Below, one piece after another: positions 1 to 64,000 of a stretch of DNA of 64,000 nt. The notes beneath the pieces were generated by a model. That model made no database searches. It had not been told where the DNA came from and was given only the letters and a program-made list of their open reading frames with translations. A program made the position numbers and the translations under genes. The stretch lies in assembly GCF_001605885.1 (NCBI RefSeq), contig NZ_LRPE01000004.1, positions 1-64,000 on the forward strand, given 5' to 3'. This DNA comes from Acinetobacter lactucae (lineage in GTDB: Bacteria > Pseudomonadota > Gammaproteobacteria > Pseudomonadales > Moraxellaceae). Numbering within the stretch: position 1 is the stretch's first letter; each line of letters begins with the position of its first letter.

Positions 1-73
1 ATAATATATTTTTTAAAATAGTTTACTTAATATTTTCTTAGCTGAGATCAGTATTCTATTAGTGAATAATTAA

Positions 74-99
74 AAACCCACTTAATGACGAGTGGGTTT
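74..99 (-). terminator. Rho-independent terminator
   Basis: A nine-base-pair stem (AAACCCACT paired with AGTGGGTTT) encloses an eight-base loop and, read leftwards, is followed by a run of T. It lies just after the stop codon of the lipoprotein gene that reads towards it. Confidence 0.75.
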
Positions 100-149
100 A
101 ATTAAAATTTAATATTGCTCGATTGCCTTAGACACAGGAACTTACTCTT

Positions 150-566
150 TTATTTCATTCGAGTTAGTCTTAAATTAAAGTCGGATGGAAGTAAAATACG
201 ATATTCTATCTCAGCTCTTGGTTTGACTTCCGTTTCTTGAGAAGTGGCAATATTGGGGCACATCCCTCCACCTGTTTCTAATCTAAAAATATAATATTTA
301 GGCTCAAGATAAATGGTAGCTATTTCGTTTGAGCGAATTGAGAATGCTTTTTCGTTATTTACATAAATATCATGAGAACAGCCAGATCCTAGAAAACCTT
401 TATCTCTTAAGAATGTAACTTTTGCTTGTTCAGGAGTCTGTTTCTTTAGGTAGTTCTGATTGTACACTCTCTCATTAGGTATTGGTTTCACTGTATTCGA
501 AACAACAGGAGCAGTTGAACATCCAACTAGGCCTAGAATTAGTGCTAAAAAAATAATCTTTTTCAT
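150..566 (-). CDS. small lipoprotein, DUF2846-like
   Basis: This is a predicted lipoprotein of about 138 residues. The N-terminus has a short basic region (MKK), a hydrophobic stretch and the lipobox LVGC, so the mature protein should be lipidated at the cysteine at residue 16. The remainder reads as a small beta-rich domain with phrases such as VTFLRDKG, VYVNNEK-like and YYIFRLETGG, which resemble the DUF2846 family of bacterial lipoproteins. A start four codons further upstream (578) is possible, but the internal ATG gives a more ordinary signal peptide. The gene stands alone with its own terminator. Function is unknown; the lipoprotein assignment is firm and the family assignment moderate. 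Confidence 0.7.
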   Translation of the reverse strand: MKKIIFLALILGLVGCSTAPVVSNTVKPIPNERVYNQNYLKKQTPEQAKVTFLRDKGFLGSGCSHDIYVNNEKAFSIRSNEIATIYLEPKYYIFRLETGGGMCPNIATSQETEVKPRAEIEYRILLPSDFNLRLTRMK

Positions 567-717
567 GACATTATCCATTTTAATAATGTGTAAAATTTAA
601 AAGTTAAGGATAATACAAATCCCCTGTCAGTAGTTTAAGTTTTTGAAAAAATTATTTATTTTATCTTCGTTATTCAATAGAATGCCGACATAAATTTTTA
701 TAAGAAAATGAAAAACT

Positions 718-1104
718 ATGTGGCTTAAATTTTTATTGTATCCCATTGGTATGTTTATACTATGGCAAATTATTTTCATCATCGAGCAGCTTTCTTTAGA
801 ATTTTTAAATGCGCCACAAATACTTGTAGGTATAATAGCGCTGATCATAAATTGCGGTATGCAAATTTTGATTGGTTATAAAGTTCCTAAATTAGCACCA
901 AAATATAAGTTTGTAGCGAGTATTACATACATCATCTTATTCACTTTTTTAGTAGCAATTTATTCAACAACTATTTTATTAGAAGGCTTAAAAGTTGCTC
1001 CTCAAGCAATTTGGCTAGGTTATTTATTTTTTCATGTCGTTGGAATGGTTCTATACTTTGCTAACAACACTGATGAATTCTGTTGGGAAAATTTACTGAA
1101 GTAG
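718..1104 (+). CDS. small integral membrane protein, unknown function
   Basis: This 128-residue protein is almost wholly hydrophobic. Four membrane-spanning stretches can be read at roughly residues 3-25, 34-54, 66-88 and 98-115, followed by a short polar tail ending in NNTDEFCWENLLK. There is no signal peptide and no recognisable catalytic motif. It stands alone between a divergent lipoprotein gene and a LysR regulator. The ribosome-binding site is weak (AAGAAAAT). I do not recognise the family. Confidence 0.6.
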   Translation: MWLKFLLYPIGMFILWQIIFIIEQLSLEFLNAPQILVGIIALIINCGMQILIGYKVPKLAPKYKFVASITYIILFTFLVAIYSTTILLEGLKVAPQAIWLGYLFFHVVGMVLYFANNTDEFCWENLLK

Positions 1105-1218
1105 CTCAGCACATTGTTCCCTGCTTTATTTTTCTTATTTTTTTCAAAAAACATCATATTAGACAAATTTTCGTATAAATTACCCTTCTAGGTGAGCTGA
1201 GCAATCTAAAGGAATGAA

Positions 1219-2100
1219 ATGACGCTTAAACAATTAAAAGCTTTTTTAGCTCTTGCGCGTACCCTCAACTATGCCAATGCATCTTTAGAGCTACATCTCA
1301 GCCAGTCTGCTTTAAGCCTCACTATCAAAAGCCTAGAAGAAGAATTAGGCGGAAAATTGTTTAATCGTAATACACGCCGTGTCGAGCTTACCCAAGAAGG
1401 TAAATCCCTTATTCCCTATGCTAAAAAATTACTCGCCAATTGGGATGAAATGGAAAATGATGTAAAACAACGCTTTAAGCTCAATCGGGGAACATTAAGT
1501 ATTGCCTCAATGCCCTTTGTGACCCATGCAATTTTGCCTGAGGTGATTCATCAATTTTTAGAACTTCATCCCAACCTGAACTTTTCAATCCACGATATTC
1601 CGAATGAGACGATTATAGAAAAAGTACAAGATGGCATTTTCGAGCTTGGCATCTGCTTCGAACCGGATCTCACCGAAGGCTTAGAGTTCAAACCATTATT
1701 TGAAGAAGATTTCTTAGCTTTATTACCTAAGACTCATCCACTTGCTCAGTCGCCTTCTATTACGTGGCACGAGCTTTGTTCAAACCCATTCGTGACATTA
1801 CAAAAACCTTCAATTGTTCGATATTTAGTTGAACAAAATTGTTTGCGAAATAATATAACGCTCGATTTGAAAGTTGAATGTCATCAAATTTCATCACTTT
1901 CAAGTTTTGTGGCTTATGGAATTGGAGTAAGTGCGATTCCAAGGCATTTTGCTAAACACATTGATAAAGAACATAACGTTTTGATTGAGTTAAAGGATGA
2001 AGCTATTCATAAGACTGTAGGAATTGTTTATAAAAAGAACTTTGAAATTTCAAATATTTCGACTCAATTTATTGAGGCTTTGGTTCAATATAAATTTTAA
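1219..2100 (+). CDS. LysR-family transcriptional regulator (probable ato regulator)
   Basis: This 293-residue protein has the standard LysR layout. A winged helix-turn-helix occupies residues 1-65 (LKQLKAFLALARTLNYANAS, then SQSALSLTIKSLEEELG), and a periplasmic-binding-protein-like effector domain runs from about residue 90 to the end. It lies upstream of, and in the same direction as, the CoA-transferase/AtoE/thiolase genes, with a 245-base gap that could hold its operator. By context it is the likely activator of that catabolic cluster. The effector could be a short-chain keto acid or its CoA ester; that is inference. Confidence 0.88.
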   Translation: MTLKQLKAFLALARTLNYANASLELHLSQSALSLTIKSLEEELGGKLFNRNTRRVELTQEGKSLIPYAKKLLANWDEMENDVKQRFKLNRGTLSIASMPFVTHAILPEVIHQFLELHPNLNFSIHDIPNETIIEKVQDGIFELGICFEPDLTEGLEFKPLFEEDFLALLPKTHPLAQSPSITWHELCSNPFVTLQKPSIVRYLVEQNCLRNNITLDLKVECHQISSLSSFVAYGIGVSAIPRHFAKHIDKEHNVLIELKDEAIHKTVGIVYKKNFEISNISTQFIEALVQYKF

Positions 2101-2345
2101 AAAATTAAAGACTGTATTTTTAGAATGAGCTAAGCATAAGGCTAAGTTAAATTCTTAATTATTATAATTTTCAATATATTATAATGATTTTATGAAGATT
2201 TAAACGTTATATACGTCTGATCTTTTATAGATAATTTGAGACCATTCATTGATTATACTTATTAATCCTTTAAAAAAATTAACTTCTATAACTCGAATTC
2301 AGATGCTAAAACTAAGATTACTAAGGGATATAGGATAACAATAGA

Positions 2346-3050
2346 ATGAATAAAGTTTATGCCAATGCAGAGGCAGCACTGAAAGATGTAATTGCAGACA
2401 ATCAAACACTTGCAGTTGGCGGTTTTGGTTTATGCGGAATTCCTGAAAAACTGATTGTTGCAGTTAAACAAAGTGGTGTAACTGGTCTCACTTGTATTTC
2501 TAATAACGCAGGTATAGATGACTTTGGCTTAGGTATTTTGCTTCAAACCAAACAGATTAAAAAAATGATCTCTTCTTATGTTGGTGAAAACAAAGAATTT
2601 GAGCGTCAGTATTTAAATGGTGAACTTGATGTAGAACTTACCCCACAAGGTACTTTAGCTGAAAAGTTACGTGCTGGCGGTGCCGGAATTCCTGCATTTT
2701 ATACGCAAACTGGCGTCGGCACACTGATTGCTGAAGGTAAAGAAGAACGGACCTTTCATGGCAAAAATTACATTTTAGAAGAATCTTTAACAGCAGATGT
2801 TGCTCTTGTTAAGGCCTATAAAGCAGATAAAGCGGGTAATTTAGTATTCCGTAAAACTGCTCAGAATTTTAACCCTGAATGCGCGATGGCTGGAAAAATT
2901 ACAATTGCAGAAGTTGAACAGGTTGTTGAAATTGGTGAATTGGATCCGGATGAGATTCATTTAGCGGGTATCTATGTAAACCGCATTGTACTTAATGCGT
3001 CACCTGAAAAACGTATTGAGCATAAAACTTTAAGCACGGAGGCAGTATAA
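2346..3050 (+). CDS. scoA: 3-oxoacid CoA-transferase subunit A
   Basis: This is the alpha subunit (234 residues) of a class I CoA-transferase that moves CoA from succinyl-CoA or acetyl-CoA to acetoacetate or a similar short acid. The N-terminal [14 protein letters not shown] and the [23 protein letters not shown]-type region with [19 protein letters not shown] are characteristic of SCOT/AtoD A subunits. The B subunit follows after a single base, so the two are probably translationally coupled. Together with atoE and the thiolase this makes a complete route from an imported short-chain acid to acetyl-CoA. Whether acetoacetate is the physiological substrate cannot be told from sequence; atoD is an equivalent name. 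Confidence 0.93.
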
Positions 3051-3051
3051 A

Positions 3052-3693
3052 ATGGCTTGGTCACGCAATGAAATGGCACAACGTGCTGCAAAAGAACTTG
3101 AAGACGGTTTTTATGTCAATTTAGGTATTGGCTTACCTACCCTAGTTGCTAATTATATTCCTGAAAATATTAATGTTTGGCTTCAATCTGAAAATGGCCT
3201 ATTAGGTATTGGTGAATTCCCGACTGAAGAAACGGTTGATGCTGATTTAATTAACGCTGGTAAACAAACGGTTACAGCACGCCCTGGCGCTGCCTTTTTC
3301 TCAAGCTCAGAATCTTTTGCCATGATCCGTGGTGGTCATGTCAATATTGCAATTTTAGGTGCCATGGAAGTTTCTGAAAATGGTGACTTGGCTAACTGGA
3401 TGATTCCGGGCAAGAAAGTCAAAGGTATGGGCGGTGCAATGGACTTGGTTGTAGGTGTCCAAAAAGTTGTTGTGCTTATGGAACACTGTGCAAAAGATGG
3501 TACGCCAAAAATCGTGAAAGACTGTAGTTTACCTTTAACAGGTAAAGGCGTGGTTCACCGCGTAATTACTGACTTAGGCGTAATGGACATTACCCCACAA
3601 GGTGTAGAACTCATTGAACTAGCTAAAGATGTTACGCTTGAACAGATTCAAGCTGCTACAGGTGTTGAGTTTCACAAAACATTAGTCGCGTAA
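3052..3693 (+). CDS. scoB: 3-oxoacid CoA-transferase subunit B
   Basis: This is the beta subunit (213 residues) of the class I CoA-transferase. It carries the [12 protein letters not shown] segment, whose glutamate forms the covalent CoA thioester intermediate in this family, and the [23 protein letters not shown]-type segment typical of SCOT-B/AtoA. It begins one base after the A-subunit stop and has a good GGAGG-like ribosome-binding site within the end of that gene (ACGGAGGCAGT). Full length for the family, with no missing motif. atoA is an equivalent name. Confidence 0.93.
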
Positions 3694-3809
3694 ATTTTAA
3701 TTTTTAGTTATTGAGATAAGACTTAAGTTACAAAGTGAGCTTAAGTCTTAGCCCTTTTAAGCACCGGATGTGCTGTCTACGAATAAGAACGAGAAGGATT
3801 TTTTCAGCT

Positions 3810-5219
3810 ATGGAAAAACAGCAAGGAATTTTTGAAAGATTTGCTCTTCGGATTAGTGACTGGTCTGAAAAATGGTTTCCTGATTCATATATTTTTGCTC
3901 TACTTGGCGTCATTATTGTATCTATTGCCGCGTTGGGCATTGGTGCGCCGATACATGATGTAGCGACTTCATTTGGTAATGGCTTCTGGAGCCTTATTCC
4001 CTTTACCCTGCAAATGACCATGCTCATTATTGTGGGTTATGTGGTTTCTGTATCTAAGCCCGTAAAGTTCCTAATTCAAAAAATGGCACGTATTCCAAAT
4101 TCTGGACGTGGTGCTATTGTTTTGGTGGCAACTGTCAGCTTGTTAATTTCACTGGTCAATTGGGCAGTAAGTACGATTCTTACTGCACTTTTAGTGATTG
4201 CATTAGCAAAACGTAAAGAGCTGAACATGGATTATCGTGCAGCGGCAGCGGCGGCAATTATTGGTATGGGAGCAACATGGGCACTGGGAATTAGCTCTTC
4301 GGCAGCACAGCTTCAGGCAAATAAAACCAGTTTACCAGAGTCAATTTACAATCTGACCGGTGTTATTCCATTTACTGAAACGATTTTCCTTTGGCAATCT
4401 ATTGCGATGACTATTATTTTGGTGATTGTTTCAATCGCAATTGCTTACTGGTCAGCTCCCAAAGGTAATAATGTTAAAACAATTGATAGTTTTGATGTGC
4501 GGTTTGAAGAAGACAAACCACACGAGGAAAAATCGACGCGCCCAGGCGACTGGTTAGAAAACTCACCTATTTTAACGATTATTGTGGTGGCATTAGGCTT
4601 AATCTGGATGTTTTTTGAATTTTCAAAAAGTAATCCAATCATCGCTATTTCAAGCTTAAACACATATAACTTTGTGTTCTTAATGCTAGGGCTAGCGTTG
4701 CATGGAACGCCAAGAAACTTTTTAAATGCTGTTTCAAAGGCAGTTCCTGCTGTATCGGGAATCTTAATTCAGTTTCCACTTTATGGAAGCATCGCTTTTA
4801 TTATGACGCAAGCTTTAAATAGTCAGGATTTATCGCTGTCGCATTATATAGCCGAGTTTTTCGTTTCAATCGCCTCAAAAGAAACCTTTGCAATTGTGAT
4901 GGGAATTTACTCTGCCATCCTGGGGTTCTTCGTGCCATCTGGCGGTGGAAAATGGATTATTGAAGCCCCATATGTCATGCAAGCAGCAAATGATTTAAAG
5001 GTTCATTTAGGCTGGTCTGTACAAATTTATAATGCAGCCGAAGCTTTACCGAACTTAATCAATCCATTCTTTATGCTTCCAATGTTAGGCATTCTAAAAC
5101 TAAAAGCAAAAGATGTGATTGGTTTTACAGTCACTCAGCTCGTTGTACATTTTCCATTAGTTTTATTTTTATTATGGTTCTTTGGAAGAACACTTAGCTA
5201 CACCCCACCTACTTTTTAA
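3810..5219 (+). CDS. atoE: short-chain fatty acid transporter, AtoE family
   Basis: This is a polytopic inner-membrane protein of about 469 residues with a dozen or so hydrophobic helices. It starts MEKQQGIFERFALRISDWSEKW and includes the family segment MTMLIIVGYVVSV and, near the C-terminus, FFVPSGGGKWIIEAPYV, which are typical of AtoE-type short-chain fatty acid permeases. I chose the start at 3810 because GAGAAGGA sits about eleven bases upstream and the 25 upstream codons encode an unlikely arginine- and cysteine-rich leader. It lies between the CoA-transferase and thiolase genes, which supports uptake of acetoacetate, butyrate or similar acids. Confidence 0.9.
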   Translation: MEKQQGIFERFALRISDWSEKWFPDSYIFALLGVIIVSIAALGIGAPIHDVATSFGNGFWSLIPFTLQMTMLIIVGYVVSVSKPVKFLIQKMARIPNSGRGAIVLVATVSLLISLVNWAVSTILTALLVIALAKRKELNMDYRAAAAAAIIGMGATWALGISSSAAQLQANKTSLPESIYNLTGVIPFTETIFLWQSIAMTIILVIVSIAIAYWSAPKGNNVKTIDSFDVRFEEDKPHEEKSTRPGDWLENSPILTIIVVALGLIWMFFEFSKSNPIIAISSLNTYNFVFLMLGLALHGTPRNFLNAVSKAVPAVSGILIQFPLYGSIAFIMTQALNSQDLSLSHYIAEFFVSIASKETFAIVMGIYSAILGFFVPSGGGKWIIEAPYVMQAANDLKVHLGWSVQIYNAAEALPNLINPFFMLPMLGILKLKAKDVIGFTVTQLVVHFPLVLFLLWFFGRTLSYTPPTF

Positions 5220-5228
5220 TTTACTGGC

Positions 5229-5250
5229 GCCTTTAGTTTCGACTAAAGGC
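5229..5250 (+). promoter_or_regulatory. intra-operon UUCG-loop hairpin
   Basis: This is a perfect nine-base-pair stem (GCCTTTAGT with ACTAAAGGC) around a TTCG loop in the 65-base gap between atoE and the thiolase. It has no T-run after it, so it looks like an mRNA stability or processing element rather than a full terminator. Confidence 0.6.
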
Positions 5251-5284
5251 AAATTTAGCAAATACATCAATAAGAGATATTAAG

Positions 5285-6457
5285 ATGAGTTCAATTGTTA
5301 TAGTTTCAGGTAGCCGTACTGCAATGGGCGGTTTTCAAGGTAGCCTATCGGCTTTAACTGCACCAGAACTTGGCGCTGCTGTCATCCGTGATTCGATTCA
5401 ACGTGCAGGCATTGCTCCTGAACAAGTAGATGAAGTTATTTTTGGTTGCGTATTAAGTGCAGGTATTGGCCAAGGTCCTGCTCGTCAGGCGATGCGTAAA
5501 GCTGGTGTACCTGATCATGTCGGTGCAGTCACTATTAATAAACTGTGTGGCTCTGCCATGAAAGCGGTGTTAATGGCTTCAGATACTTTAAAAGCAGGCA
5601 GTGCCAATATTATTGTTGCAGGTGGCATGGAATCTATGACCAATGCGCCTTATATTTTACCGAAAGCTCGCGGTGGTTACCGTATGGGTCACGGCGAAAT
5701 TAAGGATCATATGTTTTTAGATGGTCTTGAAGATGCTGAAACAAGCCGCTTAATGGGTTCGTTTGCGCAAGACATGGCAAACACTAAAGGCTTTACACGT
5801 GAGCAAATGGATAACTTTGCGATTTCTTCACTTAAAAAAGCGCAAACTGCGATTACCGAAGGTTATTTCAAAGAAGAAATTGTTCCTGTTGAAGTAAAAA
5901 CACGTAAAGGTGTCGAAGTTATCGATCAAGATGAGCAGCCATTAAAAGCCAATCTTGAGAAGATCCCAACATTGCGCCCTGCTTTTAGTAAAGACGGAAC
6001 AATTACAGCTGCTAACTCAAGCTCCATTTCTGATGGTGCTGCTGCATTAGTACTTACGACTGAAGAATATGCTCAAAGCCATGGCTTAAATACTTTGGCG
6101 AAAATTGTTGCAACCTCTACTCACTCACAGCATCCAAGCGAATTTACTATTGCTCCAATTAGTGCAATTCAAAAAGTGCTTGAGCGTGCTGGTTGGTCTG
6201 TTGATGAAGTAGATGCATGGGAAATTAATGAAGCTTTTGCAATGGTGGCAATGGCACCAATTCATGAACTCGGTATTGATGAAGCAAAAGTTAATGTACA
6301 TGGTGGTGCTTGTGCTTTAGGCCATCCTATTGGCGCAACAGGCTCAAGAATTATTCTTTCTCTTATCTATGCTTTAAAACGACTAGGTAAAAAGAAAGGT
6401 GTGGCTGCATTATGTATTGGTGGTGGTGAAGCTACAGCTGTCGCAATTGAAATCTAA
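5285..6457 (+). CDS. atoB: acetyl-CoA acetyltransferase (thiolase)
   Basis: This 390-residue thiolase cleaves acetoacetyl-CoA to two acetyl-CoA, or does the reverse condensation. The nucleophilic cysteine is in NKLCGSAMKAV (Cys88), the general base histidine in GHPIGATGSR (about His347) and the second cysteine in CIGGGEA (about Cys377). The last motif usually reads CxGGGxG, so alanine or threonine in place of the final glycine is a small deviation. It is the last gene of the CoA-transferase/transporter unit and is followed by a strong terminator. Length and motifs fit the degradative/biosynthetic acetoacetyl-CoA thiolases rather than long-chain FadA. Confidence 0.93.
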   Translation: MSSIVIVSGSRTAMGGFQGSLSALTAPELGAAVIRDSIQRAGIAPEQVDEVIFGCVLSAGIGQGPARQAMRKAGVPDHVGAVTINKLCGSAMKAVLMASDTLKAGSANIIVAGGMESMTNAPYILPKARGGYRMGHGEIKDHMFLDGLEDAETSRLMGSFAQDMANTKGFTREQMDNFAISSLKKAQTAITEGYFKEEIVPVEVKTRKGVEVIDQDEQPLKANLEKIPTLRPAFSKDGTITAANSSSISDGAAALVLTTEEYAQSHGLNTLAKIVATSTHSQHPSEFTIAPISAIQKVLERAGWSVDEVDAWEINEAFAMVAMAPIHELGIDEAKVNVHGGACALGHPIGATGSRIILSLIYALKRLGKKKGVAALCIGGGEATAVAIEI

Positions 6458-6471
6458 AAATCAAACCACGC

Positions 6472-6510
6472 AGAAGGTGTAAGAATTTTTCTTATACCTT
6501 CTTTTTTTTT
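6472..6510 (+). terminator. Rho-independent terminator of the ato cluster
   Basis: The stem AGAAGGTGTAAG pairs with CTTATACCTTCT through one G-U pair and is followed by ten T residues. It sits between the convergent thiolase and LysR genes and touches the LysR stop codon. Confidence 0.85.
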
Positions 6511-7432
6511 AGACTTTAAAAAGTTCATAACAGGTTTGGCGGAACCATTTATGACTACTTTTATGATGGCAAGACATATGCCAATGTTGTTTAACATCAT
6601 AAGTTGGGAAGTCTAGAGGCGCCGGTAAAATCTGTAAATTTTCTCTCACCAGTAAAACTTGGCTTAAATAATACGGTACCGTTGCAATCGCATCTGTTTC
6701 TTGTACTACTAATCCCACTCCTAAATAACTTGGTAATCGAATTAAAATATTTCGATCCAATCCTTTGTTCTGTAATTCATTTTTAATATGGTAGTGCCCG
6801 ATTCCTGCATCAATATCAATATGATATTCGCGCATATAATCATCTAAAGTGAAATTATTTGGGTCTAAACGAGGATGGCTTTTAGAGCTAATCACCACAT
6901 AATGCTGTTTAAAAAACTTTTGTTGGTAAAAGCCTTCTTCTAATTGGGGTAAAAAACCAATTGCGAGGTCAATTTCACCATTTGCCATTTGGTAGCTGGT
7001 TTCTGGCGTAATCGGCCTAATATTCAAGCGAATTAAAGGCGCTTTTTCTTTCAAATAGTTGGTTAATTGCGGTAATAAAACCAGATGAGAGACATCTGTC
7101 ATGGCAATTGTAAAAAGCTGATCTGAAGTTAGCGGATCAAAGTTCACACTAAAGTTATTAATGCTTTCAACTTTATCAATCACTTCACTAATGAGCGGAA
7201 AGATTTCTTTAGCCAATTCGGTTGGAATCATTTCATTTCCAACACGAATAAAAAGTGGATCATTAAAATGTTGACGGATTTTGTTGAGTCCATTACTAAC
7301 ACTCGGTTGTGTAAGGCCAATAGCATCGGCAGCCATTGAAACACTTTTAAACCGATAAATATGATAAAAAATATTTAGTAATCTACTATCTAGATCAAAC
7401 AAAATTGTCTCCGTCTGGATCAAATAATCCAT
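6509..7432 (-). CDS. LysR-family transcriptional regulator
   Basis: This 307-residue LysR protein has its helix-turn-helix at about residues 18-75 (FYHIYRFKSVSMAADAIGLTQPSVSNGLNKIR) and an effector domain after that. The 17-residue N-terminal extension before the first helix (MDYLIQTETILFDLDSR) and the LFIRVGNEM wording are typical of the NodD/NahR-like branch of LysR. It is convergent with the thiolase gene, and no obvious target gene lies divergently from it within 200 bases. It might regulate the ato genes or something at a distance. Confidence 0.85.
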   Translation of the reverse strand: MDYLIQTETILFDLDSRLLNIFYHIYRFKSVSMAADAIGLTQPSVSNGLNKIRQHFNDPLFIRVGNEMIPTELAKEIFPLISEVIDKVESINNFSVNFDPLTSDQLFTIAMTDVSHLVLLPQLTNYLKEKAPLIRLNIRPITPETSYQMANGEIDLAIGFLPQLEEGFYQQKFFKQHYVVISSKSHPRLDPNNFTLDDYMREYHIDIDAGIGHYHIKNELQNKGLDRNILIRLPSYLGVGLVVQETDAIATVPYYLSQVLLVRENLQILPAPLDFPTYDVKQHWHMSCHHKSSHKWFRQTCYELFKV

Positions 7433-7635
7433 TCAAAAGGAATGAAATCAGGTACAGCATATATAAAAATGCCCACTAAATTTCTGAATTATTGATATAT
7501 GGTCTAAATTAACAAAGAATCTAGACCATGAGCAATGCTTTATAAAGCCTTTCATCACAAAGACAAAGGTATGAGCTCTTTAATTGATTACTTTGTATGT
7601 AAATGTGTTGAATACATCACATATCATTATAAATT

Positions 7636-8529
7636 TTAATCATGCTGAGTTTGGAAGCCCTTCCAGATTTGCTGAACTGATTTGTTATCACTCAGATTAT
7701 TTTTAAAAATATAAATATCTTGCGGAAGACAATACTCATTATGATCCAACATGACCAATTTTCCGGTAGCGAGATCTTCCTCTACATTAATTTTTGGAAT
7801 CCATGCTACACCTAAACCTTGTAATACAAGCTCTTTCAAGTTGGTGGCATTGTCAGTTTCATATAAGGTTTTATAGTTCAGTTTACCTTCGATCAGTTGA
7901 TCGACCAATTTTCGCAAATAAGCATGTTTACTATAAGCAAGTAATGAAAAGTTACTCTGGATTGTATGTTTAGGCGTATGGTCGGCCTCGGTAGCTGACA
8001 CTGGCACAATCTCTGTTTCAGCAATCTTGATACCACTTAAAATATCATCGCCAACTCGATTAATATTAGATCGATCTGCGTAACAAATCATAAAGTCACA
8101 GGCGCCTTCTTTTAAAAGAGATAAGCCTTCACCACTATTCGTTGCGACAATTTCGATTTTTAAATCACGCATAAATGTTGGGAATTTTTTTAAAAAAGTT
8201 GTTAAAAAACCTGATGCTAATGAGTGAACGACACAGAAGCGAATCGTAGATTCGGTTTCATTTTTGATGTTTTTAATCAGTTTGGCAGTTTCTTCTACTT
8301 GCTTCTCAATATTTTTAGACATCACCAGCATAATTCGCCCGATGTCAGTAAATTCAATATTATTTTTATTATTTCTAATAATAACTTCAGCTCCAATCAT
8401 CTCCTCTATTTGCTGAATTCTACGCGTAAACGCGGATTGACTAATAAATCGTTTTTCCGCTGCTTTTGAAATTGAACGCTCACGCTCTAGTGTCAAAAGG
8501 TCTTCTACCCAACGTACTTCTAAGTTCAT
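7636..8529 (-). CDS. LysR-family transcriptional regulator
   Basis: This is a 297-residue LysR protein. The start at 8529 (MNLEVRWVEDLL) is chosen over the ATG three codons upstream because AAGGGA is nine bases from this one and directly abuts the other. The helix-turn-helix covers residues 5-65 (LERERSISKAAEKRFISQSAFTRRIQQIEE), of the type found in regulators named for HTH with SAFTRRI. The effector domain includes VHSLASGFLTTFLKKFP. A degraded 535-base stretch lies upstream, so its former target may have been lost. No ligand can be proposed. Confidence 0.85.
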   Translation of the reverse strand: MNLEVRWVEDLLTLERERSISKAAEKRFISQSAFTRRIQQIEEMIGAEVIIRNNKNNIEFTDIGRIMLVMSKNIEKQVEETAKLIKNIKNETESTIRFCVVHSLASGFLTTFLKKFPTFMRDLKIEIVATNSGEGLSLLKEGACDFMICYADRSNINRVGDDILSGIKIAETEIVPVSATEADHTPKHTIQSNFSLLAYSKHAYLRKLVDQLIEGKLNYKTLYETDNATNLKELVLQGLGVAWIPKINVEEDLATGKLVMLDHNEYCLPQDIYIFKNNLSDNKSVQQIWKGFQTQHD

Positions 8530-8538
8530 TTTATGCAT

Positions 8539-9073
8539 TCCCTTTTTATATTTATGTCCTTAATCTGTCTGGTTGGGAAGCTGGATAAATAGCTGAATAG
8601 ATGAATAAAAACTATAAAACATGGGAGTACCTGCAAAAATGCGATGGAGGATTGGCAAAGCCAAACAATAAAATTAAGTATTGAATAATTCTGACATAGA
8701 AACGAGCGTAAGAGAATAAAAGACTTTGATTTAACTTACCAACTCATACAAAGATAAAATTATTATTCAAAAATTTTTTTTAAATCAAAAAGTAAGGTAT
8801 ATATAACGCAAGTAAATAACAAGTTTCAACTTAATAAAAAATAGAAATAATCCTATGTATTAGTCATGTTTTATTTTATAAAAAAAAGTCCGTACCTTGG
8901 GGATGAATACGGACTGTAAAACTGAAAATTACGATCTTGCTTATTTCAGGAATTAAGCCCTCTGACTTAATAAATTCATTTAAATCAGAAGATATATTTA
9001 GAGTATAACTCAGCTCCAAAAACCTGACTATTCTACTAAAGTATTTAACTTAAGATTGAATAAAAACGAATTT
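8539..9073. other. intergenic stretch with decayed content
   Basis: These 535 bases carry no complete gene. On the minus strand there is a 15-codon open end reading VFGAELYSKYIF then stop (8985-9023), preceded by stop codons, then an imperfect stem at 8962-8988 and a strong terminator at 8887-8915. The arrangement looks like the tail of a lost minus-strand gene, possibly an outer-membrane protein because it would end in phenylalanine. Confidence 0.5.
8887..8915 (-). terminator. Rho-independent terminator
   Basis: An eight-base-pair stem (AGTCCGTA with TACGGACT) encloses 13 bases and, read leftwards, ends in a run of seven or more T. No intact gene ends close to it; the nearest minus-strand stop codon is at 9074. 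Confidence 0.8.
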
Positions 9074-9301
9074 CTAATATTCACCAATCAGGTAATATAA
9101 CTTTTTTGAGATTTCAACCATCATGTTTGAAGTATATTGAGTAATTTCAAAAACTTGTTTTTTTTGGGGGTTGAATACCATATTATCTTTTTCATCACTA
9201 AAAAAGATATAAGTGGTGTATTTATCCATATGATGGATATGTTCTTTTAAGCTTAATTTTTCCCCAGAATTGGGATCATAGGCGATAAACTTCATTCTCA
9301 T
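9074..9301 (-). CDS. small soluble protein, unknown function
   Basis: This 75-residue protein begins MRMKFIAYDPNSG and contains KEHIHHMDKYTTYIFFSDEKDNMVF and KKLYYLIGEY, a mixed charged/aromatic composition like a small alpha/beta fold. There is no signal peptide, membrane segment or recognised motif. The ribosome-binding site is weak (AGAGAC). It lies on the same strand as, and 105 bases downstream of, the small membrane protein at 9406-9588. I do not recognise it; coding seems likely from the amino-acid composition. Confidence 0.5.
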   Translation of the reverse strand: MRMKFIAYDPNSGEKLSLKEHIHHMDKYTTYIFFSDEKDNMVFNPQKKQVFEITQYTSNMMVEISKKLYYLIGEY

Positions 9302-9405
9302 GAATTTTGTCTCTATACATACAGTCTTTTATCTAAAATTTAAAAAAAATTAGATAAAACAATATTTTGAGGGATAATATAAAATAGTTAACCTAAGAAC
9401 TGCGG

Positions 9406-9588
9406 CTACTTATAAGATATTGGTACAATACTATTAGCCTTGTTTACAGAGGTTTCAGCAGAAGCGATTGATTGCTCTGCTTCTTTAAGCAGACGAGAAG
9501 TTTTAGACTCAGTTTTCTCTTCACCGTGGAAAAGTACATAGTATGTAAAACTTCCCAAGATAATTAATGCGGCTGTGACTTTTAACAT
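9406..9588 (-). CDS. small single-span membrane protein
   Basis: This 60-residue protein has one N-terminal hydrophobic segment (MLKVTAALIILGSFTYYVLF) followed by a charged, helical tail with a heptad-like pattern (RLLKEAEQSIASAETSVNKANS). The tail and ending (VPISYK) align with the 78-residue protein at 60294-60530 (LLINDANKSVQDADLSIEKANTS then VPLSEYK), so the two look like paralogues of one small family. It could be an anchored coiled-coil protein of the envelope. A perfect CRP-type palindrome lies 42 bases upstream of its start. Function is unknown. Confidence 0.6.
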   Translation of the reverse strand: MLKVTAALIILGSFTYYVLFHGEEKTESKTSRLLKEAEQSIASAETSVNKANSIVPISYK

Positions 9589-10003
9589 AAACTTAAAACT
9601 AAGATTTTTTCGTATTATAGTGTTTTTTATGTGAAATGCATCACATTTTTATATAAATTTATTAGATAATCTACACTTTAAAAGCCAATAATAAAGATAA
9701 TTAAGTTGATATTTCACTTAAATTAAGCAGTCTTGAATTTTAAAATGAGTTGCTATCTGAAATTAGCAGATCATCAATTTCATTAAACAAATTTTCAAAT
9801 TAACTTTTTCTTAACATTAAGTAATTAATTTAAAAAGTAAAATTTAATTCAAATTCAGATTTGCAAACGAATCCTCATAGTTAGTTAACAGTAAAATTTA
9901 AAAATCGATATGCAAAAAATGCATAATTAAGCTGATAAATGCATTAGAAGTGAAGCATTTCGAAATCTAATATGAATTATCTTCTTTACTAATTCGAAGT
10001 TTA
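9589..10003. other. intergenic region upstream of aspA
   Basis: This AT-rich stretch of 415 bases separates the divergent small membrane protein gene and aspA. It holds a perfect CRP-type palindrome at 9630-9645. Beyond that I see only AT-rich sequence that could carry the promoters of both genes, and no small gene. Confidence 0.5.
9630..9645. promoter_or_regulatory. CRP/Vfr-type palindrome
   Basis: The sequence TGTGAAATGCATCACA matches the consensus TGTGA-N6-TCACA at every defined position. It is 42 bases upstream of the small membrane protein gene and about 360 bases upstream of aspA, a gene that is CRP-controlled in E. coli. Which gene it serves is inference. Confidence 0.6.
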
Positions 10004-11422
10004 ATGATGAACGCTGAAATTACCACCCGTATTGAGAAGGATCTTATTGGTTATAGAGAGATCAATAACAACGACTACTACGGAGTTCAAACGTTACGTG
10101 CTCTAGAAAACTTTAATTTAACTCAAAGCAAGGTCGGAAACTTTCCTCACCTTGTTAAAGCCTTAGCAATGGTAAAGCTTGCTTGTGCTGAAGCGAACTA
10201 TAATCTTAAAAGCTTAGATCAAACTAAATTTGAAGCAATTGAATACAGCTGTAATCAACTTATTCGCGGTAATTTTCACGACCAGTTCCCGATTGATATG
10301 ATGCAAGGCGGGGCTGGTACTTCAACTAATATGAATGCAAATGAAGTATTGGCGAATGTTGCTTTAGAATATATGGGACATTCTAAAGGCCAATATCAAT
10401 ATCTACATCCAAATAACGACATTAACATGTCGCAGTCAACAAATGATGTGTACCCTACTGCGATTCGCTTAGGTTTGTTATTAAGCTTAGATGAACTTAA
10501 TCTTCCTTTTAATAACTTAATCTTAAGTTTCCGCAATAAATCACAAGAATTTGCTCACATCTTAAAAATGGGCCGTACACAGTTACAAGACGCTGTGCCT
10601 ATGACATTAGGTCAAGAGTTTGGTGCTTTTGCAGTAACTTTACAGAAAGACCTTGAGCAAATTAATACGCTTATTCCAAATGTTTTAGCGTATATGAACC
10701 TTGGTGGTACGGCGATTGGTACGGGAATTACAACTGAATATAGTTACCGTGAACTTGCCATTCAAGCACTTGCAAAAATTTCTGGTAAGAAAATTAAGTC
10801 TGCTCCTGATCTAATCGAAGCAACTTCAGATATGGGTGACTTTGTTCTTTTATCTGGTTTATTAAAACGTACCGCAACTAAACTTTCAAAAATTGCCAAT
10901 GACTTACGTTTACTTTCAAGTGGTCCACGTACGGGCATTAATGAAATTAACTTAGAAGCACGTCAACCGGGTAGTTCGATCATGCCAGGTAAAGTAAACC
11001 CAGTCATTCCTGAAGCAATGAACCTTGCTTGCTTCCAAATTATTGCAAATGACTTAGCGGTAACTTTAGCTGCTGAAGCGGGCCAATTACAGTTAAACGC
11101 AATGGAACCACTTATTGCATTCAAACTGTTTGAATCTATGGATTTGCTTGGTAAGGCGATGGCGATGTTCCAAAGTAAGTGTATTGATACGATTACAGCG
11201 AACCCTGAACACTGTAAAGCTTTAGTTGAAAACTCAATTGGTATTGTGACCGCACTTAACCCTTACCTAGGTTATGAAACTACAACTCGTATTGCCAAAA
11301 CTGCAAACGAAACTGGACAAAGCGTATTGGCTTTAGTTCAAAATGAAGGTTTATTATCAGCACAAGTGCTTGATGATATCTTGTCGATTAATAATATGGT
11401 TAAACCAAAAATGTCGGCTTAA
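10004..11422 (+). CDS. aspA: aspartate ammonia-lyase (aspartase)
   Basis: This 472-residue enzyme of the fumarase/aspartase superfamily converts L-aspartate to fumarate and ammonia. It opens with the family pattern DYYGVQTLRALENF, carries AGTSTNMNANEVLAN and the flexible signature loop GSSIMPGKVNP at residues 323-333 with the catalytic serine. The YYGVQTLRA opening and overall length point to aspartase rather than fumarase C, which is usually nearer 460 residues with different opening residues. It is monocistronic, with a bidirectional terminator after it. A KgtP-like transporter lies nearby but is not in the same unit. Confidence 0.93.
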   Translation: MMNAEITTRIEKDLIGYREINNNDYYGVQTLRALENFNLTQSKVGNFPHLVKALAMVKLACAEANYNLKSLDQTKFEAIEYSCNQLIRGNFHDQFPIDMMQGGAGTSTNMNANEVLANVALEYMGHSKGQYQYLHPNNDINMSQSTNDVYPTAIRLGLLLSLDELNLPFNNLILSFRNKSQEFAHILKMGRTQLQDAVPMTLGQEFGAFAVTLQKDLEQINTLIPNVLAYMNLGGTAIGTGITTEYSYRELAIQALAKISGKKIKSAPDLIEATSDMGDFVLLSGLLKRTATKLSKIANDLRLLSSGPRTGINEINLEARQPGSSIMPGKVNPVIPEAMNLACFQIIANDLAVTLAAEAGQLQLNAMEPLIAFKLFESMDLLGKAMAMFQSKCIDTITANPEHCKALVENSIGIVTALNPYLGYETTTRIAKTANETGQSVLALVQNEGLLSAQVLDDILSINNMVKPKMSA

Positions 11423-11432
11423 TTCCTGAAAT

Positions 11433-11462
11433 AAAAAAGGAGCTTTTATAAGCTCCTTTTTT
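11433..11462. terminator. bidirectional terminator aspA / receptor gene
   Basis: The stem AAAAAAGGAGCTT pairs with AAGCTCCTTTTTT around a TTAT loop. The A-run and T-run on either side let it serve both convergent genes. Confidence 0.88.
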
Positions 11463-11476
11463 ATTTGTTTTATATT

Positions 11477-13654
11477 TTAAAAGCTAAAAGTTGTAGAGAA
11501 CTGAGCTGTACGTGGATTACCTAAGAAGAGATAGTCGTCACCCATAAATGCGCCTACATCACGCCAATATTTCTTATTAAATAAGTTATCAATGTTGAAT
11601 CTAAAAGTTGTGTCATGACCAGCAAAATTTGTTTTATAAGCAGCACCAACATTAAAGACACTGTACCCGCCTACTTTTGCCGTTCCCTCTTTGTTTGCAT
11701 ATTTACTGCTATTGTATTGCATACCACTCAGTAATCTTAATCCTTCAATTGAAGGTACTTTATAAGATAACTGTGCAGTTGCGCGTACTTTCGGTACGTT
11801 CTGAGTTTGATGACCTTTGTAGCTGTCACTATTAATATCAACAAGACGAGATTTAGTATAGGTAATGCCAGAGCTTACGTCGAGTGTATCGGTTAAAGCA
11901 CCTGTTAAACCTAACTCAATACCTTGATTGTGTTGTTCGCCTTGTTCAACAAAATCAAATGTTCCATCTGCATTGACTTGGCTATATTGATGGTCTTGTT
12001 TTAAATCAAAAATAGCTGCAGTTACTAAGAAGTTGCGTATTTGTTGCTTAACACCAACTTCATATTGTTCAGAATTTTTAGGAGCAAGAACTTCTAGGGC
12101 ATTATTAGCAAACCACGGGGCCTCTCCACCATCTGATAAGCCTTTGGCATATGAAGCATAAAGATTAGTCGTAGCAGTTGGGCTATACATGAGTGCTAAT
12201 TGAGGCAAGAACTTATTTAAATCCGTGTCTCGGCTTTGCTGCCCATCTGGACCATAAGCTTGTTCATCAAGGTGAATAAGTTTTCCACCTAGTAACGTTG
12301 ACCATTGATCATTAAATTGAATCCGATCAGATATGGTAAAAGCAGTCTGCTCGCTTTCTAAAGCTTTGTAACGATCGCCTAAGCTGTCTGATGATGGACT
12401 GTAGTCGATCGTATCATTATAGATATTACCAGTTCCTACCGCTACATTAAGTGGTATATGGTGCTTTAAGGTTTTATAAGTACGTTGTAATTCAAAAGCG
12501 ATTTGATGCTGAATATTGTCAGTATTGAATTGACCATTTAACCCAGCAGCGAACTGGTTAGTAATACGTGTGTCATCTGGGCTGCGGAAGTCATAAATGT
12601 CATAGTTACCGTGTTTATCAAAAGTATTACCTAAGCCACTAACTTCACAAATATCGCTATAACATCCCCATGGGAAAGCACTATTATCATCAATCACAAC
12701 ACGGCTTTGAGATGCACTTAAGCTACCATTCCACTGATCATTAAATGCGTATTGATATTTTAATCTCGCATTTACACTGTTATTTACAACAGGTTTACTC
12801 CAAGACTGATAACCCAACAAACGGTCTTGATCTACATTTGTTGGTACTTCTTGCCCATCTAGCAGTTGATAACCCGGTACGGAGCGTTGGCTTTGATGCT
12901 GTGCTTCAATATCGAATAGTAATTTAGAGCGATCATTAATTTTCCAGTCTAGAGCAACTGAACCAAACTCACGCTTACCATTTGCATGGTCAACATTTGG
13001 ATGAATACTTTCATGCGCTAAATTGATTCGATAACCAAAACTATCATTAACAAAGCCGCCGACATCTGTTGCCAGTGTATAGCCGCCTTCTGAATTCGCA
13101 TCGACCGTAATATTTTTAACGTCGACAGGTCTTTTGGTTACATAGTTGACAACACCGCCCGGAGTCGACATTCCACTTTGAATTGCAGAAATGCCTTTTA
13201 AGATTTCAACTTGTTGTTTATTTTCTAAAGCCACATTTTGCTCACCACGTATGGGGTGACCGTTAATGAGATAACTTGTGCCTAAATCGAGTGCAAAACC
13301 ACGTGCTACAAAGTTTGGATAATAACCAATAGCAGCGTAGCCATCTCCCAATGATGAGTCATTTTTAATAACATCGGTTAAGGTTTTTGCGTGTTGATCT
13401 GCTATACGTTCAGAAGTAATAGTTGTAATAGATGCTGGGACCTTCTTTACATCGCCCGTTTGAAAACCAGATAAATTAACTTTTTTTGATGTGTATAACA
13501 CATCATTATTTTGGGTGGCGTTCACAGTAATGGTTGGGAGCTGGGAAACCTCCGCTTCATTTGCATAAACGACAGATGTTATGAGTGCAATAGATGAAGC
13601 CAATGCTGTTTTAGAGCATGTCATGAAGTGAAGATTTAACGTACGTCTTTCCAT
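11477..13654 (-). CDS. TonB-dependent siderophore-type receptor
   Basis: This outer-membrane receptor is about 725 residues long. After a signal peptide (ending near SVVYA/N) comes a plug domain with LPTITVNATQ, VPASITTITSERI, GGVVNYVTKRP and a long beta-barrel ending in FSTTFSF with the terminal phenylalanine. The plug and the ASYAKGLSDGGEAPW strand are typical of ferric siderophore receptors of the FhuE/FpvA class. The exact ligand cannot be read. The start is uncertain: candidates are 13681, 13654 and 13624; I chose 13654 because an AGG lies ten bases upstream. I see no clear Fur box in the 500 bases upstream, which is unusual for such genes. Confidence 0.9.
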   Translation of the reverse strand: MERRTLNLHFMTCSKTALASSIALITSVVYANEAEVSQLPTITVNATQNNDVLYTSKKVNLSGFQTGDVKKVPASITTITSERIADQHAKTLTDVIKNDSSLGDGYAAIGYYPNFVARGFALDLGTSYLINGHPIRGEQNVALENKQQVEILKGISAIQSGMSTPGGVVNYVTKRPVDVKNITVDANSEGGYTLATDVGGFVNDSFGYRINLAHESIHPNVDHANGKREFGSVALDWKINDRSKLLFDIEAQHQSQRSVPGYQLLDGQEVPTNVDQDRLLGYQSWSKPVVNNSVNARLKYQYAFNDQWNGSLSASQSRVVIDDNSAFPWGCYSDICEVSGLGNTFDKHGNYDIYDFRSPDDTRITNQFAAGLNGQFNTDNIQHQIAFELQRTYKTLKHHIPLNVAVGTGNIYNDTIDYSPSSDSLGDRYKALESEQTAFTISDRIQFNDQWSTLLGGKLIHLDEQAYGPDGQQSRDTDLNKFLPQLALMYSPTATTNLYASYAKGLSDGGEAPWFANNALEVLAPKNSEQYEVGVKQQIRNFLVTAAIFDLKQDHQYSQVNADGTFDFVEQGEQHNQGIELGLTGALTDTLDVSSGITYTKSRLVDINSDSYKGHQTQNVPKVRATAQLSYKVPSIEGLRLLSGMQYNSSKYANKEGTAKVGGYSVFNVGAAYKTNFAGHDTTFRFNIDNLFNKKYWRDVGAFMGDDYLFLGNPRTAQFSTTFSF

Positions 13655-13681
13655 TGAATAACTACCTGCCATACCGTGCAT

Positions 13682-14196
13682 AATTTGAAGCGCTAGAAGT
13701 AACTGCTGAGCCTATTTTTAGCCACGCAAGAATACCGCTACATATATTGAGAAACAACACATTCTGTATTTTTTCGATTAAGTGAAGGTGATACAACTTT
13801 TATGGACTTATCATTATATGAGTTTCATCTATTTTCTTAGGAATTGGCGCTATAACATTTTAAGTATTACCAAATATTCAAAATAAACTTAAGCTCGAAA
13901 TGGTACTCAAAAGGAGAAATAGAACAGAAAAATAATGTTGTGAAATGAGCTTACTGATTTTAGATACTAAGAATTATCGAGTTAAGTGAAAGGAACTGTT
14001 CGATCATTAGTAAAAATCTCTTTAAATCGAACAAAAGGACGTAATTTCACTAGAATCGAATTTTAAAATTAGAAAAAATGAAGAGTTAGGAATTTAAGGA
14101 CATGCTCAGGATTGAGTGATATTTAAAGTTTCATTCTATTTTCTATCCAGCATATCTAAAAATTCCTCGTTTTTGTCTGCAAATGATGGAAGAAAT
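13682..14196. other. divergent intergenic region, receptor / kgtP
   Basis: These 515 AT-rich bases separate the receptor and transporter starts. An inverted repeat GTTCGAT/ATCGAAC with a 31-base centre lies at 13998-14042 and might be an operator for the transporter. I find no Fur-like box, small gene or RNA structure. Confidence 0.45.
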
Positions 14197-15483
14197 ATGA
14201 CATACACTCAGGAAGAAAAACGTAGCAGAATACGTGGGATTGTAGGCGCAGCCTCTGGTAATTTAGTTGAATGGTTCGACTTTTATATCTATGCGGTATT
14301 TGCTGCCTACTTTACTCAAGCGCTAACAGCACCAGATATGGATAGTACGACTAAATCTATCTACGTGTGGGGAGTATTCGCTGCAAGCTTTTTTATGCGT
14401 CCTATTGGTAGTTGGGTATTTGGACGTATTGCAGACCGGCATGGTCGAAAAAAATCGATGGTCATCTCAATTTGTCTTATGGCTTTGAGTTCTTTTTTAT
14501 TTGCAGCCCTACCCACTTATAACCAAGTTGGCTTATTTGCCCCATTTCTTTTACTGGTAGTACGTTTACTTCAAGGCTTATCAGTTGGTGGTGAATATGG
14601 TGCAGTAGCAACATATATGAGTGAATTAGGCTTAAAAGGTCAACGTGGTTTTTACTCGTCTTTCCAATACGTCACTCTCTCTGGTGGTCAATTACTTGCC
14701 AGCTTACTTGGCGTTATTTTATTAACGTTTTTGAGTGAGCAACAATTACATGATGGCGGGTGGCGTATTCCATTTGTTATTGGTGGTATTGCCGCAATTT
14801 TATCTTTACTGGCACGTAGTCGCTTAGAAGAAACACTTTCTCATCAAGACAGCGAACGAAAAGAATCTGGTAGCTTAAGAGAACTGTTTAAGAAACACTG
14901 GAAAACCTTTTTATTGGTGGTTGGATATACTTCTGCTGGTTCATTAACGTTTTATGTAGAGACTGTTTATTCAAAAACCTATTTAACCAATTTAGGGATG
15001 GATGGAAAAACTGTTGGTTATATCATGACCTTCGCACTATTTGTCTATATGTGTGCTCAACCTGTATTTGGTGCAATTTCGGATCGTATTGGGCGACGCT
15101 CTTCAATGTTGGCATTTAGCTTATTGTCCGCCATTTTTATCTATCCAGTTATGGCCATTGGGATGCCTAATTATATAGATTCGCCGATCATCATTACCTT
15201 GTTGCTTATTTTTATGATGATGATTCTGAGTTTCTATACATCTATTAGTGGCTTGGTAAAAGCTGAAATGTTCCCACCTCATGTACGAGCTTTAGGTGTA
15301 GGGTTTTCTTATGCTGTGGGTAATGCGCTGTTTGGCGGTTCTGCACCTTCGGTTGCTTTACAGTTTAAAGCTGCCGGAATTGAAAATACCTTCTTTATAT
15401 ATGTAATTATCATGCTGATTATCTGTTTCTTGTGTAGCCTTGCGCTTCCTAAAAAACCAGATTATTTAGAACATGATCATTAA
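14197..15483 (+). CDS. kgtP: MFS 2-oxoglutarate permease, KgtP-like
   Basis: This is a 428-residue proton symporter of the metabolite:H+ symporter branch of the MFS, with twelve predicted helices. GNLVEWFDFYIYAVFAAYF in helix 1, MRPIGSWVFGRIADRHGRKKS in loop 2-3, RLLQGLSVGGEYGAVATYMSE and the later FGAISDRIGRRSS follow E. coli KgtP closely. I start at ATG 14197, preceded by GGAAGA; the 27 upstream codons are hydrophobic but out of keeping with the family. Substrate is probably 2-oxoglutarate or another dicarboxylate/keto acid. It is monocistronic, with a bidirectional terminator. Confidence 0.87.
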   Translation: MTYTQEEKRSRIRGIVGAASGNLVEWFDFYIYAVFAAYFTQALTAPDMDSTTKSIYVWGVFAASFFMRPIGSWVFGRIADRHGRKKSMVISICLMALSSFLFAALPTYNQVGLFAPFLLLVVRLLQGLSVGGEYGAVATYMSELGLKGQRGFYSSFQYVTLSGGQLLASLLGVILLTFLSEQQLHDGGWRIPFVIGGIAAILSLLARSRLEETLSHQDSERKESGSLRELFKKHWKTFLLVVGYTSAGSLTFYVETVYSKTYLTNLGMDGKTVGYIMTFALFVYMCAQPVFGAISDRIGRRSSMLAFSLLSAIFIYPVMAIGMPNYIDSPIIITLLLIFMMMILSFYTSISGLVKAEMFPPHVRALGVGFSYAVGNALFGGSAPSVALQFKAAGIENTFFIYVIIMLIICFLCSLALPKKPDYLEHDH

Positions 15484-15489
15484 TTAAAT

Positions 15490-15522
15490 AAGATGCCTTC
15501 TGTCCCAAGCAGAAGGCATCTT
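15490..15522. terminator. bidirectional terminator kgtP / DUF971 gene
   Basis: A 13-base-pair perfect stem (AAGATGCCTTCTG with CAGAAGGCATCTT) encloses a seven-base loop and is followed by further T residues. It separates the convergent kgtP and eight-gene operon. Confidence 0.88.
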
Positions 15523-15804
15523 TTATCTCTTAGCAAATTCTTTTAAAAAAGCCCACGGGAAAATCCCTTTATCATGCCCATCATTAAAGCAAATTTGGGC
15601 ACCATAACCTTGATCGAACATAGCTGTCACTTCAACATTTTGATGCTCTATTTTAATTTGTTTAATTCGCTTCGCTCGACAAAAGCCACATGGGCAAATT
15701 TCCCTTAAATGTTGATGACTAAGACATACGCTTGAGCCATCGATCCATATAAAGTGAACCTGCTTATTTATAGTGTCGACACGGATATCAGGTCTGATTT
15801 GCAT
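15523..15804 (-). CDS. DUF971 / GBBH-like N-terminal domain protein
   Basis: This is a 93-residue single-domain protein of the DUF971 family, the zinc-binding N-terminal domain also found at the front of gamma-butyrobetaine hydroxylases. The likely metal site is in [23 protein letters not shown] (clustered Cys/His), and the C-terminus has [21 protein letters not shown], the family's signature ending. It is the last gene of the eight-gene operon, overlapping the HEAT-repeat gene by 17 bases. In other bacteria stand-alone DUF971 proteins accompany Fe-S maturation or redox genes; a role in assembling or serving the upstream flavoprotein/ferredoxin is inference. Confidence 0.8.
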
Positions 15805-16786
15805 ACTTCACCTCACCAATTTGATTTAATCCAATACGAATCGCTTTTCGTACTTCCGGGTCGGAGTCATGTTGGTGTTGTTCTAATAGGTTCTGAGCTT
15901 CTGCTGTACCAATTTCACCTAGTGCTAAAGCGACTTCTTTACGTAAATTGCTAATTTCATGCTTAAAGTTATCAGATAAATGAGCGACTGCCAGATGCGA
16001 TTTAAGTAGTCCTAAGCTTCGTACCGCCGCAATACGTACTTGCCAATATAAGTCTGCTAAAGCATGAATTAAAGGAGCTTCGAGCTGAACGATATGTAAT
16101 TTTCCAATCGTAAGTGCAGCTTCGACTCTTAATTGCCAACTTTCCGAGGTTAAAGAATGATGAAGTGCTTGGATCACCTCAGCTGATATGTTCTGGCTAT
16201 AAGCCAAACCACCTGTTGCAATGCGGCGAACCTCATCATCTACATCTGTTTCAGCTGTTTTTGCCAATATTGTAATCGCTTGGTCTTGTTGTAACCAACT
16301 TAATGCACTGACTGCCTCACGGCGCACAAGTGCATTTTCATGGTGTACCAAAGCAGATATCTCTGTGAATAATTGCTGTGGTCGTAAAGGTTTCAAAGCA
16401 CGTAAAATTGCACTAAGAGCGAAAGTATCCGTATGCTTTAAATAAGGTGCAAGGATCTGGGCGGATGCTGCATTTTTCACTTCACTTAAGCTTTGGCTGG
16501 CAGCTTGTTTTACATTCAGATCAGTATCAAATAAGGCTTGGGCCAATACTTGCAAGCTAGTTGGATCTTCCCAACTTTCTAGTTTTTTTGCCGCCTCTTC
16601 GCGAACTAAAGCTGAAGAGTCGTGTTGTAGTGCTGCATGCAACCAAGGAAGTAAATCCGGATTTTCTTCATCACCAATATTCATTAAAGCGACAAAACGA
16701 ATCTTTTCATCTGGGTCATTGAGCTGTGCAAGAAATTCCTGATTATATTCATTGAGGTCGTCTAAAGCTTGATAATAAAAACTCAT
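15788..16786 (-). CDS. HEAT-repeat (PBS lyase-type) protein
   Basis: This 332-residue protein consists almost wholly of HEAT repeats of about 31 residues, for example [67 protein letters not shown] and [15 protein letters not shown], forming an alpha-solenoid scaffold. I start at 16786 ([11 protein letters not shown]) because its ATG overlaps the TGA of the ATPase gene as ATGA, a coupling arrangement. No catalytic residues are expected. In cyanobacteria similar repeats bind chromophore lyases, but here the operon suggests a scaffold or maturation partner for the flavoprotein/ferredoxin pair or the transporter. Confidence 0.85.
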
Positions 16787-17622
16787 TCGTATTCCTTGAT
16801 TTGTGATTTCTTTCCAAGCCCTAATGGATTTAAACGGCTTAATTCTTTTTGCTGAGTGGCTTCTTTTAAAGTCTGGATGCAATGTTTTTTAATGGCAGTA
16901 AATTCACTACTCGTTACAAGCTCAACATCTCTTGGACGTTCAAACTTAAGCGGAATTTCTTCAATAATTCGCCCTGGCCGATGGCTCATAATCAACACTC
17001 GATCGGCCAAAAAAAGTGCCTCATCAATATCGTGGGTAATAAATAAAACCGACGTTTGGATTTCTTGCCAAATTTCGAGTAATAGCATTTGCATTTTTAA
17101 ACGAGTTTGGGCATCTAAGGCACCAAAAGGCTCATCCATTAATAAAATCCGAGGTTGATTAATCAATACTCTCGCAATTTCAACTCGTTGCTGCATGCCA
17201 CCAGAAAGTTCGGCTGGAAATTTATGTTCAAAGCCTTTAAGTCCGATCAGATCAATCATTTTCTGAGCTTGTTCAATACGCTTTTGTTTAGCAATGCCTT
17301 TCATTTTTAAACCAAAGGCAATATTTTCAAGCACGCTTTTCCATGGAAATAAGGTATGTTGCTGAAACACCAAACCTCTATCTGGATGTGGTTCAAATAT
17401 CGATTCATTATCGACAGTTAAAGACCCAGAACTAATCGGTAAATGCCCTGCCAAAGCACCTAATAATGTTGATTTACCACAACCCGACGGGCCAAGTAGA
17501 CATATAAATTCGCCTGGTTGTATTTCAAAATTAACTCGATCTAATGCCTGAAAACGATTTTTAGCTTGCCCTAAATGTAGCGATAGATTTTGAATACGCA
17601 CATGGCCTTGTGTAATTGACAT
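16783..17622 (-). CDS. ABC transporter ATPase, nitrate/sulfonate/taurine type
   Basis: This is a 279-residue ATPase of the SsuB/TauB family. Walker A is LLGPSGCGKSTLL, the signature is ELSGGMQQRVEIARVL, Walker B is ILLMDEPFGALDAQTR, and the switch histidine is in FITHDIDEALFLADRV. It starts one base after the permease stop and overlaps the HEAT-repeat gene by four bases. With the permease and lipoprotein it forms a complete importer. The substrate cannot be told from the ATPase. Confidence 0.93.
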   Translation of the reverse strand: MSITQGHVRIQNLSLHLGQAKNRFQALDRVNFEIQPGEFICLLGPSGCGKSTLLGALAGHLPISSGSLTVDNESIFEPHPDRGLVFQQHTLFPWKSVLENIAFGLKMKGIAKQKRIEQAQKMIDLIGLKGFEHKFPAELSGGMQQRVEIARVLINQPRILLMDEPFGALDAQTRLKMQMLLLEIWQEIQTSVLFITHDIDEALFLADRVLIMSHRPGRIIEEIPLKFERPRDVELVTSSEFTAIKKHCIQTLKEATQQKELSRLNPLGLGKKSQIKEYE

Positions 17623-17623
17623 T

Positions 17624-18478
17624 TTAAGACTTCCTCAGTTGATACCATGGTGTAAATCGGTTTCCAATCACGCGCACTAAAGTACTGCTAAACATACCCA
17701 AGGCTCCTATTAGCACCATGCCAACCACAATATTGCTATAGTTTTGCAAGGTGAAAGATTCCCATGTGAAGTATCCAATTCCGTGTTGGCCCGAAATCAT
17801 TTCGGCAGTCACTAAACAGAACCAACAAGTGCCCATTCCAATAGATAAACCAGTAATAATGTTCGGTAATGCACCCGGAATAATGACTTCATAAATGATA
17901 GCCAGATCAGAAGCACCTAAGCTTTTCGCTGATGCAACGAGCCTTGGGTCAACTGCACCAACGCCATGTACCGTGTTTAATAAAATTGGAAATAGAGCCC
18001 CAATAAAGGTAATAAAAATCATAGAGGCTTCTGATGATGGAAAAATCAGAATTGCTAAAGGAATCCATGCAACTGCTGGTATTGGCCGTAATACTTCTAA
18101 TGGCGGCATGAGAAAGGCAGCCAGTTTTTGATAACGTCCTACCAACAAACCAATACCTACACCAATTAAAGCCGCGAGTACAAAACCAATCACCACTCGA
18201 AATACACTGGATTCAACATGTTTAAATGCAGTGCTAAGTTGAAAGAAATCCCATAGCGCATGAATGACATCCAAAGGTGTCGGGACATTACTAAAGTTCA
18301 CAAGGCCTAAATTTATTTTAAACTGAGCAAGTCCTTGCCAAATTACGATCCAAAAAGCTATTGATGTAAAAGCAATGACATAGCTTTTTAAATGCGCTGA
18401 ATATGATCTCAACTGCTGAAAAAATTTAGTCAAAAATGTACTTTGGTTATTAAGTTTTGTCTGGGCTAAACTACTCAT
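17624..18478 (-). CDS. ABC transporter permease, SsuC/TauC type
   Basis: This 284-residue inner-membrane protein has about six spans. The EAA loop reads ASAKSLGASDLAIIYEVIIPGALPNIITGL, which matches the binding-protein-dependent transport system family of SsuC/TauC/NrtB. A polar N-terminal tail of about 30 residues precedes the first span. It lies between the ATPase and the substrate-binding lipoprotein, with a good GGAGGTGA ribosome-binding site just upstream. Substrate family (sulfonates, nitrate, thiamine precursors or related) is only suggested by homology. Confidence 0.92.
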   Translation of the reverse strand: MSSLAQTKLNNQSTFLTKFFQQLRSYSAHLKSYVIAFTSIAFWIVIWQGLAQFKINLGLVNFSNVPTPLDVIHALWDFFQLSTAFKHVESSVFRVVIGFVLAALIGVGIGLLVGRYQKLAAFLMPPLEVLRPIPAVAWIPLAILIFPSSEASMIFITFIGALFPILLNTVHGVGAVDPRLVASAKSLGASDLAIIYEVIIPGALPNIITGLSIGMGTCWFCLVTAEMISGQHGIGYFTWESFTLQNYSNIVVGMVLIGALGMFSSTLVRVIGNRFTPWYQLRKS

Positions 18479-18512
18479 TTGTCACCTCCTGTTCATTAGG
18501 TAAGTCAACACA

Positions 18513-19943
18513 TCAGCTCTGTGTTACAAGCTGAATAGCTTTAAAGTCATATACTTTTCCGCCTTGTTGTTTAGCCCATTTTTCAGCATCATCTTTTAAT
18601 AAAAAGGCCTGAATTTGTCCTGCTTTGTCTGTGGCATACCATGCCAGATTGGCAAGTAACTTAATGTCGGACTGATGATCTTGGCTATAAACCACACGCA
18701 CCATTTTTCCATCGGCTTGTATTTTCTTTAAATCAGAAAAAGCGTGCTCAGGCGTTTCATAGCTACGCACTTTTTCTTCACCCTTTACCCAAATTTGAGT
18801 CACCCGATCAAATGTTTTGATGGGTTGGCCCGTTAATGCGTCATTGGCAACCAAAGGTGATTTTGCATAGTCAGCAAGTTGCTGGCTGTAATTAAGTCCA
18901 GATGCCTGAAATGCATCCTTAATATATTGGTCATCAATAAATTTATTTACATCAAGCGTACCATCGTTTTTGCCTAAAACTTTTAAGGTATCTATCGCAA
19001 TTTGAGTCGCTTTTCGATATTCAGGTTTCCATGTTAAGTCACGAGTTTGCAGGCCGAGTGGACCATGAAACAGATAGACCACTTCAGCAGGAATACCTGT
19101 TTTTTCAGCAATAAATTCACTATATTTTTCAGGTTGCTCTCGAATCAGGCGATTCGCTTCAATAGTTGCCTGTAAATAAGCTTTTATGACTTCTGGATGC
19201 TGCTGTGCATAATCCTTGCTGGCAAGTGAACCATGAAATGTCGGTGATTTTGCTTGTGAACCATCATAGATTTTTTTAGCAAAACCTTGATAAGCAAATA
19301 ACTCTCCAAATGGTACGAAGTCAGCATGTGCAGCAATCTTATGACTTTTTAATGCAGGCCCTGCCACTTCTGGCGCCTGAGCAATCACTTTAATATCTTT
19401 ATCAAGTTGCCAACCTTCAGCTTGAATCGCACGCAGCAAAAGTCCATGAGCAGTTGAAGCAAAAGGTACAGAAATGGTTTGTCCTTTTAGTTCTTTGAGT
19501 GAAGTTACTTTTGAGTCAATTGGAACAACAATCGCATTACCACTACCATTAATACTGCCTGACAATGGCGCTAAAAATATGCTTTCTTTTCCAGCTTTTT
19601 TAAATGCCGCTAAATTATTAACCGCAGGAAAGTCAGCCATTGCTCCCAAATCTAGACGCCCAGCTACCATCTCACTGGTAAGTGGTGCACCAGAGGTAAA
19701 GTTTTTCCATTGAATGTCATATTTAACATTCTTGTATTTACCATCTTTGGGTAAATATTTTGGTAATAAATTCAATTCACGAACTAGCAACCCACCTGTT
19801 GCACAGTTAATGGTGGTGTCTTGCGTGCCAATCGCTACACGAACAGTTTCTGTTTTACCGCCGCATCCCAAAGTGCTAAGTACAATGGCACCAATTAAGC
19901 TACTGAGTAATAGTTTTTTATTGATCAATTTATTTTGTCTCAT
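18513..19943 (-). CDS. ABC substrate-binding lipoprotein with C-terminal extension
   Basis: This 476-residue lipoprotein (lipobox STLGC, then GGKTETVRVAIG) belongs to the SsuA/NMT1-like binding proteins. Residues 40-330 form the two-lobed fold, with VAGRLDLGAMADFPAVNNL and LKGQTISVPFASTAHG. At 476 residues it is about 150 longer than ordinary SsuA proteins. The last hundred residues carry VRVVYSQDHQSDIKLLANLAWYA and FLLKDDAEKWAKQQGGKVYDF, whose wording resembles the C-terminal half of NosL-type proteins (a stretch ending in GGxVxxF). Gene order puts it directly after the ferredoxin. The importer probably brings in the substrate of the flavoprotein. Confidence 0.9.
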   Translation of the reverse strand: MRQNKLINKKLLLSSLIGAIVLSTLGCGGKTETVRVAIGTQDTTINCATGGLLVRELNLLPKYLPKDGKYKNVKYDIQWKNFTSGAPLTSEMVAGRLDLGAMADFPAVNNLAAFKKAGKESIFLAPLSGSINGSGNAIVVPIDSKVTSLKELKGQTISVPFASTAHGLLLRAIQAEGWQLDKDIKVIAQAPEVAGPALKSHKIAAHADFVPFGELFAYQGFAKKIYDGSQAKSPTFHGSLASKDYAQQHPEVIKAYLQATIEANRLIREQPEKYSEFIAEKTGIPAEVVYLFHGPLGLQTRDLTWKPEYRKATQIAIDTLKVLGKNDGTLDVNKFIDDQYIKDAFQASGLNYSQQLADYAKSPLVANDALTGQPIKTFDRVTQIWVKGEEKVRSYETPEHAFSDLKKIQADGKMVRVVYSQDHQSDIKLLANLAWYATDKAGQIQAFLLKDDAEKWAKQQGGKVYDFKAIQLVTQS

Positions 19944-19962
19944 GTTGAGTATTCCAAATTAA

Positions 19963-20208
19963 TTATTTGAGTAGGTATGGGATATTTACTTTAACTGCAT
20001 CTGTTGGGCAGTCTTTTTCACAAGGCATGCAGTACCAACATTCATCAAATTGCATATAGGCTTTTTGAGTTGTTGGATCGATAGCCAATAAATCCATTGG
20101 ACAAACATCTACACAGACTGTGCATCCTTTATCAGCAATACATTTATCTTCATCAATAATGACGGGTGCGACAGTACGGTGCTGTACTTCTTTAAAAATA
20201 AAAGCCAT
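19963..20208 (-). CDS. two-cluster ferredoxin, AprB-like
   Basis: This is an 81-residue protein with two 4Fe-4S sites: CIADKGCTVCVDVCP (C-x5-C-x2-C-x3-CP) and CWYCMPCEKDCP (C-x2-C-x2-C-x3-CP). The unusual first spacing is like the beta subunit of adenylylsulfate reductase, but the C-terminal tail of true AprB is missing. It lies 20 bases after the flavoprotein and is surely its electron partner. Expected role: passing electrons between the FAD site and a cytoplasmic carrier. Cytoplasmic, with no signal peptide. Confidence 0.92.
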   Translation of the reverse strand: MAFIFKEVQHRTVAPVIIDEDKCIADKGCTVCVDVCPMDLLAIDPTTQKAYMQFDECWYCMPCEKDCPTDAVKVNIPYLLK

Positions 20209-20228
20209 GATTTGAGTTCCTGATTTAT

Positions 20229-21962
20229 TTAGTCTGCTAGAGCAACATCTTTTTGAATACGTAAACGGTCATACGACACAGCTTCATCTTGATTAATCGG
20301 CACAACATAAGGCTCGATTGGCTTTTTGAAACTGACCATGTTGCCGTATTCATCTTTTTTCAAATGCGCGTGACAGAACCAATCCGAGTTATTTTTTTGA
20401 GGGAAATCTGCTCTATAGTGGTACAGTCCCCAGCGGCTTTCTTCTCTAAACAGTGAAGCTCTAGCTGCCATTTCAGCACAGTCTCGAATAAAAGAAACTT
20501 CAGCAGCACGCATCAGCTCATGCGGGTTTCTTGCAGAGATTCGCTTAATATCCTGTTTGATTTCTTCAAAACGCTTGAGCCCAATTTCCATTTTTTGGCG
20601 AGTTTTAGGCGGTTGCAAATAGTCATTTACAAAACGGCGCAGCTTATATTCCACTTGTTCGGCAGGTAAACCTTCAGAACAATCCAGTGGCGCAAATATT
20701 CGTGCTTTTTCTGCTTCTATTTCGCTTTGGTTTAATTCGCTATCTTCAACTGCAATCACGTATTGGGCGGCATTTACACCTGCAAACCAACCATAGGTAA
20801 ATGCACCAAGCATATAGTTATGAGGTACAGCCGCCATATCGCCAGCGCTGTATAAGCCTTTAACTGAAGTTTCGGCTTTTTCATTGACCCATACGCCAGA
20901 AGCACTGTGTCCGCTACAGAAACCAATTTCTGAAATATGCATTTCCACCATATCTTGACGATAATTAGTTCCTCGGCCTTCATGAAAACGTCCACGGCTT
21001 GGGCGCTCATTGGTATGCAATATTTCTTCAATAGTCTGAATCGTTTCTTCAGCCAAATGATCTACTTTTAAATAAACAGGACCATTACCACTTTCCAGTT
21101 CTTGGTAAAACTCCCACATCATTTGACCACTCCAGTAGTCACATTCAATGAAACGTTCACCTTTACTATTGGCAGTATATCCTCCTAAAGGACCAGTCAC
21201 ATACGCACAAGCCGGTCCGTTATAGTCTTTAATCAGTGGATTAATCTGGAAGCATTCTAAATTGGCAAGCTCTGCACCTGCATGGTATGCCATTGCATAG
21301 CCGTCACCTGCATTGGTTGGGTTTTCATAAGTACCCATTAAGTAGCCTGAAGCTGGCAAACCTAAACGCCCTGCGGCACCACAACATAAAATGGCAGCTT
21401 TCGTTTTAATGACATAGAAATCACCACTACGACAGTCAAAACCAAGTACTCCATTGATTGCACCTTGCTCATTTTTTAAAAGCTTTGTGGTGACAATCCG
21501 ATTATTAATTTTGACTTGAGCACGCTTTAACTGACGATATAAAACTTTTTTAACGTCATGGCCTTCGGGCATTGGTAATACATATGCCCCCATGTGATGT
21601 ACTTTTTTTACTGCAAATTCGCCAGTCTCATCTTTTTCAAACTTAATGCCCCATTGATCGAGCTGTTGAATGGTTTTGAAACTATGCTTTGCATATGCAT
21701 ATACAGTGGTTTGATTAACCACTCCATCATTGGCCATGGTAATTTCTTTGGTGTATTGCTCAGGTGTTGCGTAGCCCGGAATAATGGCATTATTCAGACC
21801 GTCCATTCCCATTGAAATCGCCCCACTGCGTTTTACATTCGCTTTTTCAATGAGCAAGACTTTTAAATTCGGGTTTTCATGTTTTGCTTTAATCGCAGCC
21901 ATTGGTCCAGCAGTTCCACCACCAATCACCACAATATCGAACTCAAGATATTTAGTTTCCAT
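20229..21962 (-). CDS. FAD oxidoreductase, adenylylsulfate reductase AprA-like
   Basis: This 577-residue flavoprotein belongs to the succinate dehydrogenase/fumarate reductase/AprA superfamily. The dinucleotide fold VVIGGGTAGPMAA begins at residue 11, followed by LLIEKANVKRSGAISMGMDGLNN, which is closer to AprA than to SdhA/FrdA. Later come GDGYAMAYHAGAELAN, the substrate-side GTNYRQDMVEMHISEIG and GLYSAGDMAAVPHNYMLGAF. The start at 21962 (METKYLEFDIVV) is preferred because upstream codons lie inside the intergenic gap. Paired with the AprB-like ferredoxin and an importer, not with sat/ATP sulfurylase or qmo genes, so it is probably not a dissimilatory APS reductase. Substrate unknown. Confidence 0.9.
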   Translation of the reverse strand: METKYLEFDIVVIGGGTAGPMAAIKAKHENPNLKVLLIEKANVKRSGAISMGMDGLNNAIIPGYATPEQYTKEITMANDGVVNQTTVYAYAKHSFKTIQQLDQWGIKFEKDETGEFAVKKVHHMGAYVLPMPEGHDVKKVLYRQLKRAQVKINNRIVTTKLLKNEQGAINGVLGFDCRSGDFYVIKTKAAILCCGAAGRLGLPASGYLMGTYENPTNAGDGYAMAYHAGAELANLECFQINPLIKDYNGPACAYVTGPLGGYTANSKGERFIECDYWSGQMMWEFYQELESGNGPVYLKVDHLAEETIQTIEEILHTNERPSRGRFHEGRGTNYRQDMVEMHISEIGFCSGHSASGVWVNEKAETSVKGLYSAGDMAAVPHNYMLGAFTYGWFAGVNAAQYVIAVEDSELNQSEIEAEKARIFAPLDCSEGLPAEQVEYKLRRFVNDYLQPPKTRQKMEIGLKRFEEIKQDIKRISARNPHELMRAAEVSFIRDCAEMAARASLFREESRWGLYHYRADFPQKNNSDWFCHAHLKKDEYGNMVSFKKPIEPYVVPINQDEAVSYDRLRIQKDVALAD

Positions 21963-21990
21963 TGTAAAATCCTTATTTTTATCTGAGTTA

Positions 21991-22734
21991 TTAACGATGA
22001 ATACGTAAACGGTACTGGAATGTATCGCCCGAAAAATAGAGATATTCATAGTCAATCGGTTGGCCATTTGCGTCATGAGTCAAACGCTCAACCCGTAATA
22101 CCGGAGTTCCGATTTCGACTTGCAGCAAATCCGCTAATTCTTCATCCGCCACCGTGGCATCAATGCTTAAATCCGCATGTCCCAAAGGAATTTCGCACTC
22201 TTGTTCTAATGCCTTGAAAATATCTGTTGTGCGTAAATCAATCGCTTTCTCTTTGAGTTTCAACCCAATATGTTCTGGCAAATAAGTCAACTCATAAGAC
22301 ACAGGCTGACGGTTTAGCAAACGAACACGTTGAATTTCATACACACTCGCTTTAACAGGTAACTTTAACTTCGGTACAACGTGCATCGGGATTTGCTTAA
22401 GCTCGGCCGAGATGACACGGTTTAAAATTTCGTGACCCGCAGATGACATTGCTTCTGCAAAACCTTGCAAACTTGAAATGTTCTGGAACGTTTTTGGCTT
22501 ACTTACAAAAGTCCCTTTACCGGGCACCTTAAAAATATAGCCTTCCAACTGTAATTGGTTGAGTGCTTGGCGAACTGTGATTCGGCTTACACCAAACTGT
22601 TCAGCAAACTCGTTTTCAGAGGGAATTTGACTCAGCACGGCATATTCACCATTTACAATTTTGTTCAGGATGAGTTCCCTTAACTGATCGTAAAGAGGTT
22701 TATGATTTCTGGGATCTTGGGATAGCTGGCTCAC
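21991..22734 (-). CDS. GntR-family regulator, HutC/UTRA type
   Basis: This 247-residue repressor has a GntR winged helix at residues 10-75 (QIPSENEFAEQFGVSRITVRQALNQLQLEGYIFKVPGKGTF, read in overlapping motif form) and a UTRA effector domain from about residue 95 (VRLLNRQPVSYELTYLPEH). It is the first gene of the operon, 28 bases upstream of the flavoprotein, so it is probably an autoregulated repressor of the whole unit. UTRA domains bind small metabolites, often the substrate or product of the pathway. No matching palindrome stands out in the 240 bases upstream. Confidence 0.9.
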   Translation of the reverse strand: MSQLSQDPRNHKPLYDQLRELILNKIVNGEYAVLSQIPSENEFAEQFGVSRITVRQALNQLQLEGYIFKVPGKGTFVSKPKTFQNISSLQGFAEAMSSAGHEILNRVISAELKQIPMHVVPKLKLPVKASVYEIQRVRLLNRQPVSYELTYLPEHIGLKLKEKAIDLRTTDIFKALEQECEIPLGHADLSIDATVADEELADLLQVEIGTPVLRVERLTHDANGQPIDYEYLYFSGDTFQYRLRIHR

Positions 22735-22975
22735 GGCTCACAACCTGTTATAACAACTTGAGCAAATAATGTTTAAAATGTTTCAGCTTTGGAAATAATT
22801 TAAAGCGATAACTTTAGTTAAAAAAATAATTTCAATTAATATCATCAGCTTAATAGGTAGTTATCTATAAAAAATTAATCATTATCATAAAAAATACATT
22901 TGTGTTTGTTATGCTATAAAACATACTCCGTCATACCATAAATGCAGAAATTAATATTATTTTTTAGGGGATAAT

Positions 22976-24325
22976 ATGCAACAAAAACAACAAAATACCC
23001 CTGATGATTCAGTGGAACAAGTCACCTTCTGGCAAGCCTTTTTATTTTGGCTCAAGCTTGGCTTTATTAGTTTTGGGGGGCCAGCTGGACAAATCGCTGT
23101 GATGCATCAGGAACTGGTTGAGCAAAAACGCTGGATATCCGAAAAAAGATTTTTGCACGCACTTAACTATTGCATGTTGTTACCCGGTCCTGAAGCACAG
23201 CAGCTAGCAACTTACATTGGTTGGCTTATGCATAGAACTGTTGGAGGATTAGTTGCAGGTATTCTATTTGTATTGCCATCCTTATTTATTTTAATTGCGC
23301 TGTCTTGGGTTTATATAAAATTTGGAGATGTGCCTGCTATCGCAGGTATTTTCTATGGGATTAAGCCTGCCGTTACCGCAATTGTCTTTCATGCAACTTA
23401 CCGTATTGGTAGCCGTTCACTTAAAAATAAATTTTTATGGTTAGTCGCAATTGCTGCGTTTTTTGCCATTTTTGTCTTAAAGCTTCCTTTCCCGCTTATT
23501 GTTTTATCAGCTGGTATTGCTGGCTATTTAGCGAGTAAAAAGTACCCAGAACTATTTTCCTCACCAGTTGGGCATAAAACCAGTCAAAAAGATTATGGCC
23601 CGGCATTTATTGATGATGAGACTCCAACACCAGAACACGCTAAATTTCATTGGTTGCGATTAGCTAAACTTATTTTTGTGGCAATCGTTTTATGGTTATT
23701 GCCAATTTTAGCTTTGGGTGCATATTTTGGATGGCATCATGCTTATACTCAAATGGCATGGTTTTTTACTAAAGCTGCGCTTCTCACTTTTGGAGGTGCT
23801 TATGCAGTTTTACCTTATGTCTATCAAGGAGCTGTAAATCATTTTGGATGGCTTTCACCTACCCAAATGATTGATGGTTTGGCTTTAGGTGAAACTACAC
23901 CAGGACCTTTAATTATGGTTGTGGCCTTTGTTGGTTTTTTAGGAGGTGTCAATCATTCATTACTTGGTTCTGAGTATCTATTTTTTGCCGGAGCACTAGG
24001 AGCTGTCATTGTCACTTGGTTTACCTTCCTTTTTTCATTTGTCTTTATTTTTGCTGGTGCACCGATTATTGAATCTACTCATAATGAAATTAAGTTTACC
24101 GCACCACTGACTGCAATTACCGCTGCTGTGGTTGGTGTCATTTTAAATCTAGCATTATTTTTTAGTTATCACGTGCTATGGCCACAGGGCTTTTCAGGAC
24201 ACTTTGATGTTGCAGCAGCCTTCATTACTCTGGGTGCATTTATTGCATTGTTCCGCTTTAATGTTAACGTGTTATATGTCATTTTTGCTTCGGCACTGGT
24301 TGGGCTCGCAGTCACTTTCTTCTAG
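22976..24325 (+). CDS. chrA: ChrA-family chromate transporter
   Basis: This 449-residue membrane protein has the two-halves design of long-chain CHR transporters. The first half has SFGGPAGQIAVMHQELVEQKRW and LLPGPEAQQLATYIGW; the second has TFGGAYAVLPYVYQ and LGETTPGPLIMVVAFVGF. It is expected to export chromate by proton motive force; many ChrA homologues are annotated from homology alone and sulfate or other oxyanion transport remains possible. It is transcribed divergently from the GntR-led operon, but no link is shown. The gene has a good AGGGGAT ribosome-binding site. Confidence 0.88.
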   Translation: MQQKQQNTPDDSVEQVTFWQAFLFWLKLGFISFGGPAGQIAVMHQELVEQKRWISEKRFLHALNYCMLLPGPEAQQLATYIGWLMHRTVGGLVAGILFVLPSLFILIALSWVYIKFGDVPAIAGIFYGIKPAVTAIVFHATYRIGSRSLKNKFLWLVAIAAFFAIFVLKLPFPLIVLSAGIAGYLASKKYPELFSSPVGHKTSQKDYGPAFIDDETPTPEHAKFHWLRLAKLIFVAIVLWLLPILALGAYFGWHHAYTQMAWFFTKAALLTFGGAYAVLPYVYQGAVNHFGWLSPTQMIDGLALGETTPGPLIMVVAFVGFLGGVNHSLLGSEYLFFAGALGAVIVTWFTFLFSFVFIFAGAPIIESTHNEIKFTAPLTAITAAVVGVILNLALFFSYHVLWPQGFSGHFDVAAAFITLGAFIALFRFNVNVLYVIFASALVGLAVTFF

Positions 24326-24371
24326 TTATTTACTGATTGAATTGATTTTTCAAAATCATAATCTCAATAAG

Positions 24372-24396
24372 GCCGAACAGTTCCTTTCTGTTCGGC
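24372..24396. terminator. bidirectional terminator chrA / azoR
   Basis: A nine-base-pair stem (GCCGAACAG with CTGTTCGGC) has a seven-base loop and a T-rich run after it on the plus strand (TATTTATATTTTT). It separates the convergent genes. Confidence 0.75.
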
Positions 24397-24407
24397 TATT
24401 TATATTT

Positions 24408-25016
24408 TTAACCCGCTAACTGGGCAATTTGCGCTGCTGCATTATCTAAGGCAGCTTGACGTGCTTCTGGTCCGAAAGCGATCCCTTCCGCACGCACAAA
24501 AGTGATATCAGTCACCCCAATAAAATTGAAAAACGCTTTGATATAAGTTTCTTGATAGTCTAAAGCTTCAGCTGGTGAACCTTCTGAATACACACCACCA
24601 CGCGAAGAAGCAATAATGACACGTTTCCCCTCTACTAAACCTTGAGGACCATTTTCCGTATAACGGAATGTTTTTCCAGCAACAGATAGTCGGTCAAGCC
24701 ACGCTTTTAACTGTGATGGGAAGCTAAAGTTATACATAGGTGCGCCAATTACAACGATATCTGACGATAAGAACTCATCCAAATATTGGGTGTTTCTTGC
24801 AACACGTTGTTGCGCTGTTTCATTATTAGGTTCAACACCTTGCCATGCTAAAAACTCAGCATCAGACAAATGAGGAATTGGCTCTAAAGCAAAATCGTGA
24901 TGAATAATTTCTGCATCTGGATAAGCTGTGCTGAGCTGACGAATAACAGATGAGGTGAGTTGGCGGCTAACAGACTGCTCACCTAAAATACTTGTGTCAA
25001 TTTGAAGTAGTTTCAT
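24408..25016 (-). CDS. azoR: FMN-dependent NADH-azoreductase / quinone reductase
   Basis: This 202-residue flavodoxin-fold enzyme reduces quinones and azo compounds with NADH. The N-terminus MKLLQIDTSILGEQSVSRQLTS and the FMN-binding MYNFSFPSQLKAWLDRLS and SSRGGVYS are the AzoR hallmarks. It is transcribed away from an HxlR regulator 95 bases upstream, the classic arrangement for quinone-stress azoreductases. A second, more distant relative lies at 56511-57191 in this window. Confidence 0.9.
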   Translation of the reverse strand: MKLLQIDTSILGEQSVSRQLTSSVIRQLSTAYPDAEIIHHDFALEPIPHLSDAEFLAWQGVEPNNETAQQRVARNTQYLDEFLSSDIVVIGAPMYNFSFPSQLKAWLDRLSVAGKTFRYTENGPQGLVEGKRVIIASSRGGVYSEGSPAEALDYQETYIKAFFNFIGVTDITFVRAEGIAFGPEARQAALDNAAAQIAQLAG

Positions 25017-25111
25017 CGTTTATACCTACAGTATAAAATTGTTACTTGAACTAATTATGTTACTACTATTATTCTTATGCACAAGAAGGCACATTTAGGG
25101 AACCAAGTAAT

Positions 25112-25507
25112 ATGACTGTAACCATACCTCACGATATCCAAAGTTCAGATTGTCAAAGAGTCAGTCAAGTATTGGCTAGAGTTGGTGAGAAATGGAGTAT
25201 ACTCATTGTAATGACACTTGCATCACGTTCTCATCGCTTTTCTGAAATTAAAAGAAGTATCAATGGAATATCGCAGCGTATGCTTACCTTATGTTTGCGC
25301 GGTTTAGAAAGAGATGGATTAGTTAAACGTACTGTTTATCCTGTAGTTCCACCGCATGTTGAATATGAATTAACACCACTGGGCCATTCACTTACAGAAC
25401 CTGTAATTGCTTTAGGCCAATGGGCGCAGCAGCATATTGCAGATATTGATGCGGCAAGAGCAGCATTTGATGCAGCTCAGGAGAAACCAATTACATTAGA
25501 TACTTAA
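25112..25507 (+). CDS. HxlR-family transcriptional regulator
   Basis: This 131-residue winged-helix regulator has the HxlR core CQRVSQVLARVGEKWSILIVM, RFSEIKRSINGISQRMLTLCL and LERDGLVKRTVYP. A cysteine at residue 14, just before the DNA-binding helix, is in the position used for thiol-based sensing of quinones and aldehydes in B. subtilis YodB/HypR; sensing here is inferred from that. It divides from azoR, its likely target, and overlaps the end of the convergent AraC gene by four bases. Confidence 0.9.
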   Translation: MTVTIPHDIQSSDCQRVSQVLARVGEKWSILIVMTLASRSHRFSEIKRSINGISQRMLTLCLRGLERDGLVKRTVYPVVPPHVEYELTPLGHSLTEPVIALGQWAQQHIADIDAARAAFDAAQEKPITLDT

Positions 25508-26358
25508 CGTAACTGCGAAGGACTCATGCCATAAAACTGTTTAAAGCGATGACTTAAATGGCTCGCTGAACTAAACCCACATACTAGGGCAATATCTTGT
25601 AAAGAAAGCTGAGATGATTGAATTAAACCTTTTGCCTTGGTTAAGCGTCTTTGCATGACATATTGGTGAGGCGCCATATTCATGGATTGTTTAAACATAT
25701 GAGCAAAATGATATTCGCTTAAATTCACAACATTTGCTAAATCAGACAAAGTGAGTGCTTGATCTAAATGCCCTTCAATCCAGTCTTGAATATATTTGAG
25801 TTTATGAGGCGCCAACCCACCTTTAATGACAGGTTGTTGCCACTTCACGTTGCTATATCTTCGAATTAAATGATTCAGCAATAAGCTGGCAGTGATACTC
25901 ATCTGTAAATGGTTTGCTGAATCTTTCCAATCACAATCTAGTAAGAAGAACTGATAAAGCGCTCGGATCCTTTCATCATCATTAAAAACGACTTCATTCA
26001 ATTCAATTTGATTGGGTTCTTTGTCCCATATTTTTTCAGCAACATCACGCAAATGTTGATCGGTATAATACAAGTGGACAAATTTAAGCCCACCTCGTAT
26101 ATCCCAAGTCGACTCCTGATGTTCAGGCAATAAGCAAAAACGACCCGGCCCACCGCCATTTTTCCAGCCCGCAGGTGTTTTTTGATAGCTTTCATAGCCA
26201 TCTTGAATATACAGACTTAAAGTGTGGTGATCGCTACAGACACTTACACGATCTTGCTGATTAGACCAAAATGCAAGTTGCATATTTTCATCAAGCACCA
26301 CCGTTTCGTGAAGCTTGGCTTTAGATTGCTGTAGCTGTTCTAAAGTTTGATAGGCCAT
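25504..26358 (-). CDS. AraC-family transcriptional regulator
   Basis: This 284-residue protein has a C-terminal AraC DNA-binding domain of about 100 residues with both helix-turn-helix motifs (TLSDLANVVNLSEYHFAHMFKQSMNMAPHQYV and IALVCGFSSASHLSHRFKQFYGMSPSQLR, cited in part). The N-terminal 170 residues form a cupin-like sensing domain. It diverges from the EamA exporter, 166 bases away, which is the likely target. Its stop overlaps the convergent HxlR stop, so the two mRNAs are antisense at their ends. Confidence 0.9.
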   Translation of the reverse strand: MAYQTLEQLQQSKAKLHETVVLDENMQLAFWSNQQDRVSVCSDHHTLSLYIQDGYESYQKTPAGWKNGGGPGRFCLLPEHQESTWDIRGGLKFVHLYYTDQHLRDVAEKIWDKEPNQIELNEVVFNDDERIRALYQFFLLDCDWKDSANHLQMSITASLLLNHLIRRYSNVKWQQPVIKGGLAPHKLKYIQDWIEGHLDQALTLSDLANVVNLSEYHFAHMFKQSMNMAPHQYVMQRRLTKAKGLIQSSQLSLQDIALVCGFSSASHLSHRFKQFYGMSPSQLR

Positions 26359-26524
26359 GCAAAATTAAAACGAATCTCATTGAGCTTAAGTTAACCATAT
26401 TCAGCAAAATTGAGCTAGTTTAGTTCTATAAAAAACGCAAGATCTTGCATGTAGAACACAAGAATATATACGTGAAAAATGAAGCATTCCTAGATACTTA
26501 AGCTTGGTAATCGAGGATGAACTT

Positions 26525-27442
26525 ATGAATATTTTACTCTATGTTGCGGTGGTGTTGATTTGGGGAACAACATGGATTGGAATTGCCGTTCAGAGCCATT
26601 ATGCAACACCTGTCGTCGCAATTTTATGGCGTTTTGCCATTTCAGCCTTATTACTTTGGGTTGTTTTACTATTTTCAGGAAAATTACAACGAATTGCATT
26701 AAAAGACCATTTATTTTGTATGCTACAAGGTCTATGTGTTTTCGGCCTAAACTTTATTTGCTTTTATACCGCAGTTAAATATGTAAACAGCGGTTTAGAG
26801 TCTGTCATCTTTTCGATGGCTGTTTTCTTTAATGCCATTAATGCCCTTATCTTTTTTAAGCAAAAACCTTCACCAAATTTTGGTCCAGCTGCACTTTTAG
26901 GTTTAGGTGGCATCGTTTTACTATTTTGGCATGACCTCATAAATAGCCAGTTTAATGCTCAGTTATTATTAGGTATTGGGCTATGTGCTGTAGGCACTTA
27001 CGGTTTTTCTTTAGGGAATATGATCAGTGTTAGACATCAAAAACGTGGTCTAAATATCTTTTCAACGAACTGTTATGCCATGACATATGGTGCACTGGTG
27101 ATGTTAAGTTTAGCTTTATTTACTGGTCAAAATTTAATGCCTCCAATGAATTTCCCATTTTTAAGTTCGGTACTTTACTTGGCTGTATTTGGCACAGTTA
27201 TTGGGTTCTCTGCTTATTTTTCTTTAGTTGGGCGAATTGGTGCTTCAAAAGCAGCATATAGCACGTTGCTCTTCCCTTTAGTGGCTCTAACTGTTTCTAC
27301 CTTTTTTGAAGGATATGAGTGGACCTTAAATGCTGTATTTGGAATTTTATTAATCTTACTTGGCAACTACTTAATGTTTAGTAAGTTTGAAATTGGAAAG
27401 AAGTTATTTAATAGTCAAAAAAATTGTGAGAAGCAGGCTTAA
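26525..27442 (+). CDS. EamA/DMT-family exporter
   Basis: This 305-residue protein has ten predicted membrane helices in two EamA repeats. The opening VAVVLIWGTTWIGIAVQSHY is typical of drug/metabolite exporters, and FGTVIGFSAYFSLVGRIGASKAAYSTLLFPLVAL covers the second repeat. The ATG at 26525 has GAGG upstream and gives the usual start; an ATG seven codons earlier is less likely. Possible substrates include amino acids or metabolites. Its divergent AraC neighbour is a probable regulator. Confidence 0.87.
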   Translation: MNILLYVAVVLIWGTTWIGIAVQSHYATPVVAILWRFAISALLLWVVLLFSGKLQRIALKDHLFCMLQGLCVFGLNFICFYTAVKYVNSGLESVIFSMAVFFNAINALIFFKQKPSPNFGPAALLGLGGIVLLFWHDLINSQFNAQLLLGIGLCAVGTYGFSLGNMISVRHQKRGLNIFSTNCYAMTYGALVMLSLALFTGQNLMPPMNFPFLSSVLYLAVFGTVIGFSAYFSLVGRIGASKAAYSTLLFPLVALTVSTFFEGYEWTLNAVFGILLILLGNYLMFSKFEIGKKLFNSQKNCEKQA

Positions 27443-27458
27443 AAGCCTGCTTTTTTTT
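27431..27458. terminator. bidirectional terminator
   Basis: The stem AAGCAGGCTT pairs with AAGCCTGCTT and is followed by eight T residues. It overlaps the exporter stop codon and lies at the end of the convergent homoserine-dehydrogenase-like gene. Confidence 0.85.
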
Positions 27459-27475
27459 ATAAATCATAATTAATT

Positions 27476-28480
27476 TTAGCAGCCCGTTTTTAGCATCAAC
27501 TCCAAATCTTTTAAAGCAGCAGCTGCCGTAGCTAAAGGCGCAGAAGCCCCTCCACTTACAACAAGTTCACCCATTTCTTGCGTTAACACCCGAATGCATT
27601 TATTAGAACCTTGCAGATGAGCAAAAGAATGATTTGGCGGAACTAATCTTAATTCAACACCTATTTGAATTTGCTGATTTTTATTATGAATAAAACCCAC
27701 CAAACGAGGAATTAGATTTTCTTTTTTCCAATCACGTATATGATCGGCTGTAACATGACTGATTCCTTGTTTTGGAATATCCTGAATTTTTACATCAGCT
27801 CCTAAAACAGTATTTGCCAGTATAGTAATTTTAGCAGCGGTATCCCATCCATCTACATCGAAAGAGCTATTAGGTTCGGCAATACCTTTTGCTTGTGCTT
27901 TTTCAAGAGATTCTGCAAATGTACATTCATTTTGCAACATATCATTTAAAATAAAATTTGTGGTGCCCGTAAACACACCTTCTATTTCTAAAATTTGACA
28001 GCCAGCTAAGTTATATTCAAATAAATCAACAGTTGGTAAAGCCGCAGCCGTCGCACCACTAAAAAATAGTTTTTTATTGTGCTGATGTGCCAAGTTAATT
28101 AATTTTTTACCATCTACGACTAACGCACCTTTAGATACCGCAATCGCATTCATGTTATGTGTTAAAGCATAATTTAAATAAAATAGGCCTTTTCCACCGG
28201 TAACATAATCACTTGGGCCAGTCTCAATAATGACATCTGCTTGAATCTGTTCTAAAAACTTTTGCTCAGTTAAGCCTACTTGATATTGTGTTTTATCTAG
28301 CCACTTTGTAGCTTGTAAGCCTTCTTGATCAATTAGACCTGATGATGAGTTGCAGACACCCACTAAACGGGCATCAATTTGATATTTTTGTTTATAGTAT
28401 GTCGATCGATTTAAAAGAAGCTCTTCAATTTGTTGCCCAATCCGTCCAAAACCACAAATTGCCACGTTAATTCGCTTCAT
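27476..28480 (-). CDS. homoserine dehydrogenase-like oxidoreductase
   Basis: This 334-residue enzyme has an N-terminal NAD(P) fold (INVAICGFGRIGQQIEELL) and the homoserine dehydrogenase catalytic region (GVFTGTTNFILNDMLQNECTFAESLEKAQAKGIAEPN and SFDVDGWDTAAKITILANT, cited in part). The catalytic lysine region is recognisable as KGIAEPN and the DVDGWDTAAK. There is no ACT domain and it is about 100 residues shorter than the housekeeping enzyme (about 430), so this is probably a second, monofunctional-short form. It stands alone. Substrate may be homoserine or another 3-hydroxy/semialdehyde metabolite. Confidence 0.78.
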   Translation of the reverse strand: MKRINVAICGFGRIGQQIEELLLNRSTYYKQKYQIDARLVGVCNSSSGLIDQEGLQATKWLDKTQYQVGLTEQKFLEQIQADVIIETGPSDYVTGGKGLFYLNYALTHNMNAIAVSKGALVVDGKKLINLAHQHNKKLFFSGATAAALPTVDLFEYNLAGCQILEIEGVFTGTTNFILNDMLQNECTFAESLEKAQAKGIAEPNSSFDVDGWDTAAKITILANTVLGADVKIQDIPKQGISHVTADHIRDWKKENLIPRLVGFIHNKNQQIQIGVELRLVPPNHSFAHLQGSNKCIRVLTQEMGELVVSGGASAPLATAAAALKDLELMLKTGC

Positions 28481-28589
28481 ATCGCTTTCTCAAAAATTTA
28501 TATGGTTTAAATCAAATTTCCAAAGATAATTTTAACATCTCATCTTTGGAAAATTACTATTTATAGAGAAGGTTAAAATACTATATTGC

Positions 28590-29381
28590 TCAGATATTTG
28601 TTAGATTAACAATCTTAATGACCATATAAATTGCGACAGCAAAAACCATTAAAGCAAAGACTTTTTGCACGATTGCAGACGGAATAAAACGAATAGCTCT
28701 GCGTCCTAATAGCATACCGAATGCACATGCGAGCGAAAACGCACTGGTAATGGCTACAGGATAATGGAAACCCCCTGCAATATGCATCACAATACTCATG
28801 CCACTAATGAGAAAAATAATCATAAGTGATGTTGCAACAATGCTATGCATATCCAAATTTGTGACTTTTCTAAGCGCCGGCACAATTACAAAGCCGCCAC
28901 CAACACCGAGCATACCAGTTAAAAGCCCAGCAATAATTCCTATACTTGCAAGAACGCTACCTGTTTTAAAATTCCAGATAAAGCGTCCCGTACTTGGGTT
29001 GACCTGACACGGCGGGTTATGAAAATCTGAAACTCTATTACTAATAAGTCGATAACCCACAGTAAACATGACCAAGCTAAACATTAACATGAGCCAGACA
29101 GGTGAAATCGTGTTGGCTATTAAAATGCCAATATGTGCCATAGGAGCACCAATTAGGGCAATCCAGATCGCAGCACGATAGCGAACAATCTTTTTAAATA
29201 AGCCTTCAATGGTGCCAATGAGTGTAGATAGCGCAACTGCCAATAACCCAATCGGCGCAGCTTGCGCCACACTCCAGCCTTGACTGGTCATGAGCGCAGG
29301 TACAGCAAGAATACCCCCACCTGCACCAGTAAGACCAAGTAAGAAGCCAATCACGATGCCTTCAACGACAAGTAATAACAT
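28590..29381 (-). CDS. TauE/SafE-type sulfite/anion exporter
   Basis: This 263-residue protein has about eight hydrophobic helices, with GFLLGLTGAGGGILAVPAL in the first half and GLLTGMLGVGGGFVIVPAL in the second; the paired GxGGG motifs mark the TauE/SafE family. It belongs to the sulfide-oxidation unit (blh-sqr-tauE order), so it may export sulfite or thiosulfate made from sulfide oxidation. A 255-base spacer with tandem repeats lies between it and the preceding gene. Confidence 0.9.
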   Translation of the reverse strand: MLLLVVEGIVIGFLLGLTGAGGGILAVPALMTSQGWSVAQAAPIGLLAVALSTLIGTIEGLFKKIVRYRAAIWIALIGAPMAHIGILIANTISPVWLMLMFSLVMFTVGYRLISNRVSDFHNPPCQVNPSTGRFIWNFKTGSVLASIGIIAGLLTGMLGVGGGFVIVPALRKVTNLDMHSIVATSLMIIFLISGMSIVMHIAGGFHYPVAITSAFSLACAFGMLLGRRAIRFIPSAIVQKVFALMVFAVAIYMVIKIVNLTNI

Positions 29382-29445
29382 ATCAAAAGCCTAAAATTGC
29401 ATATACATCATTTGCAGTAGACTGCTGGTTAATGAGTGAGTAGAT

Positions 29446-29599
29446 CTCGCCTTCTTGCGAAGCTTTAACCGCTTCTCAGGACAAAGCGTTGCTTTGTTTA
29501 CCCTCTTAACTCGAGCACAGCTCTCGCCTTCTTGCGAAGCTTCAACCGCTTCTCAGGACAAAGCGTTGCTTTGTTTACCCTCTTAACTCGAGCACAGCT
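29446..29599. repeat. two 77-bp direct repeats
   Basis: Two adjacent copies (29446-29522 and 29523-29599) differ at one base only (T versus C near the middle), and a third copy begins at 29600 but diverges after about 16 bases. Each unit contains small inverted repeats: CTTCTTGCGAAG, AAAGCGTTGCTTT and GAGCACAGCTC. It lies between the TauE-type and SQR-fusion genes. Confidence 0.9.
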
Positions 29600-29615
29600 C
29601 TCGTCTTGCGCTCGG

Positions 29616-29636
29616 GTAAAGATTATTAATCTTTAC
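29616..29636 (-). promoter_or_regulatory. hairpin after the SQR-fusion gene
   Basis: A perfect ten-base inverted repeat (GTAAAGATTA and TAATCTTTAC) around one base starts at the base after the stop codon of the SQR fusion. There is no T-run. It could be an mRNA 3'-end or stability structure. Confidence 0.5.
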
Positions 29637-31292
29637 TTATCCTCGCTCAGGTTTGACCATCCATTCGCGGCCTTTGAGCATGCCTTGCCAGTAAATTGGC
29701 GGTAAAATCTGTTCTTTAAGCAACCATGCTAAACGTGATGGTTTTTGCCCATCGATTACCCATTTCGGAAAACTAGGAAGTAATTTGCCACCATAACCAA
29801 ATTCTGCGAGAACGATTTTTCCACGCTCTACCGTGAGCGGACATGAGCCATAGCCGTTGTATTCAAAGAAGTTTTGTTCACCCTTGAGCTGGGCTATAAC
29901 ATTCACAGCAACGATGGGTGCTTGTGCTCGTGCCGCAGCAGCAGTTTTGGCATTAGGCGCATTCATCACATCACCTAAAGCGAAAATATTGGCATGTTGT
30001 GTGTGTTTTAAGGTTTGAGGATTCACACTCACCCAGCCGGCTTCATCAGTAAGAGTACTTGCACGAATAAAATCAGGCGCTTGTTGCGGTGGAACAACAT
30101 GCAACATATCGAAATCAGTCTCGACCAATGCTGCATTTTCATCGTTCACTACCTTAAACCATGCTTTTTTTGCAGGCCCATCTACTTTGACAAGCTGATG
30201 GTTAAAGTGCAGTTCAGAACCATATTTTTCGACATATTGCATTAGTGCAGGTACATATTTCTTCACACCAAATAAAACACCGCCTGAGTTATAAAAGTGG
30301 ATAAAGATATCTTTAAGTTTGCCTTGCTTTAACCAGTAGTCAGCTGAAAGGTACATTGCTTTTTGTGGAGCACCAGCACATTTAATCGGCATAGGCGGCT
30401 GAGTAAAGACAGCCTTCCCACCGTTTAGCTCTTGCACCAGTTCCCATGTATACGGCGCTAAATCATAACGATAGTTAGACGTCACCCCATTTTTACCTAA
30501 GGTTTCAACTAAACCTTCAATGCCATGCCAATTGAGTTTTAAACCGGGACACACGACCAATGCTTTATATTGAATGGGTTGGCATCCTTCCAAAATAACC
30601 TGATTGTGCTCAGGGTCGAATCCAGCAACGGCAGCTTTCATCCATTTCACTTTTGAAGGAATCACGCTTGCCATTGAGCGTGCGGTTACTTGGGGTTTAA
30701 AAATACCAGCCCCAACCATGGTCCAGCCCGGTTGATAATAATGAGTATCGGCCGGATCAATAATGATAATATCTAAATGAGGTTCACGAGACAGTAAGCT
30801 TGATGCTACAGAAATTCCTGCTGCTCCAGCGCCCACAATCACAACGCTATAACAAGGAATTGTCGCTGGTTCGTGGTCACGTTTTAAAATACGTGGCACC
30901 AAGCCTTTTAAGTTAAAGCCAAGTTTGTTACCAGCTTCAACTAACAGTGCTGCATCTGATGGAGCAACTTCGCCCAAAGCCCATAAACTGATTGCACGCA
31001 TACCAGAACGGCAATACGCTAAAACGGGCTTCTGAGCATTCTGATAAAGCTGCTTAAACTCGGTAACTTGTTGGTCAGTAATTTTGCCACTGGTAACAGG
31101 TTGATAAATTACGTTTAGACCATGTCGCTGAGCTGCTTCTTCAATTTCAATCACATTAGGTTGGTCTGCACCTTCTCCGTCTGGACGGTTACATATCAGA
31201 GTTTTTATTCCTTGGTCTGCAATTTTTGCGACATCATCAGCAGTAATCTGGCCAGCAACATAAAATTCTTGATTAACTCGTTTAAGTTCCAT
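29637..31292 (-). CDS. DUF442 phosphatase-like domain fused to sulfide:quinone oxidoreductase
   Basis: This 551-residue protein has two parts. Residues 1-125 are a DUF442/TIGR01244 domain with a P-loop of rhodanese/phosphatase type (YCRSGMR, Cys94). Residues 148-551 are an SQR-like flavoprotein, with FAD motif VIVGAGAAG at 151-159, Cys248 in VVCPG and Cys305 in IKCAG, the pair that carries the persulfide in sulfide:quinone oxidoreductases. It sits ten bases after the persulfide dioxygenase-like gene. Together the domains suggest sulfide oxidation with sulfur transfer. The fusion itself is known in some Acinetobacter/Pseudomonas-type operons; function of the first domain here is inference. Confidence 0.9.
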   Translation of the reverse strand: MELKRVNQEFYVAGQITADDVAKIADQGIKTLICNRPDGEGADQPNVIEIEEAAQRHGLNVIYQPVTSGKITDQQVTEFKQLYQNAQKPVLAYCRSGMRAISLWALGEVAPSDAALLVEAGNKLGFNLKGLVPRILKRDHEPATIPCYSVVIVGAGAAGISVASSLLSREPHLDIIIIDPADTHYYQPGWTMVGAGIFKPQVTARSMASVIPSKVKWMKAAVAGFDPEHNQVILEGCQPIQYKALVVCPGLKLNWHGIEGLVETLGKNGVTSNYRYDLAPYTWELVQELNGGKAVFTQPPMPIKCAGAPQKAMYLSADYWLKQGKLKDIFIHFYNSGGVLFGVKKYVPALMQYVEKYGSELHFNHQLVKVDGPAKKAWFKVVNDENAALVETDFDMLHVVPPQQAPDFIRASTLTDEAGWVSVNPQTLKHTQHANIFALGDVMNAPNAKTAAAARAQAPIVAVNVIAQLKGEQNFFEYNGYGSCPLTVERGKIVLAEFGYGGKLLPSFPKWVIDGQKPSRLAWLLKEQILPPIYWQGMLKGREWMVKPERG

Positions 31293-31301
31293 ATTGCCAC
31301 C

Positions 31302-31997
31302 TTATGATTGGGAAGTTGAACCACAGGCCTGATTGGCAGGTAGTGCTTTATCGATTTGTTTAGGATATGGCAGATTTAGGTTATTCATTAATTTAATAAA
31401 ATCTTCGCGCGAGCGATTCTGACCTAGACGTGAATTTTTTAAACGTTCATAACCAATCGTTGAAGACAAACGACCCTTATAGTCGTGTCCAGGATATACA
31501 ATAGTGCTGTCAGGTAGGCTGAAAAGTTGCTTATGAATACTGTCATAAAGTGTGCCTGCATTACCTTGTTGAAAGTCAGTTCGACCGCAACCGTCAATTA
31601 ATAATGCATCGCCAGTGAAAACTATATTTCCTACCAGATAACTTGTACAAGCATTGGTATGACCTGGTGTATAGCGCGCTTCAATACTGAGATTACCGAC
31701 TTTAAGCATGCAACCATCAGTGATTAAAATATCTCCACAACTTACATCTGAGTTTCGGTGTAAAACCGATTTGCAATGGAAACGTTCACGAAGCAAATTC
31801 GCAGCAGTAATATGGTCTGCATGAACATGTGTATCTAATGTATAGATGAGCGTAAATTGATGTTGCTCTAATTCTTTTGCATAAATTTCTATATCTGATG
31901 CGACTGGATCAATTAAAACCGCCTCTCGTGTTTCTTCACACCCAAGCATATATGTATAAGTCGAACTTTCCTGCTCAAAAAACTGTTTAAAGAACAT
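31302..31997 (-). CDS. MBL-fold persulfide dioxygenase-like protein (ETHE1/Blh type)
   Basis: This 231-residue metallo-beta-lactamase-fold protein has THVHADHITAA (His57, His59, Asp61, His62), YTPGHTNACTSY, the aspartate in GDALLIDGCGRTDFQ and YPGHDYKG. The spacing and the GRTDF segment match ETHE1 persulfide dioxygenases, which oxidise glutathione persulfide to sulfite with one iron. It is first in the sulfide unit. Its promoter is a sigma-54 site about 40 bases upstream, opposite the sigma-54 activator gene. Confidence 0.9.
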   Translation of the reverse strand: MFFKQFFEQESSTYTYMLGCEETREAVLIDPVASDIEIYAKELEQHQFTLIYTLDTHVHADHITAANLLRERFHCKSVLHRNSDVSCGDILITDGCMLKVGNLSIEARYTPGHTNACTSYLVGNIVFTGDALLIDGCGRTDFQQGNAGTLYDSIHKQLFSLPDSTIVYPGHDYKGRLSSTIGYERLKNSRLGQNRSREDFIKLMNNLNLPYPKQIDKALPANQACGSTSQS

Positions 31998-32034
31998 GAT
32001 TTATACCTTAATAATTTATTTCTTTCCTATATTT

Positions 32035-32050
32035 TGCAAATAAGGTGCCA
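32035..32050 (-). promoter_or_regulatory. sigma-54 (-24/-12) promoter of the sulfide unit
   Basis: Read on the minus strand, TGGCACCTTATTTGCA matches the TGGCAC-N5-TTGCA consensus at every conserved position. It lies 38 bases upstream of the persulfide dioxygenase-like start and opposite a sigma-54-dependent activator gene. Confidence 0.85.
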
Positions 32051-32156
32051 ATTATTTAAAATTTAATAATAAATATAAAAATCAATAAATTAAATTAATT
32101 AATGAAATTAAAATAAGAAGATGAACTGAGCTTGATGTTCCCTTGAAACTCAAGTA

Positions 32157-32182
32157 TGTTTCAATGAAACGATTGTGAAACA
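32157..32182. promoter_or_regulatory. likely activator-binding repeats (upstream activating sequence)
   Basis: The sequence GTTTCA-A-TGAAAC is an inverted repeat with a single central base, followed nine bases later by a TGTGAAACA half-site. Another GAAAC copy lies at 32145. It is about 110 bases upstream of the sigma-54 promoter, the usual distance for an activator site, and it precedes the activator start codon. Confidence 0.55.
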
Positions 32183-32188
32183 CATGAA

Positions 32189-33460
32189 ATGGCAAAGTTA
32201 AATTTTGAGTCAGAACAAGATTTTTATATATTATTTGAGCAACTTAAGGCTTTATTTCCAAATGCAAGTCTGTTTTTAGCAGACACAACGACTCACGCCA
32301 TTCACTATAAATTTAATACAGACGATATTTCTGTTGAGAGCATGGCAGCGCTTACTCAAGATCATCACAATCAATATCTTGAGATCAATACTCCTAAAAT
32401 AAGAAAGCGATTTATCTATCAAGAACATGATATTTATATTGCCGAGCATCATATTATTGGCAAGTTACATATTTTACAGCCAGTTGGCACAGAAAATGAT
32501 ATTGCTGGTCAATCAACGCTAACAGAACAATTACAGGACTTAGCCAAGGTTTTTAACAGTTGCTCACCAGAAATGGCTCGTATGTTTTCCATCATTCAAA
32601 GAGTTGCAATTACTGAGTTTCCAGTACTCGTCCGCGGCGAGTCTGGTAGTGGTAAGGAACTGGTAGCAAAAGCAATTCATGATTATAGTCAGCGTAAAAA
32701 TAAGATTTTTGTAGCGATTAACTGTGCTGCCCTCAATGCCAATATTTTAGAAAGTGAACTTTTTGGACATGTTAAAGGCGCTTTTACAGGAGCAATTCGT
32801 GACCATAAAGGCGTGTTTGAACGTGCCGCTGGTGGGACGCTTTTTCTGGATGAAATTGCTGAGATCCCTTTAGAACTTCAGGCTAAATTATTACGGGTGT
32901 TAGAAACAGGTGAATTTACGCCTGTAGGTGGTGAAAAACCGATTCAAGCCAATGTCCGAATTATCACTGCAACACATAAAGCTTTACGCGAAGAAGCTAA
33001 GGCTGGACGTTTCCGCCACGATTTGCTCTACCGTTTACGCGTAATTCCAATTTTTATACCACCACTCAGAGAACGTAAAGTCGATATTCCACTCATTGTG
33101 GATCAGATTTTAAAAGAGAGTTCAACTCAACTCGACACAATGCCGCGTCATGTCAATCAAAAAGCTATACAAGTTCTATTAAATTATGACTGGCCAGGAA
33201 ATGTTCGTGAGCTTAAAAATACATTGCTTTATGCATTAACCATGGCAAATGGTAAAGACGAAATTGAAGTTGAAGACTTACCAAATGAACTATTAGATGC
33301 AGACGAATACGTTAAATTACCTGAAAATAATGCAGAACTTACACCTGAAAATGTTCAGGCAGCTCTAGAAAAATATCACCACAACCTGAATATGGTCGCG
33401 AATATTTTTGGAATTAGCCGTACCACGCTTTGGCGATACAGACAAAAGCATAAGCTTTAG
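32189..33460 (+). CDS. sigma-54-dependent transcriptional activator (sulfide module)
   Basis: This 423-residue activator has a 120-residue N-terminal domain, an AAA+ domain (Walker A GESGSGKE at 150-157, sigma-54-contacting GAFTGA at 197-202, Walker [10 protein letters not shown]) and a C-terminal Fis-type helix-turn-helix ([23 protein letters not shown]). There is no receiver domain. Its position, divergent from a perfect sigma-54 promoter, makes it the controller of the persulfide dioxygenase/SQR/TauE unit, parallel to FisR. Unlike FisR, its N-terminal 120 residues contain no cysteine; the first is Cys125. So persulfide sensing by thiols in that domain is unlikely. Confidence 0.92.
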
Positions 33461-33529
33461 CTAGGTATTTAGCTCGTCTAAAGCGTATCATATTGCACTT
33501 GGTTAGGTTCATTAGTTCAAAGGCTTTAT

Positions 33530-34441
33530 ATGATTGTCCGTGATAAAAGCAATGTATTTAAATTATTATTTGCTTGGAAAGGAACAATTTTGCCGAAGGT
33601 CTTGCCTGCACTGAGCATTGTTATTCTGATCTCAGCATTTGTTGTTTTTCTTTCTTATTATCATTGGATTCAAATCCCTACCGTACCTGCAATTGGTTTT
33701 ACAATCTTCGGTGTGATTCTGTCAATTTGTACGGGTTTTAGAAATAGCGCGTGTTATGACCGATGGTGGGAAGGTCGCAAACTTTGGGGTGCGCTAATTG
33801 CCAATGCCAGACATATCGTTAGAGATAGCCATGTTCTATCGAATGAACAGCGTGAACATTTAATTCATCAAGTCCTAATTTTTAGTAATTTATTGCGTGA
33901 TCGACTGCGTCAACAAACAGTTGAACCCACCAAATTTCTTGAACATGCCTATTTAACGAACTCTTCACTTAATTATTTAAATGAGCATATTAATGCACCA
34001 CAATTTGTACTCGAAAACATTCAAAAAGATTTAGTTAAAATACTAAAAGATGGTGAAATTAGTGACATTATCTATAGCACCTTAAATCGACATATTGTTG
34101 AGTTAGGCAATATCCAAGCAGGTTGTGATCGTATTGCTGGGACACCTTTACCCTATTCATATTCAGTACTTTTGCACCGTGCCGTTTACTGCTTCTGTTT
34201 CATATTACCATTTAGCCTTGAAGCAGCTTTGGGCATCTGGACACCGCTTATTGTCGGCTTAATCGCTTATATGTTTTTAGGTTTAGATGCCTTAAGTGCT
34301 CAAATTGAAGAACCTTTTGGTTTGCAAGAAAATGATTTACCGCTCGATTCAATTGTACGTTTGATTGAGAGAGAGTCTCTAAGCTCTTTAGGACAGCCAT
34401 TACCGCCTATTATTGAAGCCCAAGACAACAATTTACTTTAA
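33530..34441 (+). CDS. bestrophin-family membrane channel protein
   Basis: This 303-residue protein matches the bacterial bestrophin/YneE family (UPF0187). The N-terminal MIVRDKSNVFKLLFAWKGTILPKVLPAL precedes the first span, and the core FRNSACYDRWWEGRKLWGALIANARH is the family signature. Bacterial homologues form pentameric cation- or anion-conducting channels. It is 69 bases after the sigma-54 activator, so it might be cotranscribed, but no functional tie to sulfide is known to me. A strong terminator follows. Confidence 0.9.
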   Translation: MIVRDKSNVFKLLFAWKGTILPKVLPALSIVILISAFVVFLSYYHWIQIPTVPAIGFTIFGVILSICTGFRNSACYDRWWEGRKLWGALIANARHIVRDSHVLSNEQREHLIHQVLIFSNLLRDRLRQQTVEPTKFLEHAYLTNSSLNYLNEHINAPQFVLENIQKDLVKILKDGEISDIIYSTLNRHIVELGNIQAGCDRIAGTPLPYSYSVLLHRAVYCFCFILPFSLEAALGIWTPLIVGLIAYMFLGLDALSAQIEEPFGLQENDLPLDSIVRLIERESLSSLGQPLPPIIEAQDNNLL

Positions 34442-34442
34442 T

Positions 34443-34470
34443 AAAAAAGAGCGAATCATCGCTCTTTTTT
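34443..34470. terminator. bidirectional terminator bestrophin / butanediol dehydrogenase
   Basis: The stem AAAAAAGAGCG pairs with CGCTCTTTTTT around AATCAT. Both flanks are A/T runs, so it serves both convergent genes. Confidence 0.88.
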
Positions 34471-34488
34471 ATAGGTCTAAGTATCTAT

Positions 34489-35547
34489 TTAGGGCTGTAC
34501 GATAATCTTAACGGCTGACTCATTGTTATGAATTAAGGTTTCAAAACCTTGTGAAATCAAATCATCAAGTTGAATACGCTGGGTAATAAAAGGTTCAAGA
34601 TTTATTTTACCCTCTTCAACCAGTTTAATCGTTTCTTGATGGTCATTCACATAGGCAATTGTGCCTCGTACATCAAGCTCTTTCATCACCACACTATGCA
34701 CATTAATTGATGCTGGATGGCTCCAAATCGAAACAATAACGATAACGCCTGTTGGTTTGACTGCTGCAACCAAAGTATCTAAAACTTTGTTAACGCTACT
34801 ACATTCAAACGCGACATCAACGCCATCGCCATTGGTAATTTTCATGACCTCAGAAACAACATCAACTTCTGACGGGTCTAAAATATAATCTGCGACTCCC
34901 GACTCTTTGGCCTTCTCTTTACGTTTTGCACTTAGCTCGGTAATGATGACCTTAAGACCTTTTGCTTTTAAAATTGCTGAAAGCAACAAACCTATTGGGC
35001 CCGCACCACCTACCAGTGCAATATCACCAGCCTTTGCACCACTACGTACGAAAGCATGGTGACCCACAGATAACGGTTCAATCAAGGCCGCCTGATCTAG
35101 TGGAATTTTATTGGAAATTGGATGCACCCAACGGCGTTTAACCGCAATTTTCTCCGATAAACCACCGCCACGACCGCCTAAACCAATGAAGTTCATATTT
35201 TTAGAAAGATGGTAATTATCACCCGGTCCAGTCGGCACATCATCGGCCACAATATAAGGCTCTACGACTACATGCTGACCAATTTCAATATCATCAACAC
35301 CTTCACCTACGGCATAAACCACACCTGAAAACTCATGTCCCATAGTAATCGGCGCAGATTCGCCTGAAATAGGATGCGGATGTCCACACGGTGGAATAAA
35401 AATCGGTCCTTCCATAAACTCATGCAAATCTGTACCACAGATTCCACACCAAGCCACCTGAATACCTACAGTGCCGGGAGTGACTTCTGGTTCAGGGATA
35501 TCTTCAATACGAATATCGCCTCTGTCATAAAAACGCGCTGCTTTCAT
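34489..35547 (-). CDS. bdhA: 2,3-butanediol dehydrogenase (zinc-dependent MDR)
   Basis: This 352-residue zinc alcohol dehydrogenase has catalytic-zinc ligands in WCGICGTDLHEF and TMGHEFSGVVYAVG, the FIGLGGRGGGLSEK segment in the position where related enzymes bind structural zinc, and a cofactor-binding ALVGGAGPIGLLLSAIL region. The start at 35547 has GAGGGA upstream. It is in the acetoin operon and probably interconverts acetoin and 2,3-butanediol, most often the (R,R) form in this family. Stereochemistry is inference. Confidence 0.88.
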   Translation of the reverse strand: MKAARFYDRGDIRIEDIPEPEVTPGTVGIQVAWCGICGTDLHEFMEGPIFIPPCGHPHPISGESAPITMGHEFSGVVYAVGEGVDDIEIGQHVVVEPYIVADDVPTGPGDNYHLSKNMNFIGLGGRGGGLSEKIAVKRRWVHPISNKIPLDQAALIEPLSVGHHAFVRSGAKAGDIALVGGAGPIGLLLSAILKAKGLKVIITELSAKRKEKAKESGVADYILDPSEVDVVSEVMKITNGDGVDVAFECSSVNKVLDTLVAAVKPTGVIVIVSIWSHPASINVHSVVMKELDVRGTIAYVNDHQETIKLVEEGKINLEPFITQRIQLDDLISQGFETLIHNNESAVKIIVQP

Positions 35548-35576
35548 TATTATCTCCCTCAAATCAGGATGTTGTT

Positions 35577-36362
35577 TTAGCGATAGACAATGCCGCCGTC
35601 CGTTAAAATGGATTGGCCTGTAATGTAATCTGAATCTTCACTTGCCAGAAAAGCAACTAATGCAGCTACATCCTCTGGTATTTGGGCTCTACCTAAAGCA
35701 ATACCTTCCACATATTTTTTATAAGTTTCACCTATAGCGGCACCGGTAATTTCAGCAAAACGTTTATCGATTTCAACCCACATGTCAGTTCCGACAATTC
35801 CGGGACAATATCCATTTACCGTAATACCGTGACTGGCATATTCTTTTGCCGCAGCTTGGGTAAGTGCTCGTACCGCAAATTTGGTTGCCGAGTAAATACC
35901 GAGTAAAGCAAACCCGTCGTGGCCTGCAATTGAGCAAGCATTAATGATTTTTCCTTTATGTTGCCGTTGCTTAAATTTTGCAGCAGCAGCCTGAATGCCC
36001 CACAGTACTCCACCAATATTGATATCAACAATTTTTTGAAATTCATCAGGTGTGATATCAGCAATGGCTTGAACTTGTGCAATTCCAGCGTTATTAATCA
36101 TGACATCAAATCCACCAAGAGTCTCTTCAGCATGATTTATAGCGGTATATACTTGCTCACGGTCACTGACATCAGCAATAAATATGCTCGCATTTACACC
36201 TAAACCCTGAATTTCCTGCTGCACCTCGTTCAGTCGATCTTGTTTCATATCGACTAGGGCAATATGTGCCCCTTCTTGCGCCAAGCGCAGGGCAATCCCA
36301 CGGCCAATGCCTTGAGCTGCCCCAGTCACTAAAACGACTTTATTTTTTAATCCCTTAACCAT
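35577..36362 (-). CDS. budC: acetoin reductase / diacetyl reductase (SDR)
   Basis: This 261-residue short-chain dehydrogenase has the NAD(P) motif [21 protein letters not shown], and the Ser...[11 protein letters not shown] catalytic segment (Tyr/Lys). C-terminal [14 protein letters not shown] ends the fold. I start at ATG 36362 with AGGAG eight bases upstream. It lies in the aco/bud operon between butanediol dehydrogenase and lpd, so acetoin reduction or 2,3-butanediol oxidation (the meso form) is likely; butA is an equivalent name. Confidence 0.9.
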
Positions 36363-36388
36363 GTTCAACTCCTGTAAATGTAGAATTT

Positions 36389-37792
36389 CTACATATGAAT
36401 CGCTCGTTGCATTGAAGCCAGAATAGATTCATGCATGGCTTCTGATAAGGTTGGATGTGGGAAAACCACTTGAGCTAAACTTTCATCAGTTGCTTCTAGA
36501 TATTTAGCAATCGCAAAGCCTTGAATGTGCTCAGTCACTTCATGACCTACCATATGTGCACCAAGTAGTTCGCCCGTTTCTGCATGAATGATTGTTTTAA
36601 CGAAGCCTGACGCATCTCCAATTGCCAAAGCTTTGCCATTCGCAGTTAAAGAAAACTTGCCGACTCGTACAGGTAAGTTCTTAGCTTTTGCTACGTTTTC
36701 CGTTAAACCAATACTCGCCACTTGTGGATGCGTAAAAATACAACCCGGTATCTGGCTACGATCGAGTGAATGTACGTTTGCTACACCAGCAATTTTCTCG
36801 ACACATATCATGGCTTCATGGCTTGCTTTATGGGCAAGACACGGCGCTCCAGCCACATCACCAATGGCATAAAGTCCTGCTACGTTGGTTTTACAATAGT
36901 CATCAATTGCCACAAAACCTTGTGGATTGAGTTCTACACCTAAACGTTCTAGTCCTAGCCCCGTGGTGTTAGGCTGTACACCAATTGCCGAAAGCACGCG
37001 GTCAAAAACAAGCGTTTGAACATCATTTGCCGTTTCAACCACACAGTGGACTTGCTCATTTTCAATCTGAATACTTTGAACGACAGCATCGGTTAAGACT
37101 TTCATACCTTTTTGTTCAAATTGTTTTCTAACAAATTGAGCAACTTCCGCATCTTCAGTGGGTAAAATCTGCTTGGCTAAATCAATAAGGGTGACCTGAC
37201 ATCCTAAATCTTGATAAAGACTAGCAAACTCACTGCCAATCGCTCCCGAGCCTACAACCAATAAGCTTTTTGGTAATTGCTCTGGTACAAGCGCTTCTTT
37301 ATAGCTCCACACGTACGTTCCATCGACAGGAAGCTGAGGAACATGTCGAGCTTTAGCTCCAGTTGCCAAAATAATATGGGGCGCACTCAAAGCCTGACTT
37401 TTACCTTGAGCATCGGTCACTTCAATTTTTTCTTTAGCCGTAAGCTGAGCACGACCATTAAATACAGTCACCTGATTTTTTTTAAGTAAGTAATCAATAC
37501 CTTGTACTAACTGAGCTGACACTTGACGGCTATGTTGCACAAGCTTTTGAATATCAAAATCGAGTTGAGATACCTGAAAACCAAACTGTCCGGCATGTTT
37601 AAACTGAGTTGCAAGCTCTGCCCCTGCAAGCAAAGCTTTAGTTGGAATACAGCCCCAGTTTAGGCAAATTCCGCCTAGATGTTGTTCTTCTACAATTGCG
37701 GTTTTTAACCCGAGCTGGGCTGCACGAATTGCAGCCACATACCCACCTGGTCCCGCGCCAATCACAATTAAATCAAATTGAGCTTCTGACAT
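36389..37792 (-). CDS. acoL: dihydrolipoamide dehydrogenase (E3) of the acetoin complex
   Basis: This 467-residue E3 has [19 protein letters not shown], the redox-active disulfide [15 protein letters not shown] and a second NAD-binding [17 protein letters not shown]. The C-terminal base is in [14 protein letters not shown] and [10 protein letters not shown]. Full length. It re-oxidises the lipoyl arm of the adjacent AcoC. A second, housekeeping E3 probably exists elsewhere in the genome; lpd is an equivalent label. Confidence 0.92.
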
Positions 37793-37802
37793 GCGGGTTC
37801 TC

Positions 37803-39341
37803 CTACACCAAAATTAAAGCAGGGTTTTCAACAAACTGCTTAAAGCTGGCCAAGAATTTCGCTCCAACCGCACCATCAATGACTCGGTGATCGCATGACA
37901 ACGTCGCTGTGACAATCTCACGAACCACTACATTGCCATTTTCAACAACAGCGCGAGATTCAGAAGCACCTAATGCCATAATTGCACCTTGCGGTGGGTT
38001 AATAATGGCATCGAACTGCTTAATGCCTAACATTCCTAAATTTGAAATGCTAAAACTGCCGCCTTGAAACTCATCAGGTTGTAACTTGCCAGTCTTGGCA
38101 CGCGTTGCCAAATCACGCATGTCATCGGAAATCTGTGCTAAAGACTTCTGATTCGCCGCTTTCACAATGGGTGTAATTAAACCGTTTGGAATTGCCACAG
38201 CTACCGAAATATCTGCTTGAGAGAACTGTAAGATTGATTGAGTCGCCTCATCAAATTGAACATTCACCTCAGGTACTTTAATGAGTGCCGCTGCAGCTGC
38301 CTTAATTAACATGTCATTAATAGAAAGCTTCACTTGTGGCACAGTTTCATTAATTTGCTTACGTAGTGTTTGCATAGCTTCTACGTTTAGATCGACTACA
38401 AGACGGAAATGTGGCGCATTACGTTTTGCCGCTTGCAAGCGTGAAGCAATCGCTTTACGCATACCATTCATCGCGACTGTGGTGATTGTCGATTGTGGTT
38501 GAGCAACAGCACACTGAGTAGACTGTTCACTTCCCACCGTTGGGTTGTCACGGTTGTAAACCGCTTCAACATCTTCTTTACAAACCCGGCCACGAGTACC
38601 TGAAACACGGCAGTCATTTAAGTTAATGCCCCATTGTTTTGCTAAACGACGTGCTACAGGCGTCGCTGAAACTCGGCTATCGTCGGCAGTAGATTTAACC
38701 ACTTTAGCTTGAGTTTGCTGTTTAACGTCAGGCCACTGACCTCCAGCAGCCTGCACAGCTTTCTGGATGTCTTGAACACTAATACGTCCTTCACGGCCAG
38801 AGCCTGTGACTTTCGCTAAGTTCACATTATGTTTTTCAGCAAGTTTTAACGCATGCGGTGTTGTAAACAACTCATCAGATGTTTGATAACCTTGTAATGA
38901 CTCGGGTACAGCGTAGTCACCTTTAGCAACCTTTACTGGAACTGGAGCACTTACAGCTAAAGACTGTGGTTGTTCCGCTTTTTCAATAACAGGTGCAGAT
39001 ATTTCCGCTTTACTCTGTTCCGAAGATGCTTCAGGAGCTTTAGCTGCTGAACCACCGAGTGATGCAATAAATGTTTCAATTTCTGCATCAGAAACTTCAC
39101 TTTCAGCACATACCGCAATGAGACCACCGACAGGTAAAGTCTCACCATCTTTTGCTAAAATTTTACGGAGCGTTCCTGCAAAAGGCGCTTCTAATACATT
39201 GACGATTTTTGTGGTTTCAATTTCACAAATTTCATCGCCTTTATTAAAGCTATCACCTTCTTTAATCAACCATTGGGCAATCGTGCCTTCTTCCATGGAT
39301 AATCCCCATTTCGGGATCTCCAGCGTTTTAATTTCGCTCAT
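37803..39341 (-). CDS. acoC: acetoin dehydrogenase E2 (dihydrolipoyl acetyltransferase)
   Basis: This 512-residue E2 has one lipoyl domain (residues 1-80, lipoyl Lys45 in EIETTKIVN), a proline/alanine-rich linker, and a catalytic domain from about residue 285 ending in SCDHRVIDGAVG. Between them two peripheral-subunit-binding segments are visible: residues 160-196 (TTPHALKLAEKHNVNLAKVTG) and 224-262 (SATPVARRLAKQWGINLND). A single one is usual. The start at 39341 has GGAGGCTTAGG upstream. It transfers acetyl from acetoin-derived hydroxyethyl-TPP to CoA. Confidence 0.92.
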   Translation of the reverse strand: MSEIKTLEIPKWGLSMEEGTIAQWLIKEGDSFNKGDEICEIETTKIVNVLEAPFAGTLRKILAKDGETLPVGGLIAVCAESEVSDAEIETFIASLGGSAAKAPEASSEQSKAEISAPVIEKAEQPQSLAVSAPVPVKVAKGDYAVPESLQGYQTSDELFTTPHALKLAEKHNVNLAKVTGSGREGRISVQDIQKAVQAAGGQWPDVKQQTQAKVVKSTADDSRVSATPVARRLAKQWGINLNDCRVSGTRGRVCKEDVEAVYNRDNPTVGSEQSTQCAVAQPQSTITTVAMNGMRKAIASRLQAAKRNAPHFRLVVDLNVEAMQTLRKQINETVPQVKLSINDMLIKAAAAALIKVPEVNVQFDEATQSILQFSQADISVAVAIPNGLITPIVKAANQKSLAQISDDMRDLATRAKTGKLQPDEFQGGSFSISNLGMLGIKQFDAIINPPQGAIMALGASESRAVVENGNVVVREIVTATLSCDHRVIDGAVGAKFLASFKQFVENPALILV

Positions 39342-39342
39342 C

Positions 39343-40362
39343 CTAAGCCTCCAATGTTTTTCGCACAGCTTGCTCAATACGCTCTACACTTGGAATCCAT
39401 TCTTTTTCTAAAACCGGAGAGAATGGAACAGGCGTATGTGGTGGCGTTACGAGTTCAACAGGTGCTTTTAAATAGTGGAAACCTTTTTGTGCAACTAGTG
39501 CAGCAACATCATGCCCGAAGCCACAGCGTGCCGCCGATTCATCCACAATAACCACACGTCCAGTCGATGCAACAGACTCTAAAATTCCTTCTTCATCCAG
39601 AGGTGAAATTGTACGAGGGTCTACCACTTCAACTGAAATGCCATCTTTTGCCAATTTATCCGCTACTTCATTGGCGCGGTGTACCATCAACCCTAAAGCA
39701 ATAATGGTCACATCTGTCCCTTCACGAGTGTAATTTGCTACACCAAAAGGAATAGTATAGGCATCACCTGGAACTTCACCTTTAATGTCATAAAGCATTT
39801 TATGCTCACAGAACACTACAGGGTCGTCATCTCGAATAGCCTGAATTAATAGCCCTTTCACATCATATGGGCTAGATGGAACTACAACTTTTAAACCCGG
39901 AACCGCAGCAAATACGTTATATGGTGACTGAGAATGCTGAGCTGCCGCAGAAAAACCTGCACCAATCATGCCACGTACAACCATTGGCGCTTTTGCTTTT
40001 CCGCCGAACATATAACGGAACTTAGCGGCTTGGTTATAAAGCATGTCATGACACACGCCATAGAAATCCATAAACATTAAGTCAGCAACAGGACGTAAAC
40101 CTGTAGCCGCAGCACCAGCGGCCATACCAATAATCGCTGATTCGGTAATTGGAGTATCAATCACACGTTCTGAACCAAATTCCGTCCATAAACCTTTGGT
40201 TACACCAAGTACCCCACCGAAGCCTTCAAGCTCGTTCTCTTCGGTATTTTTACCACCATGGCCGCCGCGCACATCTTCGCCAACCACGAAAACAGTTGGG
40301 TCACGGCGCATTTCTGATTCAATGGCTTCTTTAATCGCATTACGAAAACTTTTATTTGGCAT
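39343..40362 (-). CDS. acoB: acetoin dehydrogenase E1 beta
   Basis: This 339-residue transketolase-like beta subunit begins MPNKSFRNAIKEAIESEMRRDP and contains FVVGEDVRGGHGGKNTEENE, the ADLMFMDFYGVCHDMLYNQAAK segment and RVVIVDESAARCGFGHDVAAL. With AcoA it forms the heterotetrameric TPP-dependent E1 that cleaves acetoin. The ATG at 40362 gives the family start; the 40 upstream codons of the open frame overlap acoA. One base separates it from acoC. Confidence 0.92.
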   Translation of the reverse strand: MPNKSFRNAIKEAIESEMRRDPTVFVVGEDVRGGHGGKNTEENELEGFGGVLGVTKGLWTEFGSERVIDTPITESAIIGMAAGAAATGLRPVADLMFMDFYGVCHDMLYNQAAKFRYMFGGKAKAPMVVRGMIGAGFSAAAQHSQSPYNVFAAVPGLKVVVPSSPYDVKGLLIQAIRDDDPVVFCEHKMLYDIKGEVPGDAYTIPFGVANYTREGTDVTIIALGLMVHRANEVADKLAKDGISVEVVDPRTISPLDEEGILESVASTGRVVIVDESAARCGFGHDVAALVAQKGFHYLKAPVELVTPPHTPVPFSPVLEKEWIPSVERIEQAVRKTLEA

Positions 40363-40375
40363 CTTTACTATTCCT

Positions 40376-41338
40376 TTAGTAAGAGACATAGACGTCAGTA
40401 AGGAGTTGTTCTGGTTGTGGGTATGCCGCAGCACGAGCTTTAGCAACGGCATCATCAACATTTGCTTTAGATGCTGCATCAATCTCGTCTAGTTTGGCTT
40501 CATCAATTTTGCCTTTGACTTTTTCTCGGAAAATTTTCAAAGGATCTTTATTTTCTTTGATGAATTCGACTTCTTCTTTAGAGCGAATCAAGCCCGGGTC
40601 ACCTTCAAAGTGGCCATAAAAGCGGTTCGTAATGGTTTCAATCACACTTGGACCTTCACCACGGCGTGCACGATCAATAGCAGTTTGGGCCGCTTCATAA
40701 ACTGCAAAGAAATCGGTACCATCAACTTTAACTGCTGGTAAACCAAAACCAGCTGCACGACCAGCAATATCCTTACTTCCTACCGCGTAATCATGGCCCG
40801 TTCCTTCACCAAAACCGTTATTTTCGAAAACGAAAATGACTGGAAGTTTAAGCACAACAGCCATATTCATCGCTTCAAAGGTAAGGCCTTGGTTTGAACC
40901 ACCATCACCTGTAAAAGACAGGCCCACGCCACCAGTTTTTAAGGTTTTTGCTGTCAACGCTGCACCAATTGCTAATGGAGGCCCGCCGCCCACAATTCCG
41001 TTGGCACCGAGCATACCTTTATCCAAATCGGCAATGTGCATAGAACCGCCTTTTCCACGACATAGCCCGTCATCTTTACCGAAAATTTCCAGCATCATGG
41101 CATGAATGTCACAGCCTTTTGCAATACAGTGTCCATGCCCACGGTGTGTTGAAGTGATATAGTCTTTGTCGGTTAAGTTTTCGCAAATCCCGACTGCTAC
41201 AGCTTCTTCACCACTGTATAGGTGAATAAAGCCAGGAATATCACCATTGGTATTTTCTTCGTGAAGTCGATCCTCAAATTCACGAATATCACGCATGCGT
41301 TTATATGCTGCGAGTAATTGCTCTTCCGTTAATTGCAT
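40376..41338 (-). CDS. acoA: acetoin dehydrogenase E1 alpha
   Basis: This 320-residue alpha subunit has GFIHLYSGEEAVAVGI, STHRGHGHCIAKG and the TPP-motif GDGGSNQGLTFEAMNMAVVLKLP-type segment with ENNGFGEGT. It acts with AcoB in the TPP-dependent oxidative cleavage of acetoin to acetaldehyde and acetyl-CoA. It is first in the aco/bud operon. The 362-base upstream region holds no sigma-54 site, in keeping with a regulator that lacks AAA+. Confidence 0.92.
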   Translation of the reverse strand: MQLTEEQLLAAYKRMRDIREFEDRLHEENTNGDIPGFIHLYSGEEAVAVGICENLTDKDYITSTHRGHGHCIAKGCDIHAMMLEIFGKDDGLCRGKGGSMHIADLDKGMLGANGIVGGGPPLAIGAALTAKTLKTGGVGLSFTGDGGSNQGLTFEAMNMAVVLKLPVIFVFENNGFGEGTGHDYAVGSKDIAGRAAGFGLPAVKVDGTDFFAVYEAAQTAIDRARRGEGPSVIETITNRFYGHFEGDPGLIRSKEEVEFIKENKDPLKIFREKVKGKIDEAKLDEIDAASKANVDDAVAKARAAAYPQPEQLLTDVYVSY

Positions 41339-41700
41339 ATCCTTTTCCTTTATTATCTTGATTATTGAAAATCAACCAAGTTTCAGCGAGAGTTATATAT
41401 TTCGCTATAAACAATAAAGCTCAATTTAATTTAATATGCTATTAGACTAAAAATTTTTAAATGGTTTTTATGGCTATTATTTTTTATTTTTCAAAAACTT
41501 GTACAGCAAAAATAAAATTAAAAAATTTTAATACATTTCATTGTCTTGCAAAACAAACCTTTAACCAACCTTTATTAATTTATAATATTAGCTGTGTACT
41601 ATGCTCATTAATAAACTCAATATCCGTTATTTAATTTATAAGGATTTTTATTATATAGAGTCTAGTTGCAAATTATTTAATATAAAATGGAATTTTATAT
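41339..41700. other. divergent promoter region acoA / lipA
   Basis: These 362 AT-rich bases separate the divergent acoA and lipA starts. No TGGCAC-N5-TTGCW element is present on either strand, unlike acetoin operons controlled by canonical AcoR. I see no small gene. Confidence 0.5.
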
Positions 41701-42687
41701 ATGGACTTAAAAAAGCAAATAGGAACTGGTATTAAATTAAGAGGAATGGATAAAGTTGCTCGTATTCCGATTAAAATCTTACCTACAGAAGAGTTACCAA
41801 CAAAACCTGACTGGATTAGAGCCAAAATAACCGATTTTGAAGAAATTAACCGCATAAAAAATTTGCTACGTCAACAAAAGTTACACAGTGTTTGCGAAGA
41901 AGCAGCGTGTCCAAATTTACCGGAATGTTTTGGTGGAGGTACGGCAACATTTATGATTATGGGAGACATCTGTACTAGACGCTGCCCTTTTTGTGATGTG
42001 GCTCATGGTCGCCCAAGAGCTTTAGACGAAGATGAACCTAAACACTTGGCAGAAACAGTCGCAAACCTAAACTTAAAGTATGTCGTGATTACCTCTGTTG
42101 ACCGCGACGATCTACATGATGGCGGCGCTGCACATTTTGTAAAATGTATTGAAGAGATCAGAAAGCGCTGTCCAGAGACATTAATTGAGATTTTAGTACC
42201 AGATTTTCGCGGTCGTTTAGAGACAGCGCTTTCAACTCTAAGCTTATCGCCTCCAGATGTGTTTAATCATAATATTGAGACAGTTCCGCGTTTATATAAA
42301 GCGATGCGTCCTGGGTCAGACTATCAACATTCACTCGAGCTGCTAAAACGCTTTAAAGCATATTGTCCCGATATCAAAACCAAGTCTGGCCTGATGGTTG
42401 GATTAGGAGAAATAGAGGCTGAAGTGCTTGCCCTACTCAACGATTTAAAAGACTATCAAGTCGATCTTGTCACGATTGGTCAATATCTTCAGCCTTCAAA
42501 ATCACATGCGCCTATTCATCGGTTTGTAAATTTACAAGAATTTGAACGATATACCCGACACGGTAAGCGATTAGGTTTTAAAAATATTTGGAGTGCACCT
42601 ATGGTTCGTTCTAGCTATTTTGCTGATCGACAATATTTTGGAGAAGAAGCACCGAAACCTTTTAGTCGACAAGATGTCTTATCGTAA
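41701..42687 (+). CDS. lipA: lipoyl synthase, acetoin-cluster copy
   Basis: This 328-residue radical-SAM enzyme inserts sulfur into octanoyl groups to make lipoyl. It has the auxiliary cluster motif [12 protein letters not shown] (C-x4-C-x5-C) and radical-SAM motif CTRRCPFC (C-x3-C-x2-C). It diverges from acoA, whose AcoC needs lipoylation, so it probably raises lipoylation capacity during acetoin growth. A housekeeping lipA with lipB is expected elsewhere; no lipB or lplA is visible here. Confidence 0.92.
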
Positions 42688-42843
42688 GGAATAGGCAATT
42701 AACAAAACTTATCCAATAGGATAATGGTCAAGACCTATAAAATTATTTAAGGTAAGGAGATAACTAGGAAATAGTCACAATAAAAAAGTTATAACAGTTG
42801 AGCGGCTACGGATACGCCATTTCAATGATAAAGGAATTTCGAT

Positions 42844-43983
42844 ATGGATATGTCAGAACAATTATCATCGCCTTTTATAGACACTACTCCGTCCTTATTT
42901 CGGCCGGAATCCTCATCTCATTCTAAATTATTAGGAAAAAAACCATCACTTGAGCTTGAGGCAGCACCTTTGTTTGATCTGGGTGAGGAATGGGAACATT
43001 CATTATTTGGTCGTTCGATTCATGAGTGTCATCGCAATTTAATGCATATTGCCGAAGATGCCGATATGGCAATTGGTGTGACTGATCCTCATGGCACGCT
43101 ACTTTGGACATGGAGTAGTCATCCAATGCGCTCATCGGCCGAGCAAGTACACTTTGTTGAAGGTGGTCAGTGGTCTACTCAGGCAGTAGGTCAAAATGCA
43201 ATTGGTTTAGCATTAAATACACATTCTGCAAGCTGTGTTTACTCACACGAAAACCAAATGAATAGTGTTAGAGACTGGGTGTGTTACGCAGCCCCAATAA
43301 CAGATACAAATACAGGTCAATTTTATGGGATTATGAATTTATCGACTAAATCTCATAAGCATAATTCTCTTGGTCTTTTAGCCGTTGAAAGATGTGCAGA
43401 TATTGTTAAACAAGCTATTCAGCTACATCAAAAAAATATTTTGTATATTAAGGCCTTTGGAACTCCCAAAGTTCAATATAACCAACACAGCCTTACATTG
43501 ACTCAACGTCAAATTGAAATTCTGTGCATTCTAACTCTTTGTCCTGAAGGGATTAATCTTGAAGAACTTCACTATGCTTTATATGGTGATCGGCCTGTAA
43601 GTACCACCACTTTAAAAGCAGAACTTTCTCAACTTAGAAACCTAATACCCGACGTTATCGAGTCACGACCATATAGACTTAACTGCGAAATTCAATGTGA
43701 TTTTTTAATGGCTGAACAAGCATTAAACCTAGGCTTCACATCAACTACGCTGACACTTTATAAAGGAAGTTTTTTATCTAAATCAGAAAGCCCTTTTTTA
43801 TGTGCATGGAGAGATTGTTTTGACGCTCGTTTGAGCCATGTGATTTATCAAATTGAAGATATTGATCAATTATTACGCGTAGTCAGTCGTGTACCAGACC
43901 GTGTAGATGCTGTTGAACGCTTACTTGAATTATTACCCGAAGAAACACCTTATCGAACTAAACTGTTAAAGTTGCTCGAATAA
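42844..43983 (+). CDS. AcoR-like GAF-domain regulator without AAA+ domain
   Basis: This is a 379-residue regulator. Residues 55-200 are a GAF domain whose wording (GGQWSTQAVGQNAIGLAL, VRDWVCYAAPITDTNTGQFYGIMNLS) is that of AcoR/DhaR activators, including the near-canonical G(T)NAIG motif. In place of the AAA+ and Fis domains there is a winged-helix-like segment (residues 205-285; SLTLTQRQIEILCILTLCPEGI and RNLIPDVIESRPYRL) and a further 95-residue tail. It lies downstream of lipA and probably controls the acetoin genes through sigma-70 promoters. Start 42844; the ATG two codons later is equally possible. Confidence 0.88.
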   Translation: MDMSEQLSSPFIDTTPSLFRPESSSHSKLLGKKPSLELEAAPLFDLGEEWEHSLFGRSIHECHRNLMHIAEDADMAIGVTDPHGTLLWTWSSHPMRSSAEQVHFVEGGQWSTQAVGQNAIGLALNTHSASCVYSHENQMNSVRDWVCYAAPITDTNTGQFYGIMNLSTKSHKHNSLGLLAVERCADIVKQAIQLHQKNILYIKAFGTPKVQYNQHSLTLTQRQIEILCILTLCPEGINLEELHYALYGDRPVSTTTLKAELSQLRNLIPDVIESRPYRLNCEIQCDFLMAEQALNLGFTSTTLTLYKGSFLSKSESPFLCAWRDCFDARLSHVIYQIEDIDQLLRVVSRVPDRVDAVERLLELLPEETPYRTKLLKLLE

Positions 43984-43986
43984 AAT

Positions 43987-44021
43987 AAAAGGGAGAATAT
44001 CGTATAAATATTCTCCCTTTT
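43987..44021. terminator. bidirectional terminator
   Basis: A 14-base-pair stem (AAAAGGGAGAATAT with ATATTCTCCCTTTT) has a seven-base loop. It ends the regulator gene and the convergent UndA-like gene. Confidence 0.85.
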
Positions 44022-44031
44022 TAAGGCCAGA

Positions 44032-44784
44032 TCAAGCAGAGGCTTGAAGCTGTACCCTATAGCAATCGTCCAAAGCTAATTCATAATACCGTAGCCCTTC
44101 TTCGGCAGCATGAAATGCTTTTTGCTGCCAGTCAGGACGGTCATTACATAAACGCTTAATCAGTTCCATAGCTTCATATGGATGAAGATCATCATAATGT
44201 GCATGAGCACGTAACCAAGCTAAAGAACGTTTATCAATCGTGACTTCAGGATGATTCGTATAGGTATGAATACCTTTATACACCTGAATAGACCAATCTC
44301 CGGTTGCCCATTCAATTGCTAAATTTGTTGCAGCCAGACATTCTGCCAAATTCCCTCGATGACTCATATTCCATAGAAAATGGTTTACCGCGTTCATAGC
44401 AGCTGGTGGACGTACATGATCAAGTTCTTCAACTGTTAAGCCAAAACCTCCAGCCCAATCGCGATACCATTTTAAGTGTCGCTCTTCTACCTTAATATTT
44501 TGGATTAACCAATCTCGTGCTTCTGTAACTCCCGGTTCAGAAAACCCTGTTGCTTTCCCTAATGCTCCAGCCATATACGACGGGAAATGGGCGACTAATG
44601 GATAGAAATTAAGTAAAGCATAACGGAAACTATCTAGGCTCAATCCCCCATTGGCCATTTCCGTAAAAAACGGATGTTTACTCACCCGTTCTTTTGCTGG
44701 TAACAGGTCGTCCCAGAACCGTTGTGACCATCCATTATGCGGCGTAATTTCTAAATTCATTCCATATTGATTTAGAGCAGTCAT
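44032..44784 (-). CDS. UndA-like heme-oxygenase-fold diiron oxidase
   Basis: This 250-residue protein is of the TenA/PqqC-like fold. The candidate metal ligands Glu100, His103 (IKVEERH), Glu158 (AATNLAIEWATGDWS) and His194 (LRAHAHYDDLHPYEA, with Asp198/Asp199 and His201) match, at almost the same residue numbers, those known for Pseudomonas UndA, which decarboxylates medium-chain fatty acids to terminal alkenes such as 1-undecene. The surrounding phrases also match my memory of UndA. So a fatty-acid-decarboxylase or related diiron oxidase function is likely, though TenA-type hydrolase or another HDO reaction cannot be excluded. It stands alone, away from pqq or thi genes. Confidence 0.8.
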   Translation of the reverse strand: MTALNQYGMNLEITPHNGWSQRFWDDLLPAKERVSKHPFFTEMANGGLSLDSFRYALLNFYPLVAHFPSYMAGALGKATGFSEPGVTEARDWLIQNIKVEERHLKWYRDWAGGFGLTVEELDHVRPPAAMNAVNHFLWNMSHRGNLAECLAATNLAIEWATGDWSIQVYKGIHTYTNHPEVTIDKRSLAWLRAHAHYDDLHPYEAMELIKRLCNDRPDWQQKAFHAAEEGLRYYELALDDCYRVQLQASA

Positions 44785-45104
44785 TGCTAATTTTCCTATT
44801 TATATGACAGCAATCATCTGTATTTCACGCTATAAGTCTATCCGAAAATGATAAAGATACAATCGTTAATCGACCATTTGTAACTTTTTTCGATGGATTG
44901 AGAGACTTTAGATAATTATTACGCTAATCATTGAAATGTCGTGATTTTTATCACATTTAACATAGATAAAAATCATTACTTTTTTAAAAAATCTGTATTA
45001 TTATTTTGAATAAACCACACATTATATAATCAATATTTTTAGATGGAACTTTACTTAAAATAAGTCTGATTTTATAACAACTTCCAATATAGTGAGCATT
45101 AATT
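44785..45104. other. divergent promoter region UndA-like / diguanylate cyclase
   Basis: The 320 AT-rich bases contain a CRP-type palindrome at 44940-44955 that lies midway between the two divergent starts. I see nothing else coding. Confidence 0.5.
44940..44955. promoter_or_regulatory. CRP/Vfr-type palindrome
   Basis: The sequence CGTGATTTTTATCACA fits TGTGA-N6-TCACA with one difference in the first base. It is about 155 bases from each divergent start. Confidence 0.5.
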
Positions 45105-46334
45105 ATGAAGTTGCAAGGTTCCAATATATTGGGACAGGAACAAATAGATTTATTAACCACGCGAGGATTAAACTTCGTATGGTTTCCAAAGCGGCTTGAA
45201 ACGATTTATCGTTTTCAGTACCAAAATGGTGCTGCCTATGAGTTCCGCTATAGAGCGCCTATTATTTTAATATTATATATATTTTTAAGCTTTGGTATAT
45301 ATCAAGTTTTACCAAGTGAACAAGTTTTGCCCTGGTTTAGTTATTATTCTTGGGTAGGTGTAATTGTTTTTATTGCTTGGATTTTATCATTTATTAAAAA
45401 ACTGAACCAATATTTTGATTATTATGTAGGAATTGGCTCAGCTTTAGCGGTAGCAATTACTTTTATTTTAATTAATGTTATTGAAAATGGCCAAGAGAAT
45501 GTTCTTTTCCATGCAGCGATGATGTATGCAATCGTTATTATTTATGGTGCTGTTGGTATGCGTTTTTACACCGCCATATTTGCTGGGTGGATAGGAGGAC
45601 TAGCTGGAATTTTAGTAAGTAACTACTTAAATGGTGTAATCGACTGGACTTTTCTGAACCGCACTTATACCTTCAGTAGTTTTCTAGGAATGACTCTCGC
45701 CTATGCAACTGACCGTCAGCACCGAGAAAACTATTTACAAAACTGTATGATCGAGCTTAACCGTATTGAGCTCATGCAACAAGCACAGCAGTTATCCTTA
45801 CTCTCACAACAAGATGCACTTACGGGTTTAGCCAATCGACGCTATTTAGATGAAACACTTGATAATGAATGGCGCCGTGCATTACGGCATGAAACACCAC
45901 TCACAATTATGATGGTCGATATCGATTATTTTAAAGCATACAATGACACGCTAGGACATCTCAAAGGTGATGAATGTTTAAAAGAAATCGCAATTGCTAT
46001 TTCTTCTATTGCTGCTCGTAGTGGTGATTTAGTTGCTCGTTATGGCGGCGAAGAGTTCTTGCTACTATTTCCAATGACAAATGCGCAGCAAGCTTTAATA
46101 CAGGTCGAACGTTTAATGAGTGCGATTAATAAAATTGCGATTAAGCATCCATGTAGTGATGTTTCACCTTATGTCACCATTAGCGTAGGAGTCGCAACCA
46201 CAATTCCACGGCTAAACGATTCAATTTCTGCTTTTGTTGCACGAGCTGACCATGCCTTATACAAAGCAAAAACAAATGGGCGTAATCAATATAAAATTGC
46301 TGTAAATGAAGAACAAATTGTAGATTTAACTTAA
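45105..46334 (+). CDS. membrane-bound diguanylate cyclase
   Basis: This 409-residue protein makes cyclic di-GMP from two GTP. Six hydrophobic segments fill residues 45-200, then a GGDEF domain from about residue 240 has DALTGLANRRYLDETL, DIDYFKAYND and the active-site GGEEF at 314-318. RSGD at 305-308 is a good inhibitory (I-) site, five residues ahead of GGEEF, so product inhibition is likely. No EAL domain is fused. It is a single gene with no operon partner in view. Confidence 0.92.
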   Translation: MKLQGSNILGQEQIDLLTTRGLNFVWFPKRLETIYRFQYQNGAAYEFRYRAPIILILYIFLSFGIYQVLPSEQVLPWFSYYSWVGVIVFIAWILSFIKKLNQYFDYYVGIGSALAVAITFILINVIENGQENVLFHAAMMYAIVIIYGAVGMRFYTAIFAGWIGGLAGILVSNYLNGVIDWTFLNRTYTFSSFLGMTLAYATDRQHRENYLQNCMIELNRIELMQQAQQLSLLSQQDALTGLANRRYLDETLDNEWRRALRHETPLTIMMVDIDYFKAYNDTLGHLKGDECLKEIAIAISSIAARSGDLVARYGGEEFLLLFPMTNAQQALIQVERLMSAINKIAIKHPCSDVSPYVTISVGVATTIPRLNDSISAFVARADHALYKAKTNGRNQYKIAVNEEQIVDLT

Positions 46335-46542
46335 AATGGCAAATAACTATTGAAGATAACTTTTGGCTAATGATTATATTATTTTTTGGTATTACTCATT
46401 TGAATTAAAATAATGAAAAGCTTATCTATTTAGCTTTAATATAGACTAAATATTTTTGTTTAACTGTTAAAATTAAATTAAAAATAGTTTAGTTAAGATT
46501 AATAAATACCGACTCTACTCTAACCTAAAATATTCCAGTTCA

Positions 46543-47268
46543 TCAGAATTCTCCTTTCAACTTTCTCCAAAGTTTATTTATAAAATAGAGCAATAAGTTT
46601 TGCTCAATCCTGGGAGGTGTTGTCTGAACAACTTCATTTGAAAACGGTAATATCGAGACAATATTTTCATGTATCGTTTCATAGTTCGGATAAGCTTCTT
46701 TTTTAATAATTTCTATCGTTTTTTGTATTTCATCTACAGATAAGTTCAAGAATTTTTTAATTTCTTGGACTGTTTTTGATTCAATAGATAATAAAGCACA
46801 AACTCTAGTGACATTAACAATTTGCTCTGCATGAATATTTTTAAAGTTTGGATAACAAACGAGTTTATATAAAACTTTAGTTTCCAAAGAATCATTAGAA
46901 GTTATATTTTTATTATTTTCTATACGCTCTTGATGAGTATTTTGAAAATATTCATTCTTTTCTACTTTTTGTAAAATATTTAAAAGTTCCTGATACCGTA
47001 TTGGTCTCTTTAACCCATATTGGTAACCTTTTAAAAGCTCAGGATTATTGCTTAATACGATTTTAATTTTTTTAGGAATAAGAATATTGGTATAACCACT
47101 ATCTAAATCAATAATATGTATATCTGGATCATTATCATTATATACCCAATTTCCAGATAACTGAGATGACAAAGACAAGTCATGAATAACTTTTATCATT
47201 GCCTGTAAATTTTTAGGCAAAAGCTTATCCTTTGACATACAGCCAATTCTATATGTGCATTGATTCAT
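46543..47268 (-). CDS. receiver-like two-domain protein, unknown
   Basis: This 241-residue protein is unknown to me. The first 110 residues alternate beta-like and helical segments (DPDIHIIDLDSGYTNILI, KKIKIVLSNNPELLKGYQYG, LKRPIRYQELLNIL), which resembles a receiver fold with the final lysine-proline-like turn but no phospho-acceptor triad. After a polar linker (NNKNITSNDS) comes a C-terminal helical domain with VRTRVCALLSIESKTVQEIKKFLNLSVDEIQKTIEIIKK-like helix-turn-helix wording (cited in part). So it may be a transcription factor or regulatory adaptor with a pseudo-receiver. It stands alone. Confidence 0.6.
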   Translation of the reverse strand: MNQCTYRIGCMSKDKLLPKNLQAMIKVIHDLSLSSQLSGNWVYNDNDPDIHIIDLDSGYTNILIPKKIKIVLSNNPELLKGYQYGLKRPIRYQELLNILQKVEKNEYFQNTHQERIENNKNITSNDSLETKVLYKLVCYPNFKNIHAEQIVNVTRVCALLSIESKTVQEIKKFLNLSVDEIQKTIEIIKKEAYPNYETIHENIVSILPFSNEVVQTTPPRIEQNLLLYFINKLWRKLKGEF

Positions 47269-47597
47269 TGATATTTCCCCAATTTCAATGATGACTTTGA
47301 AAATTATTTGTTTAAAGTAATAAAATTTAAATATGTAATAAACTTATATAAAACCAATTTGACTAAAATTAGTTTTAAGATATAAATATCTTGCGTAGCG
47401 AACAAATTAATAAGATTTTAATTTCTTACTTAAGCAGATAAATATATTCAGAAATAAATCGCGCGTATTATATTTATATAGAGATTATAAGACAAGGAAA
47501 TAATTTAAAATTTAATAGAGTCAAATATGGTAAAAAATTAAAGCCCCCAAGTTTAAGTTAAATATGGGGGCTTAATTACTATAGTCGAAAATTATGA
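47269..47597. other. intergenic stretch
   Basis: These 329 AT-rich bases hold only the terminator of aroC at 47541-47573 and the likely promoter of the receiver-like gene. I see no other feature. Confidence 0.5.
47541..47573 (-). terminator. terminator of prmB-aroC
   Basis: The stem AAGCCCCCA pairs with TGGGGGCTT around a 15-base centre. Read leftwards a T-rich run (TTAATTTTTTACC) follows. Confidence 0.8.
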
Positions 47598-48689
47598 CTA
47601 TGGTTCAATTGGGGCAAACGGTGGAACAACATCTGCATTTTGTGCACGATGGCGTAGGAAGTGGTCCATTAAAACAATGGCTAGCATTGCTTCTGCAATT
47701 GGAGTTGCTCGTACACCTACACATGGGTCATGACGACCTTTAGTTAACACATCAGTATCTTCACGGCTTAAATTAATCGTTTTACCTGGTGTTGTAATAC
47801 TTGCAGTAGGTTTTAATGCGATGGCAACTCGAATCGTCTGACCACTCGAAATACCTCCTAAAATACCGCCTGCATGGTTCGCCAAGAAGCCATTACTCGT
47901 CAACTCATCACGTGTTTCATGACCAAATTGCCCAGCAACTGCGAAACCATCCCCGATTTCAACACCTTTAACCGCATTAATACTCATCATGGCATGAGCA
48001 ATGTCAGCATCTAGGCGGTCAAAAACAGGTTCACCCCAGCCTACAGGAACTTTTTCAGCTAAAATTTCTAGCTTAGCCCCGCAGCTTGTACCTTGTTCAC
48101 GTAAAGATGTCACCAAGGCTTCAAAACGTGAAACAGCGTCTACATCACCACAGAAAAATGGATTATTCGGAACTTCATTCCAATCCAGTTTTTCAGCAAC
48201 TTCATTACCAATTTGTGTGACGTGACCGCGAATCAATACACCAAATTTTTCTGCTAAATATTTTTTAGCAATAGCACCCGCTGCAACACGCATAGCAGTT
48301 TCACGAGCACTAGAACGACCGCCCCCCCGGTAATCACGGAAACCATACTTTTGTGTATAGGTGTAGTCCGCATGACCCGGTCTAAAAGTCTGAGCAATAT
48401 TGCCATAATCTTTCGATTTTTGGTCAGTATTACGAATAAGTAAGCCAATTGGCGTACCAGTCGTTTTACCCTCAAACACACCAGAAATAATTTCGACTTG
48501 ATCAGGCTCTTTGCGCTGAGTCGCAAATTTTGATGTACCCGGCTTACGGCGGTCCAGATCTTTTTGTAGATCTTCTTCGGTTAACTCAAGACCAGGTGGC
48601 ACACCATCAACAATTGCCATTAAGCCAACGCCATGAGACTCACCACATGTCGTTACGCGAAAGAGTTGTCCAATACTGTTCCCTGCCAT
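47598..48689 (-). CDS. aroC: chorismate synthase
   Basis: This 363-residue enzyme converts EPSP to chorismate with reduced FMN, the last common step to aromatic amino acids. Motifs: [18 protein letters not shown] near the start, [28 protein letters not shown] (cited in parts: [12 protein letters not shown] and [11 protein letters not shown]), and [11 protein letters not shown]. It follows prmB by 12 bases and ends at a terminator. Full length. Confidence 0.96.
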
Positions 48690-48701
48690 ACGTACAACTC
48701 C

Positions 48702-49709
48702 TTATGCTTGTTGCTGTTCAAATAGTTTTCTGTAACGACGACATTGTTCTGCGGTTAAAGCAAAAATGCCAGAACCACCTTTTTGGAAAGTAAGCCAGTT
48801 GAAATCAATAGTATTGAAGTTTTGGCGCATAGCCCATTCAGAGTTACCCACTTCAATGACAATTAAACCATCTTCAGTTAAATAATCTGCCGCTTGAGCA
48901 AGCATTTTACGCACGAGGTCTAAACCATCTTGGCCTGCTGCCAATGCAAGCTCAGGTTCGTGCAAAAACTCTTCCGGTAAGTCAGCCATATCTTCGGCAT
49001 CAACGTACGGAGGGTTACTTACAATTAAATCGTACTGGTTTTCAGCTGGAATCTTTGCAAATAAATCAGATTCAAGTAACGCAACTTGATATTGTTTATT
49101 GTGGTGTTCAACGTTAATCGAGGCTACTTCTAAGGCTTCTTTAGAGATGTCCGTTGCATCTACTTCAGCATCTGGATAAGCATAAGCCAAAGCTACAGCA
49201 ATACAACCAGAACCTGTACACATATCTAAAATACGTTGTGGCGTTTTAGGATTTGCATTTTCTGGTAGATTATTTAGTGCTTCACGCATTTGCCCATTTT
49301 CATCTAAACAATATGGTGCAAAACGTTGCTCAATTAACTCTGCGATTGGCGAACGTGGAATAAGTACACGCTCATCTACATAAAATGGCTTATTAAAGAA
49401 GTAAGCTAAATTTAATAAATAAGAAGTTGGAATACGATCATTAATACGACGTTCTAACAAACTTAAAAATTCTGCTTTTTCACTTGGTAATAACTTGGCA
49501 TCTAGAATTTCTGCGTCTGCTGACCATTCAAGAGATAAGGTTTGTAAAACTAGTGCAGAACTTTCTGCAAAATAATCTTCAGTACCTTGTCCTAAATGTG
49601 CATCATGTTGACGTAATGCTGATACCCCAAAACGAATAAAATCTCGAATTGTTGATAAATTTTCAGCAGCTTCCTGTAAATGTTCAGGGCTAATCGTCGG
49701 TCGCTCCAC
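48702..49709 (-). CDS. prmB: ribosomal protein L3 N5-glutamine methyltransferase
   Basis: This 335-residue SAM-dependent methyltransferase carries ILDMCTGSGCIAVALAYAYPD for SAM and the catalytic VSNPPYVDAEDM (NPPY). The N-terminal 100 residues fit PrmB rather than the shorter PrmC. It methylates a glutamine of ribosomal protein L3. It is upstream of aroC as in many gammaproteobacteria. Confidence 0.93.
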   Translation of the reverse strand: MERPTISPEHLQEAAENLSTIRDFIRFGVSALRQHDAHLGQGTEDYFAESSALVLQTLSLEWSADAEILDAKLLPSEKAEFLSLLERRINDRIPTSYLLNLAYFFNKPFYVDERVLIPRSPIAELIEQRFAPYCLDENGQMREALNNLPENANPKTPQRILDMCTGSGCIAVALAYAYPDAEVDATDISKEALEVASINVEHHNKQYQVALLESDLFAKIPAENQYDLIVSNPPYVDAEDMADLPEEFLHEPELALAAGQDGLDLVRKMLAQAADYLTEDGLIVIEVGNSEWAMRQNFNTIDFNWLTFQKGGSGIFALTAEQCRRYRKLFEQQQA

Positions 49710-49901
49710 TTAGGCGTCTCCAAAGGCAAATTTTGCAAAGTGACTATTCTACTGAGTGAGACCAAGCAACGCAACGCTTTGCCTTGTGAACCAGTGTTTT
49801 ACACACCTATCTCTAACAATCACAGCTTAAAATTAGAATACTTTGTTTTAATTAAGAAATAATGAACTTTTAACAAGGGATAGATTTCGTCTATGAAATA
49901 A

Positions 49902-49933
49902 AAAAAGCGGTCTTTGAAGTTTGACCGCTTTTT
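49902..49933. terminator. terminator of trpB operon
   Basis: The stem AAAAAGCGGTC pairs with GACCGCTTTTT around ten bases. Read leftwards it ends the trpB unit. Confidence 0.82.
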
Positions 49934-49946
49934 ATGTTTAGTTGGT

Positions 49947-51152
49947 TTAAAGCTTAAGTTTTTCTGCCACATAATCTGAATCTTTGTCTCCACGACCAGA
50001 AAGATTAACTACAATCATGGTTTCTTTCGACAGCTTTGGCGCTTCACGAATTGCCCAAGCGACCGCATGTGAACTTTCAAGTGCAGGAACAATACCTTCA
50101 ACACGAGATAAGGTCATAAAAGCATCCAAACATTCTTGATCAGTTGCAGTGCTATATTCCACACGCCCTAAATCTTTTAAGAAACTATGTTGTGGCCCAA
50201 CACCTGGATAGTCCAATCCTGAAGCAATAGAATGCACCGGTAACGGTTCACCTGCTTCATTTTCAAGGACATAACACGCCATACCATGAATTTGGCTTGG
50301 CTTACCTAAAGTTAGCGTTGCTGAATGCATATTGGTCTCTAAACCATGTCCAGCTGGTTCAACCCCGACTAATTTCACATCCGAATCATTTAAAAATGCG
50401 GTAAAAGCGCCAATCGCATTTGAACCGCCCCCTACACATGCCACCACATAATCCGGATTTTTTCCAAAACGATGATGTGTCTGCTCTTTAATTTCATTAC
50501 CAATAATCGATTGAAAATCTCGAACCATTTTTGGAAATGGATGTGGTCCAACTACAGAACCAATTGCATATATAAAGTTTTTAGGATCTTTTAAATATTC
50601 TTCAAATGCACTATCTACGGCATCTTTTAAAGTTGCTGTACCACGTGTAACTGCTACCAAACGAGCACCCAAAATTTTCATTTTGACCACATTAGGATGC
50701 TCTTTTTCAATATCGACTTGTCCCATGTGGATTTCACATGGAATACCCACTAAAGCACAAGCCGTTGCTAAAGCGACCCCATGCTGACCCGCACCTGTTT
50801 CAGCAATAACCTTCTTTTTGCCCATATACTTAGCAAGAAGAGCCTCACCTAAACAGTGATTGATCTTATGAGCACCTGTGTGATTTAAATCTTCACGCTT
50901 TAAATAAATTTGCGCACCGCCTAACTGTTCTGACAGACGCTTAGCATGAAATAAAGGACTTGGACGGCCTACATAATTTGAAAAAAGATCTGATAGTTCA
51001 TTTTGAAATTCCGCTGTATGGCGGATTTCTTCATAAGCAACATTAATTTCATCCATTGCTTCTTTTAAATGTGGCGGAATGAATTGACCGCCATATTCAC
51101 CAAAGAATCCCTGTTCATTCGGTAAAGCAATACCATTAATTTGATGTTGCAT
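49947..51152 (-). CDS. trpB: tryptophan synthase beta-type enzyme, stand-alone
   Basis: This 401-residue PLP enzyme has the catalytic Lys96 in [21 protein letters not shown] and Glu118 in [11 protein letters not shown]. The [10 protein letters not shown] phosphate loop and SRGRGDKD-like end are present. It departs from usual TrpB1 at several places, for example HKIN for HKTN and PPHLKEAM in place of the common PETLMPAL-like segment. No trpA is next to it; it follows the VWA gene by 36 bases at the end of the ycgL-moxR-VWA run. It may be a second TrpB that uses free indole. Confidence 0.88.
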
Positions 51153-51188
51153 ATCATCCTCTTTTTTAAATTATTAAAGTTATCAAGT

Positions 51189-52376
51189 TTATCGAGAAAG
51201 GTAGCGCGTTAAATCCTCAATGCCTTTTAGCGTCATTGGATACATATGATTTTCAAAAATCTCTTTAATCCAACCAATTGTTTGAGTGTAATGCCAATAC
51301 CCTTCCGTTTCAGGGTTTAACCATGCTGTTTTATCAAAATGTTGACGTAGGCGACGTAACCAAACCTCGCCTGTTTCATCATTCATATATTCAACCGAAC
51401 CACCCACCGATTTCAGCTCATACGGTGCCATACTGGCATCACCTACCACAATTACACGATAGTCACGTCCATAGGTATGAAACAAATCCCACGTATTCAT
51501 GCGGGTTGCTGTTCTTCTGTAGTTATCTTTCCAGACATAGTCATAAAGACAGTTATGGAAATAAAAGTATTCGAGTGTTTTAAATTCAGTTTTAGCTGCG
51601 CTAAAAAGTTTCTCACATTGAGCAATGTGCGCATCCATCGAACCACCCACATCAAACAACATGAGTACTTTGATTCGATTACGACGCTCTGGCACCATCT
51701 GAACATCTAAGATACCTTGTTTGGCTGTTTCTCGAATAGTTCCGTCAACATCTAACTCTTCAGCTGCGCCTTGGCGAGCAAATTTGCGTAAACGTCGTAA
51801 AGCAATTTGCATCTGACGAGTTCCAAGAACTTGGTCGTCATCTAGATTTTGGTATTTCCGCTGTTCCCAGACTTTAACCGCAGAACGTTTACGCCCTGGT
51901 CCACCAATGCGTACGCCTTCAGGATGGTCACCAAAGGCTCCAAAAGGTGAAGTTCCACCTGTGCCAACCATACGGTTGCCACCTTGGTGTTTCTTATGCT
52001 GTTCGCGTAACCGCTCTTCCAGCATTTTCATCAGTTCTTCTAAGGAACCTGCTTTTTCGAGTTCAGCTCTTTGCTCTGGTGTTAAATGCTTTTCGAGAAG
52101 TTCTAAATCGAACCAGTCTTTTGGTAATTTATGAACTTGCTTGAGTAACTCATCCAGATCAAAGGTTTCAATGCCATCAAAGTAATCTTTCATGGCACGA
52201 TCAAACTTGTCAAAAAAGCGCTCATCTTTAACTAAAATTGTTTTAGCAAGTTGATAAAACTCTTCTTGATCAGCAAAAACCAAACCTTCACTTACTGCAC
52301 GGTTTAAGTCAATAAGTTCACGAGTAGTAACTGGAACACCATATTTACGTAAGGTGTAAAATAACCGCACAAACAT
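51189..52376 (-). CDS. VWA-domain CoxE-like protein
   Basis: This 395-residue protein is the usual partner of the adjacent MoxR ATPase. The first 230 residues are helical and charged (GTGGTSPFGAFGDHPEGVRIGGPGRK linker, cited in part); a von Willebrand A domain follows with MLFDVGGSMDAHIAQCEK. In that MIDAS motif (DxSxS) the first serine is replaced by glycine, which may lower metal affinity. Its start lies 15 bases after the MoxR stop. These pairs act as chaperones or metal-insertion machines; the client here is unknown. Confidence 0.9.
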   Translation of the reverse strand: MFVRLFYTLRKYGVPVTTRELIDLNRAVSEGLVFADQEEFYQLAKTILVKDERFFDKFDRAMKDYFDGIETFDLDELLKQVHKLPKDWFDLELLEKHLTPEQRAELEKAGSLEELMKMLEERLREQHKKHQGGNRMVGTGGTSPFGAFGDHPEGVRIGGPGRKRSAVKVWEQRKYQNLDDDQVLGTRQMQIALRRLRKFARQGAAEELDVDGTIRETAKQGILDVQMVPERRNRIKVLMLFDVGGSMDAHIAQCEKLFSAAKTEFKTLEYFYFHNCLYDYVWKDNYRRTATRMNTWDLFHTYGRDYRVIVVGDASMAPYELKSVGGSVEYMNDETGEVWLRRLRQHFDKTAWLNPETEGYWHYTQTIGWIKEIFENHMYPMTLKGIEDLTRYLSR

Positions 52377-52391
52377 GGGTTACTCCCTCCC

Positions 52392-53243
52392 TTAACGTCG
52401 AGACATGAAAGCCAAGCGTTCGAGAAGTTGTACATCCTGCTCGTTTTTGATCAGCGCACCATATAAAGGTGGAATCGCTTTTGAGGTATCTCGATTGCGT
52501 AATACATCTTCTGGCATATCATCTGCCATGAGTAAACTTAACCAATCAATTAACTCAGAAGTTGACGGTGGTTTCTTTAAATTAGGAATTTCACGTAGTT
52601 TAAAGAAAACCTGTAAAGCTTCGTTCACCAATGTTGCAGAAATATTCGGGAAATGAACTGCAATGATTTCTCTCATTGTGGCTTCATCTGGGAACTCAAT
52701 GTAATGAAAGAAACAACGACGCAAGAAAGCATCAGGTAATTCTTTTTCATTATTAGAAGTAATAATTACAATTGGGCGCTGTGTTGCGGTAATTGTTTCA
52801 TTTGTTTCATAAACATAAAAAGACATTTTATCGAGTTCATGCAGCAAGTCATTTGGAAACTCGATATCAGCTTTATCAATTTCGTCAATTAATAATACGC
52901 AGCGCTCTTCACTCGTGAAAGCTTCCCACAATTTACCGGGTTTAATATAGTTCTTAATATCGTAAACTCGGTCATCACCTAACTGGCTATCTCTTAAACG
53001 AGAAACTGCATCATATTCGTACAACCCTTGCTGCGCTTTAGTTGTAGATTTGATATGCCAAGTAATCAGTTTTAAACCTAAGCTTTGTGCTACTTGTTCA
53101 GCAAGTAAAGTTTTCCCCGTGCCCGGTTCACCCTTAATCAGTAAAGGTTTTTGCAAAGCACGAGCTGCTTTTACAGCGAGCTTAAGACTATCAGTCGCGA
53201 TATATTGATCTGTACCAGTAAAATGTTGGGTATCAGCAGACAT
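52392..53243 (-). CDS. MoxR-family AAA+ ATPase
   Basis: This 283-residue ATPase has Walker A IKGEPGTGKTLLAEQVA, Walker B CVLLIDEIDKADIEFP and sensor 1 VIITSNNEKELPDAFLRRCF. It is of the MoxR/APE2220-like group that pairs with CoxE/VWA proteins, as here. Such pairs remodel or mature client proteins in the cytoplasm. No client is identified; the neighbouring trpB is one conceivable client only by position. Confidence 0.93.
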   Translation of the reverse strand: MSADTQHFTGTDQYIATDSLKLAVKAARALQKPLLIKGEPGTGKTLLAEQVAQSLGLKLITWHIKSTTKAQQGLYEYDAVSRLRDSQLGDDRVYDIKNYIKPGKLWEAFTSEERCVLLIDEIDKADIEFPNDLLHELDKMSFYVYETNETITATQRPIVIITSNNEKELPDAFLRRCFFHYIEFPDEATMREIIAVHFPNISATLVNEALQVFFKLREIPNLKKPPSTSELIDWLSLLMADDMPEDVLRNRDTSKAIPPLYGALIKNEQDVQLLERLAFMSRR

Positions 53244-53272
53244 GTAAAGACCTTATTTTTCTATTTCAATGG

Positions 53273-53635
53273 TTAGATGGAACGCATGTTTTTGTTTGTT
53301 GAATATTTTGACCAACAATATCCAATCACCAAACCTAGACCAACGACAAACAGAATTAAAGATAAATTCGACCAAATTAACGGACTATCTTTAGTTAAAA
53401 CACCAAAAAGAAGTCCAAAAATAGCAGGTGCCACAGATGCATTCGGCCCTTCAGACACGGTTGGTGTGACTAAAATAGCAAATACAACAAGCCAGCTAAT
53501 TGCACCAAGAGTTGTAGGAAGACGACGCATTAATCGCCACCAACACCACAAAGCAATAATAGCGCCTATTCCATAAGCTGTTAAAGCAATAACACCTTCA
53601 GGAATAACATCCAAAAAAGAAAATAATTGATTCAT
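53273..53635 (-). CDS. small membrane protein, unknown function
   Basis: This 120-residue protein has three hydrophobic spans (residues 10-32, 40-62 and 80-110 roughly) and no catalytic motif. The start at 53635 (MNQLFSFLDVIPEG) lies 16 bases after the ycgL stop codon, with no strong ribosome-binding site. It lies between ycgL and moxR in the same operon. I do not recognise the family. Confidence 0.75.
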   Translation of the reverse strand: MNQLFSFLDVIPEGVIALTAYGIGAIIALWCWWRLMRRLPTTLGAISWLVVFAILVTPTVSEGPNASVAPAIFGLLFGVLTKDSPLIWSNLSLILFVVGLGLVIGYCWSKYSTNKNMRSI

Positions 53636-53651
53636 TATTCCAGTTTGATCT

Positions 53652-53957
53652 TCACGCACCACGTAAGCCCTCTGGTTCAACTGCATTCGGGTTAATTAAC
53701 CCTTCTGGCGGCATCTGAATAAAGAAACCTTTTGTTTGTAATGAGTCTAAAACATGTAAAACATTAACACGCGCCAATTTACGTGTTGGAGCCAACTCTA
53801 AATGCATGACAAACGTTGCACGACCAAACGCTTGTAAAACAGCTTCAGGAACATTTTCAAACGGATCAGCTTGCTCCGCATCGTCAGGATAGTTTGGACG
53901 AGCAATATACATGTACATTTCATCTTTTTTGCTCGATCTATAAATATCACAGTGCAT
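53652..53957 (-). CDS. ycgL: YcgL-domain protein
   Basis: This 101-residue protein contains [29 protein letters not shown], in the order of YcgL-family signatures (cited in part), and [19 protein letters not shown]. YcgL proteins are small alpha/beta proteins of unknown biochemical function, usually next to rnd in gammaproteobacteria. Here rnd is 3.7 kb away with accessory genes in between. It starts the ycgL-moxR-VWA-trpB run. Confidence 0.92.
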
Positions 53958-54428
53958 TTCAAATCAACTCTTGAACTAAGGACAGCATACATGAAAAAAA
54001 ACGACACACACACGCAGGTTTGTTTACGCATCAGTCGTTTTTTTAATTCTTGAGAAATATTAACCTACAACATTGATTAAGGTCGATAATAACTTTGTTC
54101 TAAACAGGGATTAGATTTCAAAAATACAATTTAACCTATTGATTTTAAATATTAAAATATAAAATCTATTTTACTAAAATAAAACCAGTTTTAGGACTTA
54201 TAAAAAGTATTCATCATCAAATACTTCTTTATTGGTAAATCTTTTAAATTACTATTTAGTTGTTTGAAAAATATATTATTAAACTTATTCGCCTCTTATA
54301 GAGACACATACATTTAATTAAAACTTTTAACCACTTCACTACACATCACCAGACGTTACTTAACTTAGTTATTATCTGAATATGTTTCAATAATAAGTAT
54401 CTTGTTCATAGATATGGAGGACAAAATT
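53958..54428. other. intergenic stretch
   Basis: The region is mostly AT-rich. A short reading frame with a good AAGGA site (53991-54053) and a wide stem of AAAAAAACGAC and GTCGTTTTTTT (53994-54044) overlap each other; nothing else is visible from 54054 to 54428. Confidence 0.5.
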
Positions 54429-54593
54429 ATGCCTCGTGGTGATAAAAGTGCTTATACAGCAAAACAAAAACGTCAGGCCAAACATATTGTTGAGAGTGAA
54501 GTAGATAGAGGTCATTCTCAAGAAGAAGCCGAACGAATTGCATGGTCTACCGTCAATAAACAAGATGGTGGCGGTAAGAAAAAGTCTCACTAA
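54429..54593 (+). CDS. small basic protein, 'plasmid stabilization' family label
   Basis: This 54-residue protein begins MPRGDKSAYTAKQKRQAKHIVES and ends in NKQDGGGKKKSH. That wording belongs to a small, widely distributed lysine- and glycine-rich family often labelled 'plasmid stabilization protein' in annotations, without experimental support. It is highly charged and probably soluble. The start at 54429 is set by GGAGG nine bases upstream. A strong terminator follows immediately. It lies inside the ycgL-rnd accessory block. Confidence 0.8.
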   Translation: MPRGDKSAYTAKQKRQAKHIVESEVDRGHSQEEAERIAWSTVNKQDGGGKKKSH

Positions 54594-54604
54594 AACAAAC
54601 ATTA

Positions 54605-54636
54605 AATACTTCTTTAGCTTGGGCTAAAGAAGTATT
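54605..54636. terminator. bidirectional terminator
   Basis: A 14-base-pair perfect stem (AATACTTCTTTAGC with GCTAAAGAAGTATT) encloses TTGG. It lies after the small basic protein gene and near the end of the convergent helical protein gene. Confidence 0.8.
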
Positions 54637-54661
54637 TTCATTAAAAACAAATCAATAATAT

Positions 54662-55003
54662 TTAGAAAACTCGAGAGCTTTTTATATAGTCATCGCTTAC
54701 CAGATTTAAGGCATTCAAAATAGCGCTATCATCTTGGCTCAATAAAGCTTGGTTAAGGCTTTCCATATAGGCAATAAGCTTAGTTTTAGAGGTATGAGCA
54801 AATTCGGTTGTTACAGCTTCATCTTCATATAATATTACGTAACTACGTGCGAAACCGTAGATTAGGTAAACTGCTGCTTTTTCTTTTGTATCTTTAGATT
54901 CTTTAAGAGACTGCTCACAAGCATTTTTTAAATCCTTAAATGCATCTGTACCAGTAGATTGATTTTTGAAAGATAAAAGTATTGTTTGGAAGTTCATATC
55001 CAT
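54662..55003 (-). CDS. small helical protein, unknown function
   Basis: This 113-residue soluble protein looks all-helical (FQTILLSFKNQ, FKDLKNACEQSLKESKDTKEKAAVY, KTKLIAYMESLNQALLSQDDSAIL). There is no signal peptide or motif known to me. The start is ambiguous: ATGs at 55021, 55003 and 54997 share one weak GAGTGGA. It lies within the ycgL-rnd accessory block. Confidence 0.55.
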   Translation of the reverse strand: MDMNFQTILLSFKNQSTGTDAFKDLKNACEQSLKESKDTKEKAAVYLIYGFARSYVILYEDEAVTTEFAHTSKTKLIAYMESLNQALLSQDDSAILNALNLVSDDYIKSSRVF

Positions 55004-55132
55004 ATTCCACTCAAAAAGCAAAGCTACAGAAGAAGATAGAACCTGTCAAATAATATCTTGATTAATATAATTTTAATTGTAAATAAATTTATATTTAACT
55101 TCTTTTAGCTCACGATAAATCATGTAATAAAA

Positions 55133-55158
55133 AAACCACTCTTTTTTAAGGGTGGTTT
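55133..55158 (-). terminator. Rho-independent terminator
   Basis: An eleven-base-pair stem (AAACCACTCTT with AAGGGTGGTTT, one G-U pair) has a TTTT loop and, read leftwards, a run of T. It ends the small gene at 55177-55443. Confidence 0.85.
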
Positions 55159-55176
55159 AGTTAAAACAATCAATAA

Positions 55177-55443
55177 TTAAAAGCTTATTTCAATTGTGAT
55201 GGTGGTACCCGAGTGCTCAATATCAGTTGAGACATTAAACCCTCTACTTTTAAGCTCCTCTTCCACCAATGTAAGATGATCAGGACTTATAGCATCAACA
55301 GGAAACCAGAAAGTTGCTTTTCGCTTCCCCTCCTTAGATTCAGATTCAGTACCAGTTAAAATTTTTTCCAATATGACGTCTTGATTTATTTTAAAGTTTT
55401 TAGCGTTTTGACGAGCTTGTTCAGCATTAAAGTTGTTAAGCAT
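55177..55443 (-). CDS. small soluble protein, unknown function
   Basis: This 88-residue protein has an N-terminal helical half (FNAEQARQNAKNFKINQDVILEKIL) and a C-terminal beta-alpha-beta-like half (LVEEELKSRGFNVSTDIEHSGTTITIEI). It has no signal peptide. It resembles small phage-associated or cell-surface-free proteins of unknown role, but I do not recognise a family. A terminator follows directly. Accessory block between ycgL and rnd. Confidence 0.6.
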   Translation of the reverse strand: MLNNFNAEQARQNAKNFKINQDVILEKILTGTESESKEGKRKATFWFPVDAISPDHLTLVEEELKSRGFNVSTDIEHSGTTITIEISF

Positions 55444-55540
55444 ATTTATCTCTCTAATTATTAATTTATCTAATTTTATAACATAAAAAGGCTATATAAG
55501 TTTTAGTGTTGTGTAGTTAAAACCAATCAAAGATATAAGC

Positions 55541-56392
55541 TTATTGATTGAATAAATGTTCTACCCAATCGATAAATTTTCTAGCATTTCTATTTTTAAA
55601 ATCTTCCCTATTTGGAATGTAGTAACACAGCTCTGATTGAATGGGTTTAGTTTCGAATTCCTGCAAAAGATTGGCTTTAACAAACCTATGGGTCAGTGTA
55701 GCAGAACAAAATACTAACCCATTGGCAGATAAAGCCTCGTGTATCCCAAAAATCTCCTGATCAAACTTCTTAATAGTTACCCTCTTTTGGTCCCATCCAT
55801 TCACCTCAAGCCAGCTCTCTAATGGTGGACTTGGTAATGCTTTATTTTTCCATTCTGTGGTGAATAACGTTATTGACTGACTCGTATCTTTGGACAGAGC
55901 GAGTTTAGATACGCCAAATACATTAAAAGACTCATATTTAAGGACATCTTTAGAAGGTACTGAAGATACATCACCATATCGAATAGGTAATGTATATAAA
56001 TGATTGTCTAAAGTTTCACCCGTAGAAAATTCAACTGAGATATCTGGATTCAATTGATAAAATTCATTTATAGAAGGAATTAACAGCATTGCAGCTAGTG
56101 AAGAGGTACTTGCAACTCTCACTATATTTCCATTTACTGTTATTTCATCTAATGCATCTTCTATTTTACGAAATCCTTCAGAAATTGCTCCCGCAAGTCT
56201 TTCCCCTGTCGTTGTAAGCGTTATTTTTCTGACTTGTCGATGAAATAAATCAACATTTAATCTGCTTTCTAGATTGGCGACATGATGTGAAATTGCAGTC
56301 GGTGTAAGTGAAAGTTCTTCAGCAGCCAACTTAAAACTACCCAATCGAGCGGCTGATTCAAATGCCTTAAGTGCTTGCAAAGAGACTTGCAT
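55541..56392 (-). CDS. LysR-family regulator (GcvA type)
   Basis: This 283-residue LysR protein has its helix-turn-helix at residues 1-65 (LQALKAFESAARLGSFKLAAEELSLTPTAISHHVANLE, cited in part), a wording common to the GcvA group. Effector domain from about residue 90. It diverges from a flavodoxin-fold oxidoreductase gene 118 bases away, the likely target, forming a regulator-reductase pair in the accessory block. Confidence 0.88.
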   Translation of the reverse strand: MQVSLQALKAFESAARLGSFKLAAEELSLTPTAISHHVANLESRLNVDLFHRQVRKITLTTTGERLAGAISEGFRKIEDALDEITVNGNIVRVASTSSLAAMLLIPSINEFYQLNPDISVEFSTGETLDNHLYTLPIRYGDVSSVPSKDVLKYESFNVFGVSKLALSKDTSQSITLFTTEWKNKALPSPPLESWLEVNGWDQKRVTIKKFDQEIFGIHEALSANGLVFCSATLTHRFVKANLLQEFETKPIQSELCYYIPNREDFKNRNARKFIDWVEHLFNQ

Positions 56393-56510
56393 GCTTTCTC
56401 CCCAGTGATATTCATAGGTGAATTAAAATCATCTATAAATGTAATTTTCTCGTTTGTCTACTTATCTTTTAAAACTCAAAATAAATTGAATCTTAACCTT
56501 TGTGGAATTA

Positions 56511-57191
56511 ATGATGAGTAAAATATTACATATAGATGCCAGTGTAAGAGCTGCCATTAACCCCAATCCAAAACATAGTTCGATTTCAAAAAATATTGCC
56601 AATCGGTTGATCAACTCATGGAAAAAGCAAGTGCCTATAGATGAATATATTTATCGAGATGTAGGAATGAATCCTCCACCCTTTATTACTCAAGATTGGA
56701 TTGAGGCTGTATTTACGCCTGAGAATAAAAGAACTCAGGCTCAACACGATGTTTTATCTATATCAGATCAATTAATAGCAGAAGTTTCTAGCTCAGATAT
56801 TCTTGTAATTTCTTCACCTATGTACAATTACGGTATGCCTGCTCAACTGAAAGCATGGTTTGATCAAATTATTCGAATTAATAAAACTTTTGATTTTGAC
56901 CTTGCTCGAGGAGACTTTCCTTTACAACCTCTTTTGTCGGGCAAAATTTTAATTATTATTACTTCCAGCGGAGAGTTTGGGTTTGAGAAAGATGGAATTC
57001 GACAAAATATGAGTCATCTTGTACCCCACATTTGTACACTGAGCAAATATTTAGGCGTAGAAAAAATTTATGAAATTAGCTCTGAATATCAGGAGTTTGG
57101 AGATGAACGACATATAAAATCACTAGAAAATGCTTTTCAAAAAGCTGAGAAACTCGTAGCGCAACTTTCCAGTTTATACACAAAAAGTTAG
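56511..57191 (+). CDS. flavodoxin-fold NAD(P)H oxidoreductase (AzoR-like)
   Basis: This 226-residue protein resembles FMN-dependent NADH-azoreductases: KILHIDASVRAA near the start, ISSPMYNYGMPAQLKAWFDQIIR for FMN, and IITSSGEFGFE. It is longer than AzoR (about 200) and only distantly like the one at 24408-25016. The start could also be GTG at 56502 or ATG at 56514. Its divergent LysR neighbour probably controls it, perhaps in response to quinones or other electrophiles. Confidence 0.85.
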   Translation: MMSKILHIDASVRAAINPNPKHSSISKNIANRLINSWKKQVPIDEYIYRDVGMNPPPFITQDWIEAVFTPENKRTQAQHDVLSISDQLIAEVSSSDILVISSPMYNYGMPAQLKAWFDQIIRINKTFDFDLARGDFPLQPLLSGKILIIITSSGEFGFEKDGIRQNMSHLVPHICTLSKYLGVEKIYEISSEYQEFGDERHIKSLENAFQKAEKLVAQLSSLYTKS

Positions 57192-57263
57192 TACAATATG
57201 AATCCTTAATTTTTCAAGTTTAATAATCTACTGACATTTTAACTGAGTTTTATGATTAAAAAT

Positions 57264-57293
57264 AAAAAGCCAACCCAATTGGGTTGGCTTTTT
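57264..57293 (+). terminator. Rho-independent terminator
   Basis: A 13-base-pair perfect stem (AAAAAGCCAACCC with GGGTTGGCTTTTT) has an AATT loop and T-run. It ends the AzoR-like gene. Confidence 0.88.
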
Positions 57294-57600
57294 TATTTCT
57301 GCACCGAAACAAACTTATAGTTATATATTATACATATTGAAATTGTTTTTCTTAAAACCAAGAATATACAGACCTGTATGTTTAATCAATTGAATTTTTC
57401 TCACTGTATAAATTAATTTAATTCATTATCAATTTTATAAATTTAAATTACTTCAACCCATCACTTTACTAGCTTTTTAAAAAGTTAATTATTTAATATA
57501 GCTAACATAAAAATTTACTTTATTAACTATTAATATTGAATATCTATTATTTATAAATAAAAACTACCCAATTTAAATTATTCACCAATCTTAATTAAAA

Positions 57601-57623
57601 AAGGCCCATCAATGATGAGCCTT
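57601..57623 (-). terminator. terminator of rnd
   Basis: The stem AAGGCCCATCA pairs with TGATGAGCCTT with one wobble pair and tight centre. Read leftwards, TTTTTT follows. Confidence 0.75.
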
Positions 57624-57647
57624 TTAAACAATAAATATGGATGAATT

Positions 57648-58772
57648 TTAAATCGATAGACTTTGTTTTTCTTCTTGAAATAACTCGATTAATGGTTGTG
57701 TTAACAACTCATAACGCCAGCCTAATAGATAATCAGGTAGATCTTGCTCATCCCCTCGATAAAGAACATGTTGATGAATGGCATTTAACCATTTTTTTCT
57801 TAGCAACACTTCTTTAGGAATAGAAGTCTCATTTATTGCATGAGCAAGCACCATATCCATTTTATGTAAAGTCTCTTTAGAAGTGACCTTAAATGGTTTT
57901 GCAATCTTTGATGGCCATTTGCTTTCGACTGGTAAATCTTTAAGTAATTCTAAAATAGTTTTGCCATATTCACGAACTACATTTGGACGAATATCTTTCA
58001 CTTGCGAAAGTTGAAAGCTATTACGTGGATTCTTTTCAACCATATCAATCATTGTTGAGTTTCTAAGAATGAAACTGCGTGGCTGATTTGTTGCTTTTAC
58101 AATGTATTCACGCCATTCAGTTAAGTTTTGTAGTTGCATTAATTGACGACGTGAATGACGATAATTACCAACATCGGTATATAGTAATTCTGTCGGGGTT
58201 TCACTAATAATTTCTTTGGTTAGGCTGCTACAGTCTTCAAGAACATAGTCATAAAGCCCTTTCTGCTTAAGCTGTTCTTGAATATGACTCGCTAACTTCA
58301 TTAGATATAAAACATCGTTGGCTGCATAACAAAGTTGTTGAGGCGATAGAGGCCTAGCTAACCAATCAGATCTGGTTTGATCTTTTTCGATATCAATATC
58401 GAGACAAAGTTTTAAAGCACCTTGGTAGCTGACTTGTAAACCGTGACCTAAGAAAGAAAGGCCCACCTGAGTATCAAAGACCTTAAGCAAATCTTCTTGT
58501 TCTGCATAATGGTAGATTAAATCGATGTCTTCTCCACAGGCATGGAAAATATTTTGCTGTGCGAGAAAGATCTTTTTCCAAAACTGACTTAGATCTAATG
58601 AAACACCATCCAACAGATAGACATTGCCATTTACATTGACTTGGCAAACTCCAAGTTTAGGCCAAAGTGTGTCAACCTTAATAAATTCTGTATCAAGTCC
58701 ATATATTGAACATTGATCCATTTTTTGAAGAACATCAACCAATTCGGTTTGCTGTTGGATAAACTGAAACAT
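57648..58772 (-). CDS. rnd: ribonuclease D
   Basis: This 374-residue 3'-5' exoribonuclease trims tRNA precursors. The DEDD residues are visible in YGLDTEF (Asp27, Glu29), ACGEDIDLIYHY and YAANDVLYLMKL. HRDC-like domains fill the C-terminal half (WREYIVKATNQPRSFILRNSTMIDMVEK, cited in part). Usually next to ycgL; here separated by an accessory block. Single gene with its own terminator. Confidence 0.95.
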   Translation of the reverse strand: MFQFIQQQTELVDVLQKMDQCSIYGLDTEFIKVDTLWPKLGVCQVNVNGNVYLLDGVSLDLSQFWKKIFLAQQNIFHACGEDIDLIYHYAEQEDLLKVFDTQVGLSFLGHGLQVSYQGALKLCLDIDIEKDQTRSDWLARPLSPQQLCYAANDVLYLMKLASHIQEQLKQKGLYDYVLEDCSSLTKEIISETPTELLYTDVGNYRHSRRQLMQLQNLTEWREYIVKATNQPRSFILRNSTMIDMVEKNPRNSFQLSQVKDIRPNVVREYGKTILELLKDLPVESKWPSKIAKPFKVTSKETLHKMDMVLAHAINETSIPKEVLLRKKWLNAIHQHVLYRGDEQDLPDYLLGWRYELLTQPLIELFQEEKQSLSI

Positions 58773-59099
58773 GCTTTCTCAAGTAATGCAAAGAGTGCTT
58801 TAAACTCTGGTATATATAACATAGAAGCAGAAAAATGCCACTTAAACCTTTATGAATATTCTATTTTTGAACAATTTTTCGAAAATAGATAATTTTTTGA
58901 TCTTTTATTTATATTTTTAAATTTATCTCCAAATAACCCTTATAAAATTTATAAGATCTTTTTCATGCTTATATTCATATTCTATTTAAACTTTCTACTA
59001 TTATAAAACCAAAATAATATGTATGTTTAATAGTTGAATTCAATTCACAAGTTTTTCAATTAAATTGATATTGTATTAATGAAATAAGCATCGGAATGC
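58773..59099. other. intergenic stretch
   Basis: AT-rich region upstream of rnd; it contains one end of the stem at 59078-59109 (recR terminator-like) and no other feature that I see. Confidence 0.5.
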
Positions 59100-59109
59100 T
59101 TATTTCATT
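59078..59109 (-). terminator. terminator-like hairpin overlapping the recR end
   Basis: A 14-base-pair perfect stem (AATGAAATAAGCAT with ATGCTTATTTCATT) with a CGGA loop contains the recR stop codon. There is no good T-run, so termination may be weak. Confidence 0.55.
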
Positions 59110-59696
59110 CTCATGCGGTTATGCACTGCCTGGCTTAAGGTATGGCTATCTACGTACTCGAGTTCACCCCCCTGAGGTACACCTTGAGCGATACGTGTCA
59201 TGTGTATTGGTAAATGCTTAGTCGCCTCTACCAAATAATGAGCTGTTGCCTGTCCTTCAACAGTCGCATTCGTTGCCAAAATCACTTCTTCGATCGTGCC
59301 TTGGCTTAAACGCTGTATCAGATAAGGAATACCAATTTCTTCAGGTCCAATACCATCTAAAGGAGAAAGATGACCACCTAAAACATGATATTTGCCTCGA
59401 AAACTACCACTTTGCTCAATCGCCATCACATCTGCTGGTGATTCAACTACACATAATAGCTGATCATCTCTGTCAGTTGAGGCACAAATATCACAAATTT
59501 CATGTTCAGTCAGAGAATGGCAGACACTACATTCATGTATATAACTTGAAGCTTCATGTAAGGCGTGAGCTAATGCAAACGCACCTTCTCGATTTTTCAT
59601 TAATAGGTGTAAAGCCATACGTTGAGCCGACTTCGGACCAACGCTAGGCAATATACGTAAAGCTTGAACGAGTTGTTCAAATCTATCACTAAACAC
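59100..59696 (-). CDS. recR: recombination protein RecR
   Basis: This 198-residue protein has a helix-hairpin-helix LPSVGPKSAQRMALHLL, a four-cysteine zinc finger CSVCHSLTEHEICDIC, and a Toprim segment (LLCVVESPADVMAIEQSG and VEGQATAHYLVE). It works with RecF and RecO to load RecA on gaps. It follows ybaB by nine bases, as usual, but dnaX is not adjacent in this window. Confidence 0.96.
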   Translation of the reverse strand: MFSDRFEQLVQALRILPSVGPKSAQRMALHLLMKNREGAFALAHALHEASSYIHECSVCHSLTEHEICDICASTDRDDQLLCVVESPADVMAIEQSGSFRGKYHVLGGHLSPLDGIGPEEIGIPYLIQRLSQGTIEEVILATNATVEGQATAHYLVEATKHLPIHMTRIAQGVPQGGELEYVDSHTLSQAVHNRMRMK

Positions 59697-59705
59697 TGAA
59701 TTTCC

Positions 59706-60035
59706 TTAGAACATGCCCGCTAAGCCAGGTGGCAAGCCCATACCAGAATTTGCTTTTTGCATTTTTTCTTCAGAAATCACTTCTGCTTGACGCACAGCAT
59801 CATTAACCGCAGCAGCGATTAAATCTTCAATCATGTCTGGCTCATCTTGAAGTAATTCTGGATTAATTTCGATACGTTTTACGATGTAACGGCCAGTCAT
59901 TGTGACTTTCACCAAACCACCGCCAGCTTCTGCTTGAACTTCAGTTTGAGCAAGCTCTTCTTTAGCCTTTTTTATATTTGTTTCCATATCTTTTTGCATG
60001 CGCTGCGCTTGCTGCATGAGCATATTGATATTCAT
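59706..60035 (-). CDS. ybaB: YbaB/EbfC nucleoid-associated protein
   Basis: This 109-residue DNA-binding protein begins [20 protein letters not shown] and contains [20 protein letters not shown], the family core. The start at 60035 has GGAGTAAGG upstream; a start eight codons further upstream is possible. Together with recR it forms a two-gene unit. Homologues bind DNA and affect its condensation. Confidence 0.94.
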
Positions 60036-60293
60036 AACCTTACTCCGTATCTCTATCAAATCTTTAAAGTATTATTCATTATCTGCCAATACTTTATAAA
60101 AACTTAATCTCGTTGAGCTAGCTGTATTGATTAAAATCCATGCAAGCTAGTACATTGAACTCAAATTAATCCGTAATTCTGACACAATAAAGTAATGTTT
60201 TCTATCAGTATCTCTAGCTCTATTTTAGGTACAACACGCATGCCTAAATTAAAATTAGCTGTCATTTCTTTAGGATCTAATTGCTTTAGATTA

Positions 60294-60530
60294 TTATTGT
60301 GAGGCCTGTAAACTTGTATTGACTGTTTTATATTCGCTTAAAGGAACTTTTTTGAAAGAAGTATTGGCTTTTTCTATTGAAAGATCAGCATCTTGAACAG
60401 ATTTGTTTGCATCATTAATTAATAATACAGTTTCACTCATTTGTGTTGGTTCATCTTTTTGGGCAAATACTTTGTAGCCCACCAGTCCAATTGCCCCTAT
60501 CGCAACTAAAATAATTATAGGTTTAAGCAT
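60294..60530 (-). CDS. small single-span membrane protein (paralogue of 9406-9588)
   Basis: This 78-residue protein has an N-terminal hydrophobic segment (PIIILVAIGAIGLVGYKVF) and then a polar, helix-prone tail. Its segment LLINDANKSVQDADLSIEKANTS, then VPLSEYK, aligns with the second half of the 60-residue protein at 9406-9588. So there is a small family with two members in this window. The tail is predicted to lie in the periplasm or cytoplasm; side is unclear. Function unknown. Confidence 0.65.
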   Translation of the reverse strand: MLKPIIILVAIGAIGLVGYKVFAQKDEPTQMSETVLLINDANKSVQDADLSIEKANTSFKKVPLSEYKTVNTSLQASQ

Positions 60531-60648
60531 AATTAAAAACTCTCTTTGTTATTTTTATTAAATTTAGAACTTTTATACGTTGAAATTTTAAACTGATTTA
60601 TAACAAAACGTAGACTTTTTATTTCTATTGTTGCTTATAAGTAACACA

Positions 60649-60680
60649 AAAAAGCCACATTCATTTTAATGTGGCTTTTT
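60649..60680 (-). terminator. terminator of metZ
   Basis: The stem AAAAAGCCACATT pairs with AATGTGGCTTTTT around CATTTT. Read leftwards the T-run follows the metZ end. Confidence 0.85.
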
Positions 60681-60700
60681 CCAGAACTACCATAATTTAA

Positions 60701-61888
60701 TTAGATGAGGTCTAACCCACGTGAGATATCATCAATAATGTCATTAATATCTTCTAGGCCTACAGAAACACGAATTAAACCTTCTTGAATACCTGCGGCT
60801 TCTTTTGCTTCAACAGAAAGTTTGCCATGTGTCGTAGTTGCTGGATGTGTAATTGTCGATTTCACATCACCTAAGTTACCGGTAATCGAAATAAACTTGG
60901 TATTATCAATAACCTTCCAAGCACCTTCACGCTCGCCTTTAACGACAAAGGATACAATACCGCCAAAGCCACTTTGCTGCTTAGCAGCAAGTTCACGTCC
61001 TTCATGAGTTGGTAAACCAGCGTAGTAGACCTTCTCTACTTTTTCATGATTAGATAACCATTCTGCAAGAATTTGAGCACCCTCACAGTGTGCTTTCATA
61101 CGCAAGCGTAAAGTTTCAAGACCTTTTAAGAACACCCATGCATTAAATGGACTCATTGATGGTCCAAGCGTACGAACAACACCAAAAACTTCTTCTAATA
61201 ACTGATGATTACCGACAACAGCACCCCCTAAAGCGCGCCCTTGCCCATCTAAGTATTTAGTTGCCGAGTAAATTACAAGGTCTGCCCCAAATTTTAATGG
61301 TTGTTGCAAAACGGGCGTACAGAAACTGTTATCAACCGCAAGTATTGCACCATTCGCATGGGCAATATCTGCAAGCGCTTGAATATCTGCGATCTCCGCT
61401 AGAGGGTTAGACGGCGACTCAACAAAAAAAAGTTTAGTTTCGGGACGTACAGCATTTTTCCATGCGTCCAAATCACATAAATCAACAAATGTAATATCTA
61501 CACCAAACTTGGCAATATATTTTTCAAATAAGGCAACAACTGAGCCAAAAACTGCTCTTGAGCAAATAACATGATCACCAGCTTTTAAATATGCCATAGC
61601 AACTGACAAAATCGCGCCCATTCCCGAGCTTGTTGCAACAGCTCGTTCAGCGCCGTCTAAAGCTGCTAAACGTTTTTCGAACATCGATACAGTCGGATTG
61701 GTAAAACGAGAATAGATATTTCCTTGAACCTGACCGGAAAATTTTGCTGCAGCTTCTGCTGCGTTTTCATATACAAATGATGAAGTCAAAAAAATCGGTT
61801 CACCATGCTCACCTTCAAAACTACGAGTATGTCCGGTACGAATGGCTAAGGTATCAAGTTGGTATTCTAAATCATCAGACTGGTTCAT
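60701..61888 (-). CDS. metZ: O-succinylhomoserine sulfhydrylase
   Basis: This 395-residue PLP enzyme of the Cys/Met gamma-family makes homocysteine from O-succinylhomoserine and sulfide. Signatures: FVYENAAEAAAKFSGQ, YSATKYLDGQGRALGG with the PLP lysine, and GGIVSFVVKGE. I chose the start at 61888 (MNQSDDLEYQ); an ATG eight codons upstream is possible. It assimilates sulfide directly, which links it to the sulfide genes of the 30-kb region. Confidence 0.93.
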   Translation of the reverse strand: MNQSDDLEYQLDTLAIRTGHTRSFEGEHGEPIFLTSSFVYENAAEAAAKFSGQVQGNIYSRFTNPTVSMFEKRLAALDGAERAVATSSGMGAILSVAMAYLKAGDHVICSRAVFGSVVALFEKYIAKFGVDITFVDLCDLDAWKNAVRPETKLFFVESPSNPLAEIADIQALADIAHANGAILAVDNSFCTPVLQQPLKFGADLVIYSATKYLDGQGRALGGAVVGNHQLLEEVFGVVRTLGPSMSPFNAWVFLKGLETLRLRMKAHCEGAQILAEWLSNHEKVEKVYYAGLPTHEGRELAAKQQSGFGGIVSFVVKGEREGAWKVIDNTKFISITGNLGDVKSTITHPATTTHGKLSVEAKEAAGIQEGLIRVSVGLEDINDIIDDISRGLDLI

Positions 61889-62024
61889 TAAATGTTCGCC
61901 TTTACTGGTCATGTACTAAAAAACTATCATCATTTTGAGTGTCTAGGGTATTTAAGGTCAAGGTAAACATTAAAATTATCGCTTAGACTTTATTCAATCT
62001 TTATTAAATAGTTGGTAACGCAAG

Positions 62025-63110
62025 ATGAAACGCTTAAAGTCCCTTGTCTCTGAACAAAGTCAAATCAAGCACCTTTCTACCCGACTATTTCGCCCTCAAA
62101 CATTAGTATTGTCACAAAGCACTCCGTTTGAAGTGATTGGTGAATTCAATCAAACCCGTATCCGCTATTACGCAGCTACTCAAAAACGATTCAAAGAACC
62201 TTTAGTATTTATTGCCCCACTAGCTATTAATATGGCGATATATGATTTGTATCCATATCGCTCTCTTATTAAATATTTTCAAAATGCAGGTTTTGACGTA
62301 TATCTTGTCGATTGGGGCCGTTTAAATTTTAAAGATAGACATCTTAATTTTTTAACATTTATTGAAGATTTTATTCCTAAAGCAATACAACTTGTGCGTA
62401 CACATTCAGGAAGTGAACAAATCTCGCTTCATGGCTGGAGTATGGCTGGTATATTTGTCACTTTATATACAGCTTTAAATCAACCCAACTATGTTAAAAA
62501 CCTTATCGTGCTTGGAAGTCCAATAGACAGTTATGCCTCTGGCTATATTGGAAAACTCTACAGAACCATAAACAACGTGATTGCTCGTAATAAAAAAATT
62601 CAGGACCGTATTTATTCTGGATTGCCAAAACGTCTGATTCATAGCCCAGGAATTTTAAATTCTTTGGGTTTCAAAATTCTTGATCCTAAAGGATGGTTTG
62701 ATGGACATGTTCAACTCCTAAAAAATCTTGATGACCTACAATTTGTACAAGAGCATGCCACTCTAAGTAGCTTTTTAAATAATATGATTGATTACCCAGG
62801 TGGAATTAATCAGGACATGTTGTTCAATGTTTGGTTGCAAAATCCATTGAAGCTCGGCTTTATTCAATTAAAAGATAAAAAAATTGAATTAAAAAATATC
62901 GACTGCTCTCTCTTAGTAGGCGCGGGTCGTAGCGATCAGTTAGTGACTGCCGATGCGGCTTATCCATTAAGTGAACTGACAAACAGCCAAGATGTCACAT
63001 TTACACTAATTCCCGGTGGTCATTTAGGCCTAATGTCGAGTCAAGCAAGTTCTCTTGAGTTTTGGCCACAGTTGGCAACATGGCTAACCGAACGCTCAAC
63101 ACAATTATAA
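62025..63110 (+). CDS. PhaC-like alpha/beta hydrolase with Ser nucleophile
   Basis: This 361-residue protein belongs to the PHA-synthase-related alpha/beta hydrolases: LVFIAPLAINMAIYDLYPYRSLIKYF and DVYLVDWGRLNFKDRHLNF follow class III PhaC-like wording. However, the nucleophile elbow is GWSMAG with Ser139 in place of the cysteine that PHA synthases need (GxCxG). Asp and His partners are probably in GAGRSDQLV and PGGHLG. So it may be a hydrolase, depolymerase or acyltransferase rather than a polymerase. There is no phaB or phasin next to it. Confidence 0.82.
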   Translation: MKRLKSLVSEQSQIKHLSTRLFRPQTLVLSQSTPFEVIGEFNQTRIRYYAATQKRFKEPLVFIAPLAINMAIYDLYPYRSLIKYFQNAGFDVYLVDWGRLNFKDRHLNFLTFIEDFIPKAIQLVRTHSGSEQISLHGWSMAGIFVTLYTALNQPNYVKNLIVLGSPIDSYASGYIGKLYRTINNVIARNKKIQDRIYSGLPKRLIHSPGILNSLGFKILDPKGWFDGHVQLLKNLDDLQFVQEHATLSSFLNNMIDYPGGINQDMLFNVWLQNPLKLGFIQLKDKKIELKNIDCSLLVGAGRSDQLVTADAAYPLSELTNSQDVTFTLIPGGHLGLMSSQASSLEFWPQLATWLTERSTQL

Positions 63111-63145
63111 AGTACTAAATTTTCCTAATTCAAAATAACTTTAAT

Positions 63146-63177
63146 AAAAAAAAGCCTATTTCATTTTAGAAATAGGC
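63146..63177 (-). terminator. minus-strand terminator-like hairpin
   Basis: The nine-base-pair stem GCCTATTTC/GAAATAGGC has an ATTTTA loop and eight T only on the minus strand. No minus-strand gene ends here; a plus-strand gene ends 35 bases away. Confidence 0.6.
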
Positions 63178-63389
63178 CATCAAAACAAAAACTATCAAAC
63201 GCAGCAATTAATGGTCATATAATAAAAGCTATAATATGTAAAATCAATACATCTTTCAGTTGAATGATAAATTAAAATAGAGACTGGAATTAATTTTAAC
63301 TTTTCATATTTTATTCAATAAAAGAAAGCCCATTTCCGTCTAAAATAAAAATGAGCCTAGTGAACTCCACTTAATCCTAAAATACAAAA

Positions 63390-63405
63390 TGTGATAATTA
63401 TCACG
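63390..63405. promoter_or_regulatory. CRP/Vfr-type palindrome
   Basis: The sequence TGTGATAATTATCACG fits TGTGA-N6-TCACA with one base differing. It is 380 bases upstream of the YARHG-type gene and could also serve a minus-strand transcript. Confidence 0.45.
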
Positions 63406-63784
63406 TTTGCTTTTTTGATAATGTCATCGATATTTTGCTTTTTCATTGACCAGATTCCAGACTAAGACTGTCTATTTAGCAAATAAAAAGTCATCAGCTT
63501 AATCTTTTTAGTTCACTAAAAACTTAGCACAAGCATTCTTTTTCGCTCATTACTAACCGCTATATGAGGTTTTAACAAAAATTAAATTATGGAAAAATAT
63601 ATAAATTTCAAGTTAAGTTTATGTTTTTACTTGATATTTTTAAGACATTGATATCTAATAACTTTATCTATTCTTTGAACAATTTATAAACCAAAATGAC
63701 ACTTGAGTAATTAATAGTCATTGAAATATTGGTAATAAACCTTATATTGAGTACAGGTTCATACCTTTAACTGAGGAAAAGCTC

Positions 63785-64000
63785 ATGAATAAATTTATGG
63801 TTGCAGTCTTTACTGGCGTGGTAAGCATTGCTAGCGTAGGCATACAAGCTGCAACACCTGAGCAAGAATGTCAAAAATTGCAAGATGACTACAATTTGAT
63901 TTATGCATCAAAAGGCTTTTGTTTTAAAGATCCTGATGCAAAAGAAAAATATGGTAATGAAAACTGTCATACGACAAAACCAAAGTTTTCTGACAAAGAA
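63785..64000 (+). CDS. YARHG-domain secreted protein, N-terminal part
   Basis: This gene runs off the window end; 72 codons are visible. A signal peptide (MNKFMVAVFTGVVSIASVGIQAA-like, cited in part) is followed by a segment resembling the YARHG domain: IYASKGFCFKDPDAKEKYG and NCHTTKPKFSDKE. There are three cysteines in the mature part so far. The ATG at 63785 has GAGGA eight bases upstream. YARHG proteins are extracytoplasmic and of unknown function. Confidence 0.72.
   Translation, partial: MNKFMVAVFTGVVSIASVGIQAATPEQECQKLQDDYNLIYASKGFCFKDPDAKEKYGNENCHTTKPKFSDKE

Follow-up and report, generated by a model that had tools for sequence, protein, structure and literature searches.

A putative UndA-like dimetal oxidase of Acinetobacter lactucae and its pairing with a divergent diguanylate cyclase

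Introduction

UndA of Pseudomonas (PDB: 4wwj, 6p5q) transforms C10-C14 fatty acids into 1-alkenes. The enzyme has a set of three His and three carboxylate residues, and its W190, beside the cluster, is radical-linked, the W190F variant having been studied (PMC13108848). In P. fluorescens, deletion of undA impairs biofilm maturation, and mutant and wild type appeared alike when pure 1-undecene was given (PMC10614000). In Pseudomonas, undA is paired with rbdA, such that an UndA-type oxidase adjoins a membrane c-di-GMP enzyme, as it does in the locus described here. A single paper in the literature searched brings undA or undecene together with rbdA, and no paper combining undA, 1-undecene and c-di-GMP was found there under those spellings.

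1-Undecene has been reported in connection with Acinetobacter. A. baylyi ADP1 carrying an empty plasmid gave a trace, 4.46 ug/l, according to the accessible part of PMC6410514, which cites Rui 2014 for UndA homologues in Acinetobacter. Release in vitro by A. baumannii and P. aeruginosa was proportional to cell load in Table 1 of PMC11727074, seen as an excerpt; E. coli likewise released 1-undecene, and thus that table does not point to the gene described here. For 1-undecene accompanying A. baumannii infection, an excerpt of PMC7111428 refers to Gao 2016, and in the available portion of PMC10791660 no volatiles were detected from A. guillouiae MYb10. The accessible parts of these four sources do not tie 1-undecene to the gene in question.

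The window examined here is a stretch of 64,000 nucleotides of Acinetobacter lactucae (contig NZ_LRPE01000004.1, positions 1 to 64,000). It encodes an UndA-like haem-oxygenase-like dimetal oxidase (HDO) and, divergent from it, a diguanylate cyclase (Table 1).

Table 1. Features of the oxidase locus, in coordinates of the window
Feature	Position	Strand	Basis
UndA-like haem-oxygenase-like dimetal oxidase (HDO), 250 aa	44032..44784	-	ORF, PDB/Pfam matches, alignments, model
Presumed ligands of HDO: E100, H103, E158, H194, D198, H201			alignments
Divergent intergenic region, 320 bp, presumably with both promoters	44785..45104	.	sequence
Diguanylate cyclase, 409 aa, divergent from HDO	45105..46334	+	ORF, Pfam, model, ImcA match
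Cyclase architecture: N-terminal membrane-like helical domain ('6TM') and GGDEF domain with GGEEF motif			
GGDEF domain of the cyclase	45807-46289	+	domain match
Likely terminator hairpin in the gap between HDO and the convergent regulator	43987..44021	-	15-pair stem, then T-rich tail
Convergent GAF-type regulator, outside the conserved unit	42844..43983	+	ORF, family match
Lipoyl synthase of the acetoin cluster, outside the conserved unit	41701..42687	+	ORF, family match

The oxidase and its family

The reading frame of the oxidase opens with ATG and occurs as a single copy in the window's genome. Its product scores above the cut-offs of two Pfam families, Haem_oxygenas_2 (72.5 bits; cut-off 28.9) and TENA_THI-4 (51.1 bits; cut-off 22). 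The best match in a phmmer search of the PDB was the TenA homologue PSPTO1738 of P. syringae (PDB: 3oql; E value 6.5e-43), which is of UndA type by sequence, followed by UndA (4wwj, E value 3.5e-40; 6p5q, E value 5.8e-40) and then CADD (E value 7e-4). A profile built from 40 sequences returned the same PDB order (3oql, 5e-55; UndA, 7e-52 and 1e-51; then 2e-9). Amino acid identity with these nearest solved relatives, UndA and the P. syringae homologue, is 32-34%.

For the AlphaFold2 model, made from 40 sequences (mean pLDDT 91.4), Foldseek placed UndA (4wwj) at the top with a TM score of 0.86, and VIA-align gave Z scores of 28.3 (4wwj), 27.7 and 27.5 for three UndA entries, 27.1 for 3oql, 23.4 for CADD, and approximately 20-22 for TenA, HrmI and PqqC. 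CADD, a Fe/Mn p-aminobenzoate synthase (PDB: 1rcw, 8va9), shares the fold with 21-22% identity; its NCBIfam model, TIGR04305, is the best NCBIfam match of HDO at 46.1 bits, which is below the cut-off of 200, and the TenA thiaminase II model, TIGR04306, reaches 27.1 bits, below its cut-off of 130. A common fold by itself says nothing of the function of HDO.

W190 and all six presumed ligands show no variation in an alignment of 13 sequences, the window's included, nor in one of 40; each occurs in no fewer than 56 of 57 sequences of the clade to which HDO belongs and in 10/10 of the UndA clade. In the alignment, the three-His/three-carboxylate set of HDO sits in register with the UndA residues that we take to be the metal ligands. 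A sequence-only reading of the window had proposed an UndA-like diiron oxidase from four of these residues, E100, H103, E158 and H194, and from two flanking phrases. The residue numbers proved exact, these being four of the six presumed ligands, and both phrases, AATN.AIE.ATG.WS and HA.YDD.HP.EA, are present in UndA in the residue-by-residue PDB alignment. Judged from the aligned sequences, the agreement of ligands and motifs with UndA lies far above chance. The converse outcome considered in that reading, a closer relationship to PqqC or TenA with ligands missing, is not what was found: the folds of CADD, TenA and PqqC score lower, and the ligands are intact. What holds of the UndA-like identity is that UndA is the closest characterised protein by sequence and fold; HDO nevertheless falls outside the clade of characterised UndA, with which it is about one-third identical.

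Another Acinetobacter HDO, DtpC of A. baumannii, was considered as the same protein and rejected, as both the ligand spacing and the neighbour differ; in the part of PMC13232832 that was available, the ligands mutated in DtpC are E143, H153 and H232, and katE is co-transcribed.

Clades and distribution

When 67 family members and 9 outgroup rows were placed in a quick maximum-likelihood tree, the family divided along a long branch (SH-aLRT 100), with 57 rows, HDO and its relatives from Acinetobacter, Alkanindiges, other Moraxellaceae, Alcanivoracaceae and Marinobacter among them, on one side and eight Pseudomonas-type sequences together with L128 and L227 on the other. In this quick tree with its long branches, HDO is not within the clade of characterised UndA; the root is not trusted because the outgroup branches are long. 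Loci are called 'Pseudomonas-type' here on the strength of a neighbour gene that matches PA0861 of P. aeruginosa, as tested for L124, with 61-100% identity in all eight. The two clades have 32 conserved positions in common (thresholds 97% and 100%), W190 and the six ligands included; at 17 others, each nearly fixed, they differ (thresholds 93% and 90%). Two differences lie beside ligands, where the HDO clade has W159 and R102 and the UndA clade Gly and Asn, respectively; others are L155, Y61 and A237 in the HDO clade versus Tyr, Trp and Phe in the UndA clade. Phe239 of UndA may have a role in chain length, which is not counted as evidence here. In PMC13108848, no channel-lining residues of UndA (F239, pocket) were found. 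With about one-third identity, a separate clade and these residue differences, the chain length and even the product of HDO may differ from those of UndA. As far as the sequences indicate, HDO most likely works like UndA, and the name UndA would be premature.

Counting the window's own genome each time, matches to the oxidase were obtained in 51 of 119 sampled genomes of the genus, in 25 of 293 of the order (weak matches to other proteins included; 18 matches at E ≤1e-30), in 3 of 369 of the class at E 1e-10, and in 32 of 398 of the phylum, mostly weak. The UndA-type proteins of the sampled order are just 34-36% identical to the window oxidase. A contig scan with two short peptide patterns yielded 110 relatives, the best 80 of which constitute the named loci. 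Among these best 80 are proteins from A. pittii (98% identity), A. baylyi (75%; strain DSM 14961, L166), A. calcoaceticus, A. nosocomialis, A. venetianus and other Acinetobacter, as well as from Alkanindiges, Moraxellaceae MAGs, Agitococcus, Marinobacter sp. SS21 (59%) and Alcanivoracaceae records (57-58%).

Some copies appear to be broken. In A. ursingii (L107/L188) the oxidase lacks its 5' end, the match starting at residue 41-43, and the cyclase was not found beside it, as if the module of oxidase and cyclase were decaying. A stop codon lies within the oxidase of G031 (C72), and the cyclase match is in two pieces in G053 (C1) and G075 (C6); decay or assembly error are both possible in these three genomes.

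The neighbouring diguanylate cyclase

The presence of a diguanylate cyclase gene beside that of HDO is a point missing from the sequence-only reading. The GGDEF domain is matched at E 3e-50, there is no EAL domain, and no Pfam family reaches its cut-off over the N-terminal domain, which is helical in the model (mean pLDDT 83); the '6TM' helix count is our own reading, not that of a TM predictor. It is this N-terminal domain, and not the GGDEF domain alone, that is homologous in the divergent partners elsewhere (39-98% identity). The GGDEF/GGEEF motif is conserved in 32/32 partner cyclases, and an RxxD five residues upstream of it in 20/32. ImcA of P. aeruginosa (PDB: 8wcn), a membrane diguanylate cyclase, matches the window cyclase along its whole length (367 residues aligned by structure; profile E value 1e-45 across residues 16-402), at 24% identity and with an rmsd of 10.5 A over the whole. 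A single-sequence search of the PDB with just the N-terminal domain gave no match.

Going by locus-tag order, A1S_1695 of A. baumannii 17978 is the presumed counterpart of the cyclase. According to the available part of PMC7005169, A1S_1695 is a GGDEF protein that behaved as an active cyclase, with strong effects, when tested heterologously. On the same basis, the oxidase would correspond to A1S_1696, a tag of which no mention was found in the literature searched.

Pairing with c-di-GMP genes

A 6TM-GGDEF gene lies upstream and divergent of the oxidase in 69 of the 80 named loci (best 80 of 110). A GGDEF-EAL gene takes its place on the same strand in two, a contig end interrupts the locus in two, and seven have no c-di-GMP gene within 3.5 kb, namely A. 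kyonggiensis, A. ursingii with its truncated oxidase, four Alcanivoracaceae records, and one Pseudomonadales MAG that clusters with the Alcanivoracaceae records in the tree. The pair stays while the outer flanks change: in 67 of the 69 loci, the outer neighbours fall into approximately 19 clusters on each side, a rough number because it was counted from mechanical ORFs. Within the genus, the cyclase is located within 1.7 kb of the oxidase in 47 of the 51 oxidase-bearing genomes; the cyclase of G013 is on a separate contig, G027 has its oxidase at a contig end and cyclases on other contigs, and no cyclase match was obtained in G109, where the oxidase is at a contig end, or in G116.

The Alcanivoracaceae-type loci (L110-L119) are more varied, with one 6TM-GGDEF pair, two GGDEF-EAL genes (downstream of the oxidase, in L115 and L117), two more distant GGDEF genes (0.7-0.8 kb downstream, in L116 and L118, one ORF intervening in L116), and nothing in five. 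As 7 of the 80 named loci and five of these ten are without a partner, the pairing is not obligatory, and the Alcanivorax loci show that an adjacent partner is dispensable for the enzyme. The upstream GGDEF-EAL genes of L226, L187 and L202 have weakly GAF-like and 6TM-like parts. Homology to the 6TM domain in GGDEF-EAL partners (E values 6e-12, 2e-10 and 1e-7) is not specific, because second cyclases approximately 6.4 kb from the oxidase (L115:16798-18111 and L117:1850-3151) give comparable 6TM scores (1e-11 and 8e-9). In two MAG loci, L182 and L197, another GGDEF gene is convergent on the oxidase, which thereby lies between two c-di-GMP genes.

All eight Pseudomonas-type loci carry an RbdA-like GGDEF-EAL gene directly upstream on the same strand, the neighbour in L124 matching PA0861 at E 1e-264, and in five of them (L120, L121, L122, L125, L127) a convergent GGDEF gene is present downstream too. 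In L128 the RbdA-like gene is downstream, and L227, cut by a contig end, retains an RbdA-like N-terminal part. The Pseudomonas partner is a co-directional GGDEF-EAL protein, whereas that of the window is a divergent GGDEF-only cyclase; an rbdA orthologue is absent from the window locus, where the partner is without EAL, and the orthologous loci match no RbdA N-terminal part. Pairing with c-di-GMP enzymes characterises the wider UndA family, in which the Moraxellaceae and their relatives have a different cyclase.

A c-di-GMP domain was found within 1.5 kb in 43 of 49 UndA-family loci, a set with many near copies that includes the window itself, versus 0 of 30 control loci, which are weak matches from the order and phylum searches. 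The Pfam scan of 28 controls (L056 and L063, with a stop inside the match, were left out) assigned 13 to Haem_oxygenas_2, including two fusions with an AMP-binding enzyme, 14 to TENA_THI-4 alone, and one, L050, to a transketolase, which is no relative of the oxidase. The two fusions, L051:1-2166 (+) (G387) and L054:1438-3603 (-) (G368), come from genomes of the same taxonomic order as the window. In both, PF00501 and PF14518 share one frame, an AMP-binding (acyl-activating) enzyme being joined at its C-terminal end to a haem-oxygenase-like iron protein from a different family, and it is possible, by their domains, that acid activation and oxidation are combined in a single chain.

Genomes carry 8-47 GGDEF domains each (15 genomes; 9-16 in four Acinetobacter, 8-30 in six Alcanivoracaceae-type and 31-47 in four Pseudomonas-type genomes), and we estimate, at one gene per kb, that a GGDEF gene would adjoin the oxidase by chance in approximately 0.5-2% of genomes. 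In the genus, 49 genomes have both genes, 2 the oxidase only, 3 the cyclase only and 65 neither (Fisher p 3e-27, ignoring kinship). Corrected for kinship on a trpB tree, this co-occurrence is not significant (median p 0.25 over 200 pairings); the tree provides 3 supported independent pairs (10 when unsupported branches are counted), of which 2.9 of 3 are concordant on average. By raw count the two genes are strongly associated in the genus, but few independent events underlie this. The trpB tree omits 30 of the 119 genomes, including 14 of the 51 oxidase carriers, for want of a match, for a paralogue as top match or, in G077, for a match of 65% identity, and trpB is not an independent marker in some species because it is near the locus there. 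The window has trpB at 49947-51152, and in many Acinetobacter the only match listed for it is a paralogue of approximately 52% identity.

Proposed function and alternative explanations

On balance, we consider it probable that HDO is an oxidase of the UndA superclade which decarboxylates fatty acids and is functionally tied to c-di-GMP through the divergent cyclase. It would be a soluble diiron (or dimetal) enzyme, with the cofactor and mechanism transferred by analogy from UndA (PMC13108848). UndA-like decarboxylation is our best guess from the sequence and model comparisons, and most likely a free medium-chain fatty acid would be oxidatively decarboxylated in an O2-dependent reaction. The substrate carboxylate would bind one iron and a peroxo-diferric species would form. 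Oxidation of the substrate, either at C3-H or at the carboxylate, would then release CO2 together with a terminal alkene, for example 1-undecene or a homologue. The alkene product, its chain length and a functional role of the pairing are what we infer, the tie to c-di-GMP signalling via the divergent membrane cyclase being comparable to that of UndA with RbdA in Pseudomonas. The conserved neighbourhood suggests that the production of alkenes may be coupled to biofilm signalling in bacteria other than Pseudomonas as well. If HDO makes alkenes, 1-undecene in Acinetobacter could be traced to a named gene, and this volatile, linked to Pseudomonas, would gain another genetic source; should the pairing be functional, the association of undA with rbdA and the effect of 1-undecene on biofilm maturation would become parts of a general rule.

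The enzyme might instead be an UndA-like fatty-acid oxidase of changed specificity, acting on longer or functionalised acids, or giving a hydroxylated or desaturated product and not 1-undecene. Alcanivorax, Alkanindiges, Marinobacter and Acinetobacter are genera known for alkane and lipid use. All four are among the carriers, so that another lipid substrate would be natural, and the near-fixed clade differences at W159 and R102 beside the ligands, and at L155, Y61 and A237, point the same way. Set against these are the unaltered ligands, W190 and 32 common core positions, as well as the trace of 1-undecene from ADP1 in the accessible part of PMC6410514, and we regard a changed specificity as unlikely, albeit a serious contender.

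We assign a similarly low, though not negligible, likelihood to the view that HDO is a stand-alone lipid enzyme and that its c-di-GMP neighbour reflects inherited gene order or chance. The two genes are on opposite strands, presumably with their own promoters, part of the Alcanivoracaceae is without a partner, the co-occurrence loses significance on correction for kinship, and c-di-GMP genes are common in all 15 genomes counted. However, the pair persists among varying outer neighbours, other lineages substitute RbdA, 6TM-GAF-GGDEF-EAL or GAF-PAS-GGDEF-EAL proteins for the cyclase, and none of the control loci has a c-di-GMP domain. That HDO has an unrelated substrate, as a CADD-like p-aminobenzoate synthase, an N-oxygenase or a thiaminase-like enzyme, with a likeness to UndA in fold only, is very improbable, since although the reactions of the superfamily are highly varied (PMC13108848) and CADD is the next-best fold and top, if sub-threshold, NCBIfam match, UndA is well ahead by sequence and fold, and the c-di-GMP neighbourhood is shared with UndA and with none of the 30 controls, 27 of which are haem-oxygenase-like or TenA-like.

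Beyond the functional tie that we favour for HDO, we speculate, as a rather doubtful extension, that UndA-type synthases form one half of an alkene/c-di-GMP module in several gammaproteobacterial families. In Acinetobacter and its hydrocarbon-using relatives, the membrane domain of the cyclase would sense the fatty-acid substrate or the volatile alkene and set c-di-GMP accordingly, the volatile serving as an autocrine surface signal. The partner would have been exchanged several times (RbdA, 6TM-GGDEF, 6TM-GAF-GGDEF-EAL) with the coupling retained.

Other surroundings of the gene

In the divergent region, a TTGTAT...TACAAT-like pair upstream of HDO recurs in at least part of the genus (29 upstream regions, by eye). 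A common regulatory motif was considered for this region; at least a sigma-70-like pair is seen, in part of the genus, and no motif is claimed. A promoter consensus scan of the region gave no more promoter-like sites than shuffled sequences. No Rfam family reached its gathering score in 41300-47600.

On the other side, the convergent GAF regulator is presumed to be the counterpart of A1S_1697, the regulator that heads the acetoin cluster, with lipoyl synthase and acoA next, in the available part of PMC6595428. It was rejected as a conserved partner because it adjoins the oxidase in the A. calcoaceticus-baumannii group alone; it was found in 3 of 293 genomes of the order at E 1e-10 and in none of the Alcanivoracaceae-type family. 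The acetoin operon and lipA were likewise rejected as functional context, these flanks being missing from most other named loci (best 80 of 110). Both the regulator and the acetoin genes occur at this place in a few Acinetobacter only. Beyond the cyclase, the window encodes a hypothetical protein of 241 aa (46543-47268), for which no family exceeds its Pfam cut-off and which has a counterpart in place in four of the 80 named loci (best 80 of 110).
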